IMG/VR virus record: IMGVR_UViG_3300031787_000039
Location: 1-64,000 of that record
Strand: one strand, 5' to 3'
Length of the DNA stretch: 64,000 nucleotides
Origin: a virus
Shown here: positions 1-64,000 of the stretch, in pieces
Numbering within the stretch: position 1 is the first letter of the stretch
Layout: the number at the start of each line of letters is the position of its first letter
Program-made: the position numbers and the translations under genes
The notes under the pieces: generated by a model
The model's input: the letters and a program-made list of their open reading frames with translations, nothing else
The model's database searches: none
What the model was told of the DNA's origin: nothing

Positions 1-71
1 TGACCAAAGAACATTGGTTGTTTCTTTGTATCAACCTCGTTGGAGTTGAAAACTGTCATGGAATCAACCAT
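1..71 (-). CDS. nrdB: Ribonucleotide reductase beta subunit NrdB (N-terminus only, cut by window edge)
   Basis: Only the first 23 or so codons are in the window; the rest lies beyond base 1. The product would be the class Ia radical-generating small subunit that pairs with NrdA just upstream. The reading frame contains VFNSNEVDTKKQPMFFG, which I recognise as the usual cyanophage NrdB N-terminus. Two in-frame ATGs are possible, at 71 and at 59. I chose 71 because a GGAGGG ribosome site lies 7 bases upstream of it; the ATG at 59 is too far from that site. The gap to the nrdA stop is short (72-93), so the two genes are probably co-transcribed. Confidence 0.85.
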   Translation of the reverse strand, partial: MVDSMTVFNSNEVDTKKQPMFFG

Positions 72-93
72 TGGTTTTCCCTCCAACCCTGTC

Positions 94-2391
94 TTAAATC
101 TTACAAGACTCACAATCTTCCTCCTCGGCGTTTTCTAGTTGAGAGATTAAATCATTTAGAGATTGAGTAGTTTCTTCAACCTCATCATTCTTACTGTCGT
201 AAGTGTTTTGATAATAACTGGTTTTCCAACCGTACTTATATGTAGTCAGAAGGTCTTGTGCCCATACCGAAATGGGGATCTCATTGTTAGGATATTGAGT
301 TGGATTATAAGACCAGTTGCCGCTGATTGCTTGGTCGAAGAACTTTTGCATCACAGCAACAACATTAATATAACCACGATTGGACTCCATATCCCAAAGA
401 AGCGTATAAGCATTTTTAAGAGATTGATATTGGGGGACAATCTGCTTAAGGACTCCTTTCTTTGACTTCTTAACGGACAGGAATGCACGGGGAGGTTCGA
501 TTCCATTTGTTGCGTTTGACACAACGGAACTGCTCTCTGAAGGCATTTGTGCGGACAATGTTGAGTTCCGTACTCCGTATTGCTTAACCTGTGTTCTAAG
601 ACCTTCCCAATCATATTTTAACTCGTTGGGGACGATTTCGTCAACGTCCTTCTTGTATGTATCAATGGGAAGAATTCCATTACCATACTTGGTTCGATGT
701 GAATATTCACAAGCACCTTTCTCTTTAGCAAGGTTTACAGTTGCCTGAATGAGGTAGTATTGGAATGCCTCAGTGAGGTCGTGAACCGCGTTCCAGGCAC
801 CCTGAGAGTCGTATGAGTGCCCGTGCTTGGCGAGATAGTGTGCTAAACCAATATAACCAATTCCAAGGGAGCGACGTGCCTTTGTAGCGATCTCTGCTGC
901 CTTGACTGGGTATCCTTGAAAATCAATGAGTTCATCAAGACCCCTAACAGCAAGATCACAGAGAACTTCAAGATCCTCAAGATCCCTAATTTTTCCAATG
1001 TTAACAGCAGAAAGAATGCAAAGAGCAATTTCGCCATCAGTATCATCAATATGTTGAAGTGGTTTAGTAGGCAGAGTGATCTCCTGACACAGATTGCTCA
1101 TCTCAACTTTATCCATAAAGGAGGAGTGAGAGTTGCAGTGGTCGATATTCATAATGTAGAGGCGACCAGTTTCAGCACGCTCTTTCAGAATATCCAAAAA
1201 GAGTTCTTGAGCTCCGATAGTCTTTCTTGGAATAGACTTATCTGATTCATAAACATTGTATAACTCATCAAATCCATCAGTACCAAAAGCATCATACAGA
1301 CCAGGAACGTCGTGTGGAGAGAAGAGTGAGATGTTTTCGTTTTTGATGAAACGCTCATAGAACAACTTGGAAATTTGAATGGAATAATCTAGTTTACGGA
1401 CACGATTATCTTCACTTCCTTTATTATTCTTCAGAACAATGATATCTTCTATTTCTTGGTGCCAGATCGGGAAGTGGACAGTCGCTGATCCACCTCTGAT
1501 GCCATTTTGAGTGCAGCATCGGACAGTCGCTTCAAACTTTTTGAGGAAAGGGATAACGCCTGTGTGCTGAACTTCTCCGCCTCTGATTTTAGCGTTGATG
1601 CCCCTGATGCGACCTGCGTTGATACCGATGCCCGCCCTTTGTGCAACATATCGGCCAATAGCCATATCGCTAGTAAAGATACTATCGAGGGTGTCATCAG
1701 CATCAATAAGGACACAGCTAGCATATTGTCTAAGTGGTGTCCGCACTCCCGCCATGATGGGGGTTGGGATGTTGATTTTGTGTTTGGAGATTGCGTCATA
1801 ATACCTCTTAACGTAATCCAAACGAGTCTCTTTTGGATATTTAGAGAAGATAGTTGCCGCAATCAAAAGGTACATAAATTGTGGCGTTTCGTAAAGTGCC
1901 CCAGTGCTTCTATCCTGCACGAGGTACTTATCAACGACCTGACGTAGACCTGCATAAGTGAACAGATAGTCACGCTGATGATCAATAAACGACTGAAGTT
2001 TATCAAAATCTTCTTCAGTGTAAAGATTGAGAATTTCTTCATCATATACACCCTTTTCAACGCAACGTTCTACATGTTGTTTCAGGTTCGGAATTTCGTG
2101 CATACGTCCATACAACTGCTTGCGAGTAGCAAACAGGAGCAGACGAGCAGCAACAAATTGATAGTTGGGATGCTCCAGGTCAATCAGGTCAGAAGCAGAA
2201 CGGATCAGAATCTCCTGAATTTCTGCAGTGGTAATGCCATCGTAAAATTGAATACCAGACTGCATTTCAACTTGCGATGCAGATACATTTGCTAGATCTT
2301 TACACGCTTCTTCCACCATAACGTGGAGTTTATTTAAGTCAAGAGGTTCAGTCTTACCGTTTCTCTTGACAACTTTAGTTCCATTGCTCAT
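94..2391 (-). CDS. nrdA: Ribonucleoside-diphosphate reductase alpha subunit NrdA
   Basis: This is the class Ia large subunit, which reduces ribonucleoside diphosphates to deoxy forms for phage DNA synthesis. It has 765 residues, close to T4 NrdA (754). An N-terminal ATP-cone spans about residues 5-95. The catalytic set is visible: Cys226 (RQYASCVL), the N433-L434-C435-Q436-E437 loop carrying the thiyl-radical cysteine, and Cys458. The C-terminus ends CESCKI, giving the Cys760/Cys763 relay pair that exchanges disulfides with thioredoxin or glutaredoxin. Its start overlaps the stop of gene 61 by 4 bases (ATGA), so translation is probably coupled. nrdB follows directly. Confidence 0.97.
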   Translation of the reverse strand: MSNGTKVVKRNGKTEPLDLNKLHVMVEEACKDLANVSASQVEMQSGIQFYDGITTAEIQEILIRSASDLIDLEHPNYQFVAARLLLFATRKQLYGRMHEIPNLKQHVERCVEKGVYDEEILNLYTEEDFDKLQSFIDHQRDYLFTYAGLRQVVDKYLVQDRSTGALYETPQFMYLLIAATIFSKYPKETRLDYVKRYYDAISKHKINIPTPIMAGVRTPLRQYASCVLIDADDTLDSIFTSDMAIGRYVAQRAGIGINAGRIRGINAKIRGGEVQHTGVIPFLKKFEATVRCCTQNGIRGGSATVHFPIWHQEIEDIIVLKNNKGSEDNRVRKLDYSIQISKLFYERFIKNENISLFSPHDVPGLYDAFGTDGFDELYNVYESDKSIPRKTIGAQELFLDILKERAETGRLYIMNIDHCNSHSSFMDKVEMSNLCQEITLPTKPLQHIDDTDGEIALCILSAVNIGKIRDLEDLEVLCDLAVRGLDELIDFQGYPVKAAEIATKARRSLGIGYIGLAHYLAKHGHSYDSQGAWNAVHDLTEAFQYYLIQATVNLAKEKGACEYSHRTKYGNGILPIDTYKKDVDEIVPNELKYDWEGLRTQVKQYGVRNSTLSAQMPSESSSVVSNATNGIEPPRAFLSVKKSKKGVLKQIVPQYQSLKNAYTLLWDMESNRGYINVVAVMQKFFDQAISGNWSYNPTQYPNNEIPISVWAQDLLTTYKYGWKTSYYQNTYDSKNDEVEETTQSLNDLISQLENAEEEDCESCKI

Positions 2392-3359
2392 ATTTTCTTC
2401 CAGTTGTTAAACTTAATTTTTGCTTCTAAACCTGAGTAGGTATTTGATTCTATCACATCCATAACATTAAGTCCAGAGAGGACCATATCATTGATGTCCT
2501 TGTCTACGATTCCGCTTGGCCAGATGACGACGCTTTCGCCTCTTGATATGCATTTGCTAATGCGATTGACGATTTCTCGATTGCGGGGCTCATTATCATA
2601 AACAAAAACAATACTACTTCCTTCAAGACAACGAACATCACCATCACTACCACACAGAGCCACACTATTGTTGACGAAAGTGCTGTCGAAGGGTCCTTCA
2701 ACCACGTAGACTGGTAGTTTCTCATCGATTGTATTAAGTCCATAAATTTTCGGTGCCTCCTCGTCAAGCATCACAGTGATATATTTAACAGAGTTAGGAA
2801 CTAGACTTCTTCCCTGAAAACCAATAAGATCATTGTCTTTACCATACATTGGTATAATAATACGACATTCATCACCACCTATGGTGTCGAATGTTTGTTT
2901 TTGGGAATTAGTCCACTCTTTGAATTTGTTAGCGAAGTAAAACTTTTCTGGGTTGAGTTTTCTTTTCTCCAAGTATTCTCTAGCAGTAGGAACTTCCGAT
3001 GCCTTAGGAAGATCTAATCTCTTTTTGAAAGTTGGTTTACTAAACTCCAGTTTTGGTGCTTCTACAACAAATCCCTTACCAGTATGACCATCCCTAAACT
3101 TCTCAAGCGTATATTGCTTATGAAGCGTAGGGTCCAGTTCCTTAAGGAAGTTATTAAAAGACAGACTAGCACCACAATTATGACATTTAAAGTTGGTGTT
3201 ATTCTTCACAGGATACAAATATCCCCTCGCCTTATTTTTATTACGTGAGGAGTCCCCACAGATAGGACATCGGAAGTTGTATAGATCCGACTTTACCCTC
3301 TTAAATTTTTGAAGGCGTGACGAAACGAGTCCAATATACTTGGAGTCAACCAAATCCAT
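2388..3359 (-). CDS. 61: DNA primase, T4 gp61-like
   Basis: It makes RNA primers for lagging-strand synthesis together with the gp41 helicase. The 323-residue protein (T4: 342) starts with a zinc ribbon with Cys31, Cys34, Cys59 and Cys62 (CPICGDSS and CHNCGAS). A TOPRIM-type core follows, with the motif VYVVEGPFDSTF near residue 215 and an acidic DNEPR segment. The ATG start is followed by MDLVDSKYIG. It shares an ATGA overlap with nrdA downstream. Assignment rests on the zinc ribbon plus TOPRIM layout and on the replication-gene context. Confidence 0.93.
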   Translation of the reverse strand: MDLVDSKYIGLVSSRLQKFKRVKSDLYNFRCPICGDSSRNKNKARGYLYPVKNNTNFKCHNCGASLSFNNFLKELDPTLHKQYTLEKFRDGHTGKGFVVEAPKLEFSKPTFKKRLDLPKASEVPTAREYLEKRKLNPEKFYFANKFKEWTNSQKQTFDTIGGDECRIIIPMYGKDNDLIGFQGRSLVPNSVKYITVMLDEEAPKIYGLNTIDEKLPVYVVEGPFDSTFVNNSVALCGSDGDVRCLEGSSIVFVYDNEPRNREIVNRISKCISRGESVVIWPSGIVDKDINDMVLSGLNVMDVIESNTYSGLEAKIKFNNWKKI

Positions 3360-3369
3360 TATGCGAATG

Positions 3370-3783
3370 CTATTTCTGCTGCTCTATTCTAACCCCTGCT
3401 TGAGCAGCAGTCAATAGTCTTGGAACAAATGCGTTTACAGTGCTTATGGCGATAACAGAAACAGCCAAAACACCACCAACCTGCCATCTAAATTTAGATA
3501 AACCTTTTATCTCTACTTGTATTCTATCAATTCTTTCGTGAATAATCTTATGATCTCTATCACTTGCTTGTTTAACTTCATCAATCATCTTGATGAGTAG
3601 ATCGTCTGTCTTTATACTTTGCTCTATTCTTTCGTCATGCTTAGCAAGAATTGCTGCGATGCGTGAATTCCCTTCGGAAATCTTATCGACTGCCGACTCC
3701 AGTTTTGATAACATTTCGCGGGACAAGTCTTCATAGATATCGAGTTTAGATTCAAGAACCGCAACTTTAGCTTGACTGAACAT
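3370..3783 (-). CDS. Predicted membrane-anchored coiled-coil protein, unknown function
   Basis: The 137-residue product has a long charged helical region, about residues 5-95, with heptad-like spacing (coiled coil). One hydrophobic segment follows at about 98-115 (VGGVLAVSVIAISTVNAF), then a short tail. This suggests a bitopic membrane protein with a long cytoplasmic stalk. I do not recognise a family with a known role. A spanin or holin accessory is possible, but there is no lipobox or other support. Its first 17 bases overlap the 3' end of the next gene upstream. Confidence 0.75.
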   Translation of the reverse strand: MFSQAKVAVLESKLDIYEDLSREMLSKLESAVDKISEGNSRIAAILAKHDERIEQSIKTDDLLIKMIDEVKQASDRDHKIIHERIDRIQVEIKGLSKFRWQVGGVLAVSVIAISTVNAFVPRLLTAAQAGVRIEQQK

Positions 3784-3979
3784 TTTTCTTCTTTTTCTTT
3801 CTACTTGCTTTTACAAGACCTCTGAAAAAGATATTCCACCCTCTTTCTTTTTTACGTCTCAAGTCTACAGGAGGATCATCTCCTGCTTCAACAGTACCTG
3901 CAATACCACCAGCACCAACTGTCATTTCTTCGTCAAGTTTATACTGACGAACAATATCAATAACTCTGTCGATATTCAT
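3767..3979 (-). CDS. Hypothetical small basic protein (70 aa)
   Basis: It starts MNIDRVIDIVRQYKL, an amphipathic helix. A glycine-rich linker (VGAGGIAG) and a proline-containing stretch (DDPPVDLRRKKERGWN) follow, and the tail is a Lys/Arg run. This shape resembles small cyanophage proteins I have seen next to head genes, but I cannot assign a function. It overlaps both neighbours (ATGA with the gene upstream, 17 bases with the one downstream), which supports it as a real translated gene. Confidence 0.65.
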   Translation of the reverse strand: MNIDRVIDIVRQYKLDEEMTVGAGGIAGTVEAGDDPPVDLRRKKERGWNIFFRGLVKASRKKKKKNVQSS

Positions 3980-4347
3980 AGTGCATTTAATTGTTCTAAA
4001 CAGTTTACATCAGACTCAATATCATCAACTACGGTCTTTGGATATTCTGGAATTCTTTTTAAGAATATCAGAAAACTTTTAATAGATGGCCAAAGTTCCT
4101 CTTCTAAGTTATAGAATAAAAGAGGAACTGCCGCATCATTAAAGACATTAAACAGTATTATAAGGTGGTTTAATATAAGATGAACTTTAAGTTCACCTGT
4201 ATTCTTATATTTTTTTAATAAACGTTTTACATATCTAATCCGTTTCAGATCAGATTCAAAGTCATCCTTTGTAACTGCCTGCGGATTATCGTAGAATTTT
4301 ATAGCAAAGAGCAAATAGTTGCTCTCATTCAATTCATCAAATCTCAT
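3976..4347 (-). CDS. Conserved cyanophage hypothetical protein (123 aa)
   Basis: The product is rich in helices with a hydrophobic centre (LKVHLILNHLIILFNVF), but that segment is interrupted by polar residues and looks like a buried helix rather than a membrane span. The C-terminal half (EELWPSIKSFLIFLKRIPEYPK) is also helical. I recognise the general sequence as one seen in other T4-like cyanophages without a known role. The ATG at 4347 is 6 bases downstream of the structural gene's stop. It ends in an ATGA overlap with the next gene. Confidence 0.75.
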   Translation of the reverse strand: MRFDELNESNYLLFAIKFYDNPQAVTKDDFESDLKRIRYVKRLLKKYKNTGELKVHLILNHLIILFNVFNDAAVPLLFYNLEEELWPSIKSFLIFLKRIPEYPKTVVDDIESDVNCLEQLNAL

Positions 4348-4353
4348 ACTTTA

Positions 4354-5121
4354 TCAGGTATCTGGATATTGTGCGTCATCGGCAGCATCAGTTGTAGTTA
4401 GAATTCCACCAGCAACTAATACTTCACTCTTAACTCTTAGATTTCCGTGAGTATCAATATAAGTCATGATTCCAACCCAACCACTGTGAGCAACAGCGTA
4501 TTTAGTAGTTGCGGCAACACCAACTTCAACACGATCTACACCGAATACATCTCTAAAATATCCATCAGTTTTTCTTCTGAAGGAAATTGTATCTCCAGTA
4601 TTAATACCGACAGAAATAGTAGATGCTAAACTTACTGTGGTTTCTCCAATTGTTGAAATAACAATATTATTTCCATTATTTACAATTGCATCACCAACAA
4701 TAACATCCTTAGTTCCAACAACAACAGGGATAATATTAGTTCCAACTCCAGCATTAGTTGTAGCAGTTCCAGTTACCCCAAGATTTTGGAACGTAGCAGC
4801 AGAATCATTTCTATTATTAAAGCTACTATCACCTAAAGTATAAATTGGTTGTTCGTTAACATTATATGCTACTGCAGGAATTGTAGTAATTCCAGAAATA
4901 AAGTTAGCAGTGCCTGCAATCGAAATCGTAGTTGAAGTAAATCCAGTGATAACTGCCTGACCGTAAGTTCCACCAGTTCCAACAGTTATTACATCACCTG
5001 TCTTAATTCCTGCGGTTGTAAAGGTTACAACGCCAGTAGTACCGGTTACGGTATTGGTTCCAAGGTTGACGGCAATAGTCCCGTCTGAGTAAACCGAATC
5101 TTTATTGCCCCAAAGAGCCAT
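4354..5121 (-). CDS. Virion structural protein (MALWGNKDS-type)
   Basis: The 255-residue product is rich in Thr, Gly, Val and Asn with short beta-strand patterns, as in phage tail or decoration proteins. The start MALWGNKDSVYSDGT is a recurrent N-terminus among cyanophage structural proteins. No enzymatic motif is visible. A perfect TATAAATA late promoter motif lies about 31 bases upstream of the ATG and directly follows a terminator, so the gene should be transcribed late as the head of its own unit. The exact location in the virion is not evident. Confidence 0.8.
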   Translation of the reverse strand: MALWGNKDSVYSDGTIAVNLGTNTVTGTTGVVTFTTAGIKTGDVITVGTGGTYGQAVITGFTSTTISIAGTANFISGITTIPAVAYNVNEQPIYTLGDSSFNNRNDSAATFQNLGVTGTATTNAGVGTNIIPVVVGTKDVIVGDAIVNNGNNIVISTIGETTVSLASTISVGINTGDTISFRRKTDGYFRDVFGVDRVEVGVAATTKYAVAHSGWVGIMTYIDTHGNLRVKSEVLVAGGILTTTDAADDAQYPDT

Positions 5122-5151
5122 GTTTCCTTACCTATAAAATTCTTATATTGA

Positions 5152-5159
5152 TATTTATA
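5152..5159 (-). promoter_or_regulatory. T4-type late promoter (TATAAATA)
   Basis: The minus strand reads TATAAATA, the exact T4 late consensus. It begins at the end of the T-tract of the preceding terminator and lies about 31 bases upstream of the ATG at 5121. Confidence 0.8.
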
Positions 5160-5191
5160 AAAAAAGGAGACCTTTACTTCTTGGTCTCCTT
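5156..5191 (-). terminator. Factor-independent terminator
   Basis: A 9-bp perfect stem (minus strand AAGGAGACC with GGTCTCCTT) has a 10-base loop and is followed by a T run. The stop codon of the 54-aa gene lies in the loop, so the last codons of that gene form part of the stem. The T run merges with the next late promoter. Confidence 0.85.
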
Positions 5192-5338
5192 GCGTAAAAC
5201 TATTTTTAAAAAGTGAGTAATAAGGTCGAGCAACCCATTCTCCTCAAATCTTTTTGTTTTTGCTAACCACTCGGAAGCAGTTAGTAGTAGACCTAAAGCA
5301 ATGGTTACTCCCCAGTTAGTTAGAAAGCAGGTAATCAT
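5174..5338 (-). CDS. Small predicted membrane protein (54 aa)
   Basis: The frame encodes MITCFLTNWGVTIALG..., with one hydrophobic segment at about residues 5-25 (TNWGVTIALGLLLTASEWLA), then an amphipathic helix and a Lys-rich tail ending ETKK. It could be a small inner-membrane protein such as a holin-like or host-modifying peptide; no motif decides this. Its ATG overlaps the TGA of the 59-aa gene (ATGA, 5335-5338), which supports it as real. The terminator begins inside its last codons. Confidence 0.65.
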   Translation of the reverse strand: MITCFLTNWGVTIALGLLLTASEWLAKTKRFEENGLLDLITHFLKIVLRKETKK

Positions 5339-5514
5339 CCTTCAGCTTGTGGCTTGAAGAGAAGTTCCTTAACAGTAAGAAGAACCATGTCATCAATACT
5401 GTTGTCGGTGGATTTTACATACTTTTCAAGGAGTTCAATAACAAGATTCTTAACTGCTGGATGTGAAGCAAGTTGAAGCACGATTGGTTTTACAACCGCT
5501 ACGACTGCACCCAT
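5335..5514 (-). CDS. Small helical protein (59 aa), unknown function
   Basis: The frame reads MGAVVAVVKPIVLQLASHPA... and ends KPQAEG. It has a hydrophobic N-terminus (AVVAVVKPIVLQLA) interrupted by Lys-Pro, then amphipathic helices. A good GGAGG ribosome site precedes the ATG. It is coupled to the downstream 54-aa membrane protein by an ATGA overlap, so the two are probably made together. The pair is reminiscent of small lysis-timing or membrane gene pairs, but that is only a guess from size and order. Confidence 0.65.
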   Translation of the reverse strand: MGAVVAVVKPIVLQLASHPAVKNLVIELLEKYVKSTDNSIDDMVLLTVKELLFKPQAEG

Positions 5515-5552
5515 GGTGTCCTCCGTGTGAGAGTATCCTGGGATATTTAGTA

Positions 5553-6989
5553 TCAGACTCCTTTAAGATTGGATTTTGCTTTCAATTCTTTCATCATTGC
5601 ATCATACTTTTTTTGAGCCTCAGGAGAAAGTTCAAGGTTCTCAGTTTTTTTTGGTTCCCCCCTTTCACCCCTACCATATCTACTATCATAACCCTCAGAG
5701 TTCATTTTAGCACTTGAAGAAGTCATAATCTTCATGACTTCTTTTCCATCAGTTGGAGCATCGAGCATAATAGGATTCTTAATTCCCATTGCTCTAAACT
5801 TATTCTTAAGAAGTTCTCTGTAAGTTCTCTTCTCTTTACAATCACATGGATTTTCTCCACAACATTCACACGCTTTACTATTCTCTTCTTTTACATTTTC
5901 AGGAAGACCCTTATGCTTGGTTTTAGCATACTTCTTTGCTTCCTTTTTAGTCATACCCTTTGCTGCAGCCTCAACCTCAGGCGATGCCTCACCTTTCTTC
6001 ATCTCACCCTTTTTGCGTGCATAAACCATACCCATAAAGCGTTGCTGTGCTTTGCTCTTTGCCTTTTCAATAAGGAATGGTCCTTCCATCTCATTACCGG
6101 CACTAATAACTCCACCATTATTTTGTGGATTGGAACCATCATCTGGGAAGACTGTAATTCTCTTGGAATTATCAACCTTAACACCTACATCAATAGCGGC
6201 AGGAACTCTATTCTTACCATCGGTTGAAGTGGTTCCCTCAAACCAAAGATAATCTTCTTTGTTCATTGCTCTGCGGATTGCGTCACGACGATTATAGATG
6301 TAAGAATCCGTATTATCTTTCTTCCCATCATCATTTACATCACCATCTCTCTTGGAAGGATGTACTGGTTTGTCTAAACCACTCTTGTTATTTGGAATAT
6401 CTTTTTTCTTTTTCTTACGCTCACCTTCATATGGTTCACCATACTCAGTCATCTCAACTTTAAGACCCCTACCTCTCAAAGCAGTGATCTTTTCACGAGT
6501 AGCATATCTAACATAAGATTTACCGCTCTTAGGATCAGTAACTCTTATCTTATACTTTCTATCAGTTTCTTCAGCAAGTTGATTCTCATACTCAAGATTA
6601 ATAACTTCCTCTTTCTGCACTCCCTCAACAAATACTCTGTACAGAGCACCAGCAACTGAGTCTACTGCCCAGTCTACACTATCCACAAAATGTGACTCAG
6701 TAACACCAACCTTCTTTCCAAATAGTTTATCCTTAACTGCTTTCCTCTCAGCAGGGTTCAATGAACTATTAGACATGTACTGAGAGAAGGCTTGTTTAAG
6801 ATCGATGTCCTCTCTTCTGGCACGATAACGGATGTCATATACTGCCTGACGAATTCTTTTCTCAGAGTTTTCGGCAGTTGATCCGCCACCTTCTTTCTTC
6901 GCAGAAGGAGCAGCTTTCTTAGCACCATTAGCAGGAGCAGCAGGAGCGTGCTTTCTTGCTGGAAGTTCTTCAGAGATATTGGTTTTCAT
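5553..6989 (-). CDS. Conserved cyanophage protein with DUF3008-like segment, probably virion or head associated
   Basis: The 478-residue protein is highly charged and modular. It has an Ala/Pro/Lys linker at 10-40, a helical domain to about 150, a basic region with a KKKKK run near 195, and a DGDVNDDGKKD acidic loop that resembles a calcium-binding EF-like segment near 218. Residues about 310-375 (KAQQRFMGMVYARKKGE to KKYAKTKHKGLPE) match the small DUF3008 module of phage and bacterial proteins. A cysteine cluster CECCGENPCDC follows near 386, a possible metal site. Late promoter motifs about 30 bases upstream support late expression. The function is unknown; a head-internal or scaffold-associated role is inferred. 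Confidence 0.8.
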   Translation of the reverse strand: MKTNISEELPARKHAPAAPANGAKKAAPSAKKEGGGSTAENSEKRIRQAVYDIRYRARREDIDLKQAFSQYMSNSSLNPAERKAVKDKLFGKKVGVTESHFVDSVDWAVDSVAGALYRVFVEGVQKEEVINLEYENQLAEETDRKYKIRVTDPKSGKSYVRYATREKITALRGRGLKVEMTEYGEPYEGERKKKKKDIPNNKSGLDKPVHPSKRDGDVNDDGKKDNTDSYIYNRRDAIRRAMNKEDYLWFEGTTSTDGKNRVPAAIDVGVKVDNSKRITVFPDDGSNPQNNGGVISAGNEMEGPFLIEKAKSKAQQRFMGMVYARKKGEMKKGEASPEVEAAAKGMTKKEAKKYAKTKHKGLPENVKEENSKACECCGENPCDCKEKRTYRELLKNKFRAMGIKNPIMLDAPTDGKEVMKIMTSSSAKMNSEGYDSRYGRGERGEPKKTENLELSPEAQKKYDAMMKELKAKSNLKGV

Positions 6990-7006
6990 TGGAAGATGTT
7001 ACAGAC

Positions 7007-8248
7007 TTACTTTTTCCTATATTTATTTATGAATTGTAGACCCCAACTAGAACCGGGGACCATTGATTCAACATATCTGCGATGGGAATCAGTTCCAACT
7101 AGACGTTGATCGGCAGGAACTCCACCTTGTTCAGTTCCATTTACAACCGCCTCATTCACATCTTTGATCCAGGACTTGAACATAATATTGTCTTCGGTAA
7201 CACAAATAAGATAGTTAGTTCCACGACGAATAATACGTCCAACAAGTCCAGTGTTTAGATTTTCTACAAGTTCACCAATCTTGAAAATCGTCTTAGCAAC
7301 ATAGTTCTCACGTAAAGTCTGATAATCAAACTTTGGAGCCATCTCCCAGATTCCCCACTCTTCATTAATACCCATAGAGCGGCGAACTGTATTGAAAATT
7401 TCTTTTGCCTTTTCTGGTTTCATATCTCCAGGCATACCAGAGCGAAATGTCTTAAAGTCATTTTCTGCGGCAGCAAGTCTCATTCTTGAGGCAGAAAGAC
7501 CTTCCACACCTTCGGAGTCTGGATCTCTATCTCCAGCGGAAACAACTTCTAGTTTATCGAACTGATATAGTTTACCATTATAACTTCCAGAAAGTTTTTC
7601 AAATTCTTTAACTCTATCAGCACCACCAACTATTCTTACATTAGCATAACCGTCGTTATGTGCTTTCTTAAGAACATCGAAGATGGTTTTAGTTGCCGCA
7701 TCGTTAGCAATATTCTTTTTATGTTGTGGGAACATATCCATCATCACTTTTACTTTAGTATCAGCATCAAGTGGATTCTTCTTTGGATCTTGACTGCGTG
7801 ATGGAACAATAAGATAGTCCCCACCATCACTCTTAGCAGAACCAGCAGCAGTATCCATTAACTGCAAGTGACCAAGATGAGGTGGATTGAAACGACCAAA
7901 AGCAATGGTCAAAGTTCCTTTTGTTTTTTTAACAGGTTCAAACTTTGGACCATCATCCTTCTGCTCCCCACCCTTTTCTGCTTTTGGTTGGGGAGCTTCC
8001 TTCTGCTGCTGTAGTGCAGGATCTACAAAGTTTGGATTGGAATATTTCTTTTCAGTTTCAGTCTGTTCTGGATCTTTTCCGCCAACTTTTTGGCGCTTAT
8101 TATAAAAGACTAGTTTTCCTTTTTCAGTCTTTGCTACAAACTCACCACTGTTGCGATCATACCAACCACCGTGACCATCACCCTTAAGACCCATTCTTGC
8201 TGCTTGTTGTGCAGCAGATTCGGATAAGAACTGGAAGAAATTTTTCAT
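7007..8248 (-). CDS. Nucleotidyltransferase-like protein with predicted capsid-targeting N-terminus
   Basis: From the ATG at 8248 the 413-residue product begins MKNFFQFLSES, which matches the T4 internal-protein capsid-targeting peptide (MKTYQEFIAE-A) position by position. A Pro/Lys/Gln linker (about 70-110) leads to a nucleotidylyltransferase domain. Its substrate motif is GRFNPPHLGH (HxGH at 124-127) and its C-terminal signature GLSASRMR is at 250-257, as in the cytidylyl/NMN adenylyltransferase superfamily. A separate C-terminal domain (about 300-413) has short beta strands (GLVGRIIRRGTNYLICV). I chose the ATG over an upstream GTG because it gives a TGATG overlap with the previous gene and a clean targeting motif. 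The substrate is unknown. Confidence 0.85.
   Translation of the reverse strand: MKNFFQFLSESAAQQAARMGLKGDGHGGWYDRNSGEFVAKTEKGKLVFYNKRQKVGGKDPEQTETEKKYSNPNFVDPALQQQKEAPQPKAEKGGEQKDDGPKFEPVKKTKGTLTIAFGRFNPPHLGHLQLMDTAAGSAKSDGGDYLIVPSRSQDPKKNPLDADTKVKVMMDMFPQHKKNIANDAATKTIFDVLKKAHNDGYANVRIVGGADRVKEFEKLSGSYNGKLYQFDKLEVVSAGDRDPDSEGVEGLSASRMRLAAAENDFKTFRSGMPGDMKPEKAKEIFNTVRRSMGINEEWGIWEMAPKFDYQTLRENYVAKTIFKIGELVENLNTGLVGRIIRRGTNYLICVTEDNIMFKSWIKDVNEAVVNGTEQGGVPADQRLVGTDSHRRYVESMVPGSSWGLQFINKYRKK
7018..7030 (-). promoter_or_regulatory. T4-type late promoter (two overlapping ATAAATA copies)
   Basis: The minus strand contains overlapping ATAAATA motifs about 30-35 bases upstream of the ATG at 6989, inside the last codons of the upstream gene. 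Confidence 0.7.
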
Positions 8249-8460
8249 CACTTTTTATTTTGCAACTCCTTGGTTACCGCCACTTCGTTAGTAACGATAT
8301 ACCTTAAAATTTGTTTTCGTATCAATATATATTTATTCTTTTGTTTATTATTGGTAGCAGAGTCAATTTCACGCTGAAGTGTTGTATACACATATCCAGC
8401 AAAATTCTTAAAGTCTTTACTTCTAAAGTCGCTAATCAATTGTTTTAGATACTCAGACAT
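8248..8460 (-). CDS. Small conserved helical protein (70 aa)
   Basis: The frame from the ATG at 8460 reads MSEYLKQLISDFRSKDFKNF... and ends KELQNKK, an all-helical, Lys-rich protein. A longer open frame exists upstream, but it would overlap the preceding 309-aa gene almost entirely; the ATG at 8460 overlaps it by only 8 bases. Its stop forms a TGATG junction with the nucleotidyltransferase gene, so the two are probably translationally coupled. It could assist that enzyme, but no motif shows this. Confidence 0.7.
   Translation of the reverse strand: MSEYLKQLISDFRSKDFKNFAGYVYTTLQREIDSATNNKQKNKYILIRKQILRYIVTNEVAVTKELQNKK
8330..8336 (-). promoter_or_regulatory. Possible late promoter motif (ATAAATA)
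   Basis: ATAAATA lies on the minus strand about 82 bases upstream of the nucleotidyltransferase start, inside the 70-aa gene. The distance is longer than for the other late promoters here, so this is only a candidate. Confidence 0.4.
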
Positions 8461-9382
8461 ACTGCTTGATAGACCTACCACCCTTTGCGCTGATGACCAT
8501 TCTAGCACCTTTAACACCATAGTTGTCTCTATCTCCCTTATAAATCGCCATAAAAACTGGTTCATAATTTCCAGTGATAGCATCACCATTATTATGAGTT
8601 TGTGATGAAGCAATCAACTTATACTTTCCAGTGGTTACCATTTGTATATTTACAGTTCCCTGAAGGAGAAGGTCAACATTCTGTATACTCGAAGGACCGC
8701 CATATCCATTACCATATACAGACATCATTTTCAATCTTGTATCTTTAATCTGTCTAGCAACAGTTGTGGCTGGTGGAATACCATTAGGATACATTTCTCG
8801 TATTGTCGCAACAAATGCCTGAGTTTCTGGGTGAGAAGCAAGAACTGGTTCACCTCTTACAGTAATACCTCCCCACTGCTGAATAGCAGTTGCCGATAAT
8901 CCATCCTTATGTGATACAAAACCAACCATTCTACCCTGGTCATCTCTAAAATGAAAGTCTGACTTCGGTGTTCCTGGTGTGCTTTCTACAGCAACAACTC
9001 TATAATAGTTTTTGCCTATCTTTAAAGTAACAATATCACTACCATTTTTCTGCTTTATTTCCTCAAGTTTTCTTCTGATAAGTCTAACCTGCTCATCCTC
9101 TGCAGCAGTAGTATTTTGAGTTCTTCCAGAAAAAGTAGAGTCTTTATATAACTGGGTTAGTCTAATTAAACTGTTCGTTACTGTTGGTAAGACAATACTT
9201 TGACCCTGCTGATATTGTGCTAGATCATCTACACTGTTTAAAGTCTTAGCAACTCTTGGATCTATCTTTACTTTTAAACCATTTCCCTCAACAAGAGTAA
9301 AATCACCTCTACTAGCAATTCTAGTCTTAAAAAGAGAAAAGTTGTTTCTTTTTTTTAGTTCTGCAGGTGATAATGAAGCCAT
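8453..9382 (-). CDS. Conserved phage protein, possible PD-(D/E)XK-type nuclease fold
   Basis: The 309-residue product has a Lys/Arg-rich N-terminus, a helix rich in charge (about 93-113) and a beta-rich core. That core contains TPGTPKSDF (S141-D142) followed after 14 residues by FVSHKDG (S157-H158-K159) and then AIQQWGGI. The spacing and the P-K-x-D / x-H-K pattern recall PD-(D/E)XK nucleases in which the second acidic residue is replaced. This is inference, and a structural role is also possible. A CTAAATA late promoter motif lies 14 bases upstream of the ATG. A short-spaced AAGG is the only ribosome site. Confidence 0.75.
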   Translation of the reverse strand: MASLSPAELKKRNNFSLFKTRIASRGDFTLVEGNGLKVKIDPRVAKTLNSVDDLAQYQQGQSIVLPTVTNSLIRLTQLYKDSTFSGRTQNTTAAEDEQVRLIRRKLEEIKQKNGSDIVTLKIGKNYYRVVAVESTPGTPKSDFHFRDDQGRMVGFVSHKDGLSATAIQQWGGITVRGEPVLASHPETQAFVATIREMYPNGIPPATTVARQIKDTRLKMMSVYGNGYGGPSSIQNVDLLLQGTVNIQMVTTGKYKLIASSQTHNNGDAITGNYEPVFMAIYKGDRDNYGVKGARMVISAKGGRSIKQYV

Positions 9383-9395
9383 TACCTTTTTGAAC

Positions 9396-9402
9396 TATTT
9401 AG
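9396..9402 (-). promoter_or_regulatory. T4-type late promoter (CTAAATA)
   Basis: CTAAATA on the minus strand begins directly at the 3' end of the tRNA-Leu gene and lies 14 bases upstream of the ATG at 9382. Confidence 0.65.
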
Positions 9403-9484
9403 TGCTCGTGAGAGGACTTGAACCTCCACAGATTACTCTACTGGAACCTAAACCCAGCGCGTCTACCAATTCCGCCACACGAGC
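9403..9484 (-). tRNA. tRNA-Leu (anticodon UAG)
   Basis: The minus strand folds as a class II tRNA. The 7-bp acceptor stem is GCTCGTG with CACGAGC. The D-arm contains the G18-G19 box (AATTGGTAGACG). The anticodon stem CTGGG/TCCAG has loop TTTAGGT (anticodon TAG). The T-arm carries GGTTCAAGTCC. The variable arm is long, as expected for tRNA-Leu. The discriminator is A and no CCA is encoded. Confidence 0.95.
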
Positions 9485-9486
9485 AA

Positions 9487-9560
9487 TGGAGAATAGCGGA
9501 CTCGAACCGCTGACATCCTGCTTGCAAAGCAGGCGCTCTACCAGACTGAGCTAATTCCCC
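9487..9560 (-). tRNA. tRNA-Ala (anticodon UGC)
   Basis: The acceptor stem is GGGGAAT with ATTCTCC (one G-U pair). The D-arm is AGCTCAGTCTGGTAGAGC. The anticodon stem is CCTGC/GCAGG with loop TTTGCAA (anticodon TGC). The T-arm is GCGGTTCGAGTCCGC. It lies two bases from tRNA-Leu, so the pair is probably cut from one transcript. Confidence 0.96.
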
Positions 9561-9564
9561 AAGG

Positions 9565-9578
9565 GACCCTTTCGGGTC
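9565..9578 (-). other. Short stable hairpin before the tRNA pair
   Basis: The minus strand reads GACCC-GAAA-GGGTC, a 5-bp stem with a GNRA tetraloop, 4 bases from the tRNA-Ala 5' end. There is no T-tract, so it is more likely an RNA-processing or stability element than a terminator. Confidence 0.45.
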
Positions 9579-9588
9579 GTTTGCTGGT

Positions 9589-9759
9589 TTATTCTACCAC
9601 AGCACCAATAGCATCGTCAAGGTCAGCAATGACCTCACGAATCTCAAAGACACGCTCTGGGCAAGAAGCATCAGTAGAGTATCCTTTTTGAGAATCAAAG
9701 AGAACTTGACGGACTGCTGCTGCAGCACGAACATTCATTTCAACTTTTACATTTTTCAT
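9589..9759 (-). CDS. Small hypothetical protein (56 aa)
   Basis: The frame from the ATG at 9759 reads MKNVKVEMNVRAAAAVRQVL... and ends AIGAVVE. It looks like a compact alpha-helical protein with acidic C-terminal helices. It overlaps the mazG stop by ATGA and is followed at once by the tRNA pair. I do not recognise a function. The tight coupling to mazG and the absence of any gap argue that it is real. Confidence 0.65.
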   Translation of the reverse strand: MKNVKVEMNVRAAAAVRQVLFDSQKGYSTDASCPERVFEIREVIADLDDAIGAVVE

Positions 9760-10172
9760 CGGTCGTCAGAAGCACGGTTTTCGGAGAAGTAAACATCAAA
9801 AGCACCTTCAGGATAACGCTTAAGAAGTTTCTGCACATTACGAGCAACAACATCATCAAGAGAAACACCTAGAGCCATACATGCCTGAGCAACATACCAC
9901 ATGATATCGCCCAACTCAATAATCAGGTGCTCACGGTTGTCCTCATTATAAGGTTTACCTTGAAATACCATTTTCTTGACGATTTCCATAAACTCACCGC
10001 CTTCGGCATTGATACCAACGGCAGCAGTCAGGAGACGCTCAATGTTTGCACCCTTCTCATCAAGTGCAACTAGGCGGTCAGAGAGAGCAAGAAAGTCCTT
10101 AGATGCATCAGAAGTTACAGCATCTACAAACTCAGCATACTTATCAAAATCAACGTGTTTTGCAGTTTCCAT
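9756..10172 (-). CDS. mazG: MazG-like nucleotide pyrophosphohydrolase
   Basis: The 138-residue protein carries the MazG metal-binding set E57-x2-E60 (AEGGEFME) and E86-x2-D89 (ELGDIMWY). Family members hydrolyse nucleoside triphosphates to monophosphates. In marine cyanophages mazG is a common host-derived metabolic gene, thought to alter nucleotide or alarmone pools during infection. It is a single-domain form, as usual in these phages. It overlaps gene 41 by one base (TAATG) and the 56-aa gene by four. I see no promoter of its own, so it is probably expressed with the replication genes. Confidence 0.93.
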   Translation of the reverse strand: METAKHVDFDKYAEFVDAVTSDASKDFLALSDRLVALDEKGANIERLLTAAVGINAEGGEFMEIVKKMVFQGKPYNEDNREHLIIELGDIMWYVAQACMALGVSLDDVVARNVQKLLKRYPEGAFDVYFSENRASDDR

Positions 10173-11551
10173 TAAAATTTAAATCCCTCAAACGACTTTT
10201 TAGGTTTCTTGTCTTCGTAATCATTATACTCGTCATCCTGCCCAGAGTCAAGTATGTCCTTTTGGGCGGACTGTTCACAATCATACAGTCTCATCTTCGC
10301 TCTGTCAATACCCACAATGAAACGCTTGTAGATAGTTGGATCATTATAGCGATTCTTCAACTGCTTCACCATGAGTTGTCCAAGACCTTCCAACTCTTCG
10401 GTGGAAATAAGAGCAAACATAAGGTCAGCAGTAGCAGGAAGACCGAATGATTCAGAAGTATCAGTGAGTTCAACGTCACTACTACCGTAACCAGAGCGAG
10501 TAGTCTGGGTAGCTGATACGATTGGTACATTTGCTTCGACTGCAAGACCTCTAAGTTCTTCTGCAATTGCCTTAATATATGAATATGAATTTACAGAAAG
10601 GTTTGACTTATAGCGGGAGGAAGCACATATATTAAGGTAATCAATGAAAATAATATCAGGTCTAAATGACTTCTTAAGTGCGAGTTCATTAAGGAGTGCT
10701 TTAAAGTGCCCACTATGTGCCGATGCAGTAGGATATTCCTTAATTATAAGAGTCCCCTGAGTCTTCTTAGAAAGATTGGTAACCTTATTTTCAAATGTAG
10801 TTCTGGGAAGATCTGTTAGATCTTGGATATTGACATTGAGAAGGTTTGCATCAATACGTTCAGCAATTTTCTCTTCTGCCATCTCCATTGTAACGTAAAG
10901 CACATTGTGTCCGTTAAGCAGACAGGCGCTAGCCATATGACACATGAATAGAGACTTACCAACACCTGTCCCAGCAAGAGCGATGTTAAGAGTCTTGTTA
11001 GGAAGACCACCTTTCGTAATCTTGTTAAAGTATTCAAGATCAAACGGTATACGATCCTCCTTACGGTGATAAGAGTCATATCTTTCCTGAAAGTCTTGTA
11101 AGTAATCATGTCCAATGTGATTATCAAATGATACCGCTAAGGCATCAGAAAGAATTGCTGGGATAGCATCACGATTCTTTTTCTCATTATTACCATCAGC
11201 GATGGTAATAGATTCCATAAGTGCTAAGTAAATGGCGCGATCACGGCACCACTTCTCTGTAGTATCTAACAACCATTGTTGATCCACAGCAGTATCATGA
11301 AGAGATCCGCTAATTTCCCTAACTTCCTTAATTTCACTTTCAGTCAGATCAGTTCTACTCTCAAGTTCAATCTTGAGTGCTTCTGTTGTAATAGCGGAAC
11401 CATACTTCACAATGAAGTGAACTATCTCCTGAAAGATTACCTTTTCAGTACGCTGATCGAAGTAGTCTGGTTGAATGAAAGGAATTACTTTCCTAGAGTA
11501 TTCTTCATTATAAACAAGGTTCCTAAGAATAGTGGTTTCAATCCTTTCCAT
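10172..11551 (-). CDS. 41: Replicative DNA helicase, T4 gp41-like
   Basis: This is the hexameric 5'-3' fork helicase of the primosome, partner of the gp61 primase. The protein has 459 residues (T4: 475). An N-terminal helical domain precedes a RecA-type core with Walker A ALAGTGVGKS (191-200). The H1a-type VLYVTMEMAEEKIAERIDAN segment and Walker B IIFIDYLNI follow, as in DnaB-family helicases. The C-terminus is acidic (DDEYNDYED). It overlaps mazG downstream and the oxygenase upstream by one base each. Confidence 0.96.
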   Translation of the reverse strand: MERIETTILRNLVYNEEYSRKVIPFIQPDYFDQRTEKVIFQEIVHFIVKYGSAITTEALKIELESRTDLTESEIKEVREISGSLHDTAVDQQWLLDTTEKWCRDRAIYLALMESITIADGNNEKKNRDAIPAILSDALAVSFDNHIGHDYLQDFQERYDSYHRKEDRIPFDLEYFNKITKGGLPNKTLNIALAGTGVGKSLFMCHMASACLLNGHNVLYVTMEMAEEKIAERIDANLLNVNIQDLTDLPRTTFENKVTNLSKKTQGTLIIKEYPTASAHSGHFKALLNELALKKSFRPDIIFIDYLNICASSRYKSNLSVNSYSYIKAIAEELRGLAVEANVPIVSATQTTRSGYGSSDVELTDTSESFGLPATADLMFALISTEELEGLGQLMVKQLKNRYNDPTIYKRFIVGIDRAKMRLYDCEQSAQKDILDSGQDDEYNDYEDKKPKKSFEGFKF

Positions 11552-12099
11552 TATAAGTAATGCAAGTATGTACTTAACAAATATTTTGACCCACTAATAG
11601 GTGTCTTTCCCTGATGGGGAAACATCCATAGTGGGGGAAATACAACTAGAGAACCTTTGCAAGGTTTTATCTCGCAATGCTCAAAGACTGTATCCCCACC
11701 GATTTCAACGGTATTTAAATACCAGAAAAATGATAAAAATCTTCTGGCGCTAGAGTGATTGACGACATCGACGTGTGTATCAAATCTATCATCACCATTA
11801 GGATTATACCTCTTTATCCTAAATTCTTCAAACGAATGTTTTTCTGGTAAAGGATAGTTGGAAAAGTATGTGTAATACTTATTTTTATATTCTAAGGTAG
11901 TCCTAATAAGTAGATTATGAACAACCTCACAGATTTCTCTGTTTTGAGTAAGATTTAATTGTGTAAAATTTGGATATCCATCATTACTTACCCGTTCATG
12001 TTTATCCTGGTTTTCTTCAAAGTATGAGACCAATTGATCGCATACTTCATTGGAAAGGACCTTTGGATAAACATGAACAAAGTCTGATAAACTACCCAT
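11551..12099 (-). CDS. 2-oxoglutarate/Fe(II)-dependent oxygenase
   Basis: The 182-residue product shows the iron-binding triad His109-x-Asp111 (FDTHVD) and His162 (MFPHQG). A basic residue (Lys172) stands where 2-oxoglutarate is normally held by Arg or Lys. The fold pattern (RFLSFFWYLN, GGDTVFE, GSLVVFPP) is that of the prolyl-hydroxylase-like P4Hc family. Such genes are frequent in cyanophages; the substrate is unknown. It sits between uvsX (8-base overlap) and gene 41 (TAATG), which is unusual for a metabolic gene and could point to a role linked to replication proteins. Confidence 0.88.
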   Translation of the reverse strand: MGSLSDFVHVYPKVLSNEVCDQLVSYFEENQDKHERVSNDGYPNFTQLNLTQNREICEVVHNLLIRTTLEYKNKYYTYFSNYPLPEKHSFEEFRIKRYNPNGDDRFDTHVDVVNHSSARRFLSFFWYLNTVEIGGDTVFEHCEIKPCKGSLVVFPPLWMFPHQGKTPISGSKYLLSTYLHYL

Positions 12100-13093
12100 A
12101 AGAGAATTGTTCCTTCGCTATAGCATCAAGTTGCTGCATTACTTCTGGGGTGAAATACTGCTCTGGGTCTTTGAGGATTGCTTTAGCGTAGACTTTTTTT
12201 CCATCAATTTCATACCGACCTGCGACATTCTTCCAGAGACCGCCCAGTTCACCGAGTTCAAGAAGACCGTAATAACGATCAAGACCACGCTCATCGTAAT
12301 AGAGACGCACTTCCACATTTTGGTTCTCCTTGCTTAAACGTGACTTAGCAGTCTTAGCCTTGATAATGTTTCCAACGATTTCTGTTCCGTCTTTCTCCTT
12401 CTTCTTACTGAGATGAATGATAGTAGAAGCGGCATACTTAAGACCGCTACCACCACCCATTTCTTTTGTAGGAACGTAAGCGCCAATAACATCGTAGGTG
12501 TGGTTGGTTACAATCATTGGAATGTTTGCCTGACCCAACTTGAGTGTGAGCATACGGAAAGCACCTTTGATAAGTTGGGATTTGGTCATGTCCCGAACTT
12601 GTTTATCGTTCAGTGCGTCAGTGATCTCTTTCTCTGTGGAAAGCATACCCAGAGAGTCTAACACAAACATGCAGGGTTTGCGTTCTTCTAAAGGTTTTTT
12701 TAAGTAAATGTCCACTGCCTTGAGTGCCTTGCTACGGAACTCCTCAACAGTCACAACATTAACTACAACTAACCGATTGAGGTCAATACCCCTAGATTCG
12801 AGAAGGGATTTGTTAACAGCAGCTTCAGTGTCGAAATAGAGGCAATAACCATCAGGGTTGGTATCAAGAAAATTCTTAACCACAGCGAGAGAGAAGAAAG
12901 TCTTTCCAGTAGAAGACTCTCCAGCAATAGCAGTAATCTTATTCCCAGATACACCACCAAAAATACTACCTGAGACCAGTGCGTTAAAAATGAACGAACC
13001 TGTGTCAACGTAAGTTTCTGTTTCGTCGATGTCTGCAGCAAGTTTGGTATAGTCATCCCCAATCTCTTTTACAATATCTTTTAAAAAATCCAT
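12092..13093 (-). CDS. uvsX: Recombinase UvsX (RecA-like)
   Basis: The strand-exchange protein works with UvsY and gp46/47 in recombination-dependent replication. From the ATG at 13093 it has 333 residues, shorter than T4 UvsX. Walker A is GESSTGKTFF (about 61-70) and a Walker B type strand is MFVLDSLGML. The L2-region segment AKTAKSRLSKENQNVEVRLYY is present. The ATG is preferred over the GTG one codon earlier because it forms a TGATG overlap with the small gene upstream. Confidence 0.96.
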   Translation of the reverse strand: MDFLKDIVKEIGDDYTKLAADIDETETYVDTGSFIFNALVSGSIFGGVSGNKITAIAGESSTGKTFFSLAVVKNFLDTNPDGYCLYFDTEAAVNKSLLESRGIDLNRLVVVNVVTVEEFRSKALKAVDIYLKKPLEERKPCMFVLDSLGMLSTEKEITDALNDKQVRDMTKSQLIKGAFRMLTLKLGQANIPMIVTNHTYDVIGAYVPTKEMGGGSGLKYAASTIIHLSKKKEKDGTEIVGNIIKAKTAKSRLSKENQNVEVRLYYDERGLDRYYGLLELGELGGLWKNVAGRYEIDGKKVYAKAILKDPEQYFTPEVMQQLDAIAKEQFSYG

Positions 13094-13257
13094 CACGCTA
13101 CCATCCCGTATTGTTCACGAAGTATTTTTTTATAAGGCAGGTCTTGCTCACGCAATTCCTTTACCAGTTTGAGTTTTTGATACAATGCAGTATCACCACC
13201 AAGAGCCATTGCTTTTACAATAGTAGCAAGCTCATTGTCGTTAATAGGAAGATCCAT
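13093..13257 (-). CDS. Small conserved protein between gene 43 and uvsX (54 aa)
   Basis: The frame from the ATG at 13257 reads MDLPINDNELATIVKAMALG... and ends EQYGMVA. It is mainly helical. It is joined to gene 43 by TAATG and to uvsX by TGATG, so it belongs to the replication-recombination operon. T4 has a small gene (40) near this spot, but I see no convincing similarity to it. A helix-loop-helix or protein-adapter role is possible but unproven. Confidence 0.7.
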   Translation of the reverse strand: MDLPINDNELATIVKAMALGGDTALYQKLKLVKELREQDLPYKKILREQYGMVA

Positions 13258-15758
13258 TAAAAGAAAAATGATTCAAGGTTTACAGTTTTTTCGACAGACC
13301 ATCCAATCGAATCTAGGATAGACTTGAGTGGCTCTACGAAACTCTTTTCAAATTGTAGGTCATAGTCGATGTACTTGTCAAGACCAAGTTCCTTAGGAAA
13401 GTCTTGAATGAAGGAGATAATGTTCTCCTGGATGATATTTGGTTTTTTCAAATAGAGAAACTTAATTTTTTCTCCATTACCAATAAGTGAATATTTATTG
13501 GTTAGTTTTTTGTCTTTCACATAATGATTAAACAGCAGTGCTCCACGAATGTGAATCGGAGTTCCCTTCATATAAATGTCCGATGAAGAATGATATTTTC
13601 GAACATCAGATGCTGTCCTTGGAAAAGCGATAGATTCTGGAGGAAGTGTCTTGAATTCACGGCGACATTGTTCGATAAATTCAATAACCTCATCTTCAGT
13701 TCCGTTCATCATGAGTTTTAGACCATCCTTAATCATCTGACGGCAAGGAGCAGGTGTAGAAGACTTCACTGCTTCAATGCCCATCATCTTCAGTTTGGGT
13801 TCATTGTATTGAACACCCTCACTGTTCCATACGTTGAGAATGTATCGCTTCTTTGCGGTCCAAATACCACGTTCAGCGATATTCTCACGCTTCATCTGCA
13901 TTTTTTGTTCATATGCCGAAACGTAATCCGCAAGTTCCTGATAACTGGATTCGATGAATGGTTCCAACTTGTCGTGACAGATCTTATCAAGTATGGAAAC
14001 AATCGCTGCTTTATCGTCAGACTTATTACCAAAAAATTTAGTAACAAGAGGTCCCATATTAAGATAGATTGAATCGGTATCCGATGCAATAACATAGTCT
14101 ACTTCTTCAGTTTGCAAAAGTTTATTTAGATATGTATTTACTTTATTCTCAATCCAACGAATAGAGACTTGCCCAGAGAGTGTAATCGCTTCTGCGTTTG
14201 CGAGTTTGTAATATCTAAAATACTGGTTACCAATAGCGCCATAAGCAGAGTTCAATTGGATCTTGCGAGCCATCTGAATGTTGTTGCATCTTGCAATTTC
14301 CTTTTCAAGATCCTTTGTCTTTTTCTTTTCATACTCCTGCTTTGCTGCAAGCATTTTCTTCTTAAAGATAGTTCGATCCTTATAGATCTTTTCCATCAGT
14401 TCTGGAAGAAAACCACGAACATCTTTGCGGAACATAGCACCATTAGCACAAACGGCATAGTCCTTATACAACTCAAAAGTAAGATCTTGATTAAGAATCT
14501 TATCTACAGTAGCAGAAGGATGCCTTTCGTCCAGAAGAGTTTCTGGTGATATGTTGTATTGCATAATCAGGTGAGGATATAGTGAGTTCAAGTCAAAACT
14601 CACAACCCAGTCATACTTTCCAGGAATCGGTTCCTTCACATAGGCACCAGCATACTTAGAATCCTTATCAGAACGTTCCTTTGGGGGAATAACGATATTC
14701 CTTTGCTTCAGATAGTTGTAAATAATGGTATCCCACATACGGACTTGTGAGAATACATCAGCATAGTTTGCCTTAGCGTCATAAGCCATAGTGACGGCAA
14801 GTTCAATAAGTTTCATCTTGTCTTCCATACGGTCAACAAGTTCCACGTCAATGATGTTGTACTCTACAAACTTTTGCCAACCGTGCGTATAAAAGTCCTT
14901 GAAAGTATCAAATTCACTGTGATCCAGTTTTTTCTTACCAAGTTCTACACTTGCAATGTAATCTAGACGATACGATTCCTGTGCTTTATACGTGAACTTT
15001 TTATAAAGCTGAAGATAATCAAGTTGAGTGATACCACCAACATCATAGGAAATGTGTTTGCGACCAGCAATAAAAGTTTCTCTTTCAGTAACTAGACCCC
15101 AAGGTGATAGTCTTTTCATCAACTTTTCACCAAGAATTCTATCAATACGTCTTACTAGGTAAGGAATATCATACAGTTCACTGTTCCACCCAGTTACAAC
15201 TTCTGGAGTATTTTGCTCAATCATCCACCAGTTGATAAAATCATCCAGCAACTCATACTCTGTCCTAAAACCCTTATAGATCACATTATCTTGTTTATTT
15301 GAAAATGAACCCTTACCCCAAGTACGAATTTGTTTAGTTGCATAGTCCTGGATAGTAATAAGAAGTACTTCCTCAGCAGCAGATTCTACATCAGGAAATC
15401 CATTCTCCGATGCAACCTCAATGTCCAATGTTGTGATTTTGATTTTATTTGTATCAAACTTAATCTCCTCTTCAGGATACATCTCAGAAATATACTGGTA
15501 AATATATCCAGTATTTCCATAGATTTTAAAGTTTTCTACCCCCTCATACTTTTTGATGAACTCACGACAGTCACGAACACATCCTGGTTGAACTGCCTCC
15601 ACATAATCACCAGTCAGAGTTTGATATTTGGTTTTTTTGTTTGCGGGGACAAAAAGGGTCGGGTTGAACTTCTCACGAGTCATGAAGTGTTTACCATCTT
15701 CATAACCACGAACCAAGAAGTGGTCCCCGACCATTTGGACGTTTGTATAAAAGCGCAT
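13257..15758 (-). CDS. 43: DNA polymerase, T4 gp43-like (family B)
   Basis: This is the replicative polymerase with proofreading exonuclease. The protein has 833 residues (T4: 898). Exonuclease motifs are Exo I LDIEV (D112, E114), Exo II GWNSELYDIPYL and Exo III YNIIDVELV. Polymerase motifs are A (FDLNSLYPHLI), B (QLNSAYGAIGNQYF) and C (IASDTDSIYL). The C-terminus ends VNLESFFF, fitting the clamp-binding peptide that docks gp45. No intron or intein interrupts the gene. It is linked by TAATG to the genes on both sides. Confidence 0.98.
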   Translation of the reverse strand: MRFYTNVQMVGDHFLVRGYEDGKHFMTREKFNPTLFVPANKKTKYQTLTGDYVEAVQPGCVRDCREFIKKYEGVENFKIYGNTGYIYQYISEMYPEEEIKFDTNKIKITTLDIEVASENGFPDVESAAEEVLLITIQDYATKQIRTWGKGSFSNKQDNVIYKGFRTEYELLDDFINWWMIEQNTPEVVTGWNSELYDIPYLVRRIDRILGEKLMKRLSPWGLVTERETFIAGRKHISYDVGGITQLDYLQLYKKFTYKAQESYRLDYIASVELGKKKLDHSEFDTFKDFYTHGWQKFVEYNIIDVELVDRMEDKMKLIELAVTMAYDAKANYADVFSQVRMWDTIIYNYLKQRNIVIPPKERSDKDSKYAGAYVKEPIPGKYDWVVSFDLNSLYPHLIMQYNISPETLLDERHPSATVDKILNQDLTFELYKDYAVCANGAMFRKDVRGFLPELMEKIYKDRTIFKKKMLAAKQEYEKKKTKDLEKEIARCNNIQMARKIQLNSAYGAIGNQYFRYYKLANAEAITLSGQVSIRWIENKVNTYLNKLLQTEEVDYVIASDTDSIYLNMGPLVTKFFGNKSDDKAAIVSILDKICHDKLEPFIESSYQELADYVSAYEQKMQMKRENIAERGIWTAKKRYILNVWNSEGVQYNEPKLKMMGIEAVKSSTPAPCRQMIKDGLKLMMNGTEDEVIEFIEQCRREFKTLPPESIAFPRTASDVRKYHSSSDIYMKGTPIHIRGALLFNHYVKDKKLTNKYSLIGNGEKIKFLYLKKPNIIQENIISFIQDFPKELGLDKYIDYDLQFEKSFVEPLKSILDSIGWSVEKTVNLESFFF

Positions 15759-16012
15759 TATGCTGTTAGTTCAAGATACTTTTCAATAACTTCTTCTGTT
15801 GGGTCTGCGATGGTTAGAATATCTTCCGACCGAATCATTAATTCTCTCTGATTTGTTGCCTTTGGCCAAGGAATCATATCATCAATTGTCTTGAATAGAT
15901 ATGGGTTAATCAACCTACAGTTTGGATCACCTAACTGAGCATCAACCTCAATAACCTCACTGATAATAACATTATCAACGTCCATTAGCAAGCACTTAAT
16001 CGACTTGTCCAT
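15758..16012 (-). CDS. Small protein of the SIK-L...NP...PW paralog family (84 aa)
   Basis: It shares a pattern with two other products in this window (at 15996-16310 and 32610-33038). All have a SIK-type start, a GDP or similar turn, an NP/KP step, a PW step and a closing I-x-TI...P...IIE-x-Y segment. The lengths and short beta strands suggest a small beta-barrel, perhaps Sm-like; this is inference. It lies between the paralog and gene 43, coupled to both, so a role tied to replication or to regulation of the 43 mRNA is conceivable. Confidence 0.75.
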   Translation of the reverse strand: MDKSIKCLLMDVDNVIISEVIEVDAQLGDPNCRLINPYLFKTIDDMIPWPKATNQRELMIRSEDILTIADPTEEVIEKYLELTA

Positions 16013-16310
16013 TTACTTTCTCCTGATACATTTCAATAATAGAATTTAGTGGTTCAACAATAGTTACAATCCAGTCTGGAGTGACGAGAACATCTTCATC
16101 TTCGGTCAACAGAATCCATGGAGACAATGTAATCTCTACATTTCTATCATCAATAGCATTCTCATCTTCAGTAAGAAGAAGAGTTCTATTCACCTGAACC
16201 TTATGTGGTTTATTGAAAACGTAACCACGGACGCTATCTTCAGATACAAGTTCTTTTATATCAGAAACAACTTGTTCACCAGACTTCAATAATACAAGTT
16301 TGATTGACAT
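15996..16310 (-). CDS. Small protein of the SIK-L...NP...PW paralog family (104 aa)
   Basis: It begins MSIKLVLLKSGEQVVSDIKE and continues with GYVFNKPHKVQV, ITLSPWILLTEDED and IVTIVEPLNSIIEMYQE. The layout (strand, GE turn, strand, KP, long loop, PW, strand, terminal helix) suggests a small SH3- or Sm-like barrel. A consensus sigma70-type promoter lies about 25-50 bases upstream, so this is the first gene of the unit that leads into polymerase 43. It overlaps the 84-aa paralog by 17 bases. Confidence 0.78.
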   Translation of the reverse strand: MSIKLVLLKSGEQVVSDIKELVSEDSVRGYVFNKPHKVQVNRTLLLTEDENAIDDRNVEITLSPWILLTEDEDVLVTPDWIVTIVEPLNSIIEMYQEKVNGQVD

Positions 16311-16332
16311 TAATTACTCAACTCCTCAAGTC

Positions 16333-16361
16333 ATTCTACCAATAAAAAGGGGAGGTGTCAA
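16333..16361 (-). promoter_or_regulatory. Sigma70-type promoter TTGACA-N17-TAGAAT
   Basis: The minus strand has a perfect -35 (TTGACA, 16356-16361) and a -10 TAGAAT (16333-16338) separated by exactly 17 bases. The -35 lies inside the terminator hairpin of the hsp20 unit. It should be read by host RNA polymerase and drive the genes leading into 43. Confidence 0.75.
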
Positions 16362-16385
16362 CTGGATTGTGCCAGTTACCTCCCC
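16343..16385 (-). terminator. Terminator after hsp20
   Basis: The minus strand pairs GGGGAGGT with ACCTCCCC (8 bp) and, inside, AACTGG with CCAGTT. A run of five T follows. The short bulge between the stems carries part of the next promoter's -35. Confidence 0.85.
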
Positions 16386-16412
16386 GTCTGCGCCGACGAT
16401 ATTCGATACTAT

Positions 16413-16847
16413 TTAGAGATAGTCCTTACGTGCGTGATGTTCTGGAACTACTTTCCCAAGTACGATCCGTAGAAGTCCGTCTTCGAATACAACTTCCCCG
16501 ACTTCTGTGTCGTCGGATAGAGTCCACGCTCGTTTAAAACTTCTGCTAGCCACTCCCTTGTGGATAAACGTCCGTTCCGAGTCGGCATCCACTTTTTGTC
16601 CTTCGACAAAAAGCTTTCCATATTCCGTGAAAACATTGACTTCTCCTTTCTTAAAACCTGCGAGTGCAATTTCTAAATGCGACTCTACGTTATTTACCTG
16701 AATAAGGTTATAAGGTGGATAATTTGTTGAAGTTTCGTGAAGATTAAAGATACGATCAAAGTATTCATCCATACCAATACTGTTTCTTGTGATCCTTTCC
16801 ATCAGGGCAGGAAGATCCGCAGCAGTATACCTTGTGAGGTTGGTCAT
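16413..16847 (-). CDS. hsp20: Small heat-shock protein (Hsp20/alpha-crystallin)
   Basis: The 144-residue product is an ATP-independent holdase that binds unfolding proteins. The alpha-crystallin domain spans about residues 42-135 (PPYNLIQVNNVESHLEIALAG at its start). It includes the motif FEDGLLRIVLGK, corresponding to the A-x-x-x-n-G-v-L signature. Hsp20 genes are near-universal in T4-like cyanophages. It stands as a single-gene unit: a TATAAT -10 lies 60 bases upstream, a GGAG ribosome site precedes the ATG, and a strong terminator follows the stop. Confidence 0.93.
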   Translation of the reverse strand: MTNLTRYTAADLPALMERITRNSIGMDEYFDRIFNLHETSTNYPPYNLIQVNNVESHLEIALAGFKKGEVNVFTEYGKLFVEGQKVDADSERTFIHKGVASRSFKRAWTLSDDTEVGEVVFEDGLLRIVLGKVVPEHHARKDYL

Positions 16848-16907
16848 TATAGTAGCTCCTTTAAAAGCGAGTTTGTGTTGTGTGGACCCTTACGGCATCC
16901 ACTACTA

Positions 16908-16913
16908 ATTATA
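16908..16913 (-). promoter_or_regulatory. Possible -10 element (TATAAT) for hsp20
   Basis: TATAAT lies just after the T-tract of the regA terminator and about 60 bases upstream of the hsp20 ATG. I see no good -35 at 16-18 bases, so the activity may need another factor. Confidence 0.45.
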
Positions 16914-16924
16914 CAAGAAAACAT

Positions 16925-16947
16925 AAAAAAGGGAGTGTTGAACTCCC
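16925..16947 (-). terminator. Terminator after regA
   Basis: Minus strand GGGAGT-loop-ACTCCC (6 bp, 5-base loop) is followed by six T. Confidence 0.8.
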
Positions 16948-16954
16948 TACAGAA

Positions 16955-17395
16955 TCATTCGGTTTCTTCTGCTCTCTTCTTCTTAGAACCAATGTTGTAC
17001 TTGGTTTCCAGAATCCAGTCACCCTTGTCCTTATAAGCAAGAACTTTGATTTGATTCAGTGGAGCAATGTCTTGAATCTTAGTAACATCCACAATCTCAA
17101 TCAAACCCCAGTCAGCAAGAAGTTGGGCAATACGATTGCGACGCTGGACATCATTCGCAGTAAGGTTTGCGTGCTTACCATCAAGGGCAAACAGTTCCTT
17201 AAAGTGAACCAGATAGTATCTGCCTTGCTTATGAAGAATATGGCAAGACTGATAGATTTTCTTTTCTTTTCTTGAAGCGACTCCAATACGAGTCAAAGTT
17301 TCACGCACTTTCAAAAAGTCGTCTGGTTCGTTAAGAACCACTTCAACCATTTGTTCAGGCGACCACTTCACTTCAGGTTCTTGAACGACACTCAT
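16955..17395 (-). CDS. regA: Translational repressor RegA
   Basis: RegA binds AU-rich start regions of early phage mRNAs and blocks their translation. The product has 146 residues (T4: 122) with a slightly longer N-terminus and a basic, acidic-ended tail (KKKRAEETE). The core (LTRIGVASRKEKKIYQSCHIL, RYYLVHFKELFALDGKHANLT, RRNRIAQLLADWGLI) is the family's conserved part. Order 44 - (insert) - 62 - regA - 43 matches T4 apart from inserted genes. A GGAGG ribosome site precedes the ATG, which overlaps the gene 62 stop (ATGA). A terminator follows. Confidence 0.95.
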   Translation of the reverse strand: MSVVQEPEVKWSPEQMVEVVLNEPDDFLKVRETLTRIGVASRKEKKIYQSCHILHKQGRYYLVHFKELFALDGKHANLTANDVQRRNRIAQLLADWGLIEIVDVTKIQDIAPLNQIKVLAYKDKGDWILETKYNIGSKKKRAEETE

Positions 17396-17772
17396 TTTGT
17401 TCCTCCAGTTTCAAATTTCGATTTAATAAAATTAAGTTGTTCTTCTGTAAGAATCCTCAAAGCTTGTTTTGCCTTTTCATTACTATAACCATAATAACGT
17501 TTGACATAATCAAGATCTTTGATTTTATCTTGTCGGAGCCAGGGAGAAAATCTCTTCTTTTTCCTCAGACTATTTAGATAAAAATCATATTGCAGTTTTT
17601 TGGGGAGGAAATGATACCTGTTGAGTTCATTAGCAAACAACACAGAATCCAAGTGCCCAGAGAAACAACGGTTGATAATATAAGGAGGATATTCCTTCTC
17701 AAGTGAAGGGTCTTCGTCAATCAGATTCTCTTTCGTCTGATTGATCGAGTTTAACCAGTCCTTCAATTCCAT
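17392..17772 (-). CDS. 62: Clamp loader small subunit, T4 gp62-like
   Basis: With gp44 it loads the gp45 sliding clamp. I start it at the ATG at 17772 (MELKDWLNSINQTKENLIDE), giving 126 residues. Cyanophage gp62 proteins begin this way and are shorter than T4 gp62 (187). Conserved stretches are PPYIINRCFSGHLDSVLFAN and SLRKKKRFSPWLRQDKIKDL. The first 56 bases overlap the 3' end of dam in another frame, an unusually long overlap for this genome. The stop overlaps regA by ATGA. Confidence 0.93.
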   Translation of the reverse strand: MELKDWLNSINQTKENLIDEDPSLEKEYPPYIINRCFSGHLDSVLFANELNRYHFLPKKLQYDFYLNSLRKKKRFSPWLRQDKIKDLDYVKRYYGYSNEKAKQALRILTEEQLNFIKSKFETGGTK

Positions 17773-18589
17773 AATTAAAAAGTAGTAGTTCTTTACGTTT
17801 CTTTTGCTCTCGCATATATTCACCAACTGACCTCATTGTATAAGTAAGGTCAAACTCGGCAGCATTCCAATTCTTAAAACGGTCTTTTACAAGTTGGTCA
17901 GAGTTGTAACTCACCAACTGATCCATATCGTTAGAGTCGCAGTCAGCAGCAAACTTATCGTGATCAAATCCTTTGTGCATTGATCCCTTGTTCCCATAGA
18001 GATTATCCTTAATATCGTAAGGAGGGTCAAGATACATAAACGCACCTTTGTTTCCATCCATCAGATAATCGTAGGAATAGTTAGTTATACGCCAATTTTC
18101 GATTATCTTAGAATACCCAGGCAACTTTTCAATCCCGCGCATACTGAAGTTGGATACGCTTGCCTGTTGTGAAAATGATGAACTCTCTGTGAGCCCACTA
18201 AAAGAGCACTTATTAACAACATAAAAAGCCACAGCACGCTCAATGCTAGGCACATCTTGGTCATTGACTTTCTCCTTGGAGGAAAGGAATAAATCTTTTG
18301 CTGACTCTGGTGTATTGTTTGATGTCTTTAACTCTACCAACCTATCTTTCATATCGACCCCAAACATCTGCAGTTGCTGCCAGAAGTTTACAAGGGGTTC
18401 GTATAAATCATTCACCCAAATATTTAACGAGGGATATTTCTTGGTGATATAAATCGCAACACTTCCTCCTCCAAGGAATGGTTCACGGAACTCATCATAG
18501 TTACGAAGGTCTGGAAAGTAAGATCCCATCTTTTCACAAGCACGGGACTTACCGCCTGGGTAGCGTAACGGTGTTTTAAGAGACTTCAT
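17717..18589 (-). CDS. dam: DNA adenine methyltransferase (D12 class, Dam-like)
   Basis: It methylates N6 of adenine in DNA, using S-adenosylmethionine. The 290-residue product has the N-terminal TPLRYPGGKSRA segment of the D12 class, the SAM-binding motif FLGGGS (38-43) and the catalytic DPPY (188-191). Dam of E. coli and T4 recognise GATC, but the target here cannot be read from sequence. It is joined by ATGA to an upstream gene that looks like a PD-(D/E)XK nuclease. Its 3' end runs 56 bases into gene 62. The module interrupts the usual 44-62 neighbourhood. Confidence 0.93.
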   Translation of the reverse strand: MKSLKTPLRYPGGKSRACEKMGSYFPDLRNYDEFREPFLGGGSVAIYITKKYPSLNIWVNDLYEPLVNFWQQLQMFGVDMKDRLVELKTSNNTPESAKDLFLSSKEKVNDQDVPSIERAVAFYVVNKCSFSGLTESSSFSQQASVSNFSMRGIEKLPGYSKIIENWRITNYSYDYLMDGNKGAFMYLDPPYDIKDNLYGNKGSMHKGFDHDKFAADCDSNDMDQLVSYNSDQLVKDRFKNWNAAEFDLTYTMRSVGEYMREQKKRKELLLFNYGIEGLVKLDQSDERESD

Positions 18590-19104
18590 ACTGTTTCCTC
18601 AATCAAATTATAAAGTTTAGTAGCGAAGTCTTCCTTCTCTACCGGAATTACATTCTTAGCAAGAAATGTAATATCATCAAAATGAACTCTGAAAGAAATA
18701 TTAGTGTCTTTGATGTTCGTATGCTTCATACAAGAATCCCAATCACAAATACCAATGGTATAAGTTTTAGTATCCCACAATAGCATATAATCAAAAGTTT
18801 TTTCAGGCAAACCTAAACTTTTACCTTGAAAATTTTTTAAAGTTATTTCTTTCGTCCACGGAATAGTTTTACAAAAGAGACCATCCTTTCCCTTTGATTC
18901 GTAATAAAGATTATCAACCAGACCATAAAAGTCTCTACCATTTTCTTTATCACCAACATACTGAAGTTGACCGCCACTATACTTAGCAATAGCAATCTCT
19001 TGAACTTCTGCTCGTAGAGGTCTAGTTTGATTTCTTTTTAGTCCATCAGTAGATTTAACTACACCAAAAATAGAAGAAAAATCAAACAGTTTGGGATTGA
19101 TCAT
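18586..19104 (-). CDS. Candidate PD-(D/E)XK nuclease coupled to dam
   Basis: The 172-residue product has an N-terminal amphipathic helix (LRAEVQEIAIAKYSGG). A beta hairpin follows containing G56-R57-D58 and, after ten residues, E69-S70-K71 (LYYESKGKDG). This D-x10-ExK arrangement with a preceding helix is what PD-(D/E)XK restriction enzymes show. A second beta-rich region follows (DYMLLWDTKTYTIGICDWD). The length is in the range of small type II enzymes. Its stop overlaps the dam start (ATGA), the classic layout of a restriction-modification pair. I have no direct proof of nuclease activity; it could also be an unrelated early phage protein. Confidence 0.6.
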   Translation of the reverse strand: MINPKLFDFSSIFGVVKSTDGLKRNQTRPLRAEVQEIAIAKYSGGQLQYVGDKENGRDFYGLVDNLYYESKGKDGLFCKTIPWTKEITLKNFQGKSLGLPEKTFDYMLLWDTKTYTIGICDWDSCMKHTNIKDTNISFRVHFDDITFLAKNVIPVEKEDFATKLYNLIEETV

Positions 19105-19300
19105 AATCTTTAGGGTGATACTTCAAGTATTCAAGGAAGGTCATTTTCATTTCCTTGTGAGTCATACCGCAATGTTTTGCGGCAGCAGGTAGAGTCATTT
19201 TAGCACGAAACAATGCTTCATTTGCTTCTTGGACATTTTCTGGTGTAGTCTTCACTTTTTCTTCTACCAACTTACTCTTATCAATTTTAAGAAGTCCCAT
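19082..19300 (-). CDS. Small helical protein, possible helix-turn-helix (72 aa)
   Basis: It reads MGLLKIDKSKLVEEKVK..., and residues about 33-60 (AKMTLPAAAKHCGMTHKEMK) look like a helix-turn-helix: an initial helix, then the A-A-x-H-C-G-M-T turn, then a recognition-like helix. Such short proteins are common in cyanophage replication clusters. It could be a small regulator or a DNA-binding accessory. It overlaps the candidate nuclease gene by 23 bases and abuts the membrane protein gene upstream at base 19300. Confidence 0.65.
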   Translation of the reverse strand: MGLLKIDKSKLVEEKVKTTPENVQEANEALFRAKMTLPAAAKHCGMTHKEMKMTFLEYLKYHPKDYDQSQTV

Positions 19301-19515
19301 TACTCAAACTCCCTAGAAGCATTAAACTTTTTTGCGGGTGGTGTATAAGGAGGAATAACCTCACAAGTCACATGAATATCAGCACCGTTGGTTGCCTCAG
19401 CCATTTGGCGATATCCAGACCCAACATAAATCTGTCCGCCAACTACGGCAACCGCCATAGCACCCCAGAAAATGTAATACCACTTGGACTTTACTTGATG
19501 TTGTTTGTTTTTCAT
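19300..19515 (-). CDS. Small membrane protein (71 aa)
   Basis: A basic N-terminus (MKNKQHQVKSK) is followed by one membrane segment (YYIFWGAMAVAVVGGQIYV, about residues 13-31) and a polar domain with a proline pair. The positive-inside rule puts the C-terminal domain in the periplasm. Function is unknown. It is coupled by ATGA to the HNH endonuclease gene upstream and by one base to the gene downstream. Confidence 0.7.
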   Translation of the reverse strand: MKNKQHQVKSKWYYIFWGAMAVAVVGGQIYVGSGYRQMAEATNGADIHVTCEVIPPYTPPAKKFNASREFE

Positions 19516-20033
19516 TTGAACTCACACTCCACTTGTTTTCTTCTATAATGATTTTGTAATGGTGTAACCCATCTCAAATTATCAATAGAATTGTTTGAGG
19601 GATCATTATCAATATGGTCAATATATGCAGTGTCTCTTACCCACTGCTTGAAACACTCTGGGGCATCGTCCCATTCATCTATCAAAGAGTCTGGCGGATA
19701 CCTATCGATTGGTTTCCATGTTTCCATTACTGCCCTGTGAATGTCTATACGAATTTTCGATGTAGTAAAGTTATATTTTTCTTGAATTAGTGTGCTGGTT
19801 CCTGCTGAATGTTCAAAATCTTCATAAAATCCTTTTGGAACACGACATGCGGTTGTTAAACATTTAAGACGTTTTCTTCCACTCGCATAGTATTCAAAGT
19901 TTTGCGTATGGGTCATGAATTTATTTGATTTTGAACTGTATATCTCCCCCTCTTTAGAAACATAATATCCAGGAATCTCTTTCCCAAATCTAACCAGTGG
20001 TTTAAATCTTTCTTCACCAAAAATGTTCAACAT
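19512..20033 (-). CDS. HNH homing endonuclease (NUMOD4-HNH type)
   Basis: The 173-residue product begins with a NUMOD4-like segment (about 14-35, IPGYYVSKEGEIYSSKSNK). It carries an HNH nuclease motif at about 138-162: IDHIDNDPSNNSIDNLRWVTP with D139-H140, N152 and N161-H162. Free-standing enzymes of this type spread by cutting alleles that lack them. It lies next to gene 44, which is not interrupted. Its last six residues VECEFK and the 17 bases coding for them are identical to the end of gene 44 upstream (repeat copies at 19516 and 20342), suggesting that the 3' end of 44 was duplicated or captured when the gene inserted. Confidence 0.9.
   Translation of the reverse strand: MLNIFGEERFKPLVRFGKEIPGYYVSKEGEIYSSKSNKFMTHTQNFEYYASGRKRLKCLTTACRVPKGFYEDFEHSAGTSTLIQEKYNFTTSKIRIDIHRAVMETWKPIDRYPPDSLIDEWDDAPECFKQWVRDTAYIDHIDNDPSNNSIDNLRWVTPLQNHYRRKQVECEFK
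19516..19532 (-). repeat. 17-bp direct repeat, copy within the HNH gene end
   Basis: The forward strand reads TTGAACTCACACTCCAC, identical to 20342-20358 at the end of gene 44 and in the same reading frame (VECEF-Lys). The two copies are 826 bases apart and flank the 67-aa and HNH genes. Confidence 0.9.
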
Positions 20034-20035
20034 AA

Positions 20036-20239
20036 TCAGTTCCTCTCAATAAAGGAACGCATTTCTTCCGCAAGTCTATGAATTTCTTCATCACTAGGGT
20101 AGATTGGATAATTACCAGGATCTTCTCCTTTATCAAGGAGAATATTGTAGCGATTTTCTTCCGCATTGTAGCGGTTTACAAGACGACTTTCTGCCTGCTG
20201 GAGAAGTTCCCAGCGCAGGTCGTATGGATTGCGAGCCAT
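20036..20239 (-). CDS. Small helical protein (67 aa) upstream of the HNH gene
   Basis: It begins MARNPYDLRWELLQQAESRL and is a charged helical protein ending RSFIERN. Similar short 'RNPYD' proteins occur in many cyanophages; the function is unknown. It lies two bases from the HNH gene and within the segment bounded by the 17-bp repeats. A TATAAATA late promoter motif and a dyad lie in its 98-base leader. Confidence 0.75.
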   Translation of the reverse strand: MARNPYDLRWELLQQAESRLVNRYNAEENRYNILLDKGEDPGNYPIYPSDEEIHRLAEEMRSFIERN

Positions 20240-20287
20240 AGTTTTATTAAAATAGTATGTGTTTGATTTGTGTTTGTGTGTCTGTGT

Positions 20288-20303
20288 GTAAGATATACCT
20301 TAC
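20288..20303. other. Imperfect 16-bp dyad in the leader of the 67-aa gene
   Basis: GTAAG-ATATAC-CTTAC: perfect 5-bp arms around a 6-base near-palindromic centre. It sits between the late promoter motif and the ATG, next to a GT-rich stretch. It could be a protein site or a small RNA hairpin; no partner is visible here. Confidence 0.35.
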
Positions 20304-20325
20304 GCGACTAACATCAAATCTGTTT

Positions 20326-20333
20326 TATTTATA
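20326..20333 (-). promoter_or_regulatory. T4-type late promoter (TATAAATA) between gene 44 and the HNH unit
   Basis: This is an exact TATAAATA on the minus strand about 87 bases upstream of the 67-aa gene. It is unusual because the surrounding cluster is early/replicative. Confidence 0.65.
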
Positions 20334-20337
20334 TCAC

Positions 20338-21279
20338 TTACTTGAACTCACACTCCACCATAATTTCAGTTAGTGCTGCTAGGAGGTTAATTTCCTGATC
20401 AGCCACGAACGCACATTGGTATTGATACTTAGCAATAACAAGAACGGCAGCGGGGATAGTACTGGGAGAAAGGCAACTATAACAGGAGTCATAAACCCTG
20501 CGAAGTAGGCTAGAAGCATCGTTGTCCAGGTTGGAGACCACCCATTTGCGGACTTCGGTGAAATTCTTTTCCTTGAGATGTTTAATGAGGTCATTTACAG
20601 AGATGTCAGAGAAAGAAGCAAGAATACCAGAGTCGATTTCTCCTCCTACGGAGTATCTTTGGCATTCGTTGAGGACTCGTCGCCAGTCGGGGAAATGTTT
20701 ATTGATAATCTCCGCAAGTACTCTTTGATCGAATCGGACGCCTTCCGCATCCAGGATGTCTTGTAGACGCTTGAAGAAGAGTCCTGCCAGTGCGGTTTTT
20801 TCTTTCCCTTTGATCGAGAAGTCAACAACGGCACATCTGCTATGAAGGGGCTCGATGATCTTGTTCTTGTAGTTGCAGGTAAAGATGAAACGGCAATTAC
20901 CAGCAAATTCCTCAATAAACGCCCGTAGGAGGAGTTGTACATCGTTGCCTGTGTTGTCTGCCTCATCAATGATAACGACCTTGTGTTTAGCATCTGACGA
21001 AAGTGAGACGGTCGAAGCGAAGTTCTTCGCATTGTTTCGGACAGTATCAAGGAATCTACCCTCGTCGGATCCATTGATGACATAAACATCTACCCCCAGT
21101 TCGTTACAAAGTGCTTTAGCAACAGTGGTCTTGCCGATACCAGGAGGACCTGCAAGAAGCATATTAGGAATCTCACCCTTATTCAAAAACTCCCTAAACA
21201 TAGTCTTGGTAGACTCTGGGAGAATACAATCTTCAATAGTCTTCGGGCGATATTTCTCAACCCAAATAAAATCACTCAT
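20338..21279 (-). CDS. 44: Clamp loader large subunit, T4 gp44-like
   Basis: This AAA+ ATPase forms the loader with gp62 and opens the gp45 clamp. I start at the ATG at 21279 (MSDFIWVEKYRPK); an in-frame TTG lies four codons earlier. The protein has 313 residues (T4: 319). Walker A is AGPPGIGKTT (43-52), the Walker B box is VIIDEADN (102-109), and the SRC arginine finger (EPLHSRC) is at 146-148. The last residues VECEFK are repeated at the end of the HNH gene downstream. Confidence 0.96.
   Translation of the reverse strand: MSDFIWVEKYRPKTIEDCILPESTKTMFREFLNKGEIPNMLLAGPPGIGKTTVAKALCNELGVDVYVINGSDEGRFLDTVRNNAKNFASTVSLSSDAKHKVVIIDEADNTGNDVQLLLRAFIEEFAGNCRFIFTCNYKNKIIEPLHSRCAVVDFSIKGKEKTALAGLFFKRLQDILDAEGVRFDQRVLAEIINKHFPDWRRVLNECQRYSVGGEIDSGILASFSDISVNDLIKHLKEKNFTEVRKWVVSNLDNDASSLLRRVYDSCYSCLSPSTIPAAVLVIAKYQYQCAFVADQEINLLAALTEIMVECEFK
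20342..20358 (-). repeat. 17-bp direct repeat, copy at the end of gene 44
   Basis: The forward strand reads TTGAACTCACACTCCAC, identical to 19516-19532. It codes for the terminal VECEF of gp44. Confidence 0.9.
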
Positions 21280-21281
21280 AA

Positions 21282-21404
21282 TCAAATCCAATCTGGTTTT
21301 TTCAATTTAGAGGAGGGAACAATCTCCCACCATTCTTTCCCATCAAAAATATACAACTTATGCGTATCTTTGTCAAGGAAAACATCACCTTTCTGATAGT
21401 TCAT
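21282..21404 (-). CDS. Small hypothetical protein (40 aa) upstream of gene 44
   Basis: The frame from the ATG at 21404 reads MNYQKGDVFLDKDTHKLYIF... and ends KKPDWI. The pattern of short strands (DVFLDKDTHKLYIFDGKEWWEI) suggests a compact beta meander. It overlaps the gene upstream by ATGA, and its TGA is two bases from the gene 44 start. No function is recognised. Confidence 0.55.
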   Translation of the reverse strand: MNYQKGDVFLDKDTHKLYIFDGKEWWEIVPSSKLKKPDWI

Positions 21405-21910
21405 ACCCATTCAGGTTTACGTTGGGGCATACGCAGATAGTTATCAGCAACCCAAGGTTTAGATGCAATATACATCTTGTATGCGTCAAAAGTGGAAATA
21501 CTAGTATCAAACTTATATTCCTCAGGCATTGCTCGTGCGAAGGGGGTCACACTAGTAATCTTTCCTTTTGGGAAAAGATAATAAGCATGAGTAAGAGTCC
21601 CTTCACAGGAGTGTTGCCTATTATAGCGTAATGTATACTCAGAACACAAGTTCAGTCCCCATTTAATAAGCCAATACGCATTATCTATTGTTTCTGCTGC
21701 CCACTTAGTACATGGATGATTGCGGAATGCTCCTTTTTCAGTTTTATATGCAGTGCCGTCTTCTTTAGGAAGAATACCATAATCATGATACCAGGGAGAA
21801 GCGATGATGCTGAGCATCTGACAGCATTCTAGCGGCATCTTGACGATGTGTTTGTCTGGAAGACAAATAGCACTTTCGGCAGGGAATGGATTAGTTACAA
21901 AGATATTCAT
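21401..21910 (-). CDS. Conserved phage protein (169 aa), unknown function
   Basis: It starts MNIFVTNPFPAESAICLPDKHIVKMPLECCQML. The 'DKHIVKMPLE' helix, the later NHPCTKWAAETIDNAYWL and the W/Y-rich C-terminus are features of a protein family found in many phages. I cannot name a proven activity. The conserved His, Lys, Glu and Cys could form an active site, but that is speculation. It overlaps the gene upstream by 20 bases and the 40-aa gene by four. Confidence 0.75.
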   Translation of the reverse strand: MNIFVTNPFPAESAICLPDKHIVKMPLECCQMLSIIASPWYHDYGILPKEDGTAYKTEKGAFRNHPCTKWAAETIDNAYWLIKWGLNLCSEYTLRYNRQHSCEGTLTHAYYLFPKGKITSVTPFARAMPEEYKFDTSISTFDAYKMYIASKPWVADNYLRMPQRKPEWV

Positions 21911-22364
21911 CGGAAAGAAACCGCTTTAAGTATTCTACACCCCAGTCTAATGCCTCATGTGAGATGTCGGTGATGTTTTGTGCCAGAATGTCTTTTGCCT
22001 TAACAATTCTATCTTGTCCAAGAGCACGGACACAAGCGGCAGAAACAACCATAAACTCTTCAAGATCATCATTGTTTCCTTTTTTGAATCCACTGATATA
22101 CAGATCTCGAACTTCTCTCATAAGTTGTTCTGTTTGTGATTCAAATTTAATGGTTCCTTCCTTCAAAGGAATCTCCATATTCTTCATACAAGACATACTA
22201 AACTTCATCGCCTTTCTGGTTTCTTCAATAGACAGGGCATAGTCTTTACCATCTCTAAAGGCATATTGAATAATACCATTAGCACACTCCATTACGCGAA
22301 GAATAGCAACCTTATCCTTTTCATTATCGGATAGATTGTTAAAGATGGTGTCCCAGTCTTTCAT
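21891..22364 (-). CDS. Hypothetical helical protein (157 aa)
   Basis: The product is almost entirely helical with an acidic character (MKDWDTIFNNLSDNEKDKVA at the start). It has a Cys-containing helix (MKFSMSCMKNMEIPL) and no recognisable catalytic motif. Its start overlaps the speD stop (ATGA) and its end overlaps the next gene, so it is part of the clamp/loader operon. The role is unknown. Confidence 0.75.
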   Translation of the reverse strand: MKDWDTIFNNLSDNEKDKVAILRVMECANGIIQYAFRDGKDYALSIEETRKAMKFSMSCMKNMEIPLKEGTIKFESQTEQLMREVRDLYISGFKKGNNDDLEEFMVVSAACVRALGQDRIVKAKDILAQNITDISHEALDWGVEYLKRFLSDEYLCN

Positions 22365-22696
22365 TCCAATGGTCTCACAAATTCATTAGAAACAATGTCT
22401 GTAGCATTCATTGACTCATACATGTATGTTACACCAGCACGGGGAACTGTATGGTCTCCACAAGTAAAAACATCACAAACTGCAATACCCATCTCTGGCC
22501 AAGTATGGATGCTGATATGTGATTCAGCAAGAAGAGCAATAGCAGTTACACCTTGAGGATCAAACTTATGAGATGAAACATCAAGCAATGTGCTTTTACA
22601 AAGTTGTGCTGCTTTTACAAGCACATTGCGAATATGTGACTCATCATCAAGTAGATTCTCAGAACAACCTTTAAGTGTAAAGAGAATGTGTTTCAT
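22361..22696 (-). CDS. speD: S-adenosylmethionine decarboxylase proenzyme (SpeD)
   Basis: SpeD makes decarboxylated SAM, the aminopropyl donor for spermidine. From the ATG at 22696 the protein has 111 residues, the size of the bacterial type. It carries the self-cleavage site E58-S59 in LLAESHISIHTWPE, where the Ser becomes the pyruvoyl cofactor, plus the catalytic His in IHTWPE and the Cys in VCDVFTCG. In cyanophages speD is a recurrent auxiliary metabolic gene. Here it sits between the clamp and the loader genes, joined to gene 45 by a TGATG overlap, so it is expressed with replication. Confidence 0.94.
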   Translation of the reverse strand: MKHILFTLKGCSENLLDDESHIRNVLVKAAQLCKSTLLDVSSHKFDPQGVTAIALLAESHISIHTWPEMGIAVCDVFTCGDHTVPRAGVTYMYESMNATDIVSNEFVRPLE

Positions 22697-23370
22697 CAAC
22701 CAAAAGTAGAGTCGGGTTCCAAAGCAATAAAATACGTCAGGTTGTATTTTGTATTTGTAAACTGAGATAGCAGTTTAGAAGACACTACAACATCGTAGGC
22801 ACCAGGAATAATCTTGATGTTTTCTACCTTGAAGTTGAAAGTAAACTCTTGATCAGTCTCACCAACCACAATGGCGTATTCATTAGAAGTATCGTTCTTC
22901 TTATCACGAACAACGAGTTTCACAACACCTGCCTCGCCAATAGCAGAAAGATCAGGCAGTTGATAAACTGCTGCTGCTTTCACCAGTTTTTCCAAAGAAG
23001 CACTGTCCAGTTGGAAGCAAACATCTTGAGAGGGAAGTTGAATATCTTTCTCTGGGGGAGAAATGATAACGTTAGGATCTGCAAAGAAATACTTCACACG
23101 ACGCTTACCTTCTTTGATAGAAAGATAAGAATCCTCTTTGAAGTCAAGGTCAGGGTCCTGGTGAAGACTCAGACCATTCAGAAACTGGTTGAGATCGTAA
23201 ATAGCAAAGTCACGGGGAAACTCTTCTGTAATGTCTGCCTCTGCAAGAATATTCTTGGCAACAGAAATAGTACGAAGACGGTTACCCTCCTTCACAAGGA
23301 TAGAGTTGTTAATACCAGCAAAATTCTTGAGAATAGTGAGGGTGTTATCAGAAAGTTTCATGTTGTTCAT
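22696..23370 (-). CDS. 45: Sliding clamp, T4 gp45-like
   Basis: This is the ring-shaped processivity factor for gp43, also the mobile activator of late transcription with gp55 and gp33 in T4. The product has 224 residues (T4: 228). The N-terminus MKLSDNTLTILKNFAGINNSI and the alternating strands (RRVKYFFADPNVII) fit the gp45 family. An ATG three codons in (MKLSDN) is an alternative start. Gene order 45 - (inserts) - 44 - 62 matches T4. Confidence 0.95.
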   Translation of the reverse strand: MNNMKLSDNTLTILKNFAGINNSILVKEGNRLRTISVAKNILAEADITEEFPRDFAIYDLNQFLNGLSLHQDPDLDFKEDSYLSIKEGKRRVKYFFADPNVIISPPEKDIQLPSQDVCFQLDSASLEKLVKAAAVYQLPDLSAIGEAGVVKLVVRDKKNDTSNEYAIVVGETDQEFTFNFKVENIKIIPGAYDVVVSSKLLSQFTNTKYNLTYFIALEPDSTFG

Positions 23371-23372
23371 TA

Positions 23373-23804
23373 TCAGCGGAATTCAGTAAGACCATTATTT
23401 TGACGGGAGTAGTGTCCGTCGAAGTGAAGCAGAAGCATAGCATAGTGAATGACTTTGAGGAGGTCACGCTTATTGCGTCCATCTTTATCACCATAGCGGC
23501 TCCCATACTTTAGGATGTTTGCCTGACAGAAACCAGGAGCAAGATCTTTTGCAGCCATCAGGTCAATAGTTTGAATATCTTGGTATTCTTGGTTGTGACC
23601 ACAATAGTGGCTTCCATAAGTGCTGGTCACATAGTCCTGAATATCTTTCAGGATTTTATCTTCGTTATATTTCCAGAGATGATTAGTATTTTCAGGCATA
23701 GTAACAGGGATTTTTTCAAGGTTAAGTGTACCACCACTATTATCAGTCATGGTGAATTGATAATCTGAATAAGGATACTCGTCCATAATAAAGGGAAGGC
23801 GCAT
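23373..23804 (-). CDS. DUF3310-containing protein
   Basis: The 143-residue product (ATG at 23804, MRLPFIMDEYPY) has the DUF3310 core: SHYCGHNQEYQDIQTIDLM, GFCQANILKYGSRYGDKDG, RNKRDLLKVIHYAMLLLHF. This family is common in phages, often annotated near nucleotide-metabolism genes; its activity is not established. Conserved His/Tyr/Glu residues and the D-x-x-K motif suggest an enzyme. A good GAAGG ribosome site lies 6 bases from the ATG. A sigma70-type promoter (TTGACC-N17-TATAAT) lies just upstream, inside the end of the cobS-like gene, making this the first gene of the clamp unit. Confidence 0.88.
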   Translation of the reverse strand: MRLPFIMDEYPYSDYQFTMTDNSGGTLNLEKIPVTMPENTNHLWKYNEDKILKDIQDYVTSTYGSHYCGHNQEYQDIQTIDLMAAKDLAPGFCQANILKYGSRYGDKDGRNKRDLLKVIHYAMLLLHFDGHYSRQNNGLTEFR

Positions 23805-23818
23805 TTTTACCTTCCCCA

Positions 23819-23847
23819 ATTATATCAGAAAGGTGCTTCTTGGTCAA
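23819..23847 (-). promoter_or_regulatory. Sigma70-type promoter TTGACC-N17-TATAAT
   Basis: Minus strand -35 TTGACC (23842-23847) and a perfect -10 TATAAT (23819-23824) are spaced by 17 bases. It overlaps the last codons of the cobS-like gene and should start transcription of DUF3310-45-speD-44. Confidence 0.7.
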
Positions 23848-24913
23848 CGGGCATTTGGAAATCAGCATCCACCTTATCATACAGTTCAAGGAATGCTTGC
23901 TTGGTTTCATCATCAAAGCGGTTCACACACACTTGGATTGCCTTTGCCTTGTCTTGGAAGATGCTGTAAGCACGGATGATGTGAATCAAACGGCGGGTGC
24001 TGATGATTTCCTCAATACCGCCATCATAGAAGGTCTTGCGGATGATGTCTGCCCAGTCCACCAGACGCTTACAGAACTGACGGTCTTCCACACCAAGGTC
24101 CAGAGCGATGCCTTCCAGGATCTTCTGCTCAATAGCAGGAGCGGGATAGGACTGCTCAAAGGTCACAGGGAAGCGTTCCAGGAATGCTTCGTTCAGAACA
24201 TTAGTGCCGATGAAGCGACCATCATCAGAACCCTTACCCTTGGTGTTTGCGGTGGCGATCACATTGAAACCAGCGGCAGGTTTGACCCAGCGACCAATCT
24301 TCTTAAGGAACACACCCTTACCTTCAAGAATAGATTGGAGACACAGAATCTTGTTGGAAGCAAGGTCAATCTCATCCAGCAGGAGAATAGCACCACGCTC
24401 AAGTGCCTCAATCACAGGACCATTGTGCCAAGCAGTGTTACCATCCACAAGACGGAAACCACCAATCAAGTCATCCTCATCGGTCTCAATGGTAATGTTT
24501 ACACGAATCAACTCACGCTTCAGTTGGGCACAAGCTTGCTCAACAGAGAAAGTTTTACCGTTACCAGAGAGTCCCGTAATGAAAGTAGGATAGAAAAGAC
24601 GGGACTCAATAATCTTGCGAATATCACCAAAGTTACCAAACTTGACGAAGGTATCATCTTTTTCAGGGATAAGGTTTTGCTCAACAGCAGGAATAGCAGC
24701 AGGTGCTTTTACAACCTGCTCAAACTGCTCTCGTGCCTCTTGGATGGTCAGATTCCACTTACCACGACCAGTCTTATATTGATCAAGTTTTTTCGTAACA
24801 GTTTGATAGTTAGCACCATTCATAGCACACCATCCACGAACATCAGCAGCAGTAACGGACTCACCGTAAACTGCCTGAAGAGAAGTGATGATGTAGTCAG
24901 CGGAAATGGTCAT
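23825..24913 (-). CDS. cobS: MoxR/CobS-like AAA+ ATPase
   Basis: The 362-residue protein has a short helical N-terminal domain and an AAA+ core. Walker A is GLSGNGKTFS (114-123), Walker B is GAILLLDEIDLAS (174-186), and a sensor-like NVIATANTKGKGSDD segment follows. Cyanophage annotators call this CobS, after the cobaltochelatase ATPase. However, the CobN chelatase subunit is not in the window, so a vitamin B12 role is unproven. It lies just downstream of a VWA-domain protein; MoxR-type ATPases usually work with VWA partners to remodel or activate target complexes. A terminator and a TATAAT element precede it. Confidence 0.9.
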   Translation of the reverse strand: MTISADYIITSLQAVYGESVTAADVRGWCAMNGANYQTVTKKLDQYKTGRGKWNLTIQEAREQFEQVVKAPAAIPAVEQNLIPEKDDTFVKFGNFGDIRKIIESRLFYPTFITGLSGNGKTFSVEQACAQLKRELIRVNITIETDEDDLIGGFRLVDGNTAWHNGPVIEALERGAILLLDEIDLASNKILCLQSILEGKGVFLKKIGRWVKPAAGFNVIATANTKGKGSDDGRFIGTNVLNEAFLERFPVTFEQSYPAPAIEQKILEGIALDLGVEDRQFCKRLVDWADIIRKTFYDGGIEEIISTRRLIHIIRAYSIFQDKAKAIQVCVNRFDDETKQAFLELYDKVDADFQMPVDQEAPF

Positions 24914-24938
24914 TGAGTGGTTTTGTTTAACTGAAGTT

Positions 24939-24944
24939 ATTATA
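24939..24944 (-). promoter_or_regulatory. Possible -10 element (TATAAT) for the cobS-like gene
   Basis: TATAAT lies 26 bases upstream of the ATG and just after the terminator T-tract. No convincing -35 is present at the usual distance. Confidence 0.4.
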
Positions 24945-24949
24945 TACGG

Positions 24950-24972
24950 AAAAGGGGGTCACAAGGACCCCC
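24950..24972 (-). terminator. Terminator upstream of the cobS-like gene
   Basis: Minus strand GGGGGTC-CTTGT-GACCCCC (7-bp stem) is followed by TTTT. The repeat CAAACTGTCCACTGGG precedes the stem. Confidence 0.8.
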
Positions 24973-24985
24973 AGTGGACAGTTTG
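24970..24985 (-). repeat. 16-bp repeat next to a terminator (copy 1)
   Basis: The minus strand reads CAAACTGTCCACTGGG. The same 16 bases occur at 27368-27383, in both cases running into the first arm of a terminator hairpin. Confidence 0.85.
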
Positions 24986-24997
24986 GAAATTGGACTA

Positions 24998-25144
24998 TCA
25001 CTTTCTTCGAAGAGTCTTTTTAGCAGACTTATATGGGACAGGTGGTTTTAATTCTACTGGTTCTGGAGTAGTTGACTCAATAACTGGTTTGATATCTTCT
25101 TTAGAAACATCTGAGTTTGAAAATAAATCGGAAAATCTACTCAT
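24998..25144 (-). CDS. Small hypothetical protein between the VWA and AAA+ genes (48 aa)
   Basis: The frame from the ATG at 25144 reads MSRFSDLFSNSDVSKEDIKP... and ends SAKKTLRRK. It has an acidic, proline-rich middle (ESTTPEPVELKPPVP) and a basic tail, so it looks disordered and could be a linear adapter. A GATAAATA late promoter motif lies 25 bases upstream. Short 'MSRF-DLF' proteins with Pro/Lys tails recur in cyanophages. No function is known. Confidence 0.6.
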   Translation of the reverse strand: MSRFSDLFSNSDVSKEDIKPVIESTTPEPVELKPPVPYKSAKKTLRRK

Positions 25145-25168
25145 TAGAGTTATTGGAATTCTTTGAAA

Positions 25169-25176
25169 TATTTATC
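25169..25176 (-). promoter_or_regulatory. T4-type late promoter (GATAAATA)
   Basis: The motif overlaps the stop of the VWA gene and lies 25 bases upstream of the 48-aa gene. Confidence 0.6.
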
Positions 25177-27316
25177 AAGCAACGAGTTCTACAAACTCTC
25201 CAAGAATCTTTTTGTTCATCTTCTTGGACTTAAGACTCTTCACAAATGCAGATTTGATTTGAGTCTTGGTAGCATCTTCGGCAACTTCAAATTCAGCATC
25301 TTGTGCGAGAGCATTTGCCGAAAGTCCAAAGTAAGCATTATACCCAGACTTCTTAATAGTAAATGCTTTTTCTTTCTTCCAAATGCTCATGGTCTTCTCA
25401 AAGTCTGGTCCATAATATCCACAATAACGACGGATAAAGGAACCAGCATCACGGGAAGCAAGCACACGAATACCAATGAAGTTCATGTCCTTAAACTTAT
25501 CCCGCAGATTTTGAAGAAGAACATCAGTAAACTCATACCACTCACAATCAAGCGAATAAGTCATACCAGTCTTACGATCACGCAAGAAGGCATTAGGTCC
25601 AATATATGCAGTGCCCATAAAAGGATCATCTTCCCAGCGGCGTTGAACTTCACGGTGATATTTGGGCATTGCTGCCTCACCATCGGTTAGAACAACACAC
25701 TGAATCTTTTGAAGTTTGTTCTCTTGTTGGAACTTAGGAAGAATCTGATGAAGAGCGATCAAGGTCTCATTAAGAGGAGTACCAGAGAGACTCAAACCAT
25801 AAGGAATAGTATAGCGAGCATGAGAGTTCCAACGAAACGCAGTAGCAAGACGAAAGATATTCTTCATCTGCTCTTCCAAAGTTTTAGCATTGGTCTTGCT
25901 GGTGAGCATATTCATCAGCGAGAACCATTCACCAACTTGAACCAGTCCATCTTTTTTGGTATAAGCAAGTTCACGGAGGTTTGCCTTGTTGTCCTCATCA
26001 TACTTCACCAGAGGATAATCACTGGTAAAGGCATAAACATCAAAGGGGATAGCAACTTTCTTACAGAACCACACAAGGTTGAAGAGTTGCTTGACGGTAT
26101 CCAGCATCACATCACTCATTGAACCAGACCAGTCAAGGATGAACACCAGACCATGATTCTTACCATCAGCAAGAGTGGTGACTTTCTTAAAGAGATCTTC
26201 GTTATATTTGTAGGTATGAAGTTTAGTGCAGTCCAGAACTCCAGTGCGGGCAGTAGAAGCACGAGCATATGAATCTGCTGCCTTGCGGCACTCAAACTCT
26301 TTGACCAGATAGTTTACTTCTTTCTGGGCAGAACGCTTGAACTCCACGAACTTTTTATCAACTTCACCAAAGATTTCGTCAGATGTGAACTCCTTATCTT
26401 CCAACCAGGAGTTCCAATATTCCCTACACTTATCATGAATTTCAGCATTAGGGACAATAACTTTATCCAAATCAAGTTTGGGCAACTCAAGGTAAACATT
26501 CTCCTGCCCGTTTTGTTCAACCAAATCTTTGAGTGCTTCTTCAAGTGAATCCATAGTTTTCACTTCTGGTTCATCAATCTCACCACCAGTAGAGGTAGGT
26601 CTCTGCTGCTCCTGTTCGGCAGTTCCACCATAAGAGTCAGTATCACCAGGTTGCTCCTGGTCACTTTCATTCTCACCCTCAGGTTGATCGGAGAAGTCAG
26701 ATGCAGGTTGGTTACCACCAGTTTGCTGAGACTCCAAAGAGTCCATCTGAGTTTTGGTTTCTTCCTGCTGCTTTGCCTTGCAAAACCTATAAAGTTTCCA
26801 AGCAGCAGCAAGAACATCAACAAAAGTTTCAGTCTCTCCAATCAGAGAAACAAGTTCTTTCTCATCATCCTCAAAAGGAATATCCACAAAGTTGCCGATT
26901 TTATAATATAGATTTACCTTATCAGCAAGATTATAAGTAGTAAGATCGTCATCAGCAATCTGAAAGAAGTCTTGCTCCGCAAGTTCTTCATAACCTTTAT
27001 AGAAGGTCTTAGAAAGACCAGCATAACGACGCTTCATCAGTTTCTCAATGCGAGCATCCTCAACCACGTTCACAAACTGGGGAGGAATCTTGTGAGTCTC
27101 CAACCAGTTTTCATCTGGAGTGTAGAGAGCATGACCAACCTCGTGACCCACCAGAAGGTCATAGACGGTGCTGCTTGCCTTTTCCCACATAGGCAGAGTC
27201 AGAACACGAGTATGGACGTTAAAACAAGCAGTCTCCACTTTCTTGTGCTCAACCACAAGATCTTCGGTAGCAAGCAGCTTAGCGAGTTGAGACTTGATTT
27301 CGTGGCTGACGGGCAT
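25175..27316 (-). CDS. VWA-domain protein with N-terminal metalloprotease motif (CobT/peptidase-like)
   Basis: From the ATG at 27316 (MPVSHEIKSQL) the protein has 713 residues. The N-terminal part carries a zinc-protease motif H58-E59-V-G-H62 (LLVGHEVGHALYT) and a downstream E86-D-A-R-I-E91 segment that could give the third ligand. A low-complexity acidic/Gln linker spans about 185-255. The C-terminal von Willebrand A domain starts with the MIDAS motif D395-W-S397-G-S399, with a later LTDGEA Asp. VWA proteins of this type pair with MoxR/CobS ATPases, and the next main gene downstream is such an ATPase. The role in infection is unknown. Confidence 0.88.
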   Translation of the reverse strand: MPVSHEIKSQLAKLLATEDLVVEHKKVETACFNVHTRVLTLPMWEKASSTVYDLLVGHEVGHALYTPDENWLETHKIPPQFVNVVEDARIEKLMKRRYAGLSKTFYKGYEELAEQDFFQIADDDLTTYNLADKVNLYYKIGNFVDIPFEDDEKELVSLIGETETFVDVLAAAWKLYRFCKAKQQEETKTQMDSLESQQTGGNQPASDFSDQPEGENESDQEQPGDTDSYGGTAEQEQQRPTSTGGEIDEPEVKTMDSLEEALKDLVEQNGQENVYLELPKLDLDKVIVPNAEIHDKCREYWNSWLEDKEFTSDEIFGEVDKKFVEFKRSAQKEVNYLVKEFECRKAADSYARASTARTGVLDCTKLHTYKYNEDLFKKVTTLADGKNHGLVFILDWSGSMSDVMLDTVKQLFNLVWFCKKVAIPFDVYAFTSDYPLVKYDEDNKANLRELAYTKKDGLVQVGEWFSLMNMLTSKTNAKTLEEQMKNIFRLATAFRWNSHARYTIPYGLSLSGTPLNETLIALHQILPKFQQENKLQKIQCVVLTDGEAAMPKYHREVQRRWEDDPFMGTAYIGPNAFLRDRKTGMTYSLDCEWYEFTDVLLQNLRDKFKDMNFIGIRVLASRDAGSFIRRYCGYYGPDFEKTMSIWKKEKAFTIKKSGYNAYFGLSANALAQDAEFEVAEDATKTQIKSAFVKSLKSKKMNKKILGEFVELVA

Positions 27317-27337
27317 CGGTCTGTTGCGTATGGACCT

Positions 27338-27343
27338 ATTATA
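27338..27343 (-). promoter_or_regulatory. Possible -10 element (TATAAT) for the VWA gene
   Basis: TATAAT directly follows the terminator T-tract and lies 22 bases from the ATG. I see no clear -35, so it is a candidate only. Confidence 0.4.
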
Positions 27344-27344
27344 C

Positions 27345-27369
27345 AAAAAAAGGAGGTCCGAAGACCTCC
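27345..27369 (-). terminator. Terminator with UUCG loop
   Basis: Minus strand GGAGGTC-TTCG-GACCTCC (7-bp stem with a C(UUCG)G tetraloop) is followed by seven T. Confidence 0.88.
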
Positions 27370-27383
27370 CAGTGGACAGTTTG
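27368..27383 (-). repeat. 16-bp repeat next to a terminator (copy 2)
   Basis: The minus strand reads CAAACTGTCCACTGGG, identical to 24970-24985, again overlapping the start of a terminator stem. Confidence 0.85.
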
Positions 27384-27393
27384 AAAAGTGTCC

Positions 27394-27984
27394 TCAACGA
27401 CCGAAATCTGGTCCTCCTGGATTAACACCAAATGGTAATTCTTTATCAAACTCTCTGCTTCTTTTTTTTGCTGATGGAGGTGCTGGTTTTGCTGGTGCTG
27501 GTTTCTTTATCATTGATGAACTGGGGGCATTGTCTCTTGCACGATCCCTAGCGTAATCAAATGTACCCTTCACATTTTGTACTTTTTGTTTGAGAGTATC
27601 TACTCCCTTCTCAACAGTTCCAACTACTGTTCCAGCAGCTCTGGCCACATTATCTGCGGTTTGCCCAATCCAACCCTCAACAATACTCTGTCTCCACTCT
27701 TCACTCATATTTGCCATAATAGCAAGAGCTGACTTGTTGGTATCAGCATAACCTTCAGCAACCAGATATTCTAAGAGGTAGTCAAAAAGATCAACCTCTT
27801 CTTTCATCTCATTTTCTTTCTCTTCTTTCTCTTTCTTTTCTTTCTTTTTCCCCTTCATTTTAGGAGTTTCTTCCTTATCACCACACTCCTCATCATCTTC
27901 CATCTCATCTTCCATTTCTTTGCCGTATCCTTCATAGATACTAGCATATGCTTCTTTAATAAGGCGAAGTTCTTTTGAATCCAT
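27394..27984 (-). CDS. Cyanophage virion/scaffold-like protein (196 aa)
   Basis: It starts MDSKELRLIKEAYASIYEGYG, then has an acidic/Lys low-complexity run (about 25-62). A short module follows (EVDLFDYLLEYLVAEGYA with SALAIMANMSEEWRQSIVE, about 63-102). The rest has a helical segment and a Pro/Ala/Lys tail. The same module opens the neighbouring 262-aa protein. Such proteins in cyanophages are associated with the virion, but their exact place is not known. A CATAAATA late promoter motif lies about 20 bases upstream, and a terminator follows the gene. Confidence 0.75.
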   Translation of the reverse strand: MDSKELRLIKEAYASIYEGYGKEMEDEMEDDEECGDKEETPKMKGKKKEKKEKEEKENEMKEEVDLFDYLLEYLVAEGYADTNKSALAIMANMSEEWRQSIVEGWIGQTADNVARAAGTVVGTVEKGVDTLKQKVQNVKGTFDYARDRARDNAPSSSMIKKPAPAKPAPPSAKKRSREFDKELPFGVNPGGPDFGR

Positions 27985-28002
27985 TTTCTTATAGTTTTTA
28001 GT

Positions 28003-28009
28003 TATTTAT
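28003..28009 (-). promoter_or_regulatory. T4-type late promoter (ATAAATA)
   Basis: ATAAATA lies 19 bases upstream of the ATG at 27984, in the short gap after the 262-aa gene. Confidence 0.65.
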
Positions 28010-28011
28010 GT

Positions 28012-28800
28012 TTAAGCAATTTTTTTGGTATCAACTCTAGGAATACCATATGTTTTAGCGTGTATTTCCTTACCAAGATTTTCAGCTTCTGCTGTTCTAC
28101 CCTGCTTAATTAACTCACGATATTTTTGAACTTCAGGATCCGCTGGTTTTGCCGCTGGTCTCGCTACAGGTGGAACAACTCTTTTCCTTTCGACTGGTTT
28201 TGCTGCTACAGGTTCCACTGTTCTTGATTTTTCTAGTGGTGTTTCAGGCATTGGATCAATAGGATCAAATGTTGCCTTTGCCTTTGGTTTGGGCATTGGA
28301 TCTATTGGATCAAATTTTACTCTTGTTTTTAAATAATTTTGGAATGGAGTTTCTTTAGATTGACGTGCTTTTAGTTCACCACTCACTCTTTCCCACTCTT
28401 TAGGATTTGCTGCCTTTGTTAATACATCTGCAGTTTTTGTAACAATTCCAGTTAAAAGTGCTCCACCAAGAACAGACTTAGGAGATACCTTTAAAGATGG
28501 TTTTGGACTGACCGTTGGTGAAACCTTTGGAGGAGTTCCAATTTGGAATGCTGCTGGTTTTGGAGCAGGTTGAGTAGATGCTCCTCTAAAAATATTAGTT
28601 AAATTTGTAGGTCCTGATGGTGGTTTGATAGGCATTTTATCAATACCAGTCATCATTCTATACATTTTAGAAGCTATTTGCATTCCCTTCATCCAATTCT
28701 CATTGATGGTTGACATCATGAAAAGAGATTCTTCATTTGTATTTCCTTCTTCTACAAGTCTATTAAACACAAAATCATATATGTCTTCTTTAATTTCCAT
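28012..28800 (-). CDS. Cyanophage virion/scaffold-like protein with Pro-rich repeats (262 aa)
   Basis: The N-terminal module (MEIKEDIYDFVFNRLVEEG with SLFMMSTINENWMKGMQ) matches the module in the 196-aa neighbour. The middle is Pro/Lys-rich and contains a tandem FDPIDPMPKPKA / FDPIDPMPETPL repeat at about 165-195. The C-terminal segment (DPEVQKYRELIKQGRTAEAE) is helical. No enzyme motif is seen. The late promoter upstream overlaps a terminator T-tract. It is likely a late virion or assembly protein, by context only. Confidence 0.75.
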   Translation of the reverse strand: MEIKEDIYDFVFNRLVEEGNTNEESLFMMSTINENWMKGMQIASKMYRMMTGIDKMPIKPPSGPTNLTNIFRGASTQPAPKPAAFQIGTPPKVSPTVSPKPSLKVSPKSVLGGALLTGIVTKTADVLTKAANPKEWERVSGELKARQSKETPFQNYLKTRVKFDPIDPMPKPKAKATFDPIDPMPETPLEKSRTVEPVAAKPVERKRVVPPVARPAAKPADPEVQKYRELIKQGRTAEAENLGKEIHAKTYGIPRVDTKKIA

Positions 28801-28815
28801 CTTTCAAACTACTTT

Positions 28816-28959
28816 TTAGATATTTATTAAAAAAGAAGCGTCCCGTGAGAGACGCTTCTTGAGTGCTTGGCGACGTGCCTTTGCTTGTCGGAGTGCTTGC
28901 GGTTTCAGTTTTCGCTTCTGCTCCTTTTTAGAGTGATGCTTCCAGTTTGGGACTTGCAT
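28816..28959 (-). CDS. Very basic small protein (47 aa)
   Basis: The frame from the ATG at 28959 reads MQVPNWKHHSKKEQKRKLKP... and ends DASFLINI. About 20 of 47 residues are Lys, Arg or His, so nucleic-acid binding is plausible. It is joined to gene 46 by TAATG. The terminator hairpin and the next late promoter lie inside its last 14 or so codons, so a transcript ending at the terminator would lack the stop codon. Confidence 0.55.
   Translation of the reverse strand: MQVPNWKHHSKKEQKRKLKPQALRQAKARRQALKKRLSRDASFLINI
28821..28827 (-). promoter_or_regulatory. T4-type late promoter (ATAAATA)
   Basis: TTAATAAATATC on the minus strand directly follows the terminator T-tract, 20 bases upstream of the ATG at 28800. 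Confidence 0.7.
28829..28860 (-). terminator. Terminator after gene 46 unit
   Basis: Minus strand AAGAAGCGTC pairs with GACGCTTCTT (10 bp) and a T run follows. The stem encodes part of the 47-aa basic peptide. Confidence 0.85.
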
Positions 28960-30686
28960 TAGTCTTGTGTTGTTGAAGACATTTTACGGGAAAAACCTTT
29001 GACTTTCTCAAACCTTATGACACTTTCAAATTTGTCATGTAGGTCTGACTTATGGGAGATAACAAAAATATTAGCATCCTTAATCACATAGCGGATAATT
29101 TTAAGAAACTCATCAGTTCCAAAACCATCAAGAGAGGAATCAAATACCTCATCCATAATCAGCAGGTTTGTATTAGCGGAGTTTTTGACTCTCGCCACTT
29201 CTCTCCAAGTGAAAAGTAGGGATAGGTCGATTCTCATTTTCTCACCCTCGCTAAAAGAAGAATATGAAAAGTCTTCGTGAATGGGTGACTTTACTGTTTC
29301 GTTAAACTCTTCGTCAAGATGGAAGTTTATATAAAAATCCATCATCTGAAGGTAACGATTTACCTGCTGATTTATGAACGGAAGATACTTCTTAATGATC
29401 TTCGTTTTTACACCATCATCCTTAAGTAAGGAATAGGCAAAATCGTGATAGACGATTTCTTGTTTTCTATCTGAGAGGTCTTCGATTGTCTTTTGGAGAT
29501 TTGTTCTAAATTCTTCTAGCTTCTCATGTTCAGAATTTCGGTTTGCAAGGTTCTCGGTAATTGTTTGAATTTCATGCTCAAGATCTCTGATTTGTCTTTG
29601 GTTGAGACTAATCCGAGTATTGTTTTGAGAAATGCCATGCGTTAAATTTGTAATCTCCTGGGAAAGTGCGGTGAATTGACGCTCTCTCTCTTGTTCGAAC
29701 TTTATTGTTTGTTCAAGTTCTTCATAACCATCCTTAAGTTCCTTTGCCTTATTTTGAGCGTCTGTAATTCTATTTAACCGAAACTCTTCCTCAATACTTT
29801 GAGTACAGGTAGGGCAGACCGTATTTTCAGTAAAAAACTTATGCTCTTTGGTAATGGCAGATACCTTTTGAGAAATCTTTCCTTTGAGATTATTGAGCTT
29901 TACTAACTTATCTCCCGCTCCAATGACTTCCTCCTGTTCTTTTGCGAATGAATGAATCTTCTCTTCTATTACTCCATTCTCATCCATATAAATGCCAACT
30001 TCTTTATCAAGATTGGTAATCTTTTCTCTATTGGCGTTAATATTGGCATTTCCGCGATTTTCTAACTCTTCAATAAAGTCTCTTTGCATCTTCATCTTAT
30101 CTTTTAGAGTTTCTTTCTTCAACTCCAAAGATTTAACTTGCGTTTTCTTCTCTTTAATAGAATCTTTAAGGATATTATTCATCGCAGAGAAAATACGAAT
30201 ATCCAGAAGATCCTCAATAACCTCACGGCGATTAGAAGAAGTCAACTGCATAAAAGGTACAAAAGTACTACTACCCAAAATCACAATCTGAGTAAATGAC
30301 TTATAGTTTAGTTTGAGAATACTCTCTTCAAGGATACGCTGCATTGCGCGGTCATCTGCTTCACGATGAAGTGGAGTTCCATTAACCACAATATCAAACA
30401 CAGAAGGTTTGATACCACGACGTACAAGATACTGACGACTATTAATACTAAACTCAATCTCAACCACACACTCGCGTTCATTGGTAGTATTCACCAACTG
30501 TGGTTTATTGATTTTACGATATGGTTTATTAAACAGTGCAAAAGTAAGTGCGTCCAAAATTGTGGACTTACCTGCACCATTTGTTCCAACAACAAGGTTA
30601 GTCCTATGTTGATTTAGTTCTACTTCCGTAAACTGATTACCTGTAGAAAGGAAATTACGCCAACGGATCTTTTGAAAGGTTATCAT
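28959..30686 (-). CDS. 46: Recombination endonuclease subunit, T4 gp46-like (Rad50/SbcC)
   Basis: This is the SMC-like ATPase that works with gp47 to resect DNA ends. The protein has 575 residues (T4: 560). Walker A is VVGTNGAGKST (32-42). Two long coiled-coil arms flank a zinc hook C291-P-T-C294. The ABC signature FSEGEKMRIDLSLLF and Walker B LLIMDEVFDSS are in the C-terminal part. It overlaps the DUF3110 gene by 32 bases and the 47-aa basic gene by one. Confidence 0.96.
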   Translation of the reverse strand: MITFQKIRWRNFLSTGNQFTEVELNQHRTNLVVGTNGAGKSTILDALTFALFNKPYRKINKPQLVNTTNERECVVEIEFSINSRQYLVRRGIKPSVFDIVVNGTPLHREADDRAMQRILEESILKLNYKSFTQIVILGSSTFVPFMQLTSSNRREVIEDLLDIRIFSAMNNILKDSIKEKKTQVKSLELKKETLKDKMKMQRDFIEELENRGNANINANREKITNLDKEVGIYMDENGVIEEKIHSFAKEQEEVIGAGDKLVKLNNLKGKISQKVSAITKEHKFFTENTVCPTCTQSIEEEFRLNRITDAQNKAKELKDGYEELEQTIKFEQERERQFTALSQEITNLTHGISQNNTRISLNQRQIRDLEHEIQTITENLANRNSEHEKLEEFRTNLQKTIEDLSDRKQEIVYHDFAYSLLKDDGVKTKIIKKYLPFINQQVNRYLQMMDFYINFHLDEEFNETVKSPIHEDFSYSSFSEGEKMRIDLSLLFTWREVARVKNSANTNLLIMDEVFDSSLDGFGTDEFLKIIRYVIKDANIFVISHKSDLHDKFESVIRFEKVKGFSRKMSSTTQD

Positions 30687-30945
30687 TCAATTTCGGGGGA
30701 ATAACGATGTCGTTTGGTGTTATCACAGCATATCGATAATTATACATCCTGCACGTCCTAATAGCAAGTGCTCCATCAACTTCTACTACATCCATCTCAA
30801 TATCTTCTTCATCTTCCTCAAGCATCATCGCATAGCGATTAGCATCATCTTCCTCTTCGAACAGAAACAAAACTTTATTTCCTTTTTTATCTTGAACGGC
30901 ATATGCACCGTCGTCTTTTCTGTCTCTAAGAGTGAGAAGAAACAT
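30655..30945 (-). CDS. DUF3110-like protein between genes 46 and 47
   Basis: The 96-residue product (MFLLTLRDRKDDGAYAVQDK, then VLFLFEEEDDANRYAMMLEED) has the DUF3110 layout: a beta hairpin followed by 'FE-xED-A-x-R-Y/F-A-x-x-L'. This family is best known from cyanobacteria and plastids, so a host origin is plausible. It separates the 47 and 46 genes and overlaps both, so it is made with the recombination nuclease. No activity is known. A link to the nuclease complex is inferred from order only. Confidence 0.8.
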   Translation of the reverse strand: MFLLTLRDRKDDGAYAVQDKKGNKVLFLFEEEDDANRYAMMLEEDEEDIEMDVVEVDGALAIRTCRMYNYRYAVITPNDIVIPPKLNDNLSKDPLA

Positions 30946-31985
30946 TACTCAACCTCGCACGCTTGTGAATATATCTTCTGCAGAATACCTTTGACGATAG
31001 ACTTATCACATTCCATTTCTGCTTCATCAATATATCTATTCAAGATAGAAATTGTGTTTTCACTTTCTTCTACTTCAAAGTCTTCACTTTCATGTATCTC
31101 AAAGTTTTCAACAATCTTGAGTTCTTGAATACCAGCGGAATAGAGTTTATCAATAAACTTTTCAAAGTCTTTTGGTTTACTCTTCTTCTTGACGATTACC
31201 TTAACGATCTTACCTTGATACTCACGGGCATCAAAGAGTTTATAGTTGGTATCATCGAAATAGATGTTATGAAAGATGCGATAGGGATTATTGACTGGGG
31301 TATGCTCTAAGGTCTCAGTATCAAAGATATGGAACCCACGAGTATCATTCACATCATTCCAATACATCTCATAAGGATTACCTAAGTAGAAGATTTTCCC
31401 GTTGTCCGATCGAGTGTGATAATGTCCCGAGAAGACAGTGGTGAACTTCTCAAATAGTTCGCACTCCATACCATCTTCCATGACGTGCCCACGATGAGCT
31501 CTGAATCCGTTGAGCTCAAGGTGCCCCATCGCACAGTTGCTACGTGAAGCTTTAACAGATTTGATAGTGTTTTCAAGATTTTCATTATTGATCCAAGGAA
31601 TAAAAAGTACGTTTAAGTTATCTAGTTTTACCTCTGTTACTTCTGGATAGACAATAACATTATTATATTGACTGAGAAGAAGACCAACCGAGTTAACTGA
31701 ATTGGTATTTTTATAGTAGGCAGTATGGTTACCAACGATAGTGTGGACAGTTATTCCCATCTTCTGAAGACGGTCATAATAGTTTTCCTTTGCCCACTCC
31801 AATGCCCACAAGTCAATAGACCTTCGGTTATCAAAGGTATCTCCCATATCTACAACAACTTTAATGTTGTGCTCCTCAAGATATGGGAAGAAGATATCGT
31901 CGTAAAATCTTTTAAAATGGTCGTGAAGGAATTTTGAAGATTTACGAGCACCGAAATGCTGGTCGCTTATAATTGCTATCTTCAT
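30945..31985 (-). CDS. 47: Recombination endonuclease subunit, T4 gp47-like (Mre11/SbcD)
   Basis: This is the manganese-dependent phosphoesterase partner of gp46. The protein has 346 residues (T4: 339). Phosphoesterase motifs in order are ISDQHFG (near the start), VDMGDTFDNR, IVGNHTAYY and the later FSGHYHTRSD. It overlaps gene 55 by ATGA and the DUF3110 gene by TAATG, so 55-47-DUF3110-46 form one unit behind a sigma70-type promoter. Confidence 0.96.
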   Translation of the reverse strand: MKIAIISDQHFGARKSSKFLHDHFKRFYDDIFFPYLEEHNIKVVVDMGDTFDNRRSIDLWALEWAKENYYDRLQKMGITVHTIVGNHTAYYKNTNSVNSVGLLLSQYNNVIVYPEVTEVKLDNLNVLFIPWINNENLENTIKSVKASRSNCAMGHLELNGFRAHRGHVMEDGMECELFEKFTTVFSGHYHTRSDNGKIFYLGNPYEMYWNDVNDTRGFHIFDTETLEHTPVNNPYRIFHNIYFDDTNYKLFDAREYQGKIVKVIVKKKSKPKDFEKFIDKLYSAGIQELKIVENFEIHESEDFEVEESENTISILNRYIDEAEMECDKSIVKGILQKIYSQACEVE

Positions 31986-32497
31986 CGGTTCTTGTAAGTG
32001 ATAGCGTCTTTGATACTATTATAGTCGGAACTATGCCCAGAAAGCAAGCTATCGTCAACCATCATAACCTCATCAAAACCAGTGCGTTCAATAATCTTGG
32101 TCTTGATTTCCAGTTGCTTCTTCTCCTTCTGAATGCGTCTCAGGAATGCATAGTGAATGATTTGAGTGAAGTAAGCAAATGGGTTCTTAGACTTATCTGG
32201 GTCAAAGTTGTGAATATATTGAACACAATTCTCAATTCCGTCAGAAATCATATCGTCCCTGAACATATAGTTCACAAAGTTTGGCTTATAAGACAAATGA
32301 GTTGCAATCTTCAAGAAGCATTCACCAAGATAGTTTGGAATAGGTGGTTTGCCTTCCCATCTTTTTGCTCTATCTTCCCTGGTGGGTTCTCTACCGTTGA
32401 TCTCAGTAAAACTCTTTTCTACCTTCGAACGATAAACAATCAGTGCCTCAAGCAACTCCTTGTTGTTAACGTAGTGTTCTGATTTCTTTTTAGACAT
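31982..32497 (-). CDS. 55: Late-transcription sigma factor, T4 gp55-like
   Basis: gp55 binds host RNA polymerase and recognises the TATAAATA late promoters that are abundant in this window. The protein has 171 residues (T4: 185). The region GECFLKIATHLSYKPNFVNY / DMISDGIENCVQYIHNFDPDKS / NPFAYFTQIIHYAFLRRIQKE corresponds to sigma region 2. The gene stands first in its unit, behind a TTGTCA-N16-TATAAT promoter, consistent with middle or early expression before the late switch. Confidence 0.95.
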   Translation of the reverse strand: MSKKKSEHYVNNKELLEALIVYRSKVEKSFTEINGREPTREDRAKRWEGKPPIPNYLGECFLKIATHLSYKPNFVNYMFRDDMISDGIENCVQYIHNFDPDKSKNPFAYFTQIIHYAFLRRIQKEKKQLEIKTKIIERTGFDEVMMVDDSLLSGHSSDYNSIKDAITYKNR

Positions 32498-32532
32498 AAC
32501 ATTGGTTTTGTAGATAACTTTTTGTTATGTTA

Positions 32533-32560
32533 ATTATACCACACTTTAAGGACTTGACAA
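32533..32560 (-). promoter_or_regulatory. Sigma70-type promoter TTGTCA-N16-TATAAT for gene 55
   Basis: Minus strand -35 TTGTCA (32555-32560) and -10 TATAAT (32533-32538) are separated by 16 bases, about 36 bases upstream of the gene 55 ATG. The rest of the 112-base gap shows no other element I can support. Confidence 0.65.
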
Positions 32561-32609
32561 AGTATCAAAATGTGTGTAGACTACCTTTGTCCCGGTTGAA
32601 GAGAGAGCT

Positions 32610-33038
32610 TTAGCTATCTTTAAGATCTTTATTACTATTATAGATTCTTTCCAAAGTTTTTCTAGCATCTTCTACTGAAGATACATATCCCATATTCTTT
32701 GTTACTTCAGCTTTACCTGCAGAAGAGTTTTGTGGTAGAGATTCATAGTCATCATCATCTTCTTCAAGATATCTATTGTAAAAATCGATAATATTCTCAT
32801 CATTAACCTCAGTCATAGTAATAATCTTATCAAGTTTTAAAACAAAGAAATCATCACCTGGTATTTGCATCCATGGTTTTATTTTTAAACCATAAGCACT
32901 ACCAGAAGATATTACTTTCATTATTACTGGATTTTGAAGAATAAGTACAGGATCTCCATCATTCTCATCAATACAGACAAGAGCAAAGATTTCTTCACCA
33001 GTAATTAATTTAATAGAACTATAGAATTCTTCTCCCAT
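32610..33038 (-). CDS. Third member of the SIK-L...NP...PW paralog family (142 aa)
   Basis: It reads SSIKLITGEEIFALV, then ENDGDPVLILQNPVIMKV, LKIKPWMQIPGDDFF and KIITMTEVNDENIIDFYNRY. These steps match the two small proteins next to gene 43 (SIK start, GDP, NP, PW, closing I-x-T / IIxxY). A longer acidic C-terminal tail (EEDDDDYESL) is added here. A small beta-barrel, possibly Sm-like, is inferred. It is joined to uvsW by TAATG. Confidence 0.75.
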   Translation of the reverse strand: MGEEFYSSIKLITGEEIFALVCIDENDGDPVLILQNPVIMKVISSGSAYGLKIKPWMQIPGDDFFVLKLDKIITMTEVNDENIIDFYNRYLEEDDDDYESLPQNSSAGKAEVTKNMGYVSSVEDARKTLERIYNSNKDLKDS

Positions 33039-34501
33039 TAGTTTTTAAGCGGAATGTTTACAATATCATAGTTAAAGTTTTCTTCGTTATAAACTTTAAT
33101 TCTTTCGATTAAATGATTAAGGGTATAATTTCTCCTAGACTTGTAGGAAATGTCGTCAGCAATATCATATAAAGTTGCCTTTGTTTTATTATTGCCTTTT
33201 CTGAGGACTCTTCCAATACTTTGGAGATTTCTGATTCTGGATTTTGAAGGAGAAGCAAAAATAACATTGTGGAGATTTTTAATGTTAATACCAGTAGAGA
33301 ATGTTCCGTATGAAGCAACAATGATTGCGTTGTTTTCTCTTTCTGTAATCTCTCTAACCTTCTCTCTATCTTCAGTAGCTACTCCACCATGCACAAAGAA
33401 GACATGACGATTATCTGCCTTTGAGTTATTTATCATTTCATATAATGGTTGACCATGACCTTCTACTCTTGAAAAAAGAATTAGAGTATTGCCTTTAAGA
33501 TCAAGAGCAAGGTTACGAATAAACTTATTACGTCTTTCGTGATTAATAATATATTGAACTTCTTCCTCAAAGTTTTCAAACTTATGTGGTGAGTGTTTCA
33601 ATAGAAGCACGTTGATGTCCAACTTAGCAACATGTCCCTTTTGCATCAGTTCTTCTGTTCTGATGATTTTATATGAAGGACCGAATAGACCCTCCAATAC
33701 CCACTTATGAGTTTGAGTTCCATCAAGAGTCCCTGTAAAACCAAATCTGTATTTTGCATCTGAAAGTTTAGACATTATAGATATTAGAGACTTAGATTTG
33801 AACTGGTGTGCCTCATCTCCAACAACCACATTAAATCTTGAAAAGTATTGACGGGGAAGTTTGTAGATAGACTGCCAGGTGGTGATTATCACCTGAGAAT
33901 CTGTCTCTCTTTCTTTCCCCGCATAGATCTTGTGGCAAAATGAACCGACATCCCATCCATAGTCTTCAAAATCTTTATACATCTGTTCTACTAGGGAAGT
34001 CGTCGGAACGACTATCAGAGTATTTTGTCCTTTCTCAACGTAATATCTCACAATCGAGTATATCATCAGGGACTTTCCAGAAGCAGTTGGAGATATCAGC
34101 AGCTTTCTATTATGTCTTAAAGCGTCGTATACTCCCTCTACTTGATATTCACGGGGAGCGTACTTGCAGATAGAATTCATGTAATCTTTTACACCTTCCT
34201 TTGAGATGAAGTCATTTACTTCAAAAGGTGTACCATAAAACTTATTATTTACAAATTCAAAACTGTAATCATGAGTCTCACAAAATCTTGTGATTTTATC
34301 CAACAGACCTACATAAATTTCTCCAGTCTGCGTATTAAATAGACGAATTTTTCCATCCCAGTATTTGTTACGATACTGAGGCATAAACTTTGCGCCTGGT
34401 ACATCAAAGGTAAACTGGTCTGCTAATTCATAGTAGACGTGTGGATCTGCTTTTACCTGAAGATATACTTCGTTCTTTTTTAAAATAACCAAATGAGACA
34501 T
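33038..34501 (-). CDS. uvsW: DNA/RNA helicase UvsW
   Basis: UvsW is a superfamily 2 helicase that unwinds R-loops and branched DNA and shuts off origin-dependent replication. The protein has 487 residues. The N-terminal UvsW-specific domain precedes Walker A SPTASGKSLMIY, the DEAH-type box VVGDEAHQF, the motif III-like FGFTGTLDG, and the motif VI QSIGRVLRKG. The ATG lies at the foot of a two-part hairpin that also contains a late promoter (34494-34538), suggesting that early read-through RNA is not translated while late RNA is. Confidence 0.95.
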   Translation of the reverse strand: MSHLVILKKNEVYLQVKADPHVYYELADQFTFDVPGAKFMPQYRNKYWDGKIRLFNTQTGEIYVGLLDKITRFCETHDYSFEFVNNKFYGTPFEVNDFISKEGVKDYMNSICKYAPREYQVEGVYDALRHNRKLLISPTASGKSLMIYSIVRYYVEKGQNTLIVVPTTSLVEQMYKDFEDYGWDVGSFCHKIYAGKERETDSQVIITTWQSIYKLPRQYFSRFNVVVGDEAHQFKSKSLISIMSKLSDAKYRFGFTGTLDGTQTHKWVLEGLFGPSYKIIRTEELMQKGHVAKLDINVLLLKHSPHKFENFEEEVQYIINHERRNKFIRNLALDLKGNTLILFSRVEGHGQPLYEMINNSKADNRHVFFVHGGVATEDREKVREITERENNAIIVASYGTFSTGINIKNLHNVIFASPSKSRIRNLQSIGRVLRKGNNKTKATLYDIADDISYKSRRNYTLNHLIERIKVYNEENFNYDIVNIPLKN

Positions 34502-34538
34502 AACCCATAAGTTTCACCTATGGGTATTTATTGTCTCA
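34494..34538 (-). promoter_or_regulatory. RNA hairpin over the uvsW start codon
   Basis: Two perfect 7-bp stems lie in line: minus strand TGAGACA (from the uvsY stop) with TGTCTCA (over the uvsW start), and ACCCATA with TATGGGT. An internal loop contains the late promoter. The 9-base apical loop is GGTGAAACT and holds the only purine-rich ribosome-site candidate. Confidence 0.65.
34525..34531 (-). promoter_or_regulatory. T4-type late promoter (ATAAATA) inside the uvsW hairpin
   Basis: ATAAATA lies between the two 5' arms of the hairpin. With T4 spacing, transcription would begin near 34519, so late RNA would lack both 5' arms. Confidence 0.65.
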
Positions 34539-34967
34539 GTTAAAACCTGCTTGGAAGCGATGCCACTCTATGGCGTTTTTGATTTGAAAAGTTCTATTAG
34601 AAATCGTCTTGATAATGTCCTCAAGAAACTTCAACATTACATCATAGTATCGAATCTTGATATCAATCTTAGTTAACTTCTCATCTGCCTCTAGATGCCT
34701 CTGTAAGGCGTCTTTGTCTCTAACTTTATATGGGAAAGGTTCTTCCTCATAAACCTCCACTGGTGCCTTTCCAGTGTAATAATTATAGCGTTCTAATTTT
34801 ACTTTACTGTAAGTCTCTTTTGCTTTTTCACGTAGCAAAGTAATGGTATTATAAACCGTGTAATACTTTGCATGTAGTTGTGGAATTTTTATTGATTCAT
34901 CGTGTAGATTATCAGGATCGATTTGGGAATCTCTTTCCCACATCTCCTGAATTTGTTCAAGGTTCAT
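34536..34967 (-). CDS. uvsY: Recombination mediator UvsY
   Basis: UvsY loads UvsX on gp32-covered single-stranded DNA. The product has 143 residues (T4: 137). The middle (KVKLERYNYYTGKAPVEVYEEEP) contains the Y-Y-[ST]-G-[KR] motif found in UvsY, and the C-terminus (MLKFLEDIIKTISNRTFQIKNAIEWHRFQAG) matches the family's final helices. It lies between the structural block and uvsW, as in T4-like phages. It overlaps the structural gene upstream by ATGA. Confidence 0.93.
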   Translation of the reverse strand: MNLEQIQEMWERDSQIDPDNLHDESIKIPQLHAKYYTVYNTITLLREKAKETYSKVKLERYNYYTGKAPVEVYEEEPFPYKVRDKDALQRHLEADEKLTKIDIKIRYYDVMLKFLEDIIKTISNRTFQIKNAIEWHRFQAGFN

Positions 34968-35518
34968 AAGCGAGTTCTGCCGTCAGAATCAACGATAATG
35001 TATACAGTATACTTGAATGTTGCCTCTGCTGTAAAGTATTGGATATCTGTAGCGGAGGTATCAAATTCTAAAGAAGTTAAGGAAACAGGAAACAAGTCTC
35101 TAAACTTGACTATGCTGTTTACTCTGTAGTTGCTGTTTAGAATAGATAGACTTCCATCACTAAACTGTTCCTGCAATTGATCTTTTTGACCATCAATATC
35201 AGTGGTAAGATCGATAAAGTCTTGTGGAGTTTCTGGGAAACCAAGTCCAGTTAACCAGTTATGAACCGCCATATAATTGGTCATATCTTCATCAACCAAG
35301 AACTTGAGGGTTAGATCTCCATAAGTTAATTTTTCACCAGGAATATCAATATCTTTAAGATATGATGATTGTGATGCTAACTGTAGATTTATCTCTGGTA
35401 GTCTAGCACTGGTGCAGAAAAAATCAACCTTTGGATGCTTAGATAAACTAAACTGAAACCCAGTAGGAGAAAGAAAATTTCTGTTTTGTATTTGGTTTCT
35501 AAAAGGTGAAACGGACAT
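34964..35518 (-). CDS. Virion structural protein, gp19/tail-tube-like
   Basis: The 184-residue product reads FLSPTGFQFSLSKHPKVDFFCTSARLPEINLQ... with GDLTLKFLVDEDMTNYMAVHNWLTGLGFP. The first-strand pattern, the 'LP-x-I' turn and the 'DLTL-F-VDED...NY...W' segment are those of T4-like tail-tube and related baseplate proteins. It is distinct from the real tube protein at 40970-41569. A CTAAATA late promoter lies 16 bases upstream, after the gene 23 terminator... in the transcription sense it follows gene 23. The exact position in the tail is unknown. Confidence 0.82.
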   Translation of the reverse strand: MSVSPFRNQIQNRNFLSPTGFQFSLSKHPKVDFFCTSARLPEINLQLASQSSYLKDIDIPGEKLTYGDLTLKFLVDEDMTNYMAVHNWLTGLGFPETPQDFIDLTTDIDGQKDQLQEQFSDGSLSILNSNYRVNSIVKFRDLFPVSLTSLEFDTSATDIQYFTAEATFKYTVYIIVDSDGRTRL

Positions 35519-35533
35519 TATCAGTTTTATTTG

Positions 35534-35540
35534 TATTTAG
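35534..35540 (-). promoter_or_regulatory. T4-type late promoter (CTAAATA)
   Basis: CTAAATA follows the terminator T-tract by two bases and lies 16 bases upstream of the ATG at 35518. Confidence 0.75.
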
Positions 35541-35542
35541 AT

Positions 35543-35567
35543 AAAAAAAGGGGGTCCGAAGACCCCC
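35543..35567 (-). terminator. Terminator after gene 23
   Basis: Minus strand GGGGGTC-TTCG-GACCCCC (7-bp stem, UUCG loop) is followed by seven T. It should end the abundant gene 23 transcript. Confidence 0.9.
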
Positions 35568-35589
35568 CTGATAGATATGTGAATCGAGA

Positions 35590-36966
35590 TCACATGAGAT
35601 TCTGAACCTTGACTCTTCTGTAGTAACGGTTGACGTTCTGGGTAAGAGCGCCAGCGCCAACGGTGGTTCCTTCCGCGAATGGGTTTGCGACCATGCCGTA
35701 GCGGGTCTTAAAGCCAATCTTGGGCTGGAAGGTGTCCTGACCAACGGCACGAACCATTTGGAGAGGAACGTATGGGCAGTAGAAGAGACCAGCGTCATAA
35801 GGTGAAGAACCCTTATAACCAGCAACGTAGTACTGATCAGCACCAAGGTTTGCCGAATATGGGTCAATGTAGACGCGGAACTTACCAGCAAGAATACCTG
35901 CGAAGGTGTTGCCGGTGTCGTCAACGTTGAGGTTAGCGTTGAGTGCAGGGGTGTAATCAAGTACACCAGCCATGGTGAGGGCGGAAGCAACGTCTGCGGA
36001 GCAGAGGATCATGTTGCCCTTTCCTCTACGAGTTCTCTGGGCGATAGCGTTAGCGTCACGCTCGATCTGGAAGATCAGACCCTTGAACTTCTCAACTGAC
36101 CAACGACCGTTGGAGTCAACGTCGAGGTCGAAAGCGCCTTGGGTAGCTACGTTAGTAGCAGCACCTTGCTCAGCAACTCTGTAGATGGTTCTGATGACTT
36201 CGCGGTTGATCTCAGCAAGAATCTCAGTTGAGAGAATGTTTGCGAGTTCAGCCTCAGCATTCAGACCATGAATTGCCTTGAGGTCCTGAGCGAGTTCTAA
36301 CGAGTACTCAGCTTTCAGAGCTCTTGACTTGGCGGTAACGGTGACCTTCTCGATCGAGAATGCCATTTCGTTGAACGCACCGATGCCGTCACCTAGGTTC
36401 TCAGCATCGTCGGTACGCAGACCCTGACCTACGCTGTAGGTGTCGCCAACAATACCTGAAGTTGGGTTAAGAGCAGCAGGGTTTGAACCAGCCTGACCGG
36501 TTGTACCCATACCAACAGCACCAGCGGTGAAACCAGCGGTACGGTTGAAGTTGCTGTCCTGACCAGAGAATGCGGAATCTGCCTCATTGAACAGAGCTTC
36601 AGCACCACCTTGGGTCTTATACTTGGAGCGCATTGCGAAGATGAGTCCAGTAGGACCACTCATTGGTTGAACGCCAGCGAGGTCATAAGCGACCAGGTTA
36701 GGCATTGAACGACGGATCAGGGAGATCAGAACTGGATCGAAACCAGCAACGGTCTGACCACCTGCTGAGGTGTAACCACCGTTACCAACAGCGTTGGTTG
36801 GTGATTCGTGAAGGAATTCGCGCTCTTCACGAAGAGCGATTTCTTGGTTCTCCAGGAGTTGAGCAGTAACGGCTCTACGATGGGAATCCTTGATAGGATC
36901 CATACCATCATAGTCCAGAAGGGGTGCCCACTTCTCCTGCAGATGCTCGTTTAGGGGCATTTGCAT
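35590..36966 (-). CDS. 23: Major capsid protein, T4 gp23-like
   Basis: This is the HK97-fold head protein. It has 458 residues (T4: 521). The N-terminus MQMPLNEHLQEKWAPLLDYD is the usual cyanophage form. A candidate gp21 cleavage site follows FLHE (E54/S55), fitting the (L/I)xE rule, so about 54 residues would be removed in maturation. The gene has an AGAGG ribosome site and a CTAAATA late promoter 42 bases upstream, and ends in a strong terminator. Codons and base composition are more GC-rich than neighbours, as expected for a highly expressed gene. Confidence 0.98.
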   Translation of the reverse strand: MQMPLNEHLQEKWAPLLDYDGMDPIKDSHRRAVTAQLLENQEIALREEREFLHESPTNAVGNGGYTSAGGQTVAGFDPVLISLIRRSMPNLVAYDLAGVQPMSGPTGLIFAMRSKYKTQGGAEALFNEADSAFSGQDSNFNRTAGFTAGAVGMGTTGQAGSNPAALNPTSGIVGDTYSVGQGLRTDDAENLGDGIGAFNEMAFSIEKVTVTAKSRALKAEYSLELAQDLKAIHGLNAEAELANILSTEILAEINREVIRTIYRVAEQGAATNVATQGAFDLDVDSNGRWSVEKFKGLIFQIERDANAIAQRTRRGKGNMILCSADVASALTMAGVLDYTPALNANLNVDDTGNTFAGILAGKFRVYIDPYSANLGADQYYVAGYKGSSPYDAGLFYCPYVPLQMVRAVGQDTFQPKIGFKTRYGMVANPFAEGTTVGAGALTQNVNRYYRRVKVQNLM

Positions 36967-37007
36967 TTGATCTTTACCTCTTTTAAAAAGTTAGTTTGAA
37001 CTGTTAT

Positions 37008-37014
37008 TATTTAG
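37008..37014 (-). promoter_or_regulatory. T4-type late promoter for gene 23 (CTAAATA)
   Basis: CTAAATA on the minus strand lies in the short gap after the gene 22 stop, about 42 bases upstream of the gene 23 ATG. Confidence 0.8.
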
Positions 37015-37017
37015 AAA

Positions 37018-38085
37018 TCACTTTTTAGCGACTCTTCTCAGAGTATCCATGTAGGATTCCATTAATGGTGATGCTGATACTTGACCAACAACACTGGTGC
37101 CTTCAGAGATAGTCTCTGAGTGGTCTCTTTGAGCGCCAGCGTGCTCTGGGAAGTAAGACTTCTTCAGAGTTACTAGCTTCTCACGATAGTCTGACTCACT
37201 TTCAAACTCAACATTTTCGGCAAGAGTAGCGAGCTTGTCTTTCTGAGAAAGGGCAAGTCCTTCAGCGACTTCTGCAAAGATTACATCAGCAACTGACTCG
37301 GCTAATCTCCTATTAAGAGCAACATTTCTTTCGATTTGCTCGTTGAGTTTAGACTCCATTTCATCTAGTTTATCTACCATGCTCTCGATTACATCATATC
37401 TATCTTCAGGGATGGTTACATAATGTTCTTCAAAAAGACCCTTCATTCCAGCGAGGAATGATTCGGTCATTTCAGTCTTAAGACCGTGCTCAACAGCGAG
37501 AGCGTTCTCTTGGATCCACTCATCGGCAACATACTCAAGGTATGCGTCGAGTCTTTCGGTCAGACCTTCTTTAATAGTTTCAATCTCTTCTACAAGAACA
37601 GTCTCGTATGCAGATTGAAGATTTTCCTTGATTTCGTTAACCTTTGATGTGATAGCAGCTTCGAAAATAGTGCGTGCCTTCTCTTGGAATTCCTCAGAAA
37701 GCTCTTCGCCTTCGAAGAGAGCTTGAACATCTTCTTCGATGTTGAACTCAGGTGCTTCCTCTTCGGTGACGACTTCCTCTGCAGAGATTTCTTCTTCAGA
37801 GATTTCCTCTTCAGTTACCTCTTCTTCTTCAGCAACAACTTCTTGCTCTTCATCAGCCTCAACTTCCTCGGCTCTAGCGGCTCTGGCGTTGACTACATTT
37901 TTGACTTGAGCAAGGGTCTTGCCTGGGGTCTCCAGTTTATTGGAGTCGTCGTCGGGTCTTGAGTTCTCGGGGGTAGGACCACCAAGATCCTCATAAGGAA
38001 CACCGCTAGCTTGCATTGGTTCAGCAGGTGCAGCGTTTTGTGTTACTACGTTTTCCATTTCCTGTAAGTTGCTATCAGCGGACAT
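37018..38085 (-). CDS. 22: Prohead core scaffolding protein, T4 gp22-like
   Basis: This is the main scaffold of the prohead core, later degraded by gp21. The 355-residue product (T4: 269) has a long Glu-rich tract (about 75-120) and then continuous helices typical of scaffold proteins (DVIESMVDKLDEMESKLNEQ). Position between 21 and 23 is as in T4. The acidic N-terminal extension is larger than in T4. A late promoter (TATAAATA) lies about 35-40 bases upstream. Confidence 0.93.
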   Translation of the reverse strand: MSADSNLQEMENVVTQNAAPAEPMQASGVPYEDLGGPTPENSRPDDDSNKLETPGKTLAQVKNVVNARAARAEEVEADEEQEVVAEEEEVTEEEISEEEISAEEVVTEEEAPEFNIEEDVQALFEGEELSEEFQEKARTIFEAAITSKVNEIKENLQSAYETVLVEEIETIKEGLTERLDAYLEYVADEWIQENALAVEHGLKTEMTESFLAGMKGLFEEHYVTIPEDRYDVIESMVDKLDEMESKLNEQIERNVALNRRLAESVADVIFAEVAEGLALSQKDKLATLAENVEFESESDYREKLVTLKKSYFPEHAGAQRDHSETISEGTSVVGQVSASPLMESYMDTLRRVAKK

Positions 38086-38114
38086 TTTCTTTTGATTAAC
38101 TTTGGTATAATCTA

Positions 38115-38126
38115 TATTTATTTATA
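38115..38126 (-). promoter_or_regulatory. T4-type late promoter for gene 22 (TATAAATA, doubled)
   Basis: The minus strand has TATAAATA (38119-38126) overlapping a second ATAAATA (38115-38121), in the gap after gene 21. Confidence 0.75.
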
Positions 38127-38128
38127 AA

Positions 38129-38779
38129 TCAGAGATTTGATAAGAATTCGTTGAAAAGATTTAACTTATACTCTTCAAGCATTCTTTGATCGACAAGAGT
38201 ATTAATACGTCTTTTTGTATTCTCTGCGAGTTGTTCACGAAGGATACCACCTTCCCAAACCCACTCTTTACCTTCCATAATTCCATTGACGAAAGCATCA
38301 GGAGCGGAAGGATCGGCAACGATATCAGCAGCAGTTGCTAACTGGAAATCTTCACCAACAATCTTGTGACCTTCGTTGGTCATTCTAAGTGAACCAACAC
38401 CACGAGAAGAAACGCCAAGCATAACGCCAGACTCAAGAAGTGACTTAGCGATTTTGCCCATTGGGGTTTCAAGAATCTGTGCCTTACCTACAAAGTTATT
38501 ACCTTCTTGGTTGAGGCAAGTGATCTTGTGTGAAACACGATCAAGATTAACGGTAGGACCATCTGGGTGACCAAGTTCGCCAAGAGCACGACCCTTACAG
38601 ACGAAATTTTCGTTATAACGGGTTACTTCTTTAGAAAGAGTATCGATGGGGTACATTCTCCCATTGCGATTCTTGATCTCACCTTGAAGAAATACACCTT
38701 CGATGTATAACCTCTTGTTAGGACCTTTACCTTCGGTGATAACTTTTACGTTAGTTACTTCTTCTGTGATTAGTTTCAT
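38129..38779 (-). CDS. 21: Prohead core protease, T4 gp21-like
   Basis: This is the maturation protease that cleaves head proteins after (L/I)xE sites. The product has 216 residues (T4: 212). The herpes-assemblin-like catalytic His71 is in GELGHPDGP, and the nucleophile Ser lies in MLGVSSRGVGS (Ser124/125). The gene order 20-67-x-21-22-23 matches T4. It follows the 89-aa structural gene by four bases. Confidence 0.95.
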   Translation of the reverse strand: MKLITEEVTNVKVITEGKGPNKRLYIEGVFLQGEIKNRNGRMYPIDTLSKEVTRYNENFVCKGRALGELGHPDGPTVNLDRVSHKITCLNQEGNNFVGKAQILETPMGKIAKSLLESGVMLGVSSRGVGSLRMTNEGHKIVGEDFQLATAADIVADPSAPDAFVNGIMEGKEWVWEGGILREQLAENTKRRINTLVDQRMLEEYKLNLFNEFLSNL

Positions 38780-38783
38780 TTGT

Positions 38784-39053
38784 TTACCCAGTAAAACCTA
38801 CTTTTGCACCTTTTACAGTATCAGCACTAGCAAATACGCAATATGATGGTTGCTTCTCAAGATACTCTACAGAGTTTGGAGGCATGGTCATTGAACCAAT
38901 ACCATTTCCACTTTGCGTCTCAACAACAGTAACTAATGCTGCACTTGCGGAGTTATTAACAAGACGGACAACAGTAGCATTACTAAAACTAGTTGCAGTT
39001 CCTGTTGTAATTGGCAGATTAATTTCATCCGCCAAAAGCAAAGTTCTTGCCAT
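38784..39053 (-). CDS. Small virion protein (89 aa) at the gene 68 position
   Basis: The product is beta-rich (TSFSNATVVRLVNNSASAALVTV, MTMPPNSVEYLEKQPSYCVFA) and resembles a small beta-sandwich decoration or head protein. It occupies the place of T4 gene 68, but it is not similar in character to gp68, which is a longer helical core protein. Related short proteins occur in cyanophages at this position. It is linked to the gp67-like gene by TAATG, so the two are made together. Confidence 0.75.
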   Translation of the reverse strand: MARTLLLADEINLPITTGTATSFSNATVVRLVNNSASAALVTVVETQSGNGIGSMTMPPNSVEYLEKQPSYCVFASADTVKGAKVGFTG

Positions 39054-39235
39054 TATTCTTGATCCTCTTGTGATTCTTGTTCAGTTTCATATTCATCGCC
39101 AAACAAAGATGCCGCTACAATAGGTCTAGCAACATCAATTTTTTCAGCGGCTTTTGCGAATAATGCACTTTTAATAGCATCAGAAACATCCGATGCTTTT
39201 GCATCTGTCGCAATCAAATCGATAATATTATCCAT
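39053..39235 (-). CDS. 67: Prohead core protein, T4 gp67-like
   Basis: The 60-residue product starts MDNIIDLIATDAKASDVSDAI with helices rich in Ala, has the SLFGDE turn, and ends in an acidic tail (YETEQESQEDQE). This matches T4 gp67 in layout (helix plus acidic tail; 80 residues in T4) and in position, directly after gene 20. The sequence itself is weakly similar, so synteny carries much of the weight. A late promoter lies 26 bases upstream, overlapping the gene 20 stop. Confidence 0.7.
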   Translation of the reverse strand: MDNIIDLIATDAKASDVSDAIKSALFAKAAEKIDVARPIVAASLFGDEYETEQESQEDQE

Positions 39236-39260
39236 GAAATGTTATAGTGTATATATTGTA

Positions 39261-39267
39261 TATTTAT
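39261..39267 (-). promoter_or_regulatory. T4-type late promoter (ATAAATA) at the end of gene 20
   Basis: ATAAATA contains the TAA stop of gene 20 and lies 26 bases upstream of the gp67-like ATG. Confidence 0.7.
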
Positions 39268-40940
39268 ATCTCTGCTTTTTTAGCGTCCTTTTGCATTTGA
39301 GCATCTACATCTGATGCATCCTGTTCCATATCTGGTTCAGTTGGAACCTGACCCAAATCTCCACCTTGAGGTAGAGGCTCTCCTGTAATTGGATCAATCA
39401 TTGAAGGATCTGGAATGATACCTTTTTGAATCTCATCTTCAATCTGCGTATCAATTTCAATGATTTCAGCATCAGTTTGTCTGAGAATTTTCTTTCTTAC
39501 ATATTCAGTAGAGTAATACTTGCCAATGTAAGGTTCGATAGTTGCAAGGTTTCCGAGTCTACTTTGAAGTAGTTCTGCTTCTTTTAGTTCGGCAAATTGA
39601 TTATCATACAGGAAATCATACTGAATATGATCAGACATAATCTCCCAGTCTTCGGGAGTAACAATATTTTTGAGAATCAATTGCGTTCTCAGCATATCGT
39701 TGAACATCTGAGAGAATCTCTTTCTCAGACGACCAACAAACTTAGCAAACTTAAGTTCGTCTCTCAGAATTTCAGAAGAACGACCAAGATTGAATCCACC
39801 ATCAGCAGCGATTCTTGACTCAGGAACACCAAGTGCTCTATATAGTTTCTTTTGGAAATACTCAATATCGGCAAGTTCTCCTAAGTTTTGTCCACCAGGA
39901 AGTGTGGTAATTTCTGTACCACGACCACCCTCTCTTCTTGGAAGCCAGAAGTCTTCCATCATGGACATAAACTTACGGTCATCACGGATTTCTCCAGTTG
40001 AAGCGTCGTAGGCAAGTTTATTTCTGTAGCGAGACATAACCTCTTTCAGGTATTGCTCTGCCTTTACCTTAGGTAGGTTACCAACGTCAATATAGAAAAT
40101 ACGACGCTCTGGTGCTCTAGACAATCTATAGATAACCAAAGAATCTTCAATCATACGAAGTTGATTGAGTGCTTTGATTGCCTTATGCATATAAGACAAT
40201 ACTGTTCCTTTGTTCCTATCTACAAGACCAGAACTACAATATACAATGGAGTCCTTAGCAATTTTTACACCTTTTACTTTACCACCGGCACCACTGAAAG
40301 TTCCGCTTGGATAATTTGGTTTTGGTGTATAAACAAAATACTCTTCAATTTGTGGTTCTATTATCTGATCGGAATTATTTTTTCCTCCCATTGCAGCATT
40401 AGCAATAGCAAGACCGCGCTTGTCCTCTTTCTTTTCCTGACGGACAAACTTCATTTTCATTGGGTCAATGTATCTCAAGTCCTGAATACCTGCCTGAGGA
40501 TTCTTGAGGTCAATGACTTTCAAATAGTAAAGTCTTCCGTCAACATACCAATTTCTAAAAATTTCATGGCACTTCTTATCGAAGTCCATTATTTCTTTGA
40601 GATATCTAAACTCGTCTCTAATTACCTGTTTCAGTCTATCACTAGCATTCAAGTTTGAGAGCTCAATCTCAACTGGAGAATCATAAAGATCGCTAACGAT
40701 GGCTTCATTCACAACATCTTCAATGGCTCCATCACACTCTGGGTGAAGAGCCATTTCACGATATCTTTTAATTAAATCATGCTCAGTTCTATAGACACCT
40801 TCAATATCAAGATAATGCCCATAAAAACCACTACTAATATAGTTATCAACCCCGTCCTCATTAGTTTGAGGAACGGGGGAAATAACTGAAGGTGGTTTAC
40901 TTTGGTCGCCGTCAATAGAAAAACCAAAAAGTCGTGCCAT
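39264..40940 (-). CDS. 20: Portal protein, T4 gp20-like
   Basis: This is the dodecameric portal at the head vertex for DNA packaging and tail joining. The product has 558 residues (T4: 524). Segments recognised include HPECDGAIEDVVNEAI, RYIDPMKMKFVRQEKK, RAPERRIFYIDVGNLPK and RNKLAYDASTGEIRDDRKFMSMMEDFWLPRREGGRGTEITTLPGGQNL (quoted in parts: 'EDFWLPRREGGRGTE', 'ITTLPGGQNL'). These are highly conserved portal motifs widely used as a cyanophage marker. The C-terminus is acidic and Gln-rich. The late promoter overlaps the gene 19 stop. Confidence 0.97.
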   Translation of the reverse strand: MARLFGFSIDGDQSKPPSVISPVPQTNEDGVDNYISSGFYGHYLDIEGVYRTEHDLIKRYREMALHPECDGAIEDVVNEAIVSDLYDSPVEIELSNLNASDRLKQVIRDEFRYLKEIMDFDKKCHEIFRNWYVDGRLYYLKVIDLKNPQAGIQDLRYIDPMKMKFVRQEKKEDKRGLAIANAAMGGKNNSDQIIEPQIEEYFVYTPKPNYPSGTFSGAGGKVKGVKIAKDSIVYCSSGLVDRNKGTVLSYMHKAIKALNQLRMIEDSLVIYRLSRAPERRIFYIDVGNLPKVKAEQYLKEVMSRYRNKLAYDASTGEIRDDRKFMSMMEDFWLPRREGGRGTEITTLPGGQNLGELADIEYFQKKLYRALGVPESRIAADGGFNLGRSSEILRDELKFAKFVGRLRKRFSQMFNDMLRTQLILKNIVTPEDWEIMSDHIQYDFLYDNQFAELKEAELLQSRLGNLATIEPYIGKYYSTEYVRKKILRQTDAEIIEIDTQIEDEIQKGIIPDPSMIDPITGEPLPQGGDLGQVPTEPDMEQDASDVDAQMQKDAKKAEI

Positions 40941-40966
40941 CGTATAACTGTTTGCTTATTATTGAC

Positions 40967-40973
40967 TATTTAG
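40967..40973 (-). promoter_or_regulatory. T4-type late promoter for gene 20 (CTAAATA)
   Basis: CTAAATA contains the gene 19 stop codon and lies 27 bases upstream of the gene 20 ATG. Confidence 0.7.
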
Positions 40974-41569
40974 TTGATGTCTTCACCACCAGCATTTGCA
41001 GCATTACCTCTTACTGCTTCCCACCAGAGAACTTGGAGTTCAACAGTAAACTCTTGAATAACACCAGTACTATCATATGATAGATCAATAGGTGCAACTT
41101 GAGTTGGGAAAACATCATAGAAATGATACTTTCTCAGGGTGCCGCCGTTACGATCAAGTTGGTAGATGTAAGCATCTGCCTGATAATCTGCTGGATTGGT
41201 TAGACCAGTGTTATCAGATACTCTATTTACAGTATTCATCCACTTTTCGAAAGCGGAACGAATAGCAAAGTCAGTATCGTTGATAACAGTGATTGTCCAA
41301 GTATCGAATGTACGATCTCCTGCTACTTTGAGGATTCTTCCTCTGAAAGGAACCTCAATAGGAGCAACATTGGATGCTGGAAGGTTTGCTGCCTTAACAA
41401 GGAAACGTGCCTTGTTAAGGATATCATTCAAACCATCAACTTGAACTGTGCTTGGGAATGAAAGCTCAACCTCAAAGAGGTTAGAGCGAGCACCGCCACC
41501 AGTCAGCTTACTCTTGAAGTCAGTAATCTTTCTTAGTGGGGGTGGATTAAGTTGATTTCTAGTTGCCAT
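40970..41569 (-). CDS. 19: Tail tube protein, T4 gp19-like
   Basis: It forms the inner tail tube. The product has 199 residues (T4: 163). The N-terminus PPLRKITDFKSKLTGGGARSN, the strand pattern NLFEVELSFP, and IEVPFRGRILKVAGDRTFDT match cyanophage gp19. It ends with a short Asn/Gly-rich tail. It lies between the sheath and the portal as in T4. The 37-base gap upstream contains the palindrome TTGATTAATCAA and a GAGGC ribosome site but no clear late promoter, so it is probably expressed from the gene 18 promoter. Confidence 0.96.
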   Translation of the reverse strand: MATRNQLNPPPLRKITDFKSKLTGGGARSNLFEVELSFPSTVQVDGLNDILNKARFLVKAANLPASNVAPIEVPFRGRILKVAGDRTFDTWTITVINDTDFAIRSAFEKWMNTVNRVSDNTGLTNPADYQADAYIYQLDRNGGTLRKYHFYDVFPTQVAPIDLSYDSTGVIQEFTVELQVLWWEAVRGNAANAGGEDIN

Positions 41570-41587
41570 TTTTGTTTGCCTCTAAGG

Positions 41588-41599
41588 TTGATTAATCAA
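41588..41599. other. 12-bp palindrome between genes 18 and 19
   Basis: TTGATTAATCAA is perfectly self-complementary and lies in the short gap upstream of the gene 19 ribosome site. It may be an RNA-processing site or chance. Confidence 0.3.
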
Positions 41600-41606
41600 A
41601 TAATTA

Positions 41607-43793
41607 TCAGACGTTACCGATGACTTCCGAGAAGGAAACCCCAGTTCTGGTGGCGACAAAGGTTAGACCGATGAAGTTGATCGATCTGTTTGGTTTGATG
41701 TAGATATCAGCAACAAACTCGTTGTTGTCGATAACAGCAGCAGTATTATTTGTTTCATCACAAATAACGACATAATCAAAGATTCCTCTCTTAGCCTGGA
41801 CATCGCGGAGGAATGGTTCAACAATATTTACAAAGTTGGTTCTTGTGATCTCATCGTTGAACTCGAACAGTTGATCCCTAGCGGCAGCAGCAATTGCTTG
41901 CTCCAGATAGATGAAGAGGCGGCGAACGTTGATTCTATCGAACGCTGAAGACTTGGCGAAACCAGTCTTATCACCAAATAGAACGATACCATCACCAGGC
42001 GAGAAGATAACAGGGTTGATTCTGTTAGAATACAACTTATCTCTTTGGACCTTGCTTGGGTTGTAGGTCAACTTAACAGCGTTGAGGATAGCACCTCTAG
42101 CAGTACCAGCAGGTGAGAACCATGGGAAGTTGTTGAGGTCGTTTCTAGCACACAGACCAGCAATATCACCATTTAGTGGGATATAACGGAAGGCATCAGA
42201 GAATCTATCATAAGTGTACTTATAACCACTATCAAATACAGCGTAGGATGATGAAGTGATAGGAGCGTAGAAACTCAGAACATTATCGGTAATATCAGAG
42301 TCCGAGTTAACCGTTACTGAACCAACAGCACTATCGTTAAGGAACGCTAGTCTGTATGGTGAGATGAATGCGATAGCATCTTGTCTTGCTTCAGCAACTG
42401 CAATGAGTTTATTAGCAAGAGCTTGTGCAGTCTCCTTAGCATAATTTGCTGAACCCATCAACAGGAAGTCAATATCATAGTTATCGGTATTCTCAAAGAT
42501 ACCATAACCAGAAGATAATTTGGAGAGAGTTGAAGTTAGAGCACCAGACGAGGTGAGGTCTGTTCCATCATCATAGTTCTTACCACCACCTAGGGTGTAA
42601 GTGTTGCTTCCAGAAGCTGCAAAGTTAACTCCATCAGCATCTTGATCCCAACCGATGTCGCTAGCAAGAGTAAAGTTGCTGCTAAACGCTGTTGTTGTAA
42701 TACCAGCAGGAGCAGAACCACCAAAGACGTTTGTTGAAACGTTATAAAGATACTTTCTCCAGTAAGAAGAAGAACCTACAGAGTACTCGGCATCCTTTGC
42801 CTTGGAAAGTGCAACGTGCTTCTCAAGAATAGTACCAGCGTTTCCACTTACGGTTCCTTTGTCGTCAATAACAACAACATGGATTTCGTCGAATCTTGAG
42901 TTTCTAGCAGCAGCATAAGATGAAGTTGCAGGTCTATCAACGAGTGTATTCCAAGCAATGGTTGCTCCACTAGAAAGAGAAATGGTTTGTTGGTCAAACC
43001 AATCTTGTCTTGAGGTGTATGCCGTTTGACCTACTGCCGTTGTCTGACCAGTGGTGTGGATAGCAACAGAACCAGATGATGAGAAAGCATAAACACCAGC
43101 AGGTTGATAGTCAACCGAAGTCTCAGTTCCAGCAGCAGAAACGTGTGATAGAACTTTAACTTGAAGTGAGTATGGTGAGTCTGAAGTTCCAGAACCACTA
43201 ATACCTGTGACGATTCCCTTTAGATAACCATCAAGGGTGCTGGTTGAACCAGAACCTGGTAGGGTGGATGAAATTGCCTGTGTGATACCATATCCAACAG
43301 AAATAGTTGGAACTGTAGCACTTGTTTGAACGCCAGCAATAATTTGATCTGCTTTAGCGTCAATAGTGGCGACTCTAACGCCATTTGCCCAAGAACCAGG
43401 GTTTCTAGCAGTAAAGGTTACTCCACTGATAGTGTTCTCCTGATAACCTAACTGACCATAATGTTCAGTACTCTTAATCTTGATACTAGATGCTGTTCCA
43501 ACAAAAGCATTTGTAAGAGCATTATCGTCTGCTCTAACAACTTGAAGATTACCACCATACGCTAAGTATGAAGAGGCAACCATCCAATGCTCATAGTGCT
43601 TGTCGGTATTGTATGGCTCACCGAAATTCTTCAGTAGATCGGCTTCATCGCCAACAAGAACAGGTACATCGACTGGTCCCTTAGCAAAGGGAGCAACCAG
43701 AGCACCTACTGCACCATTAGTAGCATCAACTCTACCAACAGTGAGGTCAACCTCTCTTACTACAATTCCAGGAGATGCTAAATTTAGCGGCAT
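41607..43793 (-). CDS. 18: Tail sheath protein, T4 gp18-like
   Basis: This is the contractile sheath subunit. The product has 728 residues (T4: 659). The N-terminus PLNLASPGIVVREVDLTVGRVDAT and the C-terminal core (RRLFIYLEQAIAAAARDQLFEFND, TRTNFVNIVEPFLRDVQAKRGIFDY) are the conserved parts. The middle carries a Gly/Ser/Thr-rich outer domain, larger than in T4, that would face the outside. A late promoter lies 36 bases upstream. Confidence 0.97.
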   Translation of the reverse strand: MPLNLASPGIVVREVDLTVGRVDATNGAVGALVAPFAKGPVDVPVLVGDEADLLKNFGEPYNTDKHYEHWMVASSYLAYGGNLQVVRADDNALTNAFVGTASSIKIKSTEHYGQLGYQENTISGVTFTARNPGSWANGVRVATIDAKADQIIAGVQTSATVPTISVGYGITQAISSTLPGSGSTSTLDGYLKGIVTGISGSGTSDSPYSLQVKVLSHVSAAGTETSVDYQPAGVYAFSSSGSVAIHTTGQTTAVGQTAYTSRQDWFDQQTISLSSGATIAWNTLVDRPATSSYAAARNSRFDEIHVVVIDDKGTVSGNAGTILEKHVALSKAKDAEYSVGSSSYWRKYLYNVSTNVFGGSAPAGITTTAFSSNFTLASDIGWDQDADGVNFAASGSNTYTLGGGKNYDDGTDLTSSGALTSTLSKLSSGYGIFENTDNYDIDFLLMGSANYAKETAQALANKLIAVAEARQDAIAFISPYRLAFLNDSAVGSVTVNSDSDITDNVLSFYAPITSSSYAVFDSGYKYTYDRFSDAFRYIPLNGDIAGLCARNDLNNFPWFSPAGTARGAILNAVKLTYNPSKVQRDKLYSNRINPVIFSPGDGIVLFGDKTGFAKSSAFDRINVRRLFIYLEQAIAAAARDQLFEFNDEITRTNFVNIVEPFLRDVQAKRGIFDYVVICDETNNTAAVIDNNEFVADIYIKPNRSINFIGLTFVATRTGVSFSEVIGNV

Positions 43794-43828
43794 CTTCTAT
43801 TCTCCTTAGTCCAGAATTATTCTAGAAA

Positions 43829-43835
43829 TATTTAT
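43829..43835 (-). promoter_or_regulatory. T4-type late promoter for gene 18 (ATAAATA)
   Basis: ATAAATA lies in the gap between the small zinc-binding gene and gene 18, 36 bases upstream of the ATG at 43793. Confidence 0.75.
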
Positions 43836-43875
43836 TAAAAAGTGTCCTTTGAATGGGGAAACAGTGCGTGAACCG

Positions 43876-44106
43876 CTACCAGTCAGGATATTCCCACAGT
43901 TCTGTTGGTGTTGGTCTTTTCTTATTTGATAAAACTCTCTTCTTAGTACATTCCTTACATTCATAAGAATAGGCAGAAGGTAAAGCACCCCTGCCTTTTC
44001 TAGTTAGATAAAAGTCATCTATCAAATTTTTTATTTCTCCACAAATCCTACACTCCCTATCAAAAAGAAGTATGTGTTCTAGATTTATTTGATCTTCTAA
44101 GTCCAT
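43876..44106 (-). CDS. Small zinc-binding protein, possible endonuclease VII/HNH remnant (76 aa)
   Basis: The frame from the ATG at 44106 reads MDLEDQINLEHILLFDRECR.... It contains CRICGEIKNLIDDFYLTRKG and, 27 residues after the first pair, CKECTKKR, giving a CxxC...CxxC zinc site. This resembles the N-terminal zinc-binding part of endonuclease VII-like or HNH proteins, but the catalytic part is missing. It could be a remnant or a stand-alone binding protein. It is joined to gene 17 by TAATG, which also fixes its start. A second homing gene lies upstream of 17, so this may be a mobile-gene hotspot. Confidence 0.7.
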   Translation of the reverse strand: MDLEDQINLEHILLFDRECRICGEIKNLIDDFYLTRKGRGALPSAYSYECKECTKKRVLSNKKRPTPTELWEYPDW

Positions 44107-45758
44107 TAATAATATTCCCACATATAAGATCTATCACCATACTCATCGGTATGCCATCTATCTCCATCACTATCAACAAAAGTGCTTTCATCCAAACCAT
44201 CCAATATAAATCCAAATGGAGCCATATCTTGTTCTATTTGATTTTTTTGCTCTTCATAAATTCTTTTACGAATATCATTATCGGTCATCTCTTTGAAGTA
44301 TTCTTGTGCTACCAACCAAGAAAATATAACCAAGCACATCGCTAGGTCATCATTACATCCTTCCTCTGCCTCAAAGGAATTATGTCTTTGAGCAAATGTT
44401 GTAAGTTCCGATATAATATCGTAATCTACAGTCAATAACTTATCATCCTCCATAAGAGTTTTTAGGTTAGAGCAACCCAACTTCTTCACTGCTGCAGTCA
44501 TTCTTACACCCATCTGCGATTTCTTACCAGAGAAACCATGCCCGATAACTTGTCCGGCACGACCTCTCATTGCAGCCATAAGCATATTTTCATATTCTAA
44601 ATCATAGTGTAAAATATTAGCAACTTGTTCCCCAATATCATTAACCTCGATAAGTAACCAAGCATTATTATATCCCTTAGCAACATCGATAATAACACTT
44701 GGAAATAACATTGGTTTTATTTCATTATTTCTATACTTCGCCACTACCTTATATGGAAACTGTGTGATATCAAAAATAATAAATGCAGAGTAATCATTTC
44801 CAAGACCACGAGCAACGTCTACGGTGATTAAATAATTGTGCTCTTCCCGTGGTTTTTCATAAACGTCTAATCCGGCATTCCTTTTTATTGGATTTTCATA
44901 AACAAGATTTCTAAGTTTTGATGGGTTGATGAGAGTGTTGACTGATCCTAAGAATTCACACTCAAACTCAACCTTGAATTGTTGTTCTGAGGTGTTAGCA
45001 ATAGTTTGCTCTTTCCATGCATCATCTCTACCGGGAACTTCTGACCAGTGAACATCAGTGGGAACATATTCATTTTTATTTCTTTCCGCATCATGCCACA
45101 TGCGGTAGAAATGGTTCATACCCCTAGGGGTAGAAACAATAATTACCTTTGTGCTCTGTCCAGAAGAAATAGTAGGATAAACAGAGGCAAAGAAGTCATC
45201 AGCAATGTGATTTGGGATGAACGCGAACTCGTCGAGAAAGATGACATTATAGGATCCGCCTCGGACAGCAGATGACGAAGTAGAGTTAGACGAAATTTTG
45301 GAGCCATTTTCTAATTCTAAAGATCCTTTATTCCATGATATAATACCCTGCTGCATCCACTTCGGCAAGTTTTCATAAGCAAGTTGTAATCTTCCTAGAA
45401 GATCTCTAGCAGTAGATGCTTTGTTGGCTAGAATAGCTATATTAACATTGTCGTTGAAAACAGCATAATGTAACAAATATGAAACACAAGTCGTAGATTT
45501 ACCCGTCTGACGGGGCATTTTACAGATATTAAATCTATTTTTGTGGAAATTACTAATCAGTTTCTCTTGGAATGGGTACATCTCAAAAGGCACCAGACCA
45601 TGATCAAGCGACACGATCTTGATATAATTTCTAGCAAAATAAACTGGATCTTCTTTACACTTTAAGAACTCAATAATTCTATCTTCAGTCCATTCAATGG
45701 GAGTATTAGCTTTTTTGAGCAGAGGATTGCCCAAATAAACATCACTAGACATATTCAT
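44106..45758 (-). CDS. 17: Terminase large subunit, T4 gp17-like
   Basis: This is the DNA-packaging ATPase and headful nuclease. The product has 550 residues (T4: 610). Walker A is CKMPRQTGKST (79-89), Walker B is VIFLDEFAF (172-180), and the coupling motif is VSTPRG. The RNase H-like nuclease domain has TVDVARGLGND, LLIEVNDIG and the late NDDLAMC acid. Two ATGs near the start (45758 and 45752) are possible. The first overlaps the HNH gene by 14 bases. No intron is present. Confidence 0.97.
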   Translation of the reverse strand: MNMSSDVYLGNPLLKKANTPIEWTEDRIIEFLKCKEDPVYFARNYIKIVSLDHGLVPFEMYPFQEKLISNFHKNRFNICKMPRQTGKSTTCVSYLLHYAVFNDNVNIAILANKASTARDLLGRLQLAYENLPKWMQQGIISWNKGSLELENGSKISSNSTSSSAVRGGSYNVIFLDEFAFIPNHIADDFFASVYPTISSGQSTKVIIVSTPRGMNHFYRMWHDAERNKNEYVPTDVHWSEVPGRDDAWKEQTIANTSEQQFKVEFECEFLGSVNTLINPSKLRNLVYENPIKRNAGLDVYEKPREEHNYLITVDVARGLGNDYSAFIIFDITQFPYKVVAKYRNNEIKPMLFPSVIIDVAKGYNNAWLLIEVNDIGEQVANILHYDLEYENMLMAAMRGRAGQVIGHGFSGKKSQMGVRMTAAVKKLGCSNLKTLMEDDKLLTVDYDIISELTTFAQRHNSFEAEEGCNDDLAMCLVIFSWLVAQEYFKEMTDNDIRKRIYEEQKNQIEQDMAPFGFILDGLDESTFVDSDGDRWHTDEYGDRSYMWEYY

Positions 45759-46230
45759 ACCCCCTTTCTGGACCCCAATGTTTCATTCTGTAAGATAATC
45801 CCTGTATCGTTATACCTACATCATCTGCTGCCTCTTGTTGAGAAATATATATTTTTCCATTTATAGAAACTTTTTTGCTATTGGGGTGCTTCTCTCCACC
45901 CTCATACTTATGGCCAAAAGAGCGACCTTTCAGTGCCTCGCTTTTCTTTCTACAAGTTTCTTTACTATGCTTCCTACCAATATTTTTTTGAGTTGCCTTA
46001 TTTAAATTTTCCATAAACCAAGCATCATTGTGCCACCCACACTTATGTATCTCTCTACTACAAACATATAAATGCTCTGGTATATCTTTTCCACCTTCAC
46101 ATCTTGGTGGGAAATGATGAACATCCATACCTCTCATCTGTTCCCAAGTTAATCCCCAATTTTTTCGAGCAATATTTCTTACTGTTTTAGGACTTAACCT
46201 TTCCCTTGGAACTTTAATAATAGCAGACAC
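45745..46230 (-). CDS. HNH homing endonuclease upstream of gene 17
   Basis: The 161-residue product has an HNH motif around H38-H39 (MDVHHFPPRCEGGKD) with later His54 and His62 and a CSREIHKCGWH segment. A NUMOD3-like repeat follows (GRKHSKETCRKKSEALKG). The C-terminal DNA-binding IENR/NUMOD1-like part is KVSINGKIYISQQEAADDVG. It starts with GTG at 46230; no in-frame ATG lies upstream. An exact TATAAATA late promoter is 22 bases upstream, so it is expressed with the packaging genes. Its end overlaps the gene 17 start by 14 bases, suggesting recent insertion with translational coupling. Confidence 0.88.
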   Translation of the reverse strand: MSAIIKVPRERLSPKTVRNIARKNWGLTWEQMRGMDVHHFPPRCEGGKDIPEHLYVCSREIHKCGWHNDAWFMENLNKATQKNIGRKHSKETCRKKSEALKGRSFGHKYEGGEKHPNSKKVSINGKIYISQQEAADDVGITIQGLSYRMKHWGPERGYEYV

Positions 46231-46251
46231 ATTTCAATCCCAATCTAAAAA

Positions 46252-46259
46252 TATTTATA
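46252..46259 (-). promoter_or_regulatory. T4-type late promoter (TATAAATA)
   Basis: Exact TATAAATA 22 bases upstream of the HNH GTG start. It would drive the HNH gene and gene 17. Confidence 0.8.
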
Positions 46260-46292
46260 CAAGATAGACTTCACTCATAACGAAACTCCTTT

Positions 46293-47876
46293 TTAATCTT
46301 CTACATAAATGAACGAAGCACTAGCAGCAGTAATATTAGATGTTGATGAAATTACTGCGGTTATAAAACTATTTGGTGGAACATGAAGTCCAATTTCAGA
46401 TAAATCAACATCAATGGTTGAGTTATCTGATACATGAAAAGCAGCAATAGGAGGTATTGATTGTGCTGCTAATGTAAATAATCCAGTGCTATCTTGAGTT
46501 GCATAAAGTGATGCATTAAAATCACTTTGAGTAGTCCATCTCAAATAATTTGTAAGAACTGGGTTCCAATATATGCGAATAACTGCTGGGTCTCCTGTTG
46601 TATTTACTGATGCAGTAAGTCTTCTAGGAAGTAAATCTCTTGTATTAATCTTACCTTGATAAACAAGTTTATTTTTAAGAGAAATGAGATGATATAAAGA
46701 ACCAGGAGTGTTCATACTATCATTTCTGGTTGTAGTCACTGAATATGGAAGTTTTGTTCTTTCAACAATACCTTCAATCGCACCAAGGAAAGAAGAACCT
46801 CTACAAGTAACAACACCTACACCACCACCTAGATTTGCAGCAACATATCCAATCTTCATTGATGGATTGTCTAGGTGTGGTAGTTGGTTTCTATTTGAAT
46901 AATGTTCGTGATGGAAGAAAATCATATCCCCATTTAGAGGATTTTCAATCGCATATCTAATCTCACCAGAACCTAACCAACGGAAGTTGATTTGATATAC
47001 ATTTAACTTAGATGGGTCTAGAGTAATACCAGAATATCCAGTTCCATCAAGTTTATCTAAATTAAAATCTTCTTGGAAAGTCCAGTTTTCTGTTTGTACT
47101 ACCCCTGCCTGTCTTAATAATGCATTAAAAGATATTGTTGCGGTGCTTGTAATATCAAAAGTTCCAGTTTGAGGTCCAAGAGATGTTGCTAAAAATCTTA
47201 ATCTTGATTGGTCATATTCAACCAAATACAAAGCATTAAAGAGTGCTTGTGCTCTTAATCCTTGTGCGAGTTGAGAAAGATTTCCTGCAAGTGTTCCTGA
47301 ATTTACTGTTACCGCAGTAAAAGAAGTTCCATTCAGAGTGACTGTTACATTTCCATTATCAAGTGTGGTGAAGTCATAACCCTGAATTCTTGCTTTACCA
47401 CCATTTGCACGAAGAACACCAAACTTCCCATTGGTGTGTGCATATCCAATTTGAATTGCTTGTTCTTGATTGAATAGTCCTGCTCTTTGTGTAAATCCTA
47501 CTGGGTTATTTGAGAACGAACCAGTAAATCTGCAAACAACACCTTGTCCTGGACGGTATCTAATAAAGTTCGTACTTCTGATTACACCATAAGAATTTGC
47601 AGAAGAACCAGCACCAACTATAAATGTAGAGTTTGCATGAGTAGCAATTCCTGTTGCACTGAATGTATATGTCTCAAACTCTCTTGGGTCTAATCCATAG
47701 ACAGCATCTGCCTGAATTTTTGGTGTAATTGGGACTGCAATATTCTCACCAAAAGCAGATTTAGAACAAGCACCTTCATTTAGAATATTTCCATACTCAT
47801 CAGCACGGAGATAAACTTCGTGAAGTGTTCTTTCTTGATTTAAGTAGTCTTGTGTAGACTTATTCCACTGAGCCAT
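46293..47876 (-). CDS. Virion structural protein (527 aa)
   Basis: The product begins MAQWNKSTQDYLNQERTLHE and is rich in Asn, Thr, Gly and Leu with beta-strand patterns (GVVCRFTGSFSNNPVGFTQR, YHLISLKNKLVYQGKINTRD). There are no enzyme motifs. Proteins with this start occur in several T4-like cyanophages and are annotated as structural. It is linked by TAATG-type adjacency to the 104-aa head-targeted gene upstream. A tail fibre or head-decoration role is possible. Confidence 0.78.
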   Translation of the reverse strand: MAQWNKSTQDYLNQERTLHEVYLRADEYGNILNEGACSKSAFGENIAVPITPKIQADAVYGLDPREFETYTFSATGIATHANSTFIVGAGSSANSYGVIRSTNFIRYRPGQGVVCRFTGSFSNNPVGFTQRAGLFNQEQAIQIGYAHTNGKFGVLRANGGKARIQGYDFTTLDNGNVTVTLNGTSFTAVTVNSGTLAGNLSQLAQGLRAQALFNALYLVEYDQSRLRFLATSLGPQTGTFDITSTATISFNALLRQAGVVQTENWTFQEDFNLDKLDGTGYSGITLDPSKLNVYQINFRWLGSGEIRYAIENPLNGDMIFFHHEHYSNRNQLPHLDNPSMKIGYVAANLGGGVGVVTCRGSSFLGAIEGIVERTKLPYSVTTTRNDSMNTPGSLYHLISLKNKLVYQGKINTRDLLPRRLTASVNTTGDPAVIRIYWNPVLTNYLRWTTQSDFNASLYATQDSTGLFTLAAQSIPPIAAFHVSDNSTIDVDLSEIGLHVPPNSFITAVISSTSNITAASASFIYVED

Positions 47877-48190
47877 TATTCACTCCACGATAATCTTTCT
47901 GGTTGATACCTCTGAGAACTCTTAATTTTTAAAGAACTTTGAGATTGTGATGGATAGATATTGTGAACAATCGCACCAGGATATTCTCCTTGAAGTTGTT
48001 CAGCGAGAGCGTTCTTATCCATCATAGAACCTTCAACCTCAAGACGATACATCTTTCCTTCCCAAACTACATCAGCAAAGAAAGACTCACTTGCGGTCTC
48101 TGGTTCTTGTGAACCACCTACATTTAAAGTTCCATTAAAATCACCATTGATGGTGATGCTTTCTTGTAAAAACTGTTGAAAACTTTTCAT
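47876..48190 (-). CDS. Small protein with predicted capsid-targeting N-terminus (104 aa)
   Basis: From the ATG at 48190 it begins MKSFQQFLQES, matching the T4 internal-protein targeting peptide MKTYQEFIAE-A, with a gp21-type cut expected after Glu10. The rest has a beta-rich domain (ADVVWEGKMYRLEVEGSM) and a Ser-rich tail. It lies directly upstream of a virion protein and downstream of a large virion-like protein. I chose this ATG over one two codons earlier because it gives a TAATG overlap. It is predicted to be packed in the head and possibly injected. The function of the mature part is unknown. Confidence 0.72.
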   Translation of the reverse strand: MKSFQQFLQESITINGDFNGTLNVGGSQEPETASESFFADVVWEGKMYRLEVEGSMMDKNALAEQLQGEYPGAIVHNIYPSQSQSSLKIKSSQRYQPERLSWSE

Positions 48191-49893
48191 TAGCATTTCC
48201 AGCGACGACGGGCTTTACAAATTGCTTTATCTGGGTCTTTTGAGCAATCAATGTTATGCATGTCTTGCTGACCCTTAGAGCGAGCGCAGAAGGACTTTCT
48301 ACGCTTTGATCTTCCTGGTCCAGGATCTTTCTCAGTTACGGCAGTCTTTAGTTTAGAACCAGGATTCTCACGACGATAAGCATTAACTGCTTTCTGACTC
48401 ATACCATCAGTTTTGTCTGACTTATTTACTTTCTGCCAATCTTCTTCCAGTTCTTCTCTCCAGTTAGAGTATCCTTCTTTTACACAGTTGGGAACCATTT
48501 TCCCACCCTTCTTTTTCATACCAACTTGCTTGTAACCATCCCAGCAAGGATCTTCTTTTGCTTCGGCAAAAGCATCTGTAGAAACACCATCAGCATAAGA
48601 TGATTGACTTGGAGTTGCTCTCTTAAATCTAGGTTTTCTGCTTAGATTAGAGGGGAGTTGATTGTCTCCTACTTTTTTACCTAATGGATATTTTGGATCA
48701 TATGCACTTTGCTCACTAACAAGAGGTTCTGGTTTAATCAGATCAATTGTTTCAATTTCAAGTGCCTTGAAGTCATCTCTCCAGTTGGAAAACTCATATC
48801 CCTCTTTTTTAGTTCCCCAGTTATCAGCACCAACTTTACGGCACTTAACTAATGCACCAGATGCATATGCACTTGGCCAAACGTCATATCTTGCCTTTAC
48901 TTTCTTATAGCAAGCATCTTTTTTCTCATCAATCAATTGACCCTTAACTTCTGTCTCTTGTCTGAGTAACTTTAATGCTTCACGAGTAGCATCGTTGTGT
49001 CGTTGCATACCATATGAAGCATGACCAATACCAGTTCCAGGCTGAATTTTTTCACCTTTCTTAGCAGCTTCTACACCAGATTTCGAAGCCTGTTGTGCTC
49101 TACGAATTGCAGCAAGTCCAAGAGCACCAGCACCAAGAGCAAGACCACCAGCAACTAAAGGAGCAAGTTCATCAAGTTGCTCACCTTTTGGTTCAAAGTG
49201 TTGTGCTAGTTTTAGTTTACTATCACTAGGAAGTTCTAAAACATCTTCAGGTCTACCACCAACTCCACCAGCAAGTTTTTTATTATCTCTAAACATTCTC
49301 CTAAGTGCATCAGCTCCACTTTCTCCGGGAAGAAGTTTAACTTGTTCTCTCACTATCTTTGCTTTACCCTTTCTATTTGGGTTTGGATCTTCTTTACGCT
49401 TCTTCTTTGCTCTCTTCTCTCTTTCATCCTTACTCATTGCTGCACGATCATCAGCATCGCGGCAGAATGGTTTGGTTTTTTGTCCTGGTTGTTTGGCACA
49501 AGGTTTTCCATCATACTTACCACCTGCCTGAACCCATCCACCACCAGAAAACCAGTCACGGAGTGAGTAGTCTTTATCTTTAGCGGACTTGCCATCACGC
49601 TTACCTTCTTCCATATAAGAAGCAGCAGCATCTGTGTTGTGCTCCGTATCAGTCAACTTTGCTTGAACCCAAGCAGGAAGGTTATCTGCGTCAGTTTTCT
49701 TTGCAAGAACTCTTGCTACTTTTTGTAGATTATCAATAGACTTTTTGACCTGAGTCTTAGCCATTGAGACTTCATGGTCTTTTTCTTTTGCTTCATTCAT
49801 TTTCTTTTTACGTCCCTGACAATGAGCACGCTGAGAAAACCCTTTTGGGTTGTCGCAATCAATCGATTTTTTATATTTCTCAGACCAACCCAT
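48190..49893 (-). CDS. Modular Cys-containing virion-associated protein (567 aa)
   Basis: The product is a string of short basic modules. Residues about 1-35 (MGWSEKYKKSIDCDNPKGFS, CQGRKKK) form one, and the C-terminal KSFCARSKGQ / NIDCSKDPDKAICKARRRWKC segments form related Cys-rich ones. Residues about 330-365 (KDACYKKVKARYDVWPSAYA, GALVKCRKVG) match a small DUF5872-like module of phage head-region proteins. A hydrophobic Ala/Gly/Leu segment lies near 248-265 (LVAGGLALGAGALGLAAI). A CTAAATA late promoter is 26 bases upstream. Its place in the virion is unknown. Confidence 0.78.
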   Translation of the reverse strand: MGWSEKYKKSIDCDNPKGFSQRAHCQGRKKKMNEAKEKDHEVSMAKTQVKKSIDNLQKVARVLAKKTDADNLPAWVQAKLTDTEHNTDAAASYMEEGKRDGKSAKDKDYSLRDWFSGGGWVQAGGKYDGKPCAKQPGQKTKPFCRDADDRAAMSKDEREKRAKKKRKEDPNPNRKGKAKIVREQVKLLPGESGADALRRMFRDNKKLAGGVGGRPEDVLELPSDSKLKLAQHFEPKGEQLDELAPLVAGGLALGAGALGLAAIRRAQQASKSGVEAAKKGEKIQPGTGIGHASYGMQRHNDATREALKLLRQETEVKGQLIDEKKDACYKKVKARYDVWPSAYASGALVKCRKVGADNWGTKKEGYEFSNWRDDFKALEIETIDLIKPEPLVSEQSAYDPKYPLGKKVGDNQLPSNLSRKPRFKRATPSQSSYADGVSTDAFAEAKEDPCWDGYKQVGMKKKGGKMVPNCVKEGYSNWREELEEDWQKVNKSDKTDGMSQKAVNAYRRENPGSKLKTAVTEKDPGPGRSKRRKSFCARSKGQQDMHNIDCSKDPDKAICKARRRWKC

Positions 49894-49907
49894 TTTCAGG
49901 TTATAAA

Positions 49908-50330
49908 CTATTCCTTATTATTTAGAAAACCTTGCTTGAGTAGTTTTTGAAGTTCTGATGTTGATCCAACAAAAACTGCATTGTTAGTTACTGTATTTGG
50001 ACCCTTATTGTTACCAACATCTTCTTCAACATCTTTAAGTTTTTTCTGAAGATCTATTAGTTTATCAGTTGTATCCGCAACACTTTTAATTAACTGACCC
50101 GCAACTTCATATGCTCTTGGACTCCCCCCTTCACCGGCAAGTTCCATGATTCCATTGATTGCTTCTTGTCCCTTTTCTATAAGTGAATATAGATTTGCTC
50201 TCGTATATTCATAATCTTTTTTAATATCAGTTTTCTGTTCGGGTTTTTGAATACTTTTGGGAGTATCATCAACCTCAACAATACTACTCTCAACATTTAG
50301 AGCATCGTCAATAGAATCAAATTCAGACAT
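49908..50330 (-). CDS. 16: Terminase small subunit, T4 gp16-like
   Basis: gp16 recognises phage DNA and stimulates the gp17 motor. The product has 140 residues (T4: 164). The core DYEYTRANLYSLIEKGQEAI, SPRAYEVAGQLIKSVADTTD and LIDLQKKLKDVEED forms the paired helices of the central domain. The C-terminal VFVGSTSELQKLLKQG is the gp17-contact motif. The gene order 13-14-15-16-(inserts)-17 matches T4. Confidence 0.95.
   Translation of the reverse strand: MSEFDSIDDALNVESSIVEVDDTPKSIQKPEQKTDIKKDYEYTRANLYSLIEKGQEAINGIMELAGEGGSPRAYEVAGQLIKSVADTTDKLIDLQKKLKDVEEDVGNNKGPNTVTNNAVFVGSTSELQKLLKQGFLNNKE
49919..49925 (-). promoter_or_regulatory. T4-type late promoter (CTAAATA) in the end of gene 16
   Basis: CTAAATAATAAGG on the minus strand, 26 bases upstream of the ATG at 49893. 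Confidence 0.7.
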
Positions 50331-50336
50331 AAGTTA

Positions 50337-51137
50337 TTAAATATCAGTTTGTTGTGTTGGACTGTAAGACTTAGAATCTCCAAAATATTCCCAAGTTTCT
50401 GTGAATCCAAAGTCGTCGCCAGGATCTGCGTTTATTGGATCTGGAACTGCTGTATATCTAACTTCTCTCTTCGCAGTTTGTGTATTTGTATCTGAGTACA
50501 TATCAACAATAACCTTACGAATGAGACCTTCTGGATTATCAGCAACAGGACCGAATAGATAAGTTTTAGCGGTAAACTGTAAAGTATATATTAATGCTCT
50601 TCTTGTGGAGAAGTCTCCTTCATAGTCATCTTGCATTCCAACGCTGTTTAGAACTACTGGAATATCTCTTTTTTCTCCAATTGAGTCTACTAAGTCTATG
50701 GTTAAATTAAACGATGGTTGGAAGTAAGGTAAAATTTGCTCAACAATTTGTAAAGCATCATCATTCAACTTACAAAAAATACTCAGTTCAAATCCAATGT
50801 TATATGGAACAGGCATAAAAACCTTTTTCATTCGATCATTATCATCGACCGCTCTAAAAGTCTGAGTTATACCAGTTTTTCTTGAGGCATCATATTCAAT
50901 AGAAGTCATTTCAAACGACATTCTTGGTAAAGTAATTTGAACTGGTTTGTCCAGGTTTGCTTGCTGCTCAAGTCTTGCTAGAAACTTTTGAGAAGGACCA
51001 TAAGCTAGAGGAACACTTACAACACTATTGATATTTCCACTGCCATCTTTGTGTTTAATATCAATTTGGTTAAATAGAGTTCCAAATGCTATAATAGTTT
51101 TACGAATTATTTCGTGATAGTAATAAGTTCCTAACAT
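50337..51137 (-). CDS. 15: Tail sheath stabiliser/completion protein, T4 gp15-like
   Basis: gp15 caps the tail tube and sheath and joins the tail to the head neck. The product has 266 residues (T4: 272). Conserved segments are MLGTYYYHEIIRKTIIAFGTLFN, VPLAYGPSQKFLARLEQ (present as 'VSVPLAYGPSQKFLAR'), RMSFEMTSIEYDASRK and GEKRDIPVVLNSVGMQDDYEG. It is linked to gene 14 by TAATG and followed by gene 16. Confidence 0.96.
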   Translation of the reverse strand: MLGTYYYHEIIRKTIIAFGTLFNQIDIKHKDGSGNINSVVSVPLAYGPSQKFLARLEQQANLDKPVQITLPRMSFEMTSIEYDASRKTGITQTFRAVDDNDRMKKVFMPVPYNIGFELSIFCKLNDDALQIVEQILPYFQPSFNLTIDLVDSIGEKRDIPVVLNSVGMQDDYEGDFSTRRALIYTLQFTAKTYLFGPVADNPEGLIRKVIVDMYSDTNTQTAKREVRYTAVPDPINADPGDDFGFTETWEYFGDSKSYSPTQQTDI

Positions 51138-52516
51138 TAGTAAGTACCGAATGGATTAGACTGTGAAAAGTCCAAAATGAGATCTGCTGCTGCTTCAATT
51201 TCTTCATTTTGTCTATATTTATCTGTCTCTGTATTCGCCACAGAAACTCTAGTTTCATAAACAGCACCAGATTTTGATCCAGTAATTGTTTCACCCGGAT
51301 AGAACGAACCAGTTACAATACCAACTCTTAGAATATTGGTATCTGTATCCCAGTTTTTAACTCTTGCTGTAGATCCAGATCTCGATCCAGTTACAAGTTC
51401 GTTGAACCAGAATGTTCCAATACCAGTCGTCGCGGCAGCTGCAACTGTTACTGTTGGTGCAGAGAAGAATCCTGCTCCAGCATCTGTAATATAAATTGCA
51501 CTGACAGTTCCAGCAGCACTTACAATAGAAGTTGCAGCTGCTGGTAGATTTGGCGACAGTGATGGTAGTGAGAAAGAAACCGATGGCGCAGTAGAGTAAC
51601 CAGCTCCACCATCGTTAACAACAACATTAACAACACCTTTTCTATCGGTAATGATTCCACAAGTAGCAGCTGCACCAGTTCCACCACCACCAGTAATAGT
51701 GATAGTTGGTGCTACAGTGTACCCAGTACCAGCATGAGTAATAAGAATTTCTTTAATAGAAGTTATACTATTTCTAGTTGTTGTAATAGCAACTGCTTGA
51801 GCGTTGGTTCCTCCGGAAGGTGCCGTTGTAATTGCAACTGTTGGTGTTCCTGTAAATCCAGATCCATCGTTGTTGAGGAAAATTTGTCTTATATAACCAG
51901 TCCCAATACTGGCAGTTGCTGTTGCTCTTGTTCCACTGGAATACATTGATAGATCAATAATGTTTCCAATATCCTCAAGAACTTCATCTATTTCGTCGAT
52001 AGAAGTATCTAGAACTTCATCCTCATATTCGAAGAGTTCACATTGAAGTTCATAAACATAATTTTTTCCCAGTTGATAGAAAGGTTTTTCATGCTCAACA
52101 AACTTTACTTCAAACAATCTCTTTCCAAGTGGGAAGTATACTAAATCACCTTCTCTTGGTCTATCAAAAACAGTAATTTCTGTATCATCTTCACCGTCCA
52201 AAAATGGCGAGATGAAATCCTCAAATCTTTCTTTTGAGATTACTAATGATACTTCATCCCTAACACTAACACCAAACTTGGTCATAATATCTCCAGCACC
52301 ACTATAACCATCATAGTTATTGAGATATGCTTCTAATAAAAAATTATCGTCAAAAACGGATGATTGTATCTCTTCAATGATAGTTTGTTTTCTTACAAAC
52401 TTTCTTGGAATATAAGTTACTTCGATACCATATATTTTGAGTTGTTCATTGATCAACTCTTGTATTAATCTTTGTTCTCCAGAAGAACCTTGTAAGAAAA
52501 AGGGATTAAGTGCCAT
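51137..52516 (-). CDS. 14: Neck protein, T4 gp14-like, with inserted beta repeats
   Basis: gp14 forms the neck that closes the head after packaging. The N-terminal part (EQRLIQELINEQLKIYGIEV, FRKQ-type start) and the C-terminal DLILDFSQSNPFGTY are the conserved gp14 parts. The product has 459 residues against 256 in T4. The extra length is a region at about 195-380 with four G-x-G-[YF]...P-[TS]-[VI] repeats (at 218, 263, 304 and 347). The repeats look like small beta units exposed on the neck and could bind glycans or whiskers; this is inference. Confidence 0.93.
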   Translation of the reverse strand: MALNPFFLQGSSGEQRLIQELINEQLKIYGIEVTYIPRKFVRKQTIIEEIQSSVFDDNFLLEAYLNNYDGYSGAGDIMTKFGVSVRDEVSLVISKERFEDFISPFLDGEDDTEITVFDRPREGDLVYFPLGKRLFEVKFVEHEKPFYQLGKNYVYELQCELFEYEDEVLDTSIDEIDEVLEDIGNIIDLSMYSSGTRATATASIGTGYIRQIFLNNDGSGFTGTPTVAITTAPSGGTNAQAVAITTTRNSITSIKEILITHAGTGYTVAPTITITGGGGTGAAATCGIITDRKGVVNVVVNDGGAGYSTAPSVSFSLPSLSPNLPAAATSIVSAAGTVSAIYITDAGAGFFSAPTVTVAAAATTGIGTFWFNELVTGSRSGSTARVKNWDTDTNILRVGIVTGSFYPGETITGSKSGAVYETRVSVANTETDKYRQNEEIEAAADLILDFSQSNPFGTY

Positions 52517-53373
52517 TATCCAATAAAATCGAGAGGTGGTAGTTCATAATCCATAGACATACGAGATTGAATCTCTGCAAGTTCTCTTTCAGCATCATCA
52601 TATAATTGTCTACCATTAAGTTCAATTCCACCAGGAAGTTTTACACCATTGAACTTGATTAAGTTTTGACCCCACTGGCGTTTAATAAGAGCAGTTAGGT
52701 ATCTCTTTAAGAAACTATCATTATAAACACCAGTATATGAATCTGGATCTAATATTCTATGGCAGTCAATAATAATATAGTCATTTTCACTCATACTCTT
52801 CCAATCAATATCCAGATACAATCTATCTTGTCTCTTATTGTATCTAATTTGTTTATCTGGAGTTAAAAGGAAGTCAATATCCTCCAAATAAGTTTTCGTC
52901 ATTGCATATTGCAATAGTTCAACCGAATTGAAGTAGTAGAGATCATTCAAAAACAGTTGATATTTGATACTAAACATTCCACCAGAAATAGAACTAGTAT
53001 CAAACTTAAAGATTTTTTCAATTCCAATAACAGAATCTGGAACCTGAATGAAATTGGAAGTTTCGTAGTAATTTGAAGTGGTTGTCCCATAACCACTGAT
53101 AGTCGTTGAAGTAGCACTTGTAGTTACGATACCTGCGGTATTTGTGCTTCCAGATTCGTTTGATGCCCTTCCTCTATCTAAGTCTGCTTGAGTGAATCTA
53201 TACTTCAGATACATTCTCTCAACACCATCAAAATGACGCTCTTGAAAATACTGAAGAGCATCATCTACCAGGTCGTCAATTTGATCATCATCAACGTTGA
53301 TCTCCAAAACTGGAGCGCCCAAACGTCTCAAACAATAATCGATAAGTCCTTGGCGTGTTGATGGTTTTGCCAT
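52516..53373 (-). CDS. 13: Neck protein, T4 gp13-like
   Basis: gp13 builds the neck collar with gp14. The product has 285 residues (T4: 309). Conserved parts include LIDYCLRRLGAPVLEINVDD, VDDALQYFQERHFDGVERMY, and near the end FNGVKLPGGIELNGRQLYDDA. A Ser/Thr-rich loop near 75-100 looks like a surface insertion. It overlaps gene 14 by one base and the coiled-coil gene upstream by one. Confidence 0.96.
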   Translation of the reverse strand: MAKPSTRQGLIDYCLRRLGAPVLEINVDDDQIDDLVDDALQYFQERHFDGVERMYLKYRFTQADLDRGRASNESGSTNTAGIVTTSATSTTISGYGTTTSNYYETSNFIQVPDSVIGIEKIFKFDTSSISGGMFSIKYQLFLNDLYYFNSVELLQYAMTKTYLEDIDFLLTPDKQIRYNKRQDRLYLDIDWKSMSENDYIIIDCHRILDPDSYTGVYNDSFLKRYLTALIKRQWGQNLIKFNGVKLPGGIELNGRQLYDDAERELAEIQSRMSMDYELPPLDFIG

Positions 53374-53594
53374 TAGAATTCCTCAGCAGATAAATTATCC
53401 GTCTTTTGTGTGGATTTTTTCTTCGTTTGCAATTTACTCAATTCTTCCTCTTGCTCATTCACTTTCTTTTTGAGAGCATCAATGGTTTGATTAGCAACCA
53501 TAATCTTTGCTTCTAAAGCAACAGTTTGTGAAAATAAATCTGATGCTTTTTGCTGATATACTAAAATCATGCTTCTGTAATCAGTTTCATTCAT
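53373..53594 (-). CDS. Small coiled-coil protein (73 aa)
   Basis: The product is one long helix (MNETDYRSMILVYQQKASDL, AKIMVANQTIDALKKKVNEQ) with heptad spacing and a Lys/Thr tail. It is likely a trimeric or dimeric coiled coil, perhaps a neck or tail accessory. Related short genes occur upstream of gene 13 in cyanophages. Its late promoter lies immediately before a terminator, so the late transcript starts within the stem and should read through into 13-14-15-16. Confidence 0.75.
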   Translation of the reverse strand: MNETDYRSMILVYQQKASDLFSQTVALEAKIMVANQTIDALKKKVNEQEEELSKLQTKKKSTQKTDNLSAEEF

Positions 53595-53603
53595 AATTGA
53601 TAC

Positions 53604-53627
53604 AAAAAAAGGTGGGACTTGCCCACC
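53604..53627 (-). terminator. Terminator after the 818-aa fibre-like gene
   Basis: Minus strand GGTGGG-loop-CCCACC (6-bp stem, 5-base loop) is followed by seven T. Confidence 0.85.
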
Positions 53628-53629
53628 TA

Positions 53630-53637
53630 TATTTATA
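53630..53637 (-). promoter_or_regulatory. T4-type late promoter (TATAAATA) just before a terminator
   Basis: Exact TATAAATA. With T4 spacing the start site is near 53624, inside the first terminator arm, so the new transcript cannot form the hairpin. Confidence 0.75.
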
Positions 53638-53651
53638 ATCGCTAGTTAATT

Positions 53652-56108
53652 TTAGAATGATCCACCATCTATGGTGATATTTTCCAGACTTCTTGTAGAT
53701 CCACTACAGGAGATAACCTGCGACTGACCAGCACAATCATTAACCCACAGAGAGCCAATTTCAAAATCTGCATATGTGATACTACCCATAACACTGGTAG
53801 TTTCAGTAACTTGTGAAGCAACTACGATTCTTCCAGCACTGTCGTCCCAGAACATAGCAGCGGTCTTAGCGGAACCGCTGTAGTAATGTAGAACAATACC
53901 AACGTCAATGTTTGCGTCGGAAGAAGGAGCAACAAGTGAACCACCGCTGTTGACTAGACCAACCTCAATCAGAGAATCTTCAACTTTCAGAGTCTCTGTA
54001 TTGATGATGGACTGAGTTCCAAGAACGGTGAAGTTTCCGTTAACAGTCAGATCATCAGCAACCGTAACTGTTCCACCAGTTGAATCGAGTGTTAGACCAC
54101 CAGATGAGGTAGAAACTGTGTTACCATCAATGGTTACGTTATCAACAGCAGCGGCACCCGTTACGGTAAGTGTAGTACCATTGAAGGTTAAGTTTCCACT
54201 ATCCTCAATAGCGCCTGAAGTACCAGCAAGAACAACACGACCTGAAGTTAGATCTGATACTGTTGCAGACGAAAGAACTGTTTCAGCACCAGAAACATTT
54301 AGACCGCCATTAAAGTCAACAGCACCAGTTACTGTAAGACCAGCACCAACAACAGCATCTTTTGTAACAGCGATGGAATCTGTGACTGATAAATCGCCAG
54401 TTACTGTGAGAGTTGAACCATCAAAGGTTAGGTTTCCACTATCCTGGAGAGCACCTGAAGTACCAGCAAGGACAACACGACCAGAAGTGAGGTCTGATAC
54501 TGTTGCTGAGGATAATACAGTTTCTCCACCTGAAATATTAGCACCACCATTACCATCAATAGCGCCAGTTACTGTAAGACCAGCACCGATAACAACATCA
54601 GTTGCGGAAAGATTTGCGATAGTTGAAACGCCTGTGGAATTTATATTTCCACTTACGTTACCTGTTAAGTCTCCCTGTACTCCACCGCTTGCATAGAAAT
54701 TAGTAGCAGATACCGAGTTATTACTTGCAGTTACACCACTACCAACAGCAAGGACAACTCCATTTGCCATTGATGTGGTTCCAATAGCAAGAGCATAGTT
54801 AAATGCAAATGCATCAGTTTCAAATCCAAGAGTCCCACTCTTGAACCACATTAACTGTTTATAAGTATCTGGAAGTGTGTTAATACCAGATGCAGCAAAT
54901 GATACTAATGGAGATCCCTCAGTAGATGCAATTGCCACTCCAGCATGATTAGCGGTATCCTCATTAGGAGTAATGGAAGTTGTATATCCAAGAATAATAT
55001 CTTTGTTTTCAATAAAAACATCTTGCCCTCTAAGAGCAACAAAGGTTCCTCCAATTGTTACATTTCCACTAACATTAATATCGCCACCAACGTTTAGATT
55101 CCTCTGTATTCCTACACCACCATCAATAATTACAGCACCATTATCATAAGATGTCGATTCGGTAGTTCCCGTGAATGAAACAATTCCAGAAAGTACTGAG
55201 TTTCCATGTGATGCAAAACTTTCATCAACTTCAAATATTCCATTTACGAAAAGATCATCTAAAATATGTAAATTATAAATTGTAGAGAATCCAGCAACAT
55301 TAATTCCATTATTACCAACTACTATTCCATTAAAAGTGGAAAAACCAGTTACATTTAAGTTTTCGCTAAGATTTAAACTTCTTGCGTAAATATCTGCCCA
55401 TCTATTAGATAATGATCCCAGATCATAATATACATCTGTGGTTGGGATAAGATCGGATGCAAATTCTCCGCCAACAATAACATCATCAGATCCAGAATCA
55501 CCAAGATTAATTGTTCCGCCACGGAATGTTACTACACCGACAAACTCCGAATATCCACCAACATGTAGGTTTTGCTTAACCGTTAGGTTTTTAGCAATAC
55601 CCATACCTCCGTCAAGTTGAACGGAACCAGTATTTTCGTCACCTAAAGTATTATCCGTAGTGTTGGTTACAGTTGTAATACCAGAGATATCAGTGGATGC
55701 TTCAATATTCAGATGACCCTGAATCGTGGTAATACCAGTCAGAGCTGAGTTAGCAGAACCAGCACCCCAAGTTAGATTTCCATTTCCATCATTAGTGAGA
55801 ACGGAACTTACAGCACCTTGAGTTCCTGGGAAAGTATATGTTACAATACCAGCAAGAGATGCTGGTGCCGCAAGACTAATATAGTCCGAACCATTTGAAC
55901 TACCTTCAACAAGGTTAACTGCAGAACCAGTACTTTCAGTTTCTACTCTCCAAAATCTGGATGAACCTACAAATTTATTAGTTGCTGTTTCTGAAGTTAA
56001 ACCAACATATAGATCGTATCTATCTGTTGTAAACCCGGGTTCACCTGCCCTCAATCCTGGGAGATTATTAAATAGACCCCTCTTAAACTGTAATACAGGA
56101 GCAGCCAT
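53652..56108 (-). CDS. Tail-fibre-like virion protein with internal repeats (818 aa)
   Basis: The N-terminus LQFKRGLFNNLPGLRAGEPGF with YDLYVGL is the type found at the start of phage fibre or tropism proteins. The body is made of repeated beta units (NLNVTGFSTF, LTVTGAIDGNGG). Two copies of about 80 residues (ETVLSSATVSDLTSGRVVLA in both) repeat at a 240-base period (about 54140-54620). The C-terminal domain (IINTETLKVEDSLIEVGLVN) is a common cyanophage structural end. It probably binds the host surface or forms a virion fibre. A late promoter lies about 24 bases upstream. Confidence 0.85.
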   Translation of the reverse strand: MAAPVLQFKRGLFNNLPGLRAGEPGFTTDRYDLYVGLTSETATNKFVGSSRFWRVETESTGSAVNLVEGSSNGSDYISLAAPASLAGIVTYTFPGTQGAVSSVLTNDGNGNLTWGAGSANSALTGITTIQGHLNIEASTDISGITTVTNTTDNTLGDENTGSVQLDGGMGIAKNLTVKQNLHVGGYSEFVGVVTFRGGTINLGDSGSDDVIVGGEFASDLIPTTDVYYDLGSLSNRWADIYARSLNLSENLNVTGFSTFNGIVVGNNGINVAGFSTIYNLHILDDLFVNGIFEVDESFASHGNSVLSGIVSFTGTTESTSYDNGAVIIDGGVGIQRNLNVGGDINVSGNVTIGGTFVALRGQDVFIENKDIILGYTTSITPNEDTANHAGVAIASTEGSPLVSFAASGINTLPDTYKQLMWFKSGTLGFETDAFAFNYALAIGTTSMANGVVLAVGSGVTASNNSVSATNFYASGGVQGDLTGNVSGNINSTGVSTIANLSATDVVIGAGLTVTGAIDGNGGANISGGETVLSSATVSDLTSGRVVLAGTSGALQDSGNLTFDGSTLTVTGDLSVTDSIAVTKDAVVGAGLTVTGAVDFNGGLNVSGAETVLSSATVSDLTSGRVVLAGTSGAIEDSGNLTFNGTTLTVTGAAAVDNVTIDGNTVSTSSGGLTLDSTGGTVTVADDLTVNGNFTVLGTQSIINTETLKVEDSLIEVGLVNSGGSLVAPSSDANIDVGIVLHYYSGSAKTAAMFWDDSAGRIVVASQVTETTSVMGSITYADFEIGSLWVNDCAGQSQVISCSGSTRSLENITIDGGSF
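54140..54620 (-). repeat. Tandem 240-bp coding repeat in the fibre-like gene
   Basis: The segments near 54209-54292 and 54449-54532 are nearly identical at an offset of 240 bases. They encode the same ...ETVLSSATVSDLTSGRVVLAG... unit. Unit borders are approximate. Confidence 0.75.
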
Positions 56109-56131
56109 TTTTTAACTTTACCTTTTTTATC

Positions 56132-56138
56132 TATTTAT
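56132..56138 (-). promoter_or_regulatory. T4-type late promoter (ATAAATA) for the fibre-like gene
   Basis: GAATAAATAG on the minus strand about 24 bases upstream of the ATG at 56108. Confidence 0.7.
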
Positions 56139-56151
56139 TCCAAAAAATTAT

Positions 56152-56388
56152 TCAAAAATTTCCATAATCAATTACATCATTAGGTACTGCATCAGCAAGA
56201 TCCATTACATATGCTGGAGTAACATGTATATACTTATTAGTTGTTGAATCATACATCAAAATAGAATAATTTGCTTTAGCAGTTATATCAACGTCAGTTA
56301 AATCTGCAACAGATGATGTTGCAGATTTGTTGGAAGCAATAACTCTGATTCCTTGTTTTTGACCGACCCTAACATTGATGTTTGCCAT
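56152..56388 (-). CDS. Small virion protein (78 aa)
   Basis: The product reads MANINVRVGQKQGIRVIASNKS with a later YSILMYDSTTNKYIHVTP segment, a compact beta-rich protein. Short proteins with this start sit next to fibre genes in cyanophages. It is joined by one base (TAATG) to the 112-aa gene upstream. It may be a baseplate or fibre adapter; no direct evidence. Confidence 0.72.
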   Translation of the reverse strand: MANINVRVGQKQGIRVIASNKSATSSVADLTDVDITAKANYSILMYDSTTNKYIHVTPAYVMDLADAVPNDVIDYGNF

Positions 56389-56726
56389 TAGCGAGTAACT
56401 CCTTTACTTACCAATACCATTCCCTCAACGACTCTTGTTATATATGAAAAAGAATCTGTAACAACTACATCATAAACATACCTGCCTTCTTTTAGGTTTG
56501 CTGTTTGTGTTGTAGATAAACCAATTCTAATTTGTCCACCAGCACTACTATAAACACTAGTAGTAAATGTAGTTACACCAGTAGCACCGGGATGTTTTCT
56601 CATTTCAGCTTTAACAGTATATCCACTTAAATTGAGTGCAGAATTAGTTCCAGCATCTTCTAACGTGAAAACTTGACTGAAATCAGTTCCACCATTGATA
56701 ACAATATTACTAACGTAAACAGACAT
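56388..56726 (-). CDS. Small virion/baseplate-like protein (112 aa)
   Basis: The product has an Ig-like beta pattern (SNIVINGGTDFSQVFTLEDA, LNLSGYTVKAEMRKHPGATG, EGRYVYDVVVTDSFSYITRV). The 'F-x-x-x-F...SGYT-x-x-A-x-[ML]-R' layout is common in phage baseplate or fibre adapter proteins. A late promoter lies 23 bases upstream, overlapping the stop of the 59-aa gene. The function is inferred from fold pattern and location. Confidence 0.75.
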   Translation of the reverse strand: MSVYVSNIVINGGTDFSQVFTLEDAGTNSALNLSGYTVKAEMRKHPGATGVTTFTTSVYSSAGGQIRIGLSTTQTANLKEGRYVYDVVVTDSFSYITRVVEGMVLVSKGVTR

Positions 56727-56748
56727 CTTATCAAATGGTCTTTACAAG

Positions 56749-56755
56749 TATTTAT
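56749..56755 (-). promoter_or_regulatory. T4-type late promoter (ATAAATA)
   Basis: CATAAATAC overlaps the TAA stop of the 59-aa gene and lies 23 bases upstream of the ATG at 56726. Confidence 0.7.
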
Positions 56756-56931
56756 GCTAAACCAGAGATAGCAAAGTTCTTGATAACTTCTTGTTGTTTG
56801 AGATAAAGTTTAAAATAAGATTTAGCGAAACTTTTTAACTCATCAACATCCAATTCGTCAATAAGTCTAGAGAACTTTTCATACTCGAACATTTTATTGA
56901 TCGACTCTAGTTCAATTTTGTCTGGATCCAT
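56752..56931 (-). CDS. Small helical protein (59 aa)
   Basis: From the ATG at 56931 it reads MDPDKIELESINKMFEYEKF... and ends NFAISGLA. It is fully helical. An earlier in-frame ATG would deepen the overlap with the next gene; the chosen start leaves 20 bases of overlap and matches the start I expect for related cyanophage proteins. It lies in the tail/baseplate block. Function is unknown. Confidence 0.7.
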   Translation of the reverse strand: MDPDKIELESINKMFEYEKFSRLIDELDVDELKSFAKSYFKLYLKQQEVIKNFAISGLA

Positions 56932-57115
56932 TGATAATCTCCATAAGTAGGGATTTGATTTCACTAATATCTGTTTTTATTTGATCAATTTCTTCTCTTT
57001 GTTTTCTTCTTTCCGATCTCAATTTAACATACTGCAAATATTCAGTTGTATCAGTATTAACAATAGCACCCGAATCTTCACGAAACAGGTGCTTATGACC
57101 TTCAACTCTTTTCAT
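56912..57115 (-). CDS. Small coiled-coil protein (67 aa)
   Basis: The product starts MKRVEGHKHLFREDSGAIVN and continues as a coiled coil (LRSERRKQREEIDQIKTDIS). I recognise this N-terminus from other cyanophages, where it lies beside the giant baseplate-like gene as here. It follows that gene's stop by one base, so it is likely a small structural partner or assembly factor. No function is proven. Confidence 0.78.
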   Translation of the reverse strand: MKRVEGHKHLFREDSGAIVNTDTTEYLQYVKLRSERRKQREEIDQIKTDISEIKSLLMEIINGSRQN

Positions 57116-57116
57116 C

Positions 57117-60100
57117 TTATGCTAGGGCAATAGTTCTAAGATCCTTGAATCTCGGTGCTTTTGCTTCATTTGTTCCGTTCATAACAATCTTAATTCTAAA
57201 TGCATTGAATTGCTCAAGTTCATCAGCACTAAACTGATACTCAAGAAACTCTCCATCATTACTTGCGCGTACAAATGCGTCCGCTCTACCACTATTTAAT
57301 GTAGAATCTATGACAGCATCACCATATCCATCGCCATCAGTATCTTTAAGGTTATCGTAACCTGGGAACAATTCATATGCTTGTTCAACTCCATTAGAGT
57401 CTGCTCTAAAGAGTTGGTAAAGAACTCTAAAGTCAGCTGAAGAATGGCGATAAGCAGAAACAAGAACTTTGAGTGATGTTGCTGGTTGCTTAAGTCTAAC
57501 TATGCTTGTGGCGTAAATAGCACTATGTGGATCTTCTTGAACTAAATTAACTCTACCATCAAAAGCATAGTCGCTGATTGGATTATTCAGTCTATTTCTA
57601 CCAAATACAATAGATGCTGTAGAAACATTAACAGCAGGAGACAGGTTTGGATCTGCCGTATTCATTGTTAGACCAAGTGTAAATGACTTGTTCTTTGGTA
57701 ATGATGAGAGTCTTGTAGTCTCATTAATTTGGGATGCTACAAGTCTTGTAGTCGTTAATTCATTTACATTGTTTAGTTCAATAGTCTCATAACCCTGATC
57801 AATGAATGATGCTTCAGAACCTCCAGCACTTGTACCAGAAACTGTTCTAATTTGGGCAGACAATGAAGTAGTCTCTCCAGGTGTCAGAACACTGAATTGT
57901 GGATCAATTCTATTAAATTGAACATTCTTAGTTGCTGAGGCACCCTTACCACCGATAATATTTTCATCGGTGAAACTCAACTGACTGTCTCCAGAAGTTC
58001 TTGATCCGCGATCAATTTGTAAGTGATAAGTATCAAAGTCTCTTTCAGACTTGAGAGCGGTATCGGTTGGTAGATTATGTTGGGTATTGATTCTAGTTAG
58101 AGAAATACCATTCAACTCATAAGCATAGACCTTATCACCAATGGAGTGCTTTCTCGTGAGTGAACCGTCAACACCTCTAGTTCCAATACCAAGTGTACCA
58201 GCACCTCCACTACCTGCGGTAATAGCATTATAGAAGATGATCTCATTATTTACTTTCAAGTAACCTTGAGAAGTTGAGATACCTTCGAATGTTGCAAATA
58301 GTGAGGTATTAGCAACTGAAATAGTAGTATCACTAATTGCAAGTTCAGCGTTAAGAGTTGTTGGAATAGTGTCTGGTGCTAGATCAGCAAGAACAACTAT
58401 GTTGTTATCGGCGTGCATTCCATGATTTGGTTGAGTAACTTCAATAACTCTTCCATCATAAAGATTACTGATAACAGCAGAGTCACGAATATCTGTGTTA
58501 GCATAAGCAACGGCAGTACTTGGATTACTATAGACAACCAAGTCTTGTCCAGCAGTAAACTCTTCACCCTGAACATTTGTTAGATATAGTGTATCTTTTC
58601 CACTCAGGGTAGCTACAGAAATCTGGGCATTTTTGCCTTTCACAACACTTGAAGTAGTAATGCCTAGGATATCTCCAACAACATATCCATTTCCAGCAAG
58701 AGTGATTGTTGGCGTTCCAGATACAGATCCAGCAGAGAAAGTAATAGATGCAGTAGCACCACTACCATTTCCAGTTATGGAGTAAAGTGGTACATTTGTA
58801 AATGTACCATTGCTGTATCCAGCACCAACTCTATTTACAGAAACTGTATTGAGGTTTCCACCAACTTGCTCAATATACCCACTGATAGCAGAGGCAGTTG
58901 TACTATCACTTACCTTCTTACCGATAGTAAGAATACTATTCATAGAAGTGGTAGTTGTAATACCAACCTTCAGTTTTCTTGGTAAAGTCTTAATAGAATT
59001 CTCATTAAGTTGTCCAACGTTTGTGTCTCTGGTTCCCAGTGATGGATTATAGAAATAAGCTACGCCAGGAGTTGTGGTGAAGTTTGCTTTATAAAGTTTG
59101 AACTTAAGATCTTCAAACTGGTTAGCAGTCCAGATAGTACCGTTTTGAGACTTGAAGAGGCTTCCTCCAACATATTGCTTGGTAGCAATGACGCTCTCGG
59201 CATCTGGTAGAGTTGAAGTATTAACAGTCTTCTCACCCATTCTAGCAATCCATACTTCATACAAATCTGAGTATGGTGAAAGAAGAACAAGAGCATACTC
59301 TGTGTCTGCTTCAAGATAAACTGGAGATGGGAACTTAATGTTAGTTGCTACTGAAGCATCTCTTGATGTCTGAATCTGAGATGGATCAATAGTAACTCTT
59401 GAGTATTCTGTTACAAGATTTTTAGTAGGAATACCAAGTTCAACAGTTCTTAGTTCAACAAACAGTTTTTCACTATCATCTTTATTGGCGAAGAATACAT
59501 CCACACCAGTCATAAATGCACCAGTTTCATCAACGGTGAATGACTGCGCTAGTGGATCATATCTTTCAACTTCTGTAATTCTTTCAAAGATATCGATTCT
59601 TCCTGTAGTTGTATAATTTGTTTCAGCACTACTAATAAGTGTGCTTCCTGGTAGTTGTGCTTCATTAGTAGCACTTGAAGTTAGTCTAAAGGTCTTAGTT
59701 CCAGTTGTGAATCTTAGTGGAGGTGGTGGTGATGCTAGTGGATTTCTAAAGAACATAGAACCATAGATATCACCAAATGTATCTGCTACTAGTCTGATAT
59801 TAGCAACAGATGCTTGAGCACCGCTAGTTTCTCCGAGAAGAACCATCCCAGTGGTGATATAACCATTATACTTACCAAGAACCTCTTCTTGTAACGCTTC
59901 AACATCGATGTTTAGAACTGTTGATGATGCTGAGTATGATACTGGGAGTGTAATTGATTTGTTATATGGATTCAGACTAAAGGTTGATGATGGATTTCCA
60001 CCAGGACCGGTCTTATGATTTGGTTGAACAACACGGCAAGTAAATAGATTTGTTCCTCCATCATAACCTCTTACGGTTTCACCAACTTGGAATACACCAG

Positions 60101-63100
60101 AGGTCATACTAATTTCGATAAGTTTTGGAACAATATCGAGACCACTAGTGCTATCAAAGAAGTGATAATGTCTTGCTAATGGTCTTAATCCAATAGCTCT
60201 GAATAGAACATTCCTGGAGCGAATATGTGGATCTGGTGTAGAAGAAGCAAGAACAGTTCTTGAACCAACAACTCTTGTAGCACCTCCAGAACCACCAACT
60301 GTTCTAGTTCCACCATCCCTAACAATTGTTCTAGTCCAACTATCTGTTTTTGGACTTAGTTCGATGGAACCATTAAATTCAATAACGTTAAATGGGTTTA
60401 CGTTCTCAACTCTAGTTGCTAAAGGTTGCTCAATCCAAGACTTTTCGGTATATTTAAGAGTAATCAGATCACCCGTCTTTTGAACATTTGAATCAAGAAG
60501 ACTTAGATTTTCGCTGAAGTTAGCCGTCTCTAAGTTAATGGATGGATCAAGAGATGGTTGTGGTGATAGTGAGTGGAAGTCAATAGGAGTGATCAACTCA
60601 TTATCGGATGTATCAATATCGGCAGTTGTTTGTGCTTTATCTAATCTCTGATTATCTTTGAAGTCATCTACAAAGAATCCAGACTTGAATCTGTCTAAAC
60701 CATCAACGTCTCTGATTTGTAAGGTCTTGGTGCTGAGTTCTAGTAGTGAAAGTGAAGTTACAGTTTCGAGATTCTCCACTCTATCTTCAATCTTTCCAAT
60801 GTCTCTCATTGTATATCTTCTATTATCAACAACAGTAACTACTGCATCACTGGTGTTGTAGAGATATGCTGGTAGAGAAATTGTTCCGATCTCCATAGCA
60901 TCATCACTGTTTGATGGTGCCTTTGGATTTTCTGCCGATGCACCTTTAATTACAGTGAAAGCACCTTCTTTGTTTAGAACTACCTTATCAATTCTTGGTA
61001 GATAGAAGTCGTATCCAACGAGTGAACTTTCATTTGGAGCAACAACTAACGTTGGATTGATTCCAGCAGTTGCGAATGTTCTGCTAGCAAAATCAAATGG
61101 AGATGCAGTAGATGAAGTAAACTGAGCAACTCTTGGTCTAAAGTCAAGAGTATCTGTTGCTCTTCTTCCATCACTCATCAACGGAATGTCTGTCTTATAT
61201 CTTTCAGCAGTATATGAGTTTACTGTGTAAAGATTTCCAGCATCGTTGGTTGGAATGGAGTAATGATTGAAGATAATCAACAATCTGTGTGAAGGGATAT
61301 AGTTGTCCCTACCTCTTACAATCCTAGCATAGTCGTAGAACTGATCCCTTACACCCTTATCAAGGGTATACTTGCTAGTAATATCTTGGTAGTTACCTTC
61401 ATTTACTGCCTGAACGGTTGATATAATGTTTGATTCACCAAAAGTAGCAACTTCGCCAACTACAAACTTATTCGAATTCAGATAGACAATCTCAACCTTA
61501 GTTGCAGAAGATCTTGTTACAACTTGAGCAATGGCTCCGCTAGTTGATCCAACAACTCTTTCCCCAAGAATAGAGTTTGCATCCAAAGATAATCCTGAAG
61601 GGAATTCAATGGAATCTAGAGTTGGAGCAGACGTATCATATGATTCATATATTGCTAAAACTTCTACAACATCTGGGAAGTTTAGAGATATTTCCTTATC
61701 TTGAACTCTTGTTCCATAATAAGCACTTTCTGTAAGACCACTAATAGCAGTGGATACACCAGAAACACTATTAATAACACTGACCTTTTCGCTTCTAGTG
61801 AAGTTTTTTGTCTTGCTTGTGATAGAGTTCTTCTTAACAGTTGTATTAACTGTGACGTTTCCAGACTGAGAAGGAGTTAATCCTGTAAATGTAATAGTCT
61901 GACCATTTGAACCAAGAGTAACTTGGTCGGATGATAGGTCTTCAATAGTTCCATTAGAATAGAATACTCCGTATCTTTCCGCATCAAATGTCTCAAAGAA
62001 AGCACTGCTAATACCAGTAGATGAAACGTTTATAGTTAAAGATCCAGTAGAACTGGTGGTTTGTTGTTTGAGTTGACTCGAAACTAAAAGGTTAGATCCG
62101 GCAAGACTTACTGAAGCAATGTTCTCTTGTTCGAGTGGAGCAAAAAGACCACCATTATCTTCTACTAGTGGAGCTCCAAGAGAAAATGTAACATCAGTAT
62201 TGCTACCTGGTAGAGAACCATTACATACACCACTAACGCTTTCTACGGCAGCAACGGTCATACTATTATCATTATTTACACTGACGACTCTATTGAAAGT
62301 TTCATCAGCAACACCAGGTATCTGATACCTGATGATAGTATCACTCTTAATTCCAACAAAGTTCTTTCCTGGACAAGTTACGTTACCACCACTAGTAATT
62401 CTGATGGTGTCGGCAATACCAAAGTTCTTAGCAAGTTTTCTTTGAAGAACTGAGTCGGCAATAAAGTCCAGACTCATATCAGAATCAATAGAATCTGAGT
62501 TTTGGTAGATTGATTTAACATCTTCAATACCAAAAGTCTGAATAGTCTTAATCGATCTTGAAACTTCTTTAGTTTCATTAATCAGAATTTGTTCACCTTC
62601 AATAAAGGTTCCAGATGTTTGGATGAGATTAAGAGTGGCGCTACCACCAGGTGCCGTCTCAACATAACCAGAAGCGCCACTACTTACACCTCTAATATAG
62701 GAACTAGCAGGGACCTCTGCAGTGGTTACAGACTGGTTTAGAGTGATCTTTGTGTATGTTTGAATATCAAACAGATACAGATCCCAGTCAGAAGTATCAT
62801 CTGAATATGCTGCGTCCGTTAAACTAAACGAATATACTCTTGCCTTACCAATTTCAGTTCCAGTTGCTGCTGTGCTAGAAGAACCTCTTCTTTGGTTTTG
62901 TAACCTAACAATGTTATCATTGTTATTAATACCGAGAATAGGTGTTCCCTGAACATTATTAACTCTTATTAGTGTTCCAAATTCAAATGGAACAAGTGCC
63001 GATGAAATACTCTTCTTATCTCTTGGCTTTTCTACATCAATATTAGTTGTTGAAATAGTCTCAATATCATATCCCTTAACGTAGGCTCTTCCTGGAGATA

Positions 63101-64000
63101 CCTTTACGGTCATCAAATCTTCTGACGGAGTATTTCCCTGATCGGTACTTTGACCTTCAGTATAGACGCCACCATTAGATAATCCATTATTTAATGATTC
63201 ATTTACTTCTACACTAAATTCGTCTACAGCATAATCACCAGACTCTTCAAAAGTTCTCTTAGCAAAGTAATCTCTAATCAGATTATAACTTGACTTGTTT
63301 TGTAATTTTTTGATCTGACCATTTTCAATTCTGATCAACTCTACAAAAGTTTTATCGTCAAAGTCTGTTAGGAGCTTCTTGGATAATGTTAGAGAAATTT
63401 TCAGTCTATCGGCACCTGGTGCTGCATAGTTTGAATATCCTTTAGCATTATCATAAAGAGAAGAATCATCTTTAGCTGTTACAATCTCTTCTAAGATAGT
63501 TAGACCAACTCTATAAGATGAATCTGCTCTATATGCATCAAGAACAATTTTATCCTGTGATACATCTACAAAAGTTCCTCTAATAAAATAAACACCGTTA
63601 GCAATACCAACAGCAGTTCCAACTGATGTAGCATCTTCATCAATCAGAGACGCAACAGTTTCGCCTGCATTTACTGTGGTGTTACCGTAAGTAAATCCTG
63701 TTTCTGTAATCAGGACTTCACCATCAGTGAAAGGAACTACTTCACCAGCATTATCTGCATTGAGATATCTTACAAATAATGTGAGATTAGTGATTCCTTC
63801 TGATTCGGAAATATCGAGCCACTTATCAACTGTAGCAACAACACCAGAGGTTTGTCCTCTAAGTTTCTTTCCTACTAAGTTAGTAGCATAGATGTTAACA
63901 TCAATACCCAAATGATCGGCATTGAGTTTTACCGAGTTGTAATTAGCATCAAAGGTTACCCCACCAGGGATAACCATTGAACCTTCCTTGAAGACGTGAC
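57117..64000 (-). CDS. Giant virion protein (DUF4815-type), 5' end beyond window
   Basis: The frame is open to the window edge: bases 63978-64000 continue in frame upstream of the ATG at 63977 with HVFKEGS before MVIPGGVTFD. So the true start is outside, and at least 2293 residues are present. The region FVELIRIENGQIKKLQNKSSYN with VSPGRAYVKGYDIE matches the DUF4815 type of phage structural proteins. Later parts carry Gly-rich beta repeats (GAGYSNG, GNGYVVGD) like those in gp14 and a DTDGDGYGD calcium-type loop near the C-terminus. Its size and place suggest a baseplate wedge or long tail-fibre-like protein. Confidence 0.88.
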   Translation of the reverse strand, partial: HVFKEGSMVIPGGVTFDANYNSVKLNADHLGIDVNIYATNLVGKKLRGQTSGVVATVDKWLDISESEGITNLTLFVRYLNADNAGEVVPFTDGEVLITETGFTYGNTTVNAGETVASLIDEDATSVGTAVGIANGVYFIRGTFVDVSQDKIVLDAYRADSSYRVGLTILEEIVTAKDDSSLYDNAKGYSNYAAPGADRLKISLTLSKKLLTDFDDKTFVELIRIENGQIKKLQNKSSYNLIRDYFAKRTFEESGDYAVDEFSVEVNESLNNGLSNGGVYTEGQSTDQGNTPSEDLMTVKVSPGRAYVKGYDIETISTTNIDVEKPRDKKSISSALVPFEFGTLIRVNNVQGTPILGINNNDNIVRLQNQRRGSSSTAATGTEIGKARVYSFSLTDAAYSDDTSDWDLYLFDIQTYTKITLNQSVTTAEVPASSYIRGVSSGASGYVETAPGGSATLNLIQTSGTFIEGEQILINETKEVSRSIKTIQTFGIEDVKSIYQNSDSIDSDMSLDFIADSVLQRKLAKNFGIADTIRITSGGNVTCPGKNFVGIKSDTIIRYQIPGVADETFNRVVSVNNDNSMTVAAVESVSGVCNGSLPGSNTDVTFSLGAPLVEDNGGLFAPLEQENIASVSLAGSNLLVSSQLKQQTTSSTGSLTINVSSTGISSAFFETFDAERYGVFYSNGTIEDLSSDQVTLGSNGQTITFTGLTPSQSGNVTVNTTVKKNSITSKTKNFTRSEKVSVINSVSGVSTAISGLTESAYYGTRVQDKEISLNFPDVVEVLAIYESYDTSAPTLDSIEFPSGLSLDANSILGERVVGSTSGAIAQVVTRSSATKVEIVYLNSNKFVVGEVATFGESNIISTVQAVNEGNYQDITSKYTLDKGVRDQFYDYARIVRGRDNYIPSHRLLIIFNHYSIPTNDAGNLYTVNSYTAERYKTDIPLMSDGRRATDTLDFRPRVAQFTSSTASPFDFASRTFATAGINPTLVVAPNESSLVGYDFYLPRIDKVVLNKEGAFTVIKGASAENPKAPSNSDDAMEIGTISLPAYLYNTSDAVVTVVDNRRYTMRDIGKIEDRVENLETVTSLSLLELSTKTLQIRDVDGLDRFKSGFFVDDFKDNQRLDKAQTTADIDTSDNELITPIDFHSLSPQPSLDPSINLETANFSENLSLLDSNVQKTGDLITLKYTEKSWIEQPLATRVENVNPFNVIEFNGSIELSPKTDSWTRTIVRDGGTRTVGGSGGATRVVGSRTVLASSTPDPHIRSRNVLFRAIGLRPLARHYHFFDSTSGLDIVPKLIEISMTSGVFQVGETVRGYDGGTNLFTCRVVQPNHKTGPGGNPSSTFSLNPYNKSITLPVSYSASSTVLNIDVEALQEEVLGKYNGYITTGMVLLGETSGAQASVANIRLVADTFGDIYGSMFFRNPLASPPPPLRFTTGTKTFRLTSSATNEAQLPGSTLISSAETNYTTTGRIDIFERITEVERYDPLAQSFTVDETGAFMTGVDVFFANKDDSEKLFVELRTVELGIPTKNLVTEYSRVTIDPSQIQTSRDASVATNIKFPSPVYLEADTEYALVLLSPYSDLYEVWIARMGEKTVNTSTLPDAESVIATKQYVGGSLFKSQNGTIWTANQFEDLKFKLYKANFTTTPGVAYFYNPSLGTRDTNVGQLNENSIKTLPRKLKVGITTTTSMNSILTIGKKVSDSTTASAISGYIEQVGGNLNTVSVNRVGAGYSNGTFTNVPLYSITGNGSGATASITFSAGSVSGTPTITLAGNGYVVGDILGITTSSVVKGKNAQISVATLSGKDTLYLTNVQGEEFTAGQDLVVYSNPSTAVAYANTDIRDSAVISNLYDGRVIEVTQPNHGMHADNNIVVLADLAPDTIPTTLNAELAISDTTISVANTSLFATFEGISTSQGYLKVNNEIIFYNAITAGSGGAGTLGIGTRGVDGSLTRKHSIGDKVYAYELNGISLTRINTQHNLPTDTALKSERDFDTYHLQIDRGSRTSGDSQLSFTDENIIGGKGASATKNVQFNRIDPQFSVLTPGETTSLSAQIRTVSGTSAGGSEASFIDQGYETIELNNVNELTTTRLVASQINETTRLSSLPKNKSFTLGLTMNTADPNLSPAVNVSTASIVFGRNRLNNPISDYAFDGRVNLVQEDPHSAIYATSIVRLKQPATSLKVLVSAYRHSSADFRVLYQLFRADSNGVEQAYELFPGYDNLKDTDGDGYGDAVIDSTLNSGRADAFVRASNDGEFLEYQFSADELEQFNAFRIKIVMNGTNEAKAPRFKDLRTIALA

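Follow-up and report, generated by a model that had tools for sequence, protein, structure and literature searches.

A probable T4-type capsid-targeting peptide on a cyanophage nucleotidyltransferase and on other phage proteins

Results

The gene and its protein

Within the window, by which we mean the whole 64,000-nucleotide stretch of viral DNA analyzed here, an ORF with its ATG at 8248 and a stop ending at 7007 encodes a nucleotidyltransferase (NTase) with five parts in order: a peptide of the type found on the T4 internal proteins IPII and IPIII, a 40-residue GHG module, a disordered linker, the nucleotidyltransferase domain and an SH3/KOW-like C-terminus. An earlier note on this DNA had the ORF, its strand and its residue numbers right (HLGH at 124-127, GLSASRMR at 250-257, SAAQQAARMG after Glu10). 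In the lines below, a slash within a sequence marks a cut.

7007..8248 (-): NTase gene, head-targeted in our reading; 413 aa; P-SSM2 gp194 / T4-GC190 family
8219..8248 (-): T4-type capsid-targeting peptide MKNFFQFLSE, residues 1-10, called from its conserved positions and T4 IPIII (MKTYQEFIAE)
between 8219 and 8218 (-): predicted gp21 cut after Glu10, MKNFFQFLSE/S
8090..8215 (-): small beta module, residues 12-53, GDGHGGWYD..GEFVAKT..GKLVFYN, common to other tagged proteins
7925..8089 (-): disordered linker (AlphaFold2, AF2), with no further (L/I)xE between residue 11 and the enzyme
7376..7921 (-): HIGH-superfamily nucleotidyltransferase domain, residues 110-291 (Pfam PF01467, 7.3e-9; AF2; Foldseek), with motifs GRFNPPHLGH 118-127, SRSQDPKKNPL 150-160, GGADR 208-212 and GLSASRMR 250-257
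7148..7276 (-): SH3/KOW-like C-terminal domain, residues 325-367 (AF2 and fold search)

Among named relatives, P-SSM2 gp194 is the closest (65% identity), and the S-SCSM1 virion protein gp91 is 50% identical; the family has 560 matching phage records, of which 380 cover at least 80% of the query, and in cyanophages it is annotated as cyti(ti)dyltransferase. The AF2 model (50 homologues) has a helix over tag residues 2-9, a small beta module at about 13-48, the disordered linker that the earlier note had placed ahead of the enzyme, a Rossmann-like fold over 110-290 and an SH3/KOW-like domain over 327-366. The linkers pull its mean pLDDT down to 70; the nucleotidyltransferase domain lies mostly at 73-92, averaging about 86. 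The C-terminal domain weakly matches the SPT5 KOW region (E 7e-3, prob 1.0), and in P-HM2 this part is a separate gene. Kinases and very large proteins encoded at the same position in the genome also have the GHG module, again preceded by a leader peptide. S-CREM2 gp12 (L007:7704-10313, minus strand), a virion protein annotated "Cas9," carries a leader and the GHG module without any Pfam match, and its label looks doubtful.

The enzyme domain and its acceptor

That the nucleotidyltransferase domain is real, as the earlier note had proposed, we do not doubt: it has the (H/T)xGH and SxSxxR motifs and the Rossmann-like fold that define the HIGH superfamily (PF01467), its catalytic motifs are conserved, and its confidently predicted fold finds as best solved matches PPAT (5ts2, 2.9e-5), NadD and FAD synthetase. 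The nearest BFVD models come from further phage proteins of this kind.

What, then, is the acceptor? The published label, a plain NMN adenylyltransferase (NMNAT), we reject, the curated models being missed by a wide margin (TIGR00482, 20.8 of 112 bits; TIGR01526, 19 of 341, both short of the equivalog cut-offs for NMN/NaMN adenylyltransferases), and the acceptor is therefore open; that PPAT is the best fold match likewise leaves it undetermined. The protein could be a genuine NMN/NaMN adenylyltransferase that lifts NAD levels once inside the host, say to counter NAD-depleting defenses, but we find this doubtful. The GxD and SxSxxR motifs and the fold do resemble those of NadD/NMNAT, and a role in NAD has already been suggested in print for S-SCSM1 (PMC9602691), but the missed cut-offs and the PPAT match speak against it, and no systematic search was made for a NadV-type partner. 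NMN/NaMN remains our best single guess at the acceptor, and a tentative one, the substrate being inferred.

The N-terminal peptide

The earlier note had aligned this N-terminus residue for residue with the T4 internal proteins, and the match is real, since the T4 record gives MKTYQEFIAEA as the start of both ipII and ipIII. The peptide has the features of the T4 type, namely aromatics at 4 and 7, L or I at 8 and E at 10. Across 50 NTase homologues, residues 1, 2, 4, 7 and 10 (M1, K2, F4, F7, E10) are invariant and residue 8 is L in 45, with 3, 5, 6 and 9 variable. In T4, the mutant data make residues 4 and 7 the targeting positions and 8 and 10 the processing positions, with gp21 cutting after L/I-x-E (reviewed in PMC9026906); the conserved positions are the same ones. 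This homologue sample is biased, the tag itself having been one of the six scan patterns, and the homologues in A1 are 67-93% identical, so the invariance there is inflated, which counts against reading it as a packaging signal. The tag is also present on the NTases of S-SM1, Syn33, S-SCSM1, P-SSM2, ACG-2014f and S-CREM2, all found by other means.

Could such a short match be chance? The strict pattern, M-x2-[FY]-x2-F-[LI]-x-E, found 15 nonredundant N-termini over 1.49 Mb of loci, against 0-2 matches for 22 of 23 permuted patterns on the same loci; the 23rd merely exchanges [FY] and F and so largely finds the tag again. The match exceeds chance. In the 54 kb of T4 scanned, the pattern picks out exactly ipII and ipIII, and IPI (MKTFKEFTST) fails it. 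The relatives in P-HM2 and RaK2 lack the tag, so the enzyme also works untagged, a further point against the packaging reading.

The head genes and the predicted cut

The phage encodes a gp21 protease and a gp22 core protein, as expected of one with T4-type internal proteins, with gp23 (PF07068) also in the window.

38129..38779 (-): gp21 prohead protease (Pfam PF03420, 1.1e-37), the predicted processing enzyme
37018..38085 (-): gp22 scaffold, T4_CASP (Pfam PF25623, 2.1e-80), likely binding partner in the prohead core, a role inferred from T4
36805..36816 (-): predicted gp21 cut site FLHE/S in gp23, residues 51-54, aligned with T4 FLTE/A (E65)

Cleavage of gp23 is established in T4. The aligned sites read FLTE/A in T4, FLAE/A in S-SCSM1, LLTE/A in S-CREM2 and FLHE/S here. 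Shuffled sequences have 0.46 additional L/I-x-E sites each in the stretch from residue 11 to the enzyme, and the 80 homologues have none; because the sequences are related, this is no more than supportive. Cleavage of the NTase after Glu10 is likely but inferred from the match to the gp23 site; we had no peptide data showing the new N-terminus, which also counts against packaging.

Neighbors and late promoters

8453..9382 (-): upstream neighbor with weak type II restriction-enzyme similarity (PADLOC REase_II, 1.1e-5)
8330..8336 (-): late-promoter-like ATAAATA of the NTase gene, 88 nt upstream
5553..6989 (-): downstream neighbor with a DUF3008 segment, parts matching S-SCSM1 virion proteins gp92 and gp93; ATAAATA 37 and 41 nt upstream
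4354..5121 (-): homologue of S-SCSM1 virion protein gp95; ATAAATA 37 nt upstream
47876..48190 (-): second strict-tag ORF, MKSFQQFLQES, 104 aa, among structural genes; 47% identical to S-SCSM1 gp30

S-SCSM1 gp90 (L094:2640-3974), a virion protein in the same place as 8453-9382, looks nuclease-like by eye. Of 58 genes, 10 have ATAAATA at 25-42 nt upstream of the start, against 0.7 expected; they include gp22, gp18 and both of the genes listed above that lie downstream of the NTase; the site of the NTase gene itself lies beyond that usual distance, which weighs against packaging. The count in the window (20, all on the coding strand, against 16 expected) we rejected as evidence in itself.

Virion proteomes of relatives

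An orthologue (T4-GC190) was detected in purified S-SM1 virions in 2010 (PMC3037559), S-SCSM1 gp91 in 2022, with delivery and a NAD role suggested (PMC9602691), and S-CREM2 gp154 in 2023 (PMC10665884). Virion presence is thus published for three orthologues and not for the phage of the window, and all three carry the same peptide (S-SM1 MKKFSAFLNEA; S-SCSM1 MKSFLQFLKEA; S-CREM2 MKNFSSFLTEA).

For the complete S-CREM2 genome, the 219 CDS could be set against Table 3 of PMC10665884. The strict pattern picks out exactly three CDS, each of them a virion protein (Fisher 0.013, or 0.0027 once structural proteins are excluded): the SAM lyase gp6 (MKDFDSFLEE), the kinase gp14 (MKRFDAFLTE) and the NTase gp154 (MKNFSSFLTE). 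A looser pattern gives nine matches, six of them in the virion (p 0.0065). Gp6 (L007:3837-5081, minus strand; PF23780, 2.3e-19) is itself a candidate for a head-borne antirestriction enzyme. A six-frame search of the S-SCSM1 genome gives no strict match besides the NTase, and the record labels six proteins around it, between mazG and gp61, as virion proteins (gp89, gp90, gp92, gp93, gp95 and gp97). The S-SM1 test was limited to its NTase and a 25-kb stretch. Two observations pull the other way: the S-CREM2 authors caution that abundant proteins may carry over in CsCl preparations (PMC10665884), and S-SCSM1 gp30, with the near-tag MKTFKQFMSES, is absent from the virion list.

The tag on other proteins

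A frame-blind DNA scan of viral contigs with MKxFxxF[LI..]xE[AST] gave at least 122 matches; among the matches listed, 117 lie in open ORFs of at least 60 aa, and in 115 of 122 the most upstream ATG is the tag position. The control, with F7 and E10 exchanged, gave 42 in all, 8 in ORFs of at least 60 aa and 3 at starts. The earlier note had raised the possibility of the same N-terminus fused to other domains, and it does occur, on 46 protein clusters among the matches listed, the NTase being the largest (n = 50). Pfam finds GNAT, SET, DPBB and DUF6267 on the tagged proteins listed, with weak HAD and M78-like matches. T4-type core genes lie near 36 of the 62 non-NTase tagged loci listed, against 9 of 42 controls.

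A few of these proteins are worth describing for themselves. Four are tagged, low-complexity proteins of 440-750 aa with alanine/glycine-zipper-like segments (L011:11109-13349, L021:10653-12752, L027:9844-11259, L071:18257-19582); the two longest run past the contig end, and those of L011 and L021 have an extra MKT[YF]..F motif deep inside (MKTYAQFMEQA, MKTFEEFVLET). A DUF6267 protein (L182:947-2098, minus strand) has the tag, and an untagged DUF6267 gene (L265:12296-13270; motif KWDGAP, ligase-like by eye) adjoins the S-SM1 NTase. A tagged 216-aa protein (L158:1211-1858, minus strand) starts like an ADP-ribosyltransferase by eye and has no Pfam match.

Discussion

In our judgment, the best explanation of all this, and one we hold with considerable confidence, is that a T4-like cyanophage carries the NTase in its head, the enzyme being targeted by its tag, cut and ejected, with the core binding, cleavage, ejection and substrate inferred. 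Late in infection, the peptide would bind within the prohead core, gp22 being the probable partner, and the enzyme would be built into the prohead; gp21 would cut it after Glu10 as the head matures, and DNA would be packed around the freed protein. At the next infection, it would enter the host together with the DNA and, before phage gene expression, may transfer an adenylyl (NMP) group to a small phosphorylated acceptor. There is good support for packaging by way of a T4-type targeting peptide, and the earlier note's head-targeting call now rests on virion proteomes, the gp23 site, the pattern of conservation and an unbiased DNA scan with its control. Injection is the natural inference and is unshown.

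The tagged NTase might instead be a component of head assembly, packaged and cleaved but at work in the prohead, with no effector delivered. It is a core gene in the 16 cyanophage genomes compared (PMC3037559). Gp21 also cuts core proteins in T4, but the NTase's catalytic motifs are conserved and the other tagged cargo (SAM lyase, kinase-like, GNAT and SET proteins) makes sense inside a host cell, and we consider the idea improbable. Least credible is an ordinary auxiliary NMN adenylyltransferase made during infection, contaminating virions and bearing its peptide incidentally, which can appeal to the published annotation, the carry-over caveat and the untagged relatives in jumbo phages but must face the coincidence of tagged with virion proteins in S-CREM2, the tag at ORF starts on 46 unrelated clusters among the matches listed, and the six NTase neighbors labeled virion proteins in S-SCSM1.

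The packaged and ejected enzyme that we favor has its nearest precedent in T4 IPII and IPIII, with the same 10-residue N-terminal peptide, key residues and L/I-x-E site in a phage with gp21, gp22 and gp23; here, in contrast, the cargo is a multidomain enzyme with a GHG module, the host is cyanobacterial and cleavage is not yet shown. The earlier note had invoked T4 Alt, which is likewise a head-borne enzyme delivered to the host. Its chemistry (ADP-ribosyl transfer) is unrelated, however, and it begins with another propeptide, MELITELFDE, so that the comparison is loose and we rejected Alt as a model for the leader. Polyvalent and MuF-type proteins are also enzymes packed in the head and injected, but they are marked by other domains, whereas the mark here is a short peptide.

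Is this a new kind of early effector, as the earlier note supposed? Only in part, since the cyanophage "cyti(ti)dyltransferase," T4-GC190 and "NMNAT" virion proteins are direct orthologues whose virion presence was published in 2010, 2022 and 2023, with delivery suggested. The virion status of the family is known, and the tag evidence is new: in the open-licence literature searched, we found neither a link from these orthologues to a targeting peptide or gp21 nor the family's peptide and its wide use.

The set of proteins injected by abundant ocean phages has been unsettled, since mass spectrometry of virions does not distinguish cargo from carried-over protein. A short sequence rule in agreement with the virion lists allows injected proteins to be predicted directly; it explains the recurrent presence in virions of a "metabolic" enzyme and points to kinase, SAM lyase, GNAT, SET and HAD proteins as head-borne candidates. 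We think it likely that marine T4-like phages share a general ten-residue code, MKxFxxF[LI]xE, that loads dozens of unrelated enzymes, with the NTase the commonest cargo, and that genome sequence alone predicts most of their injected effectors.
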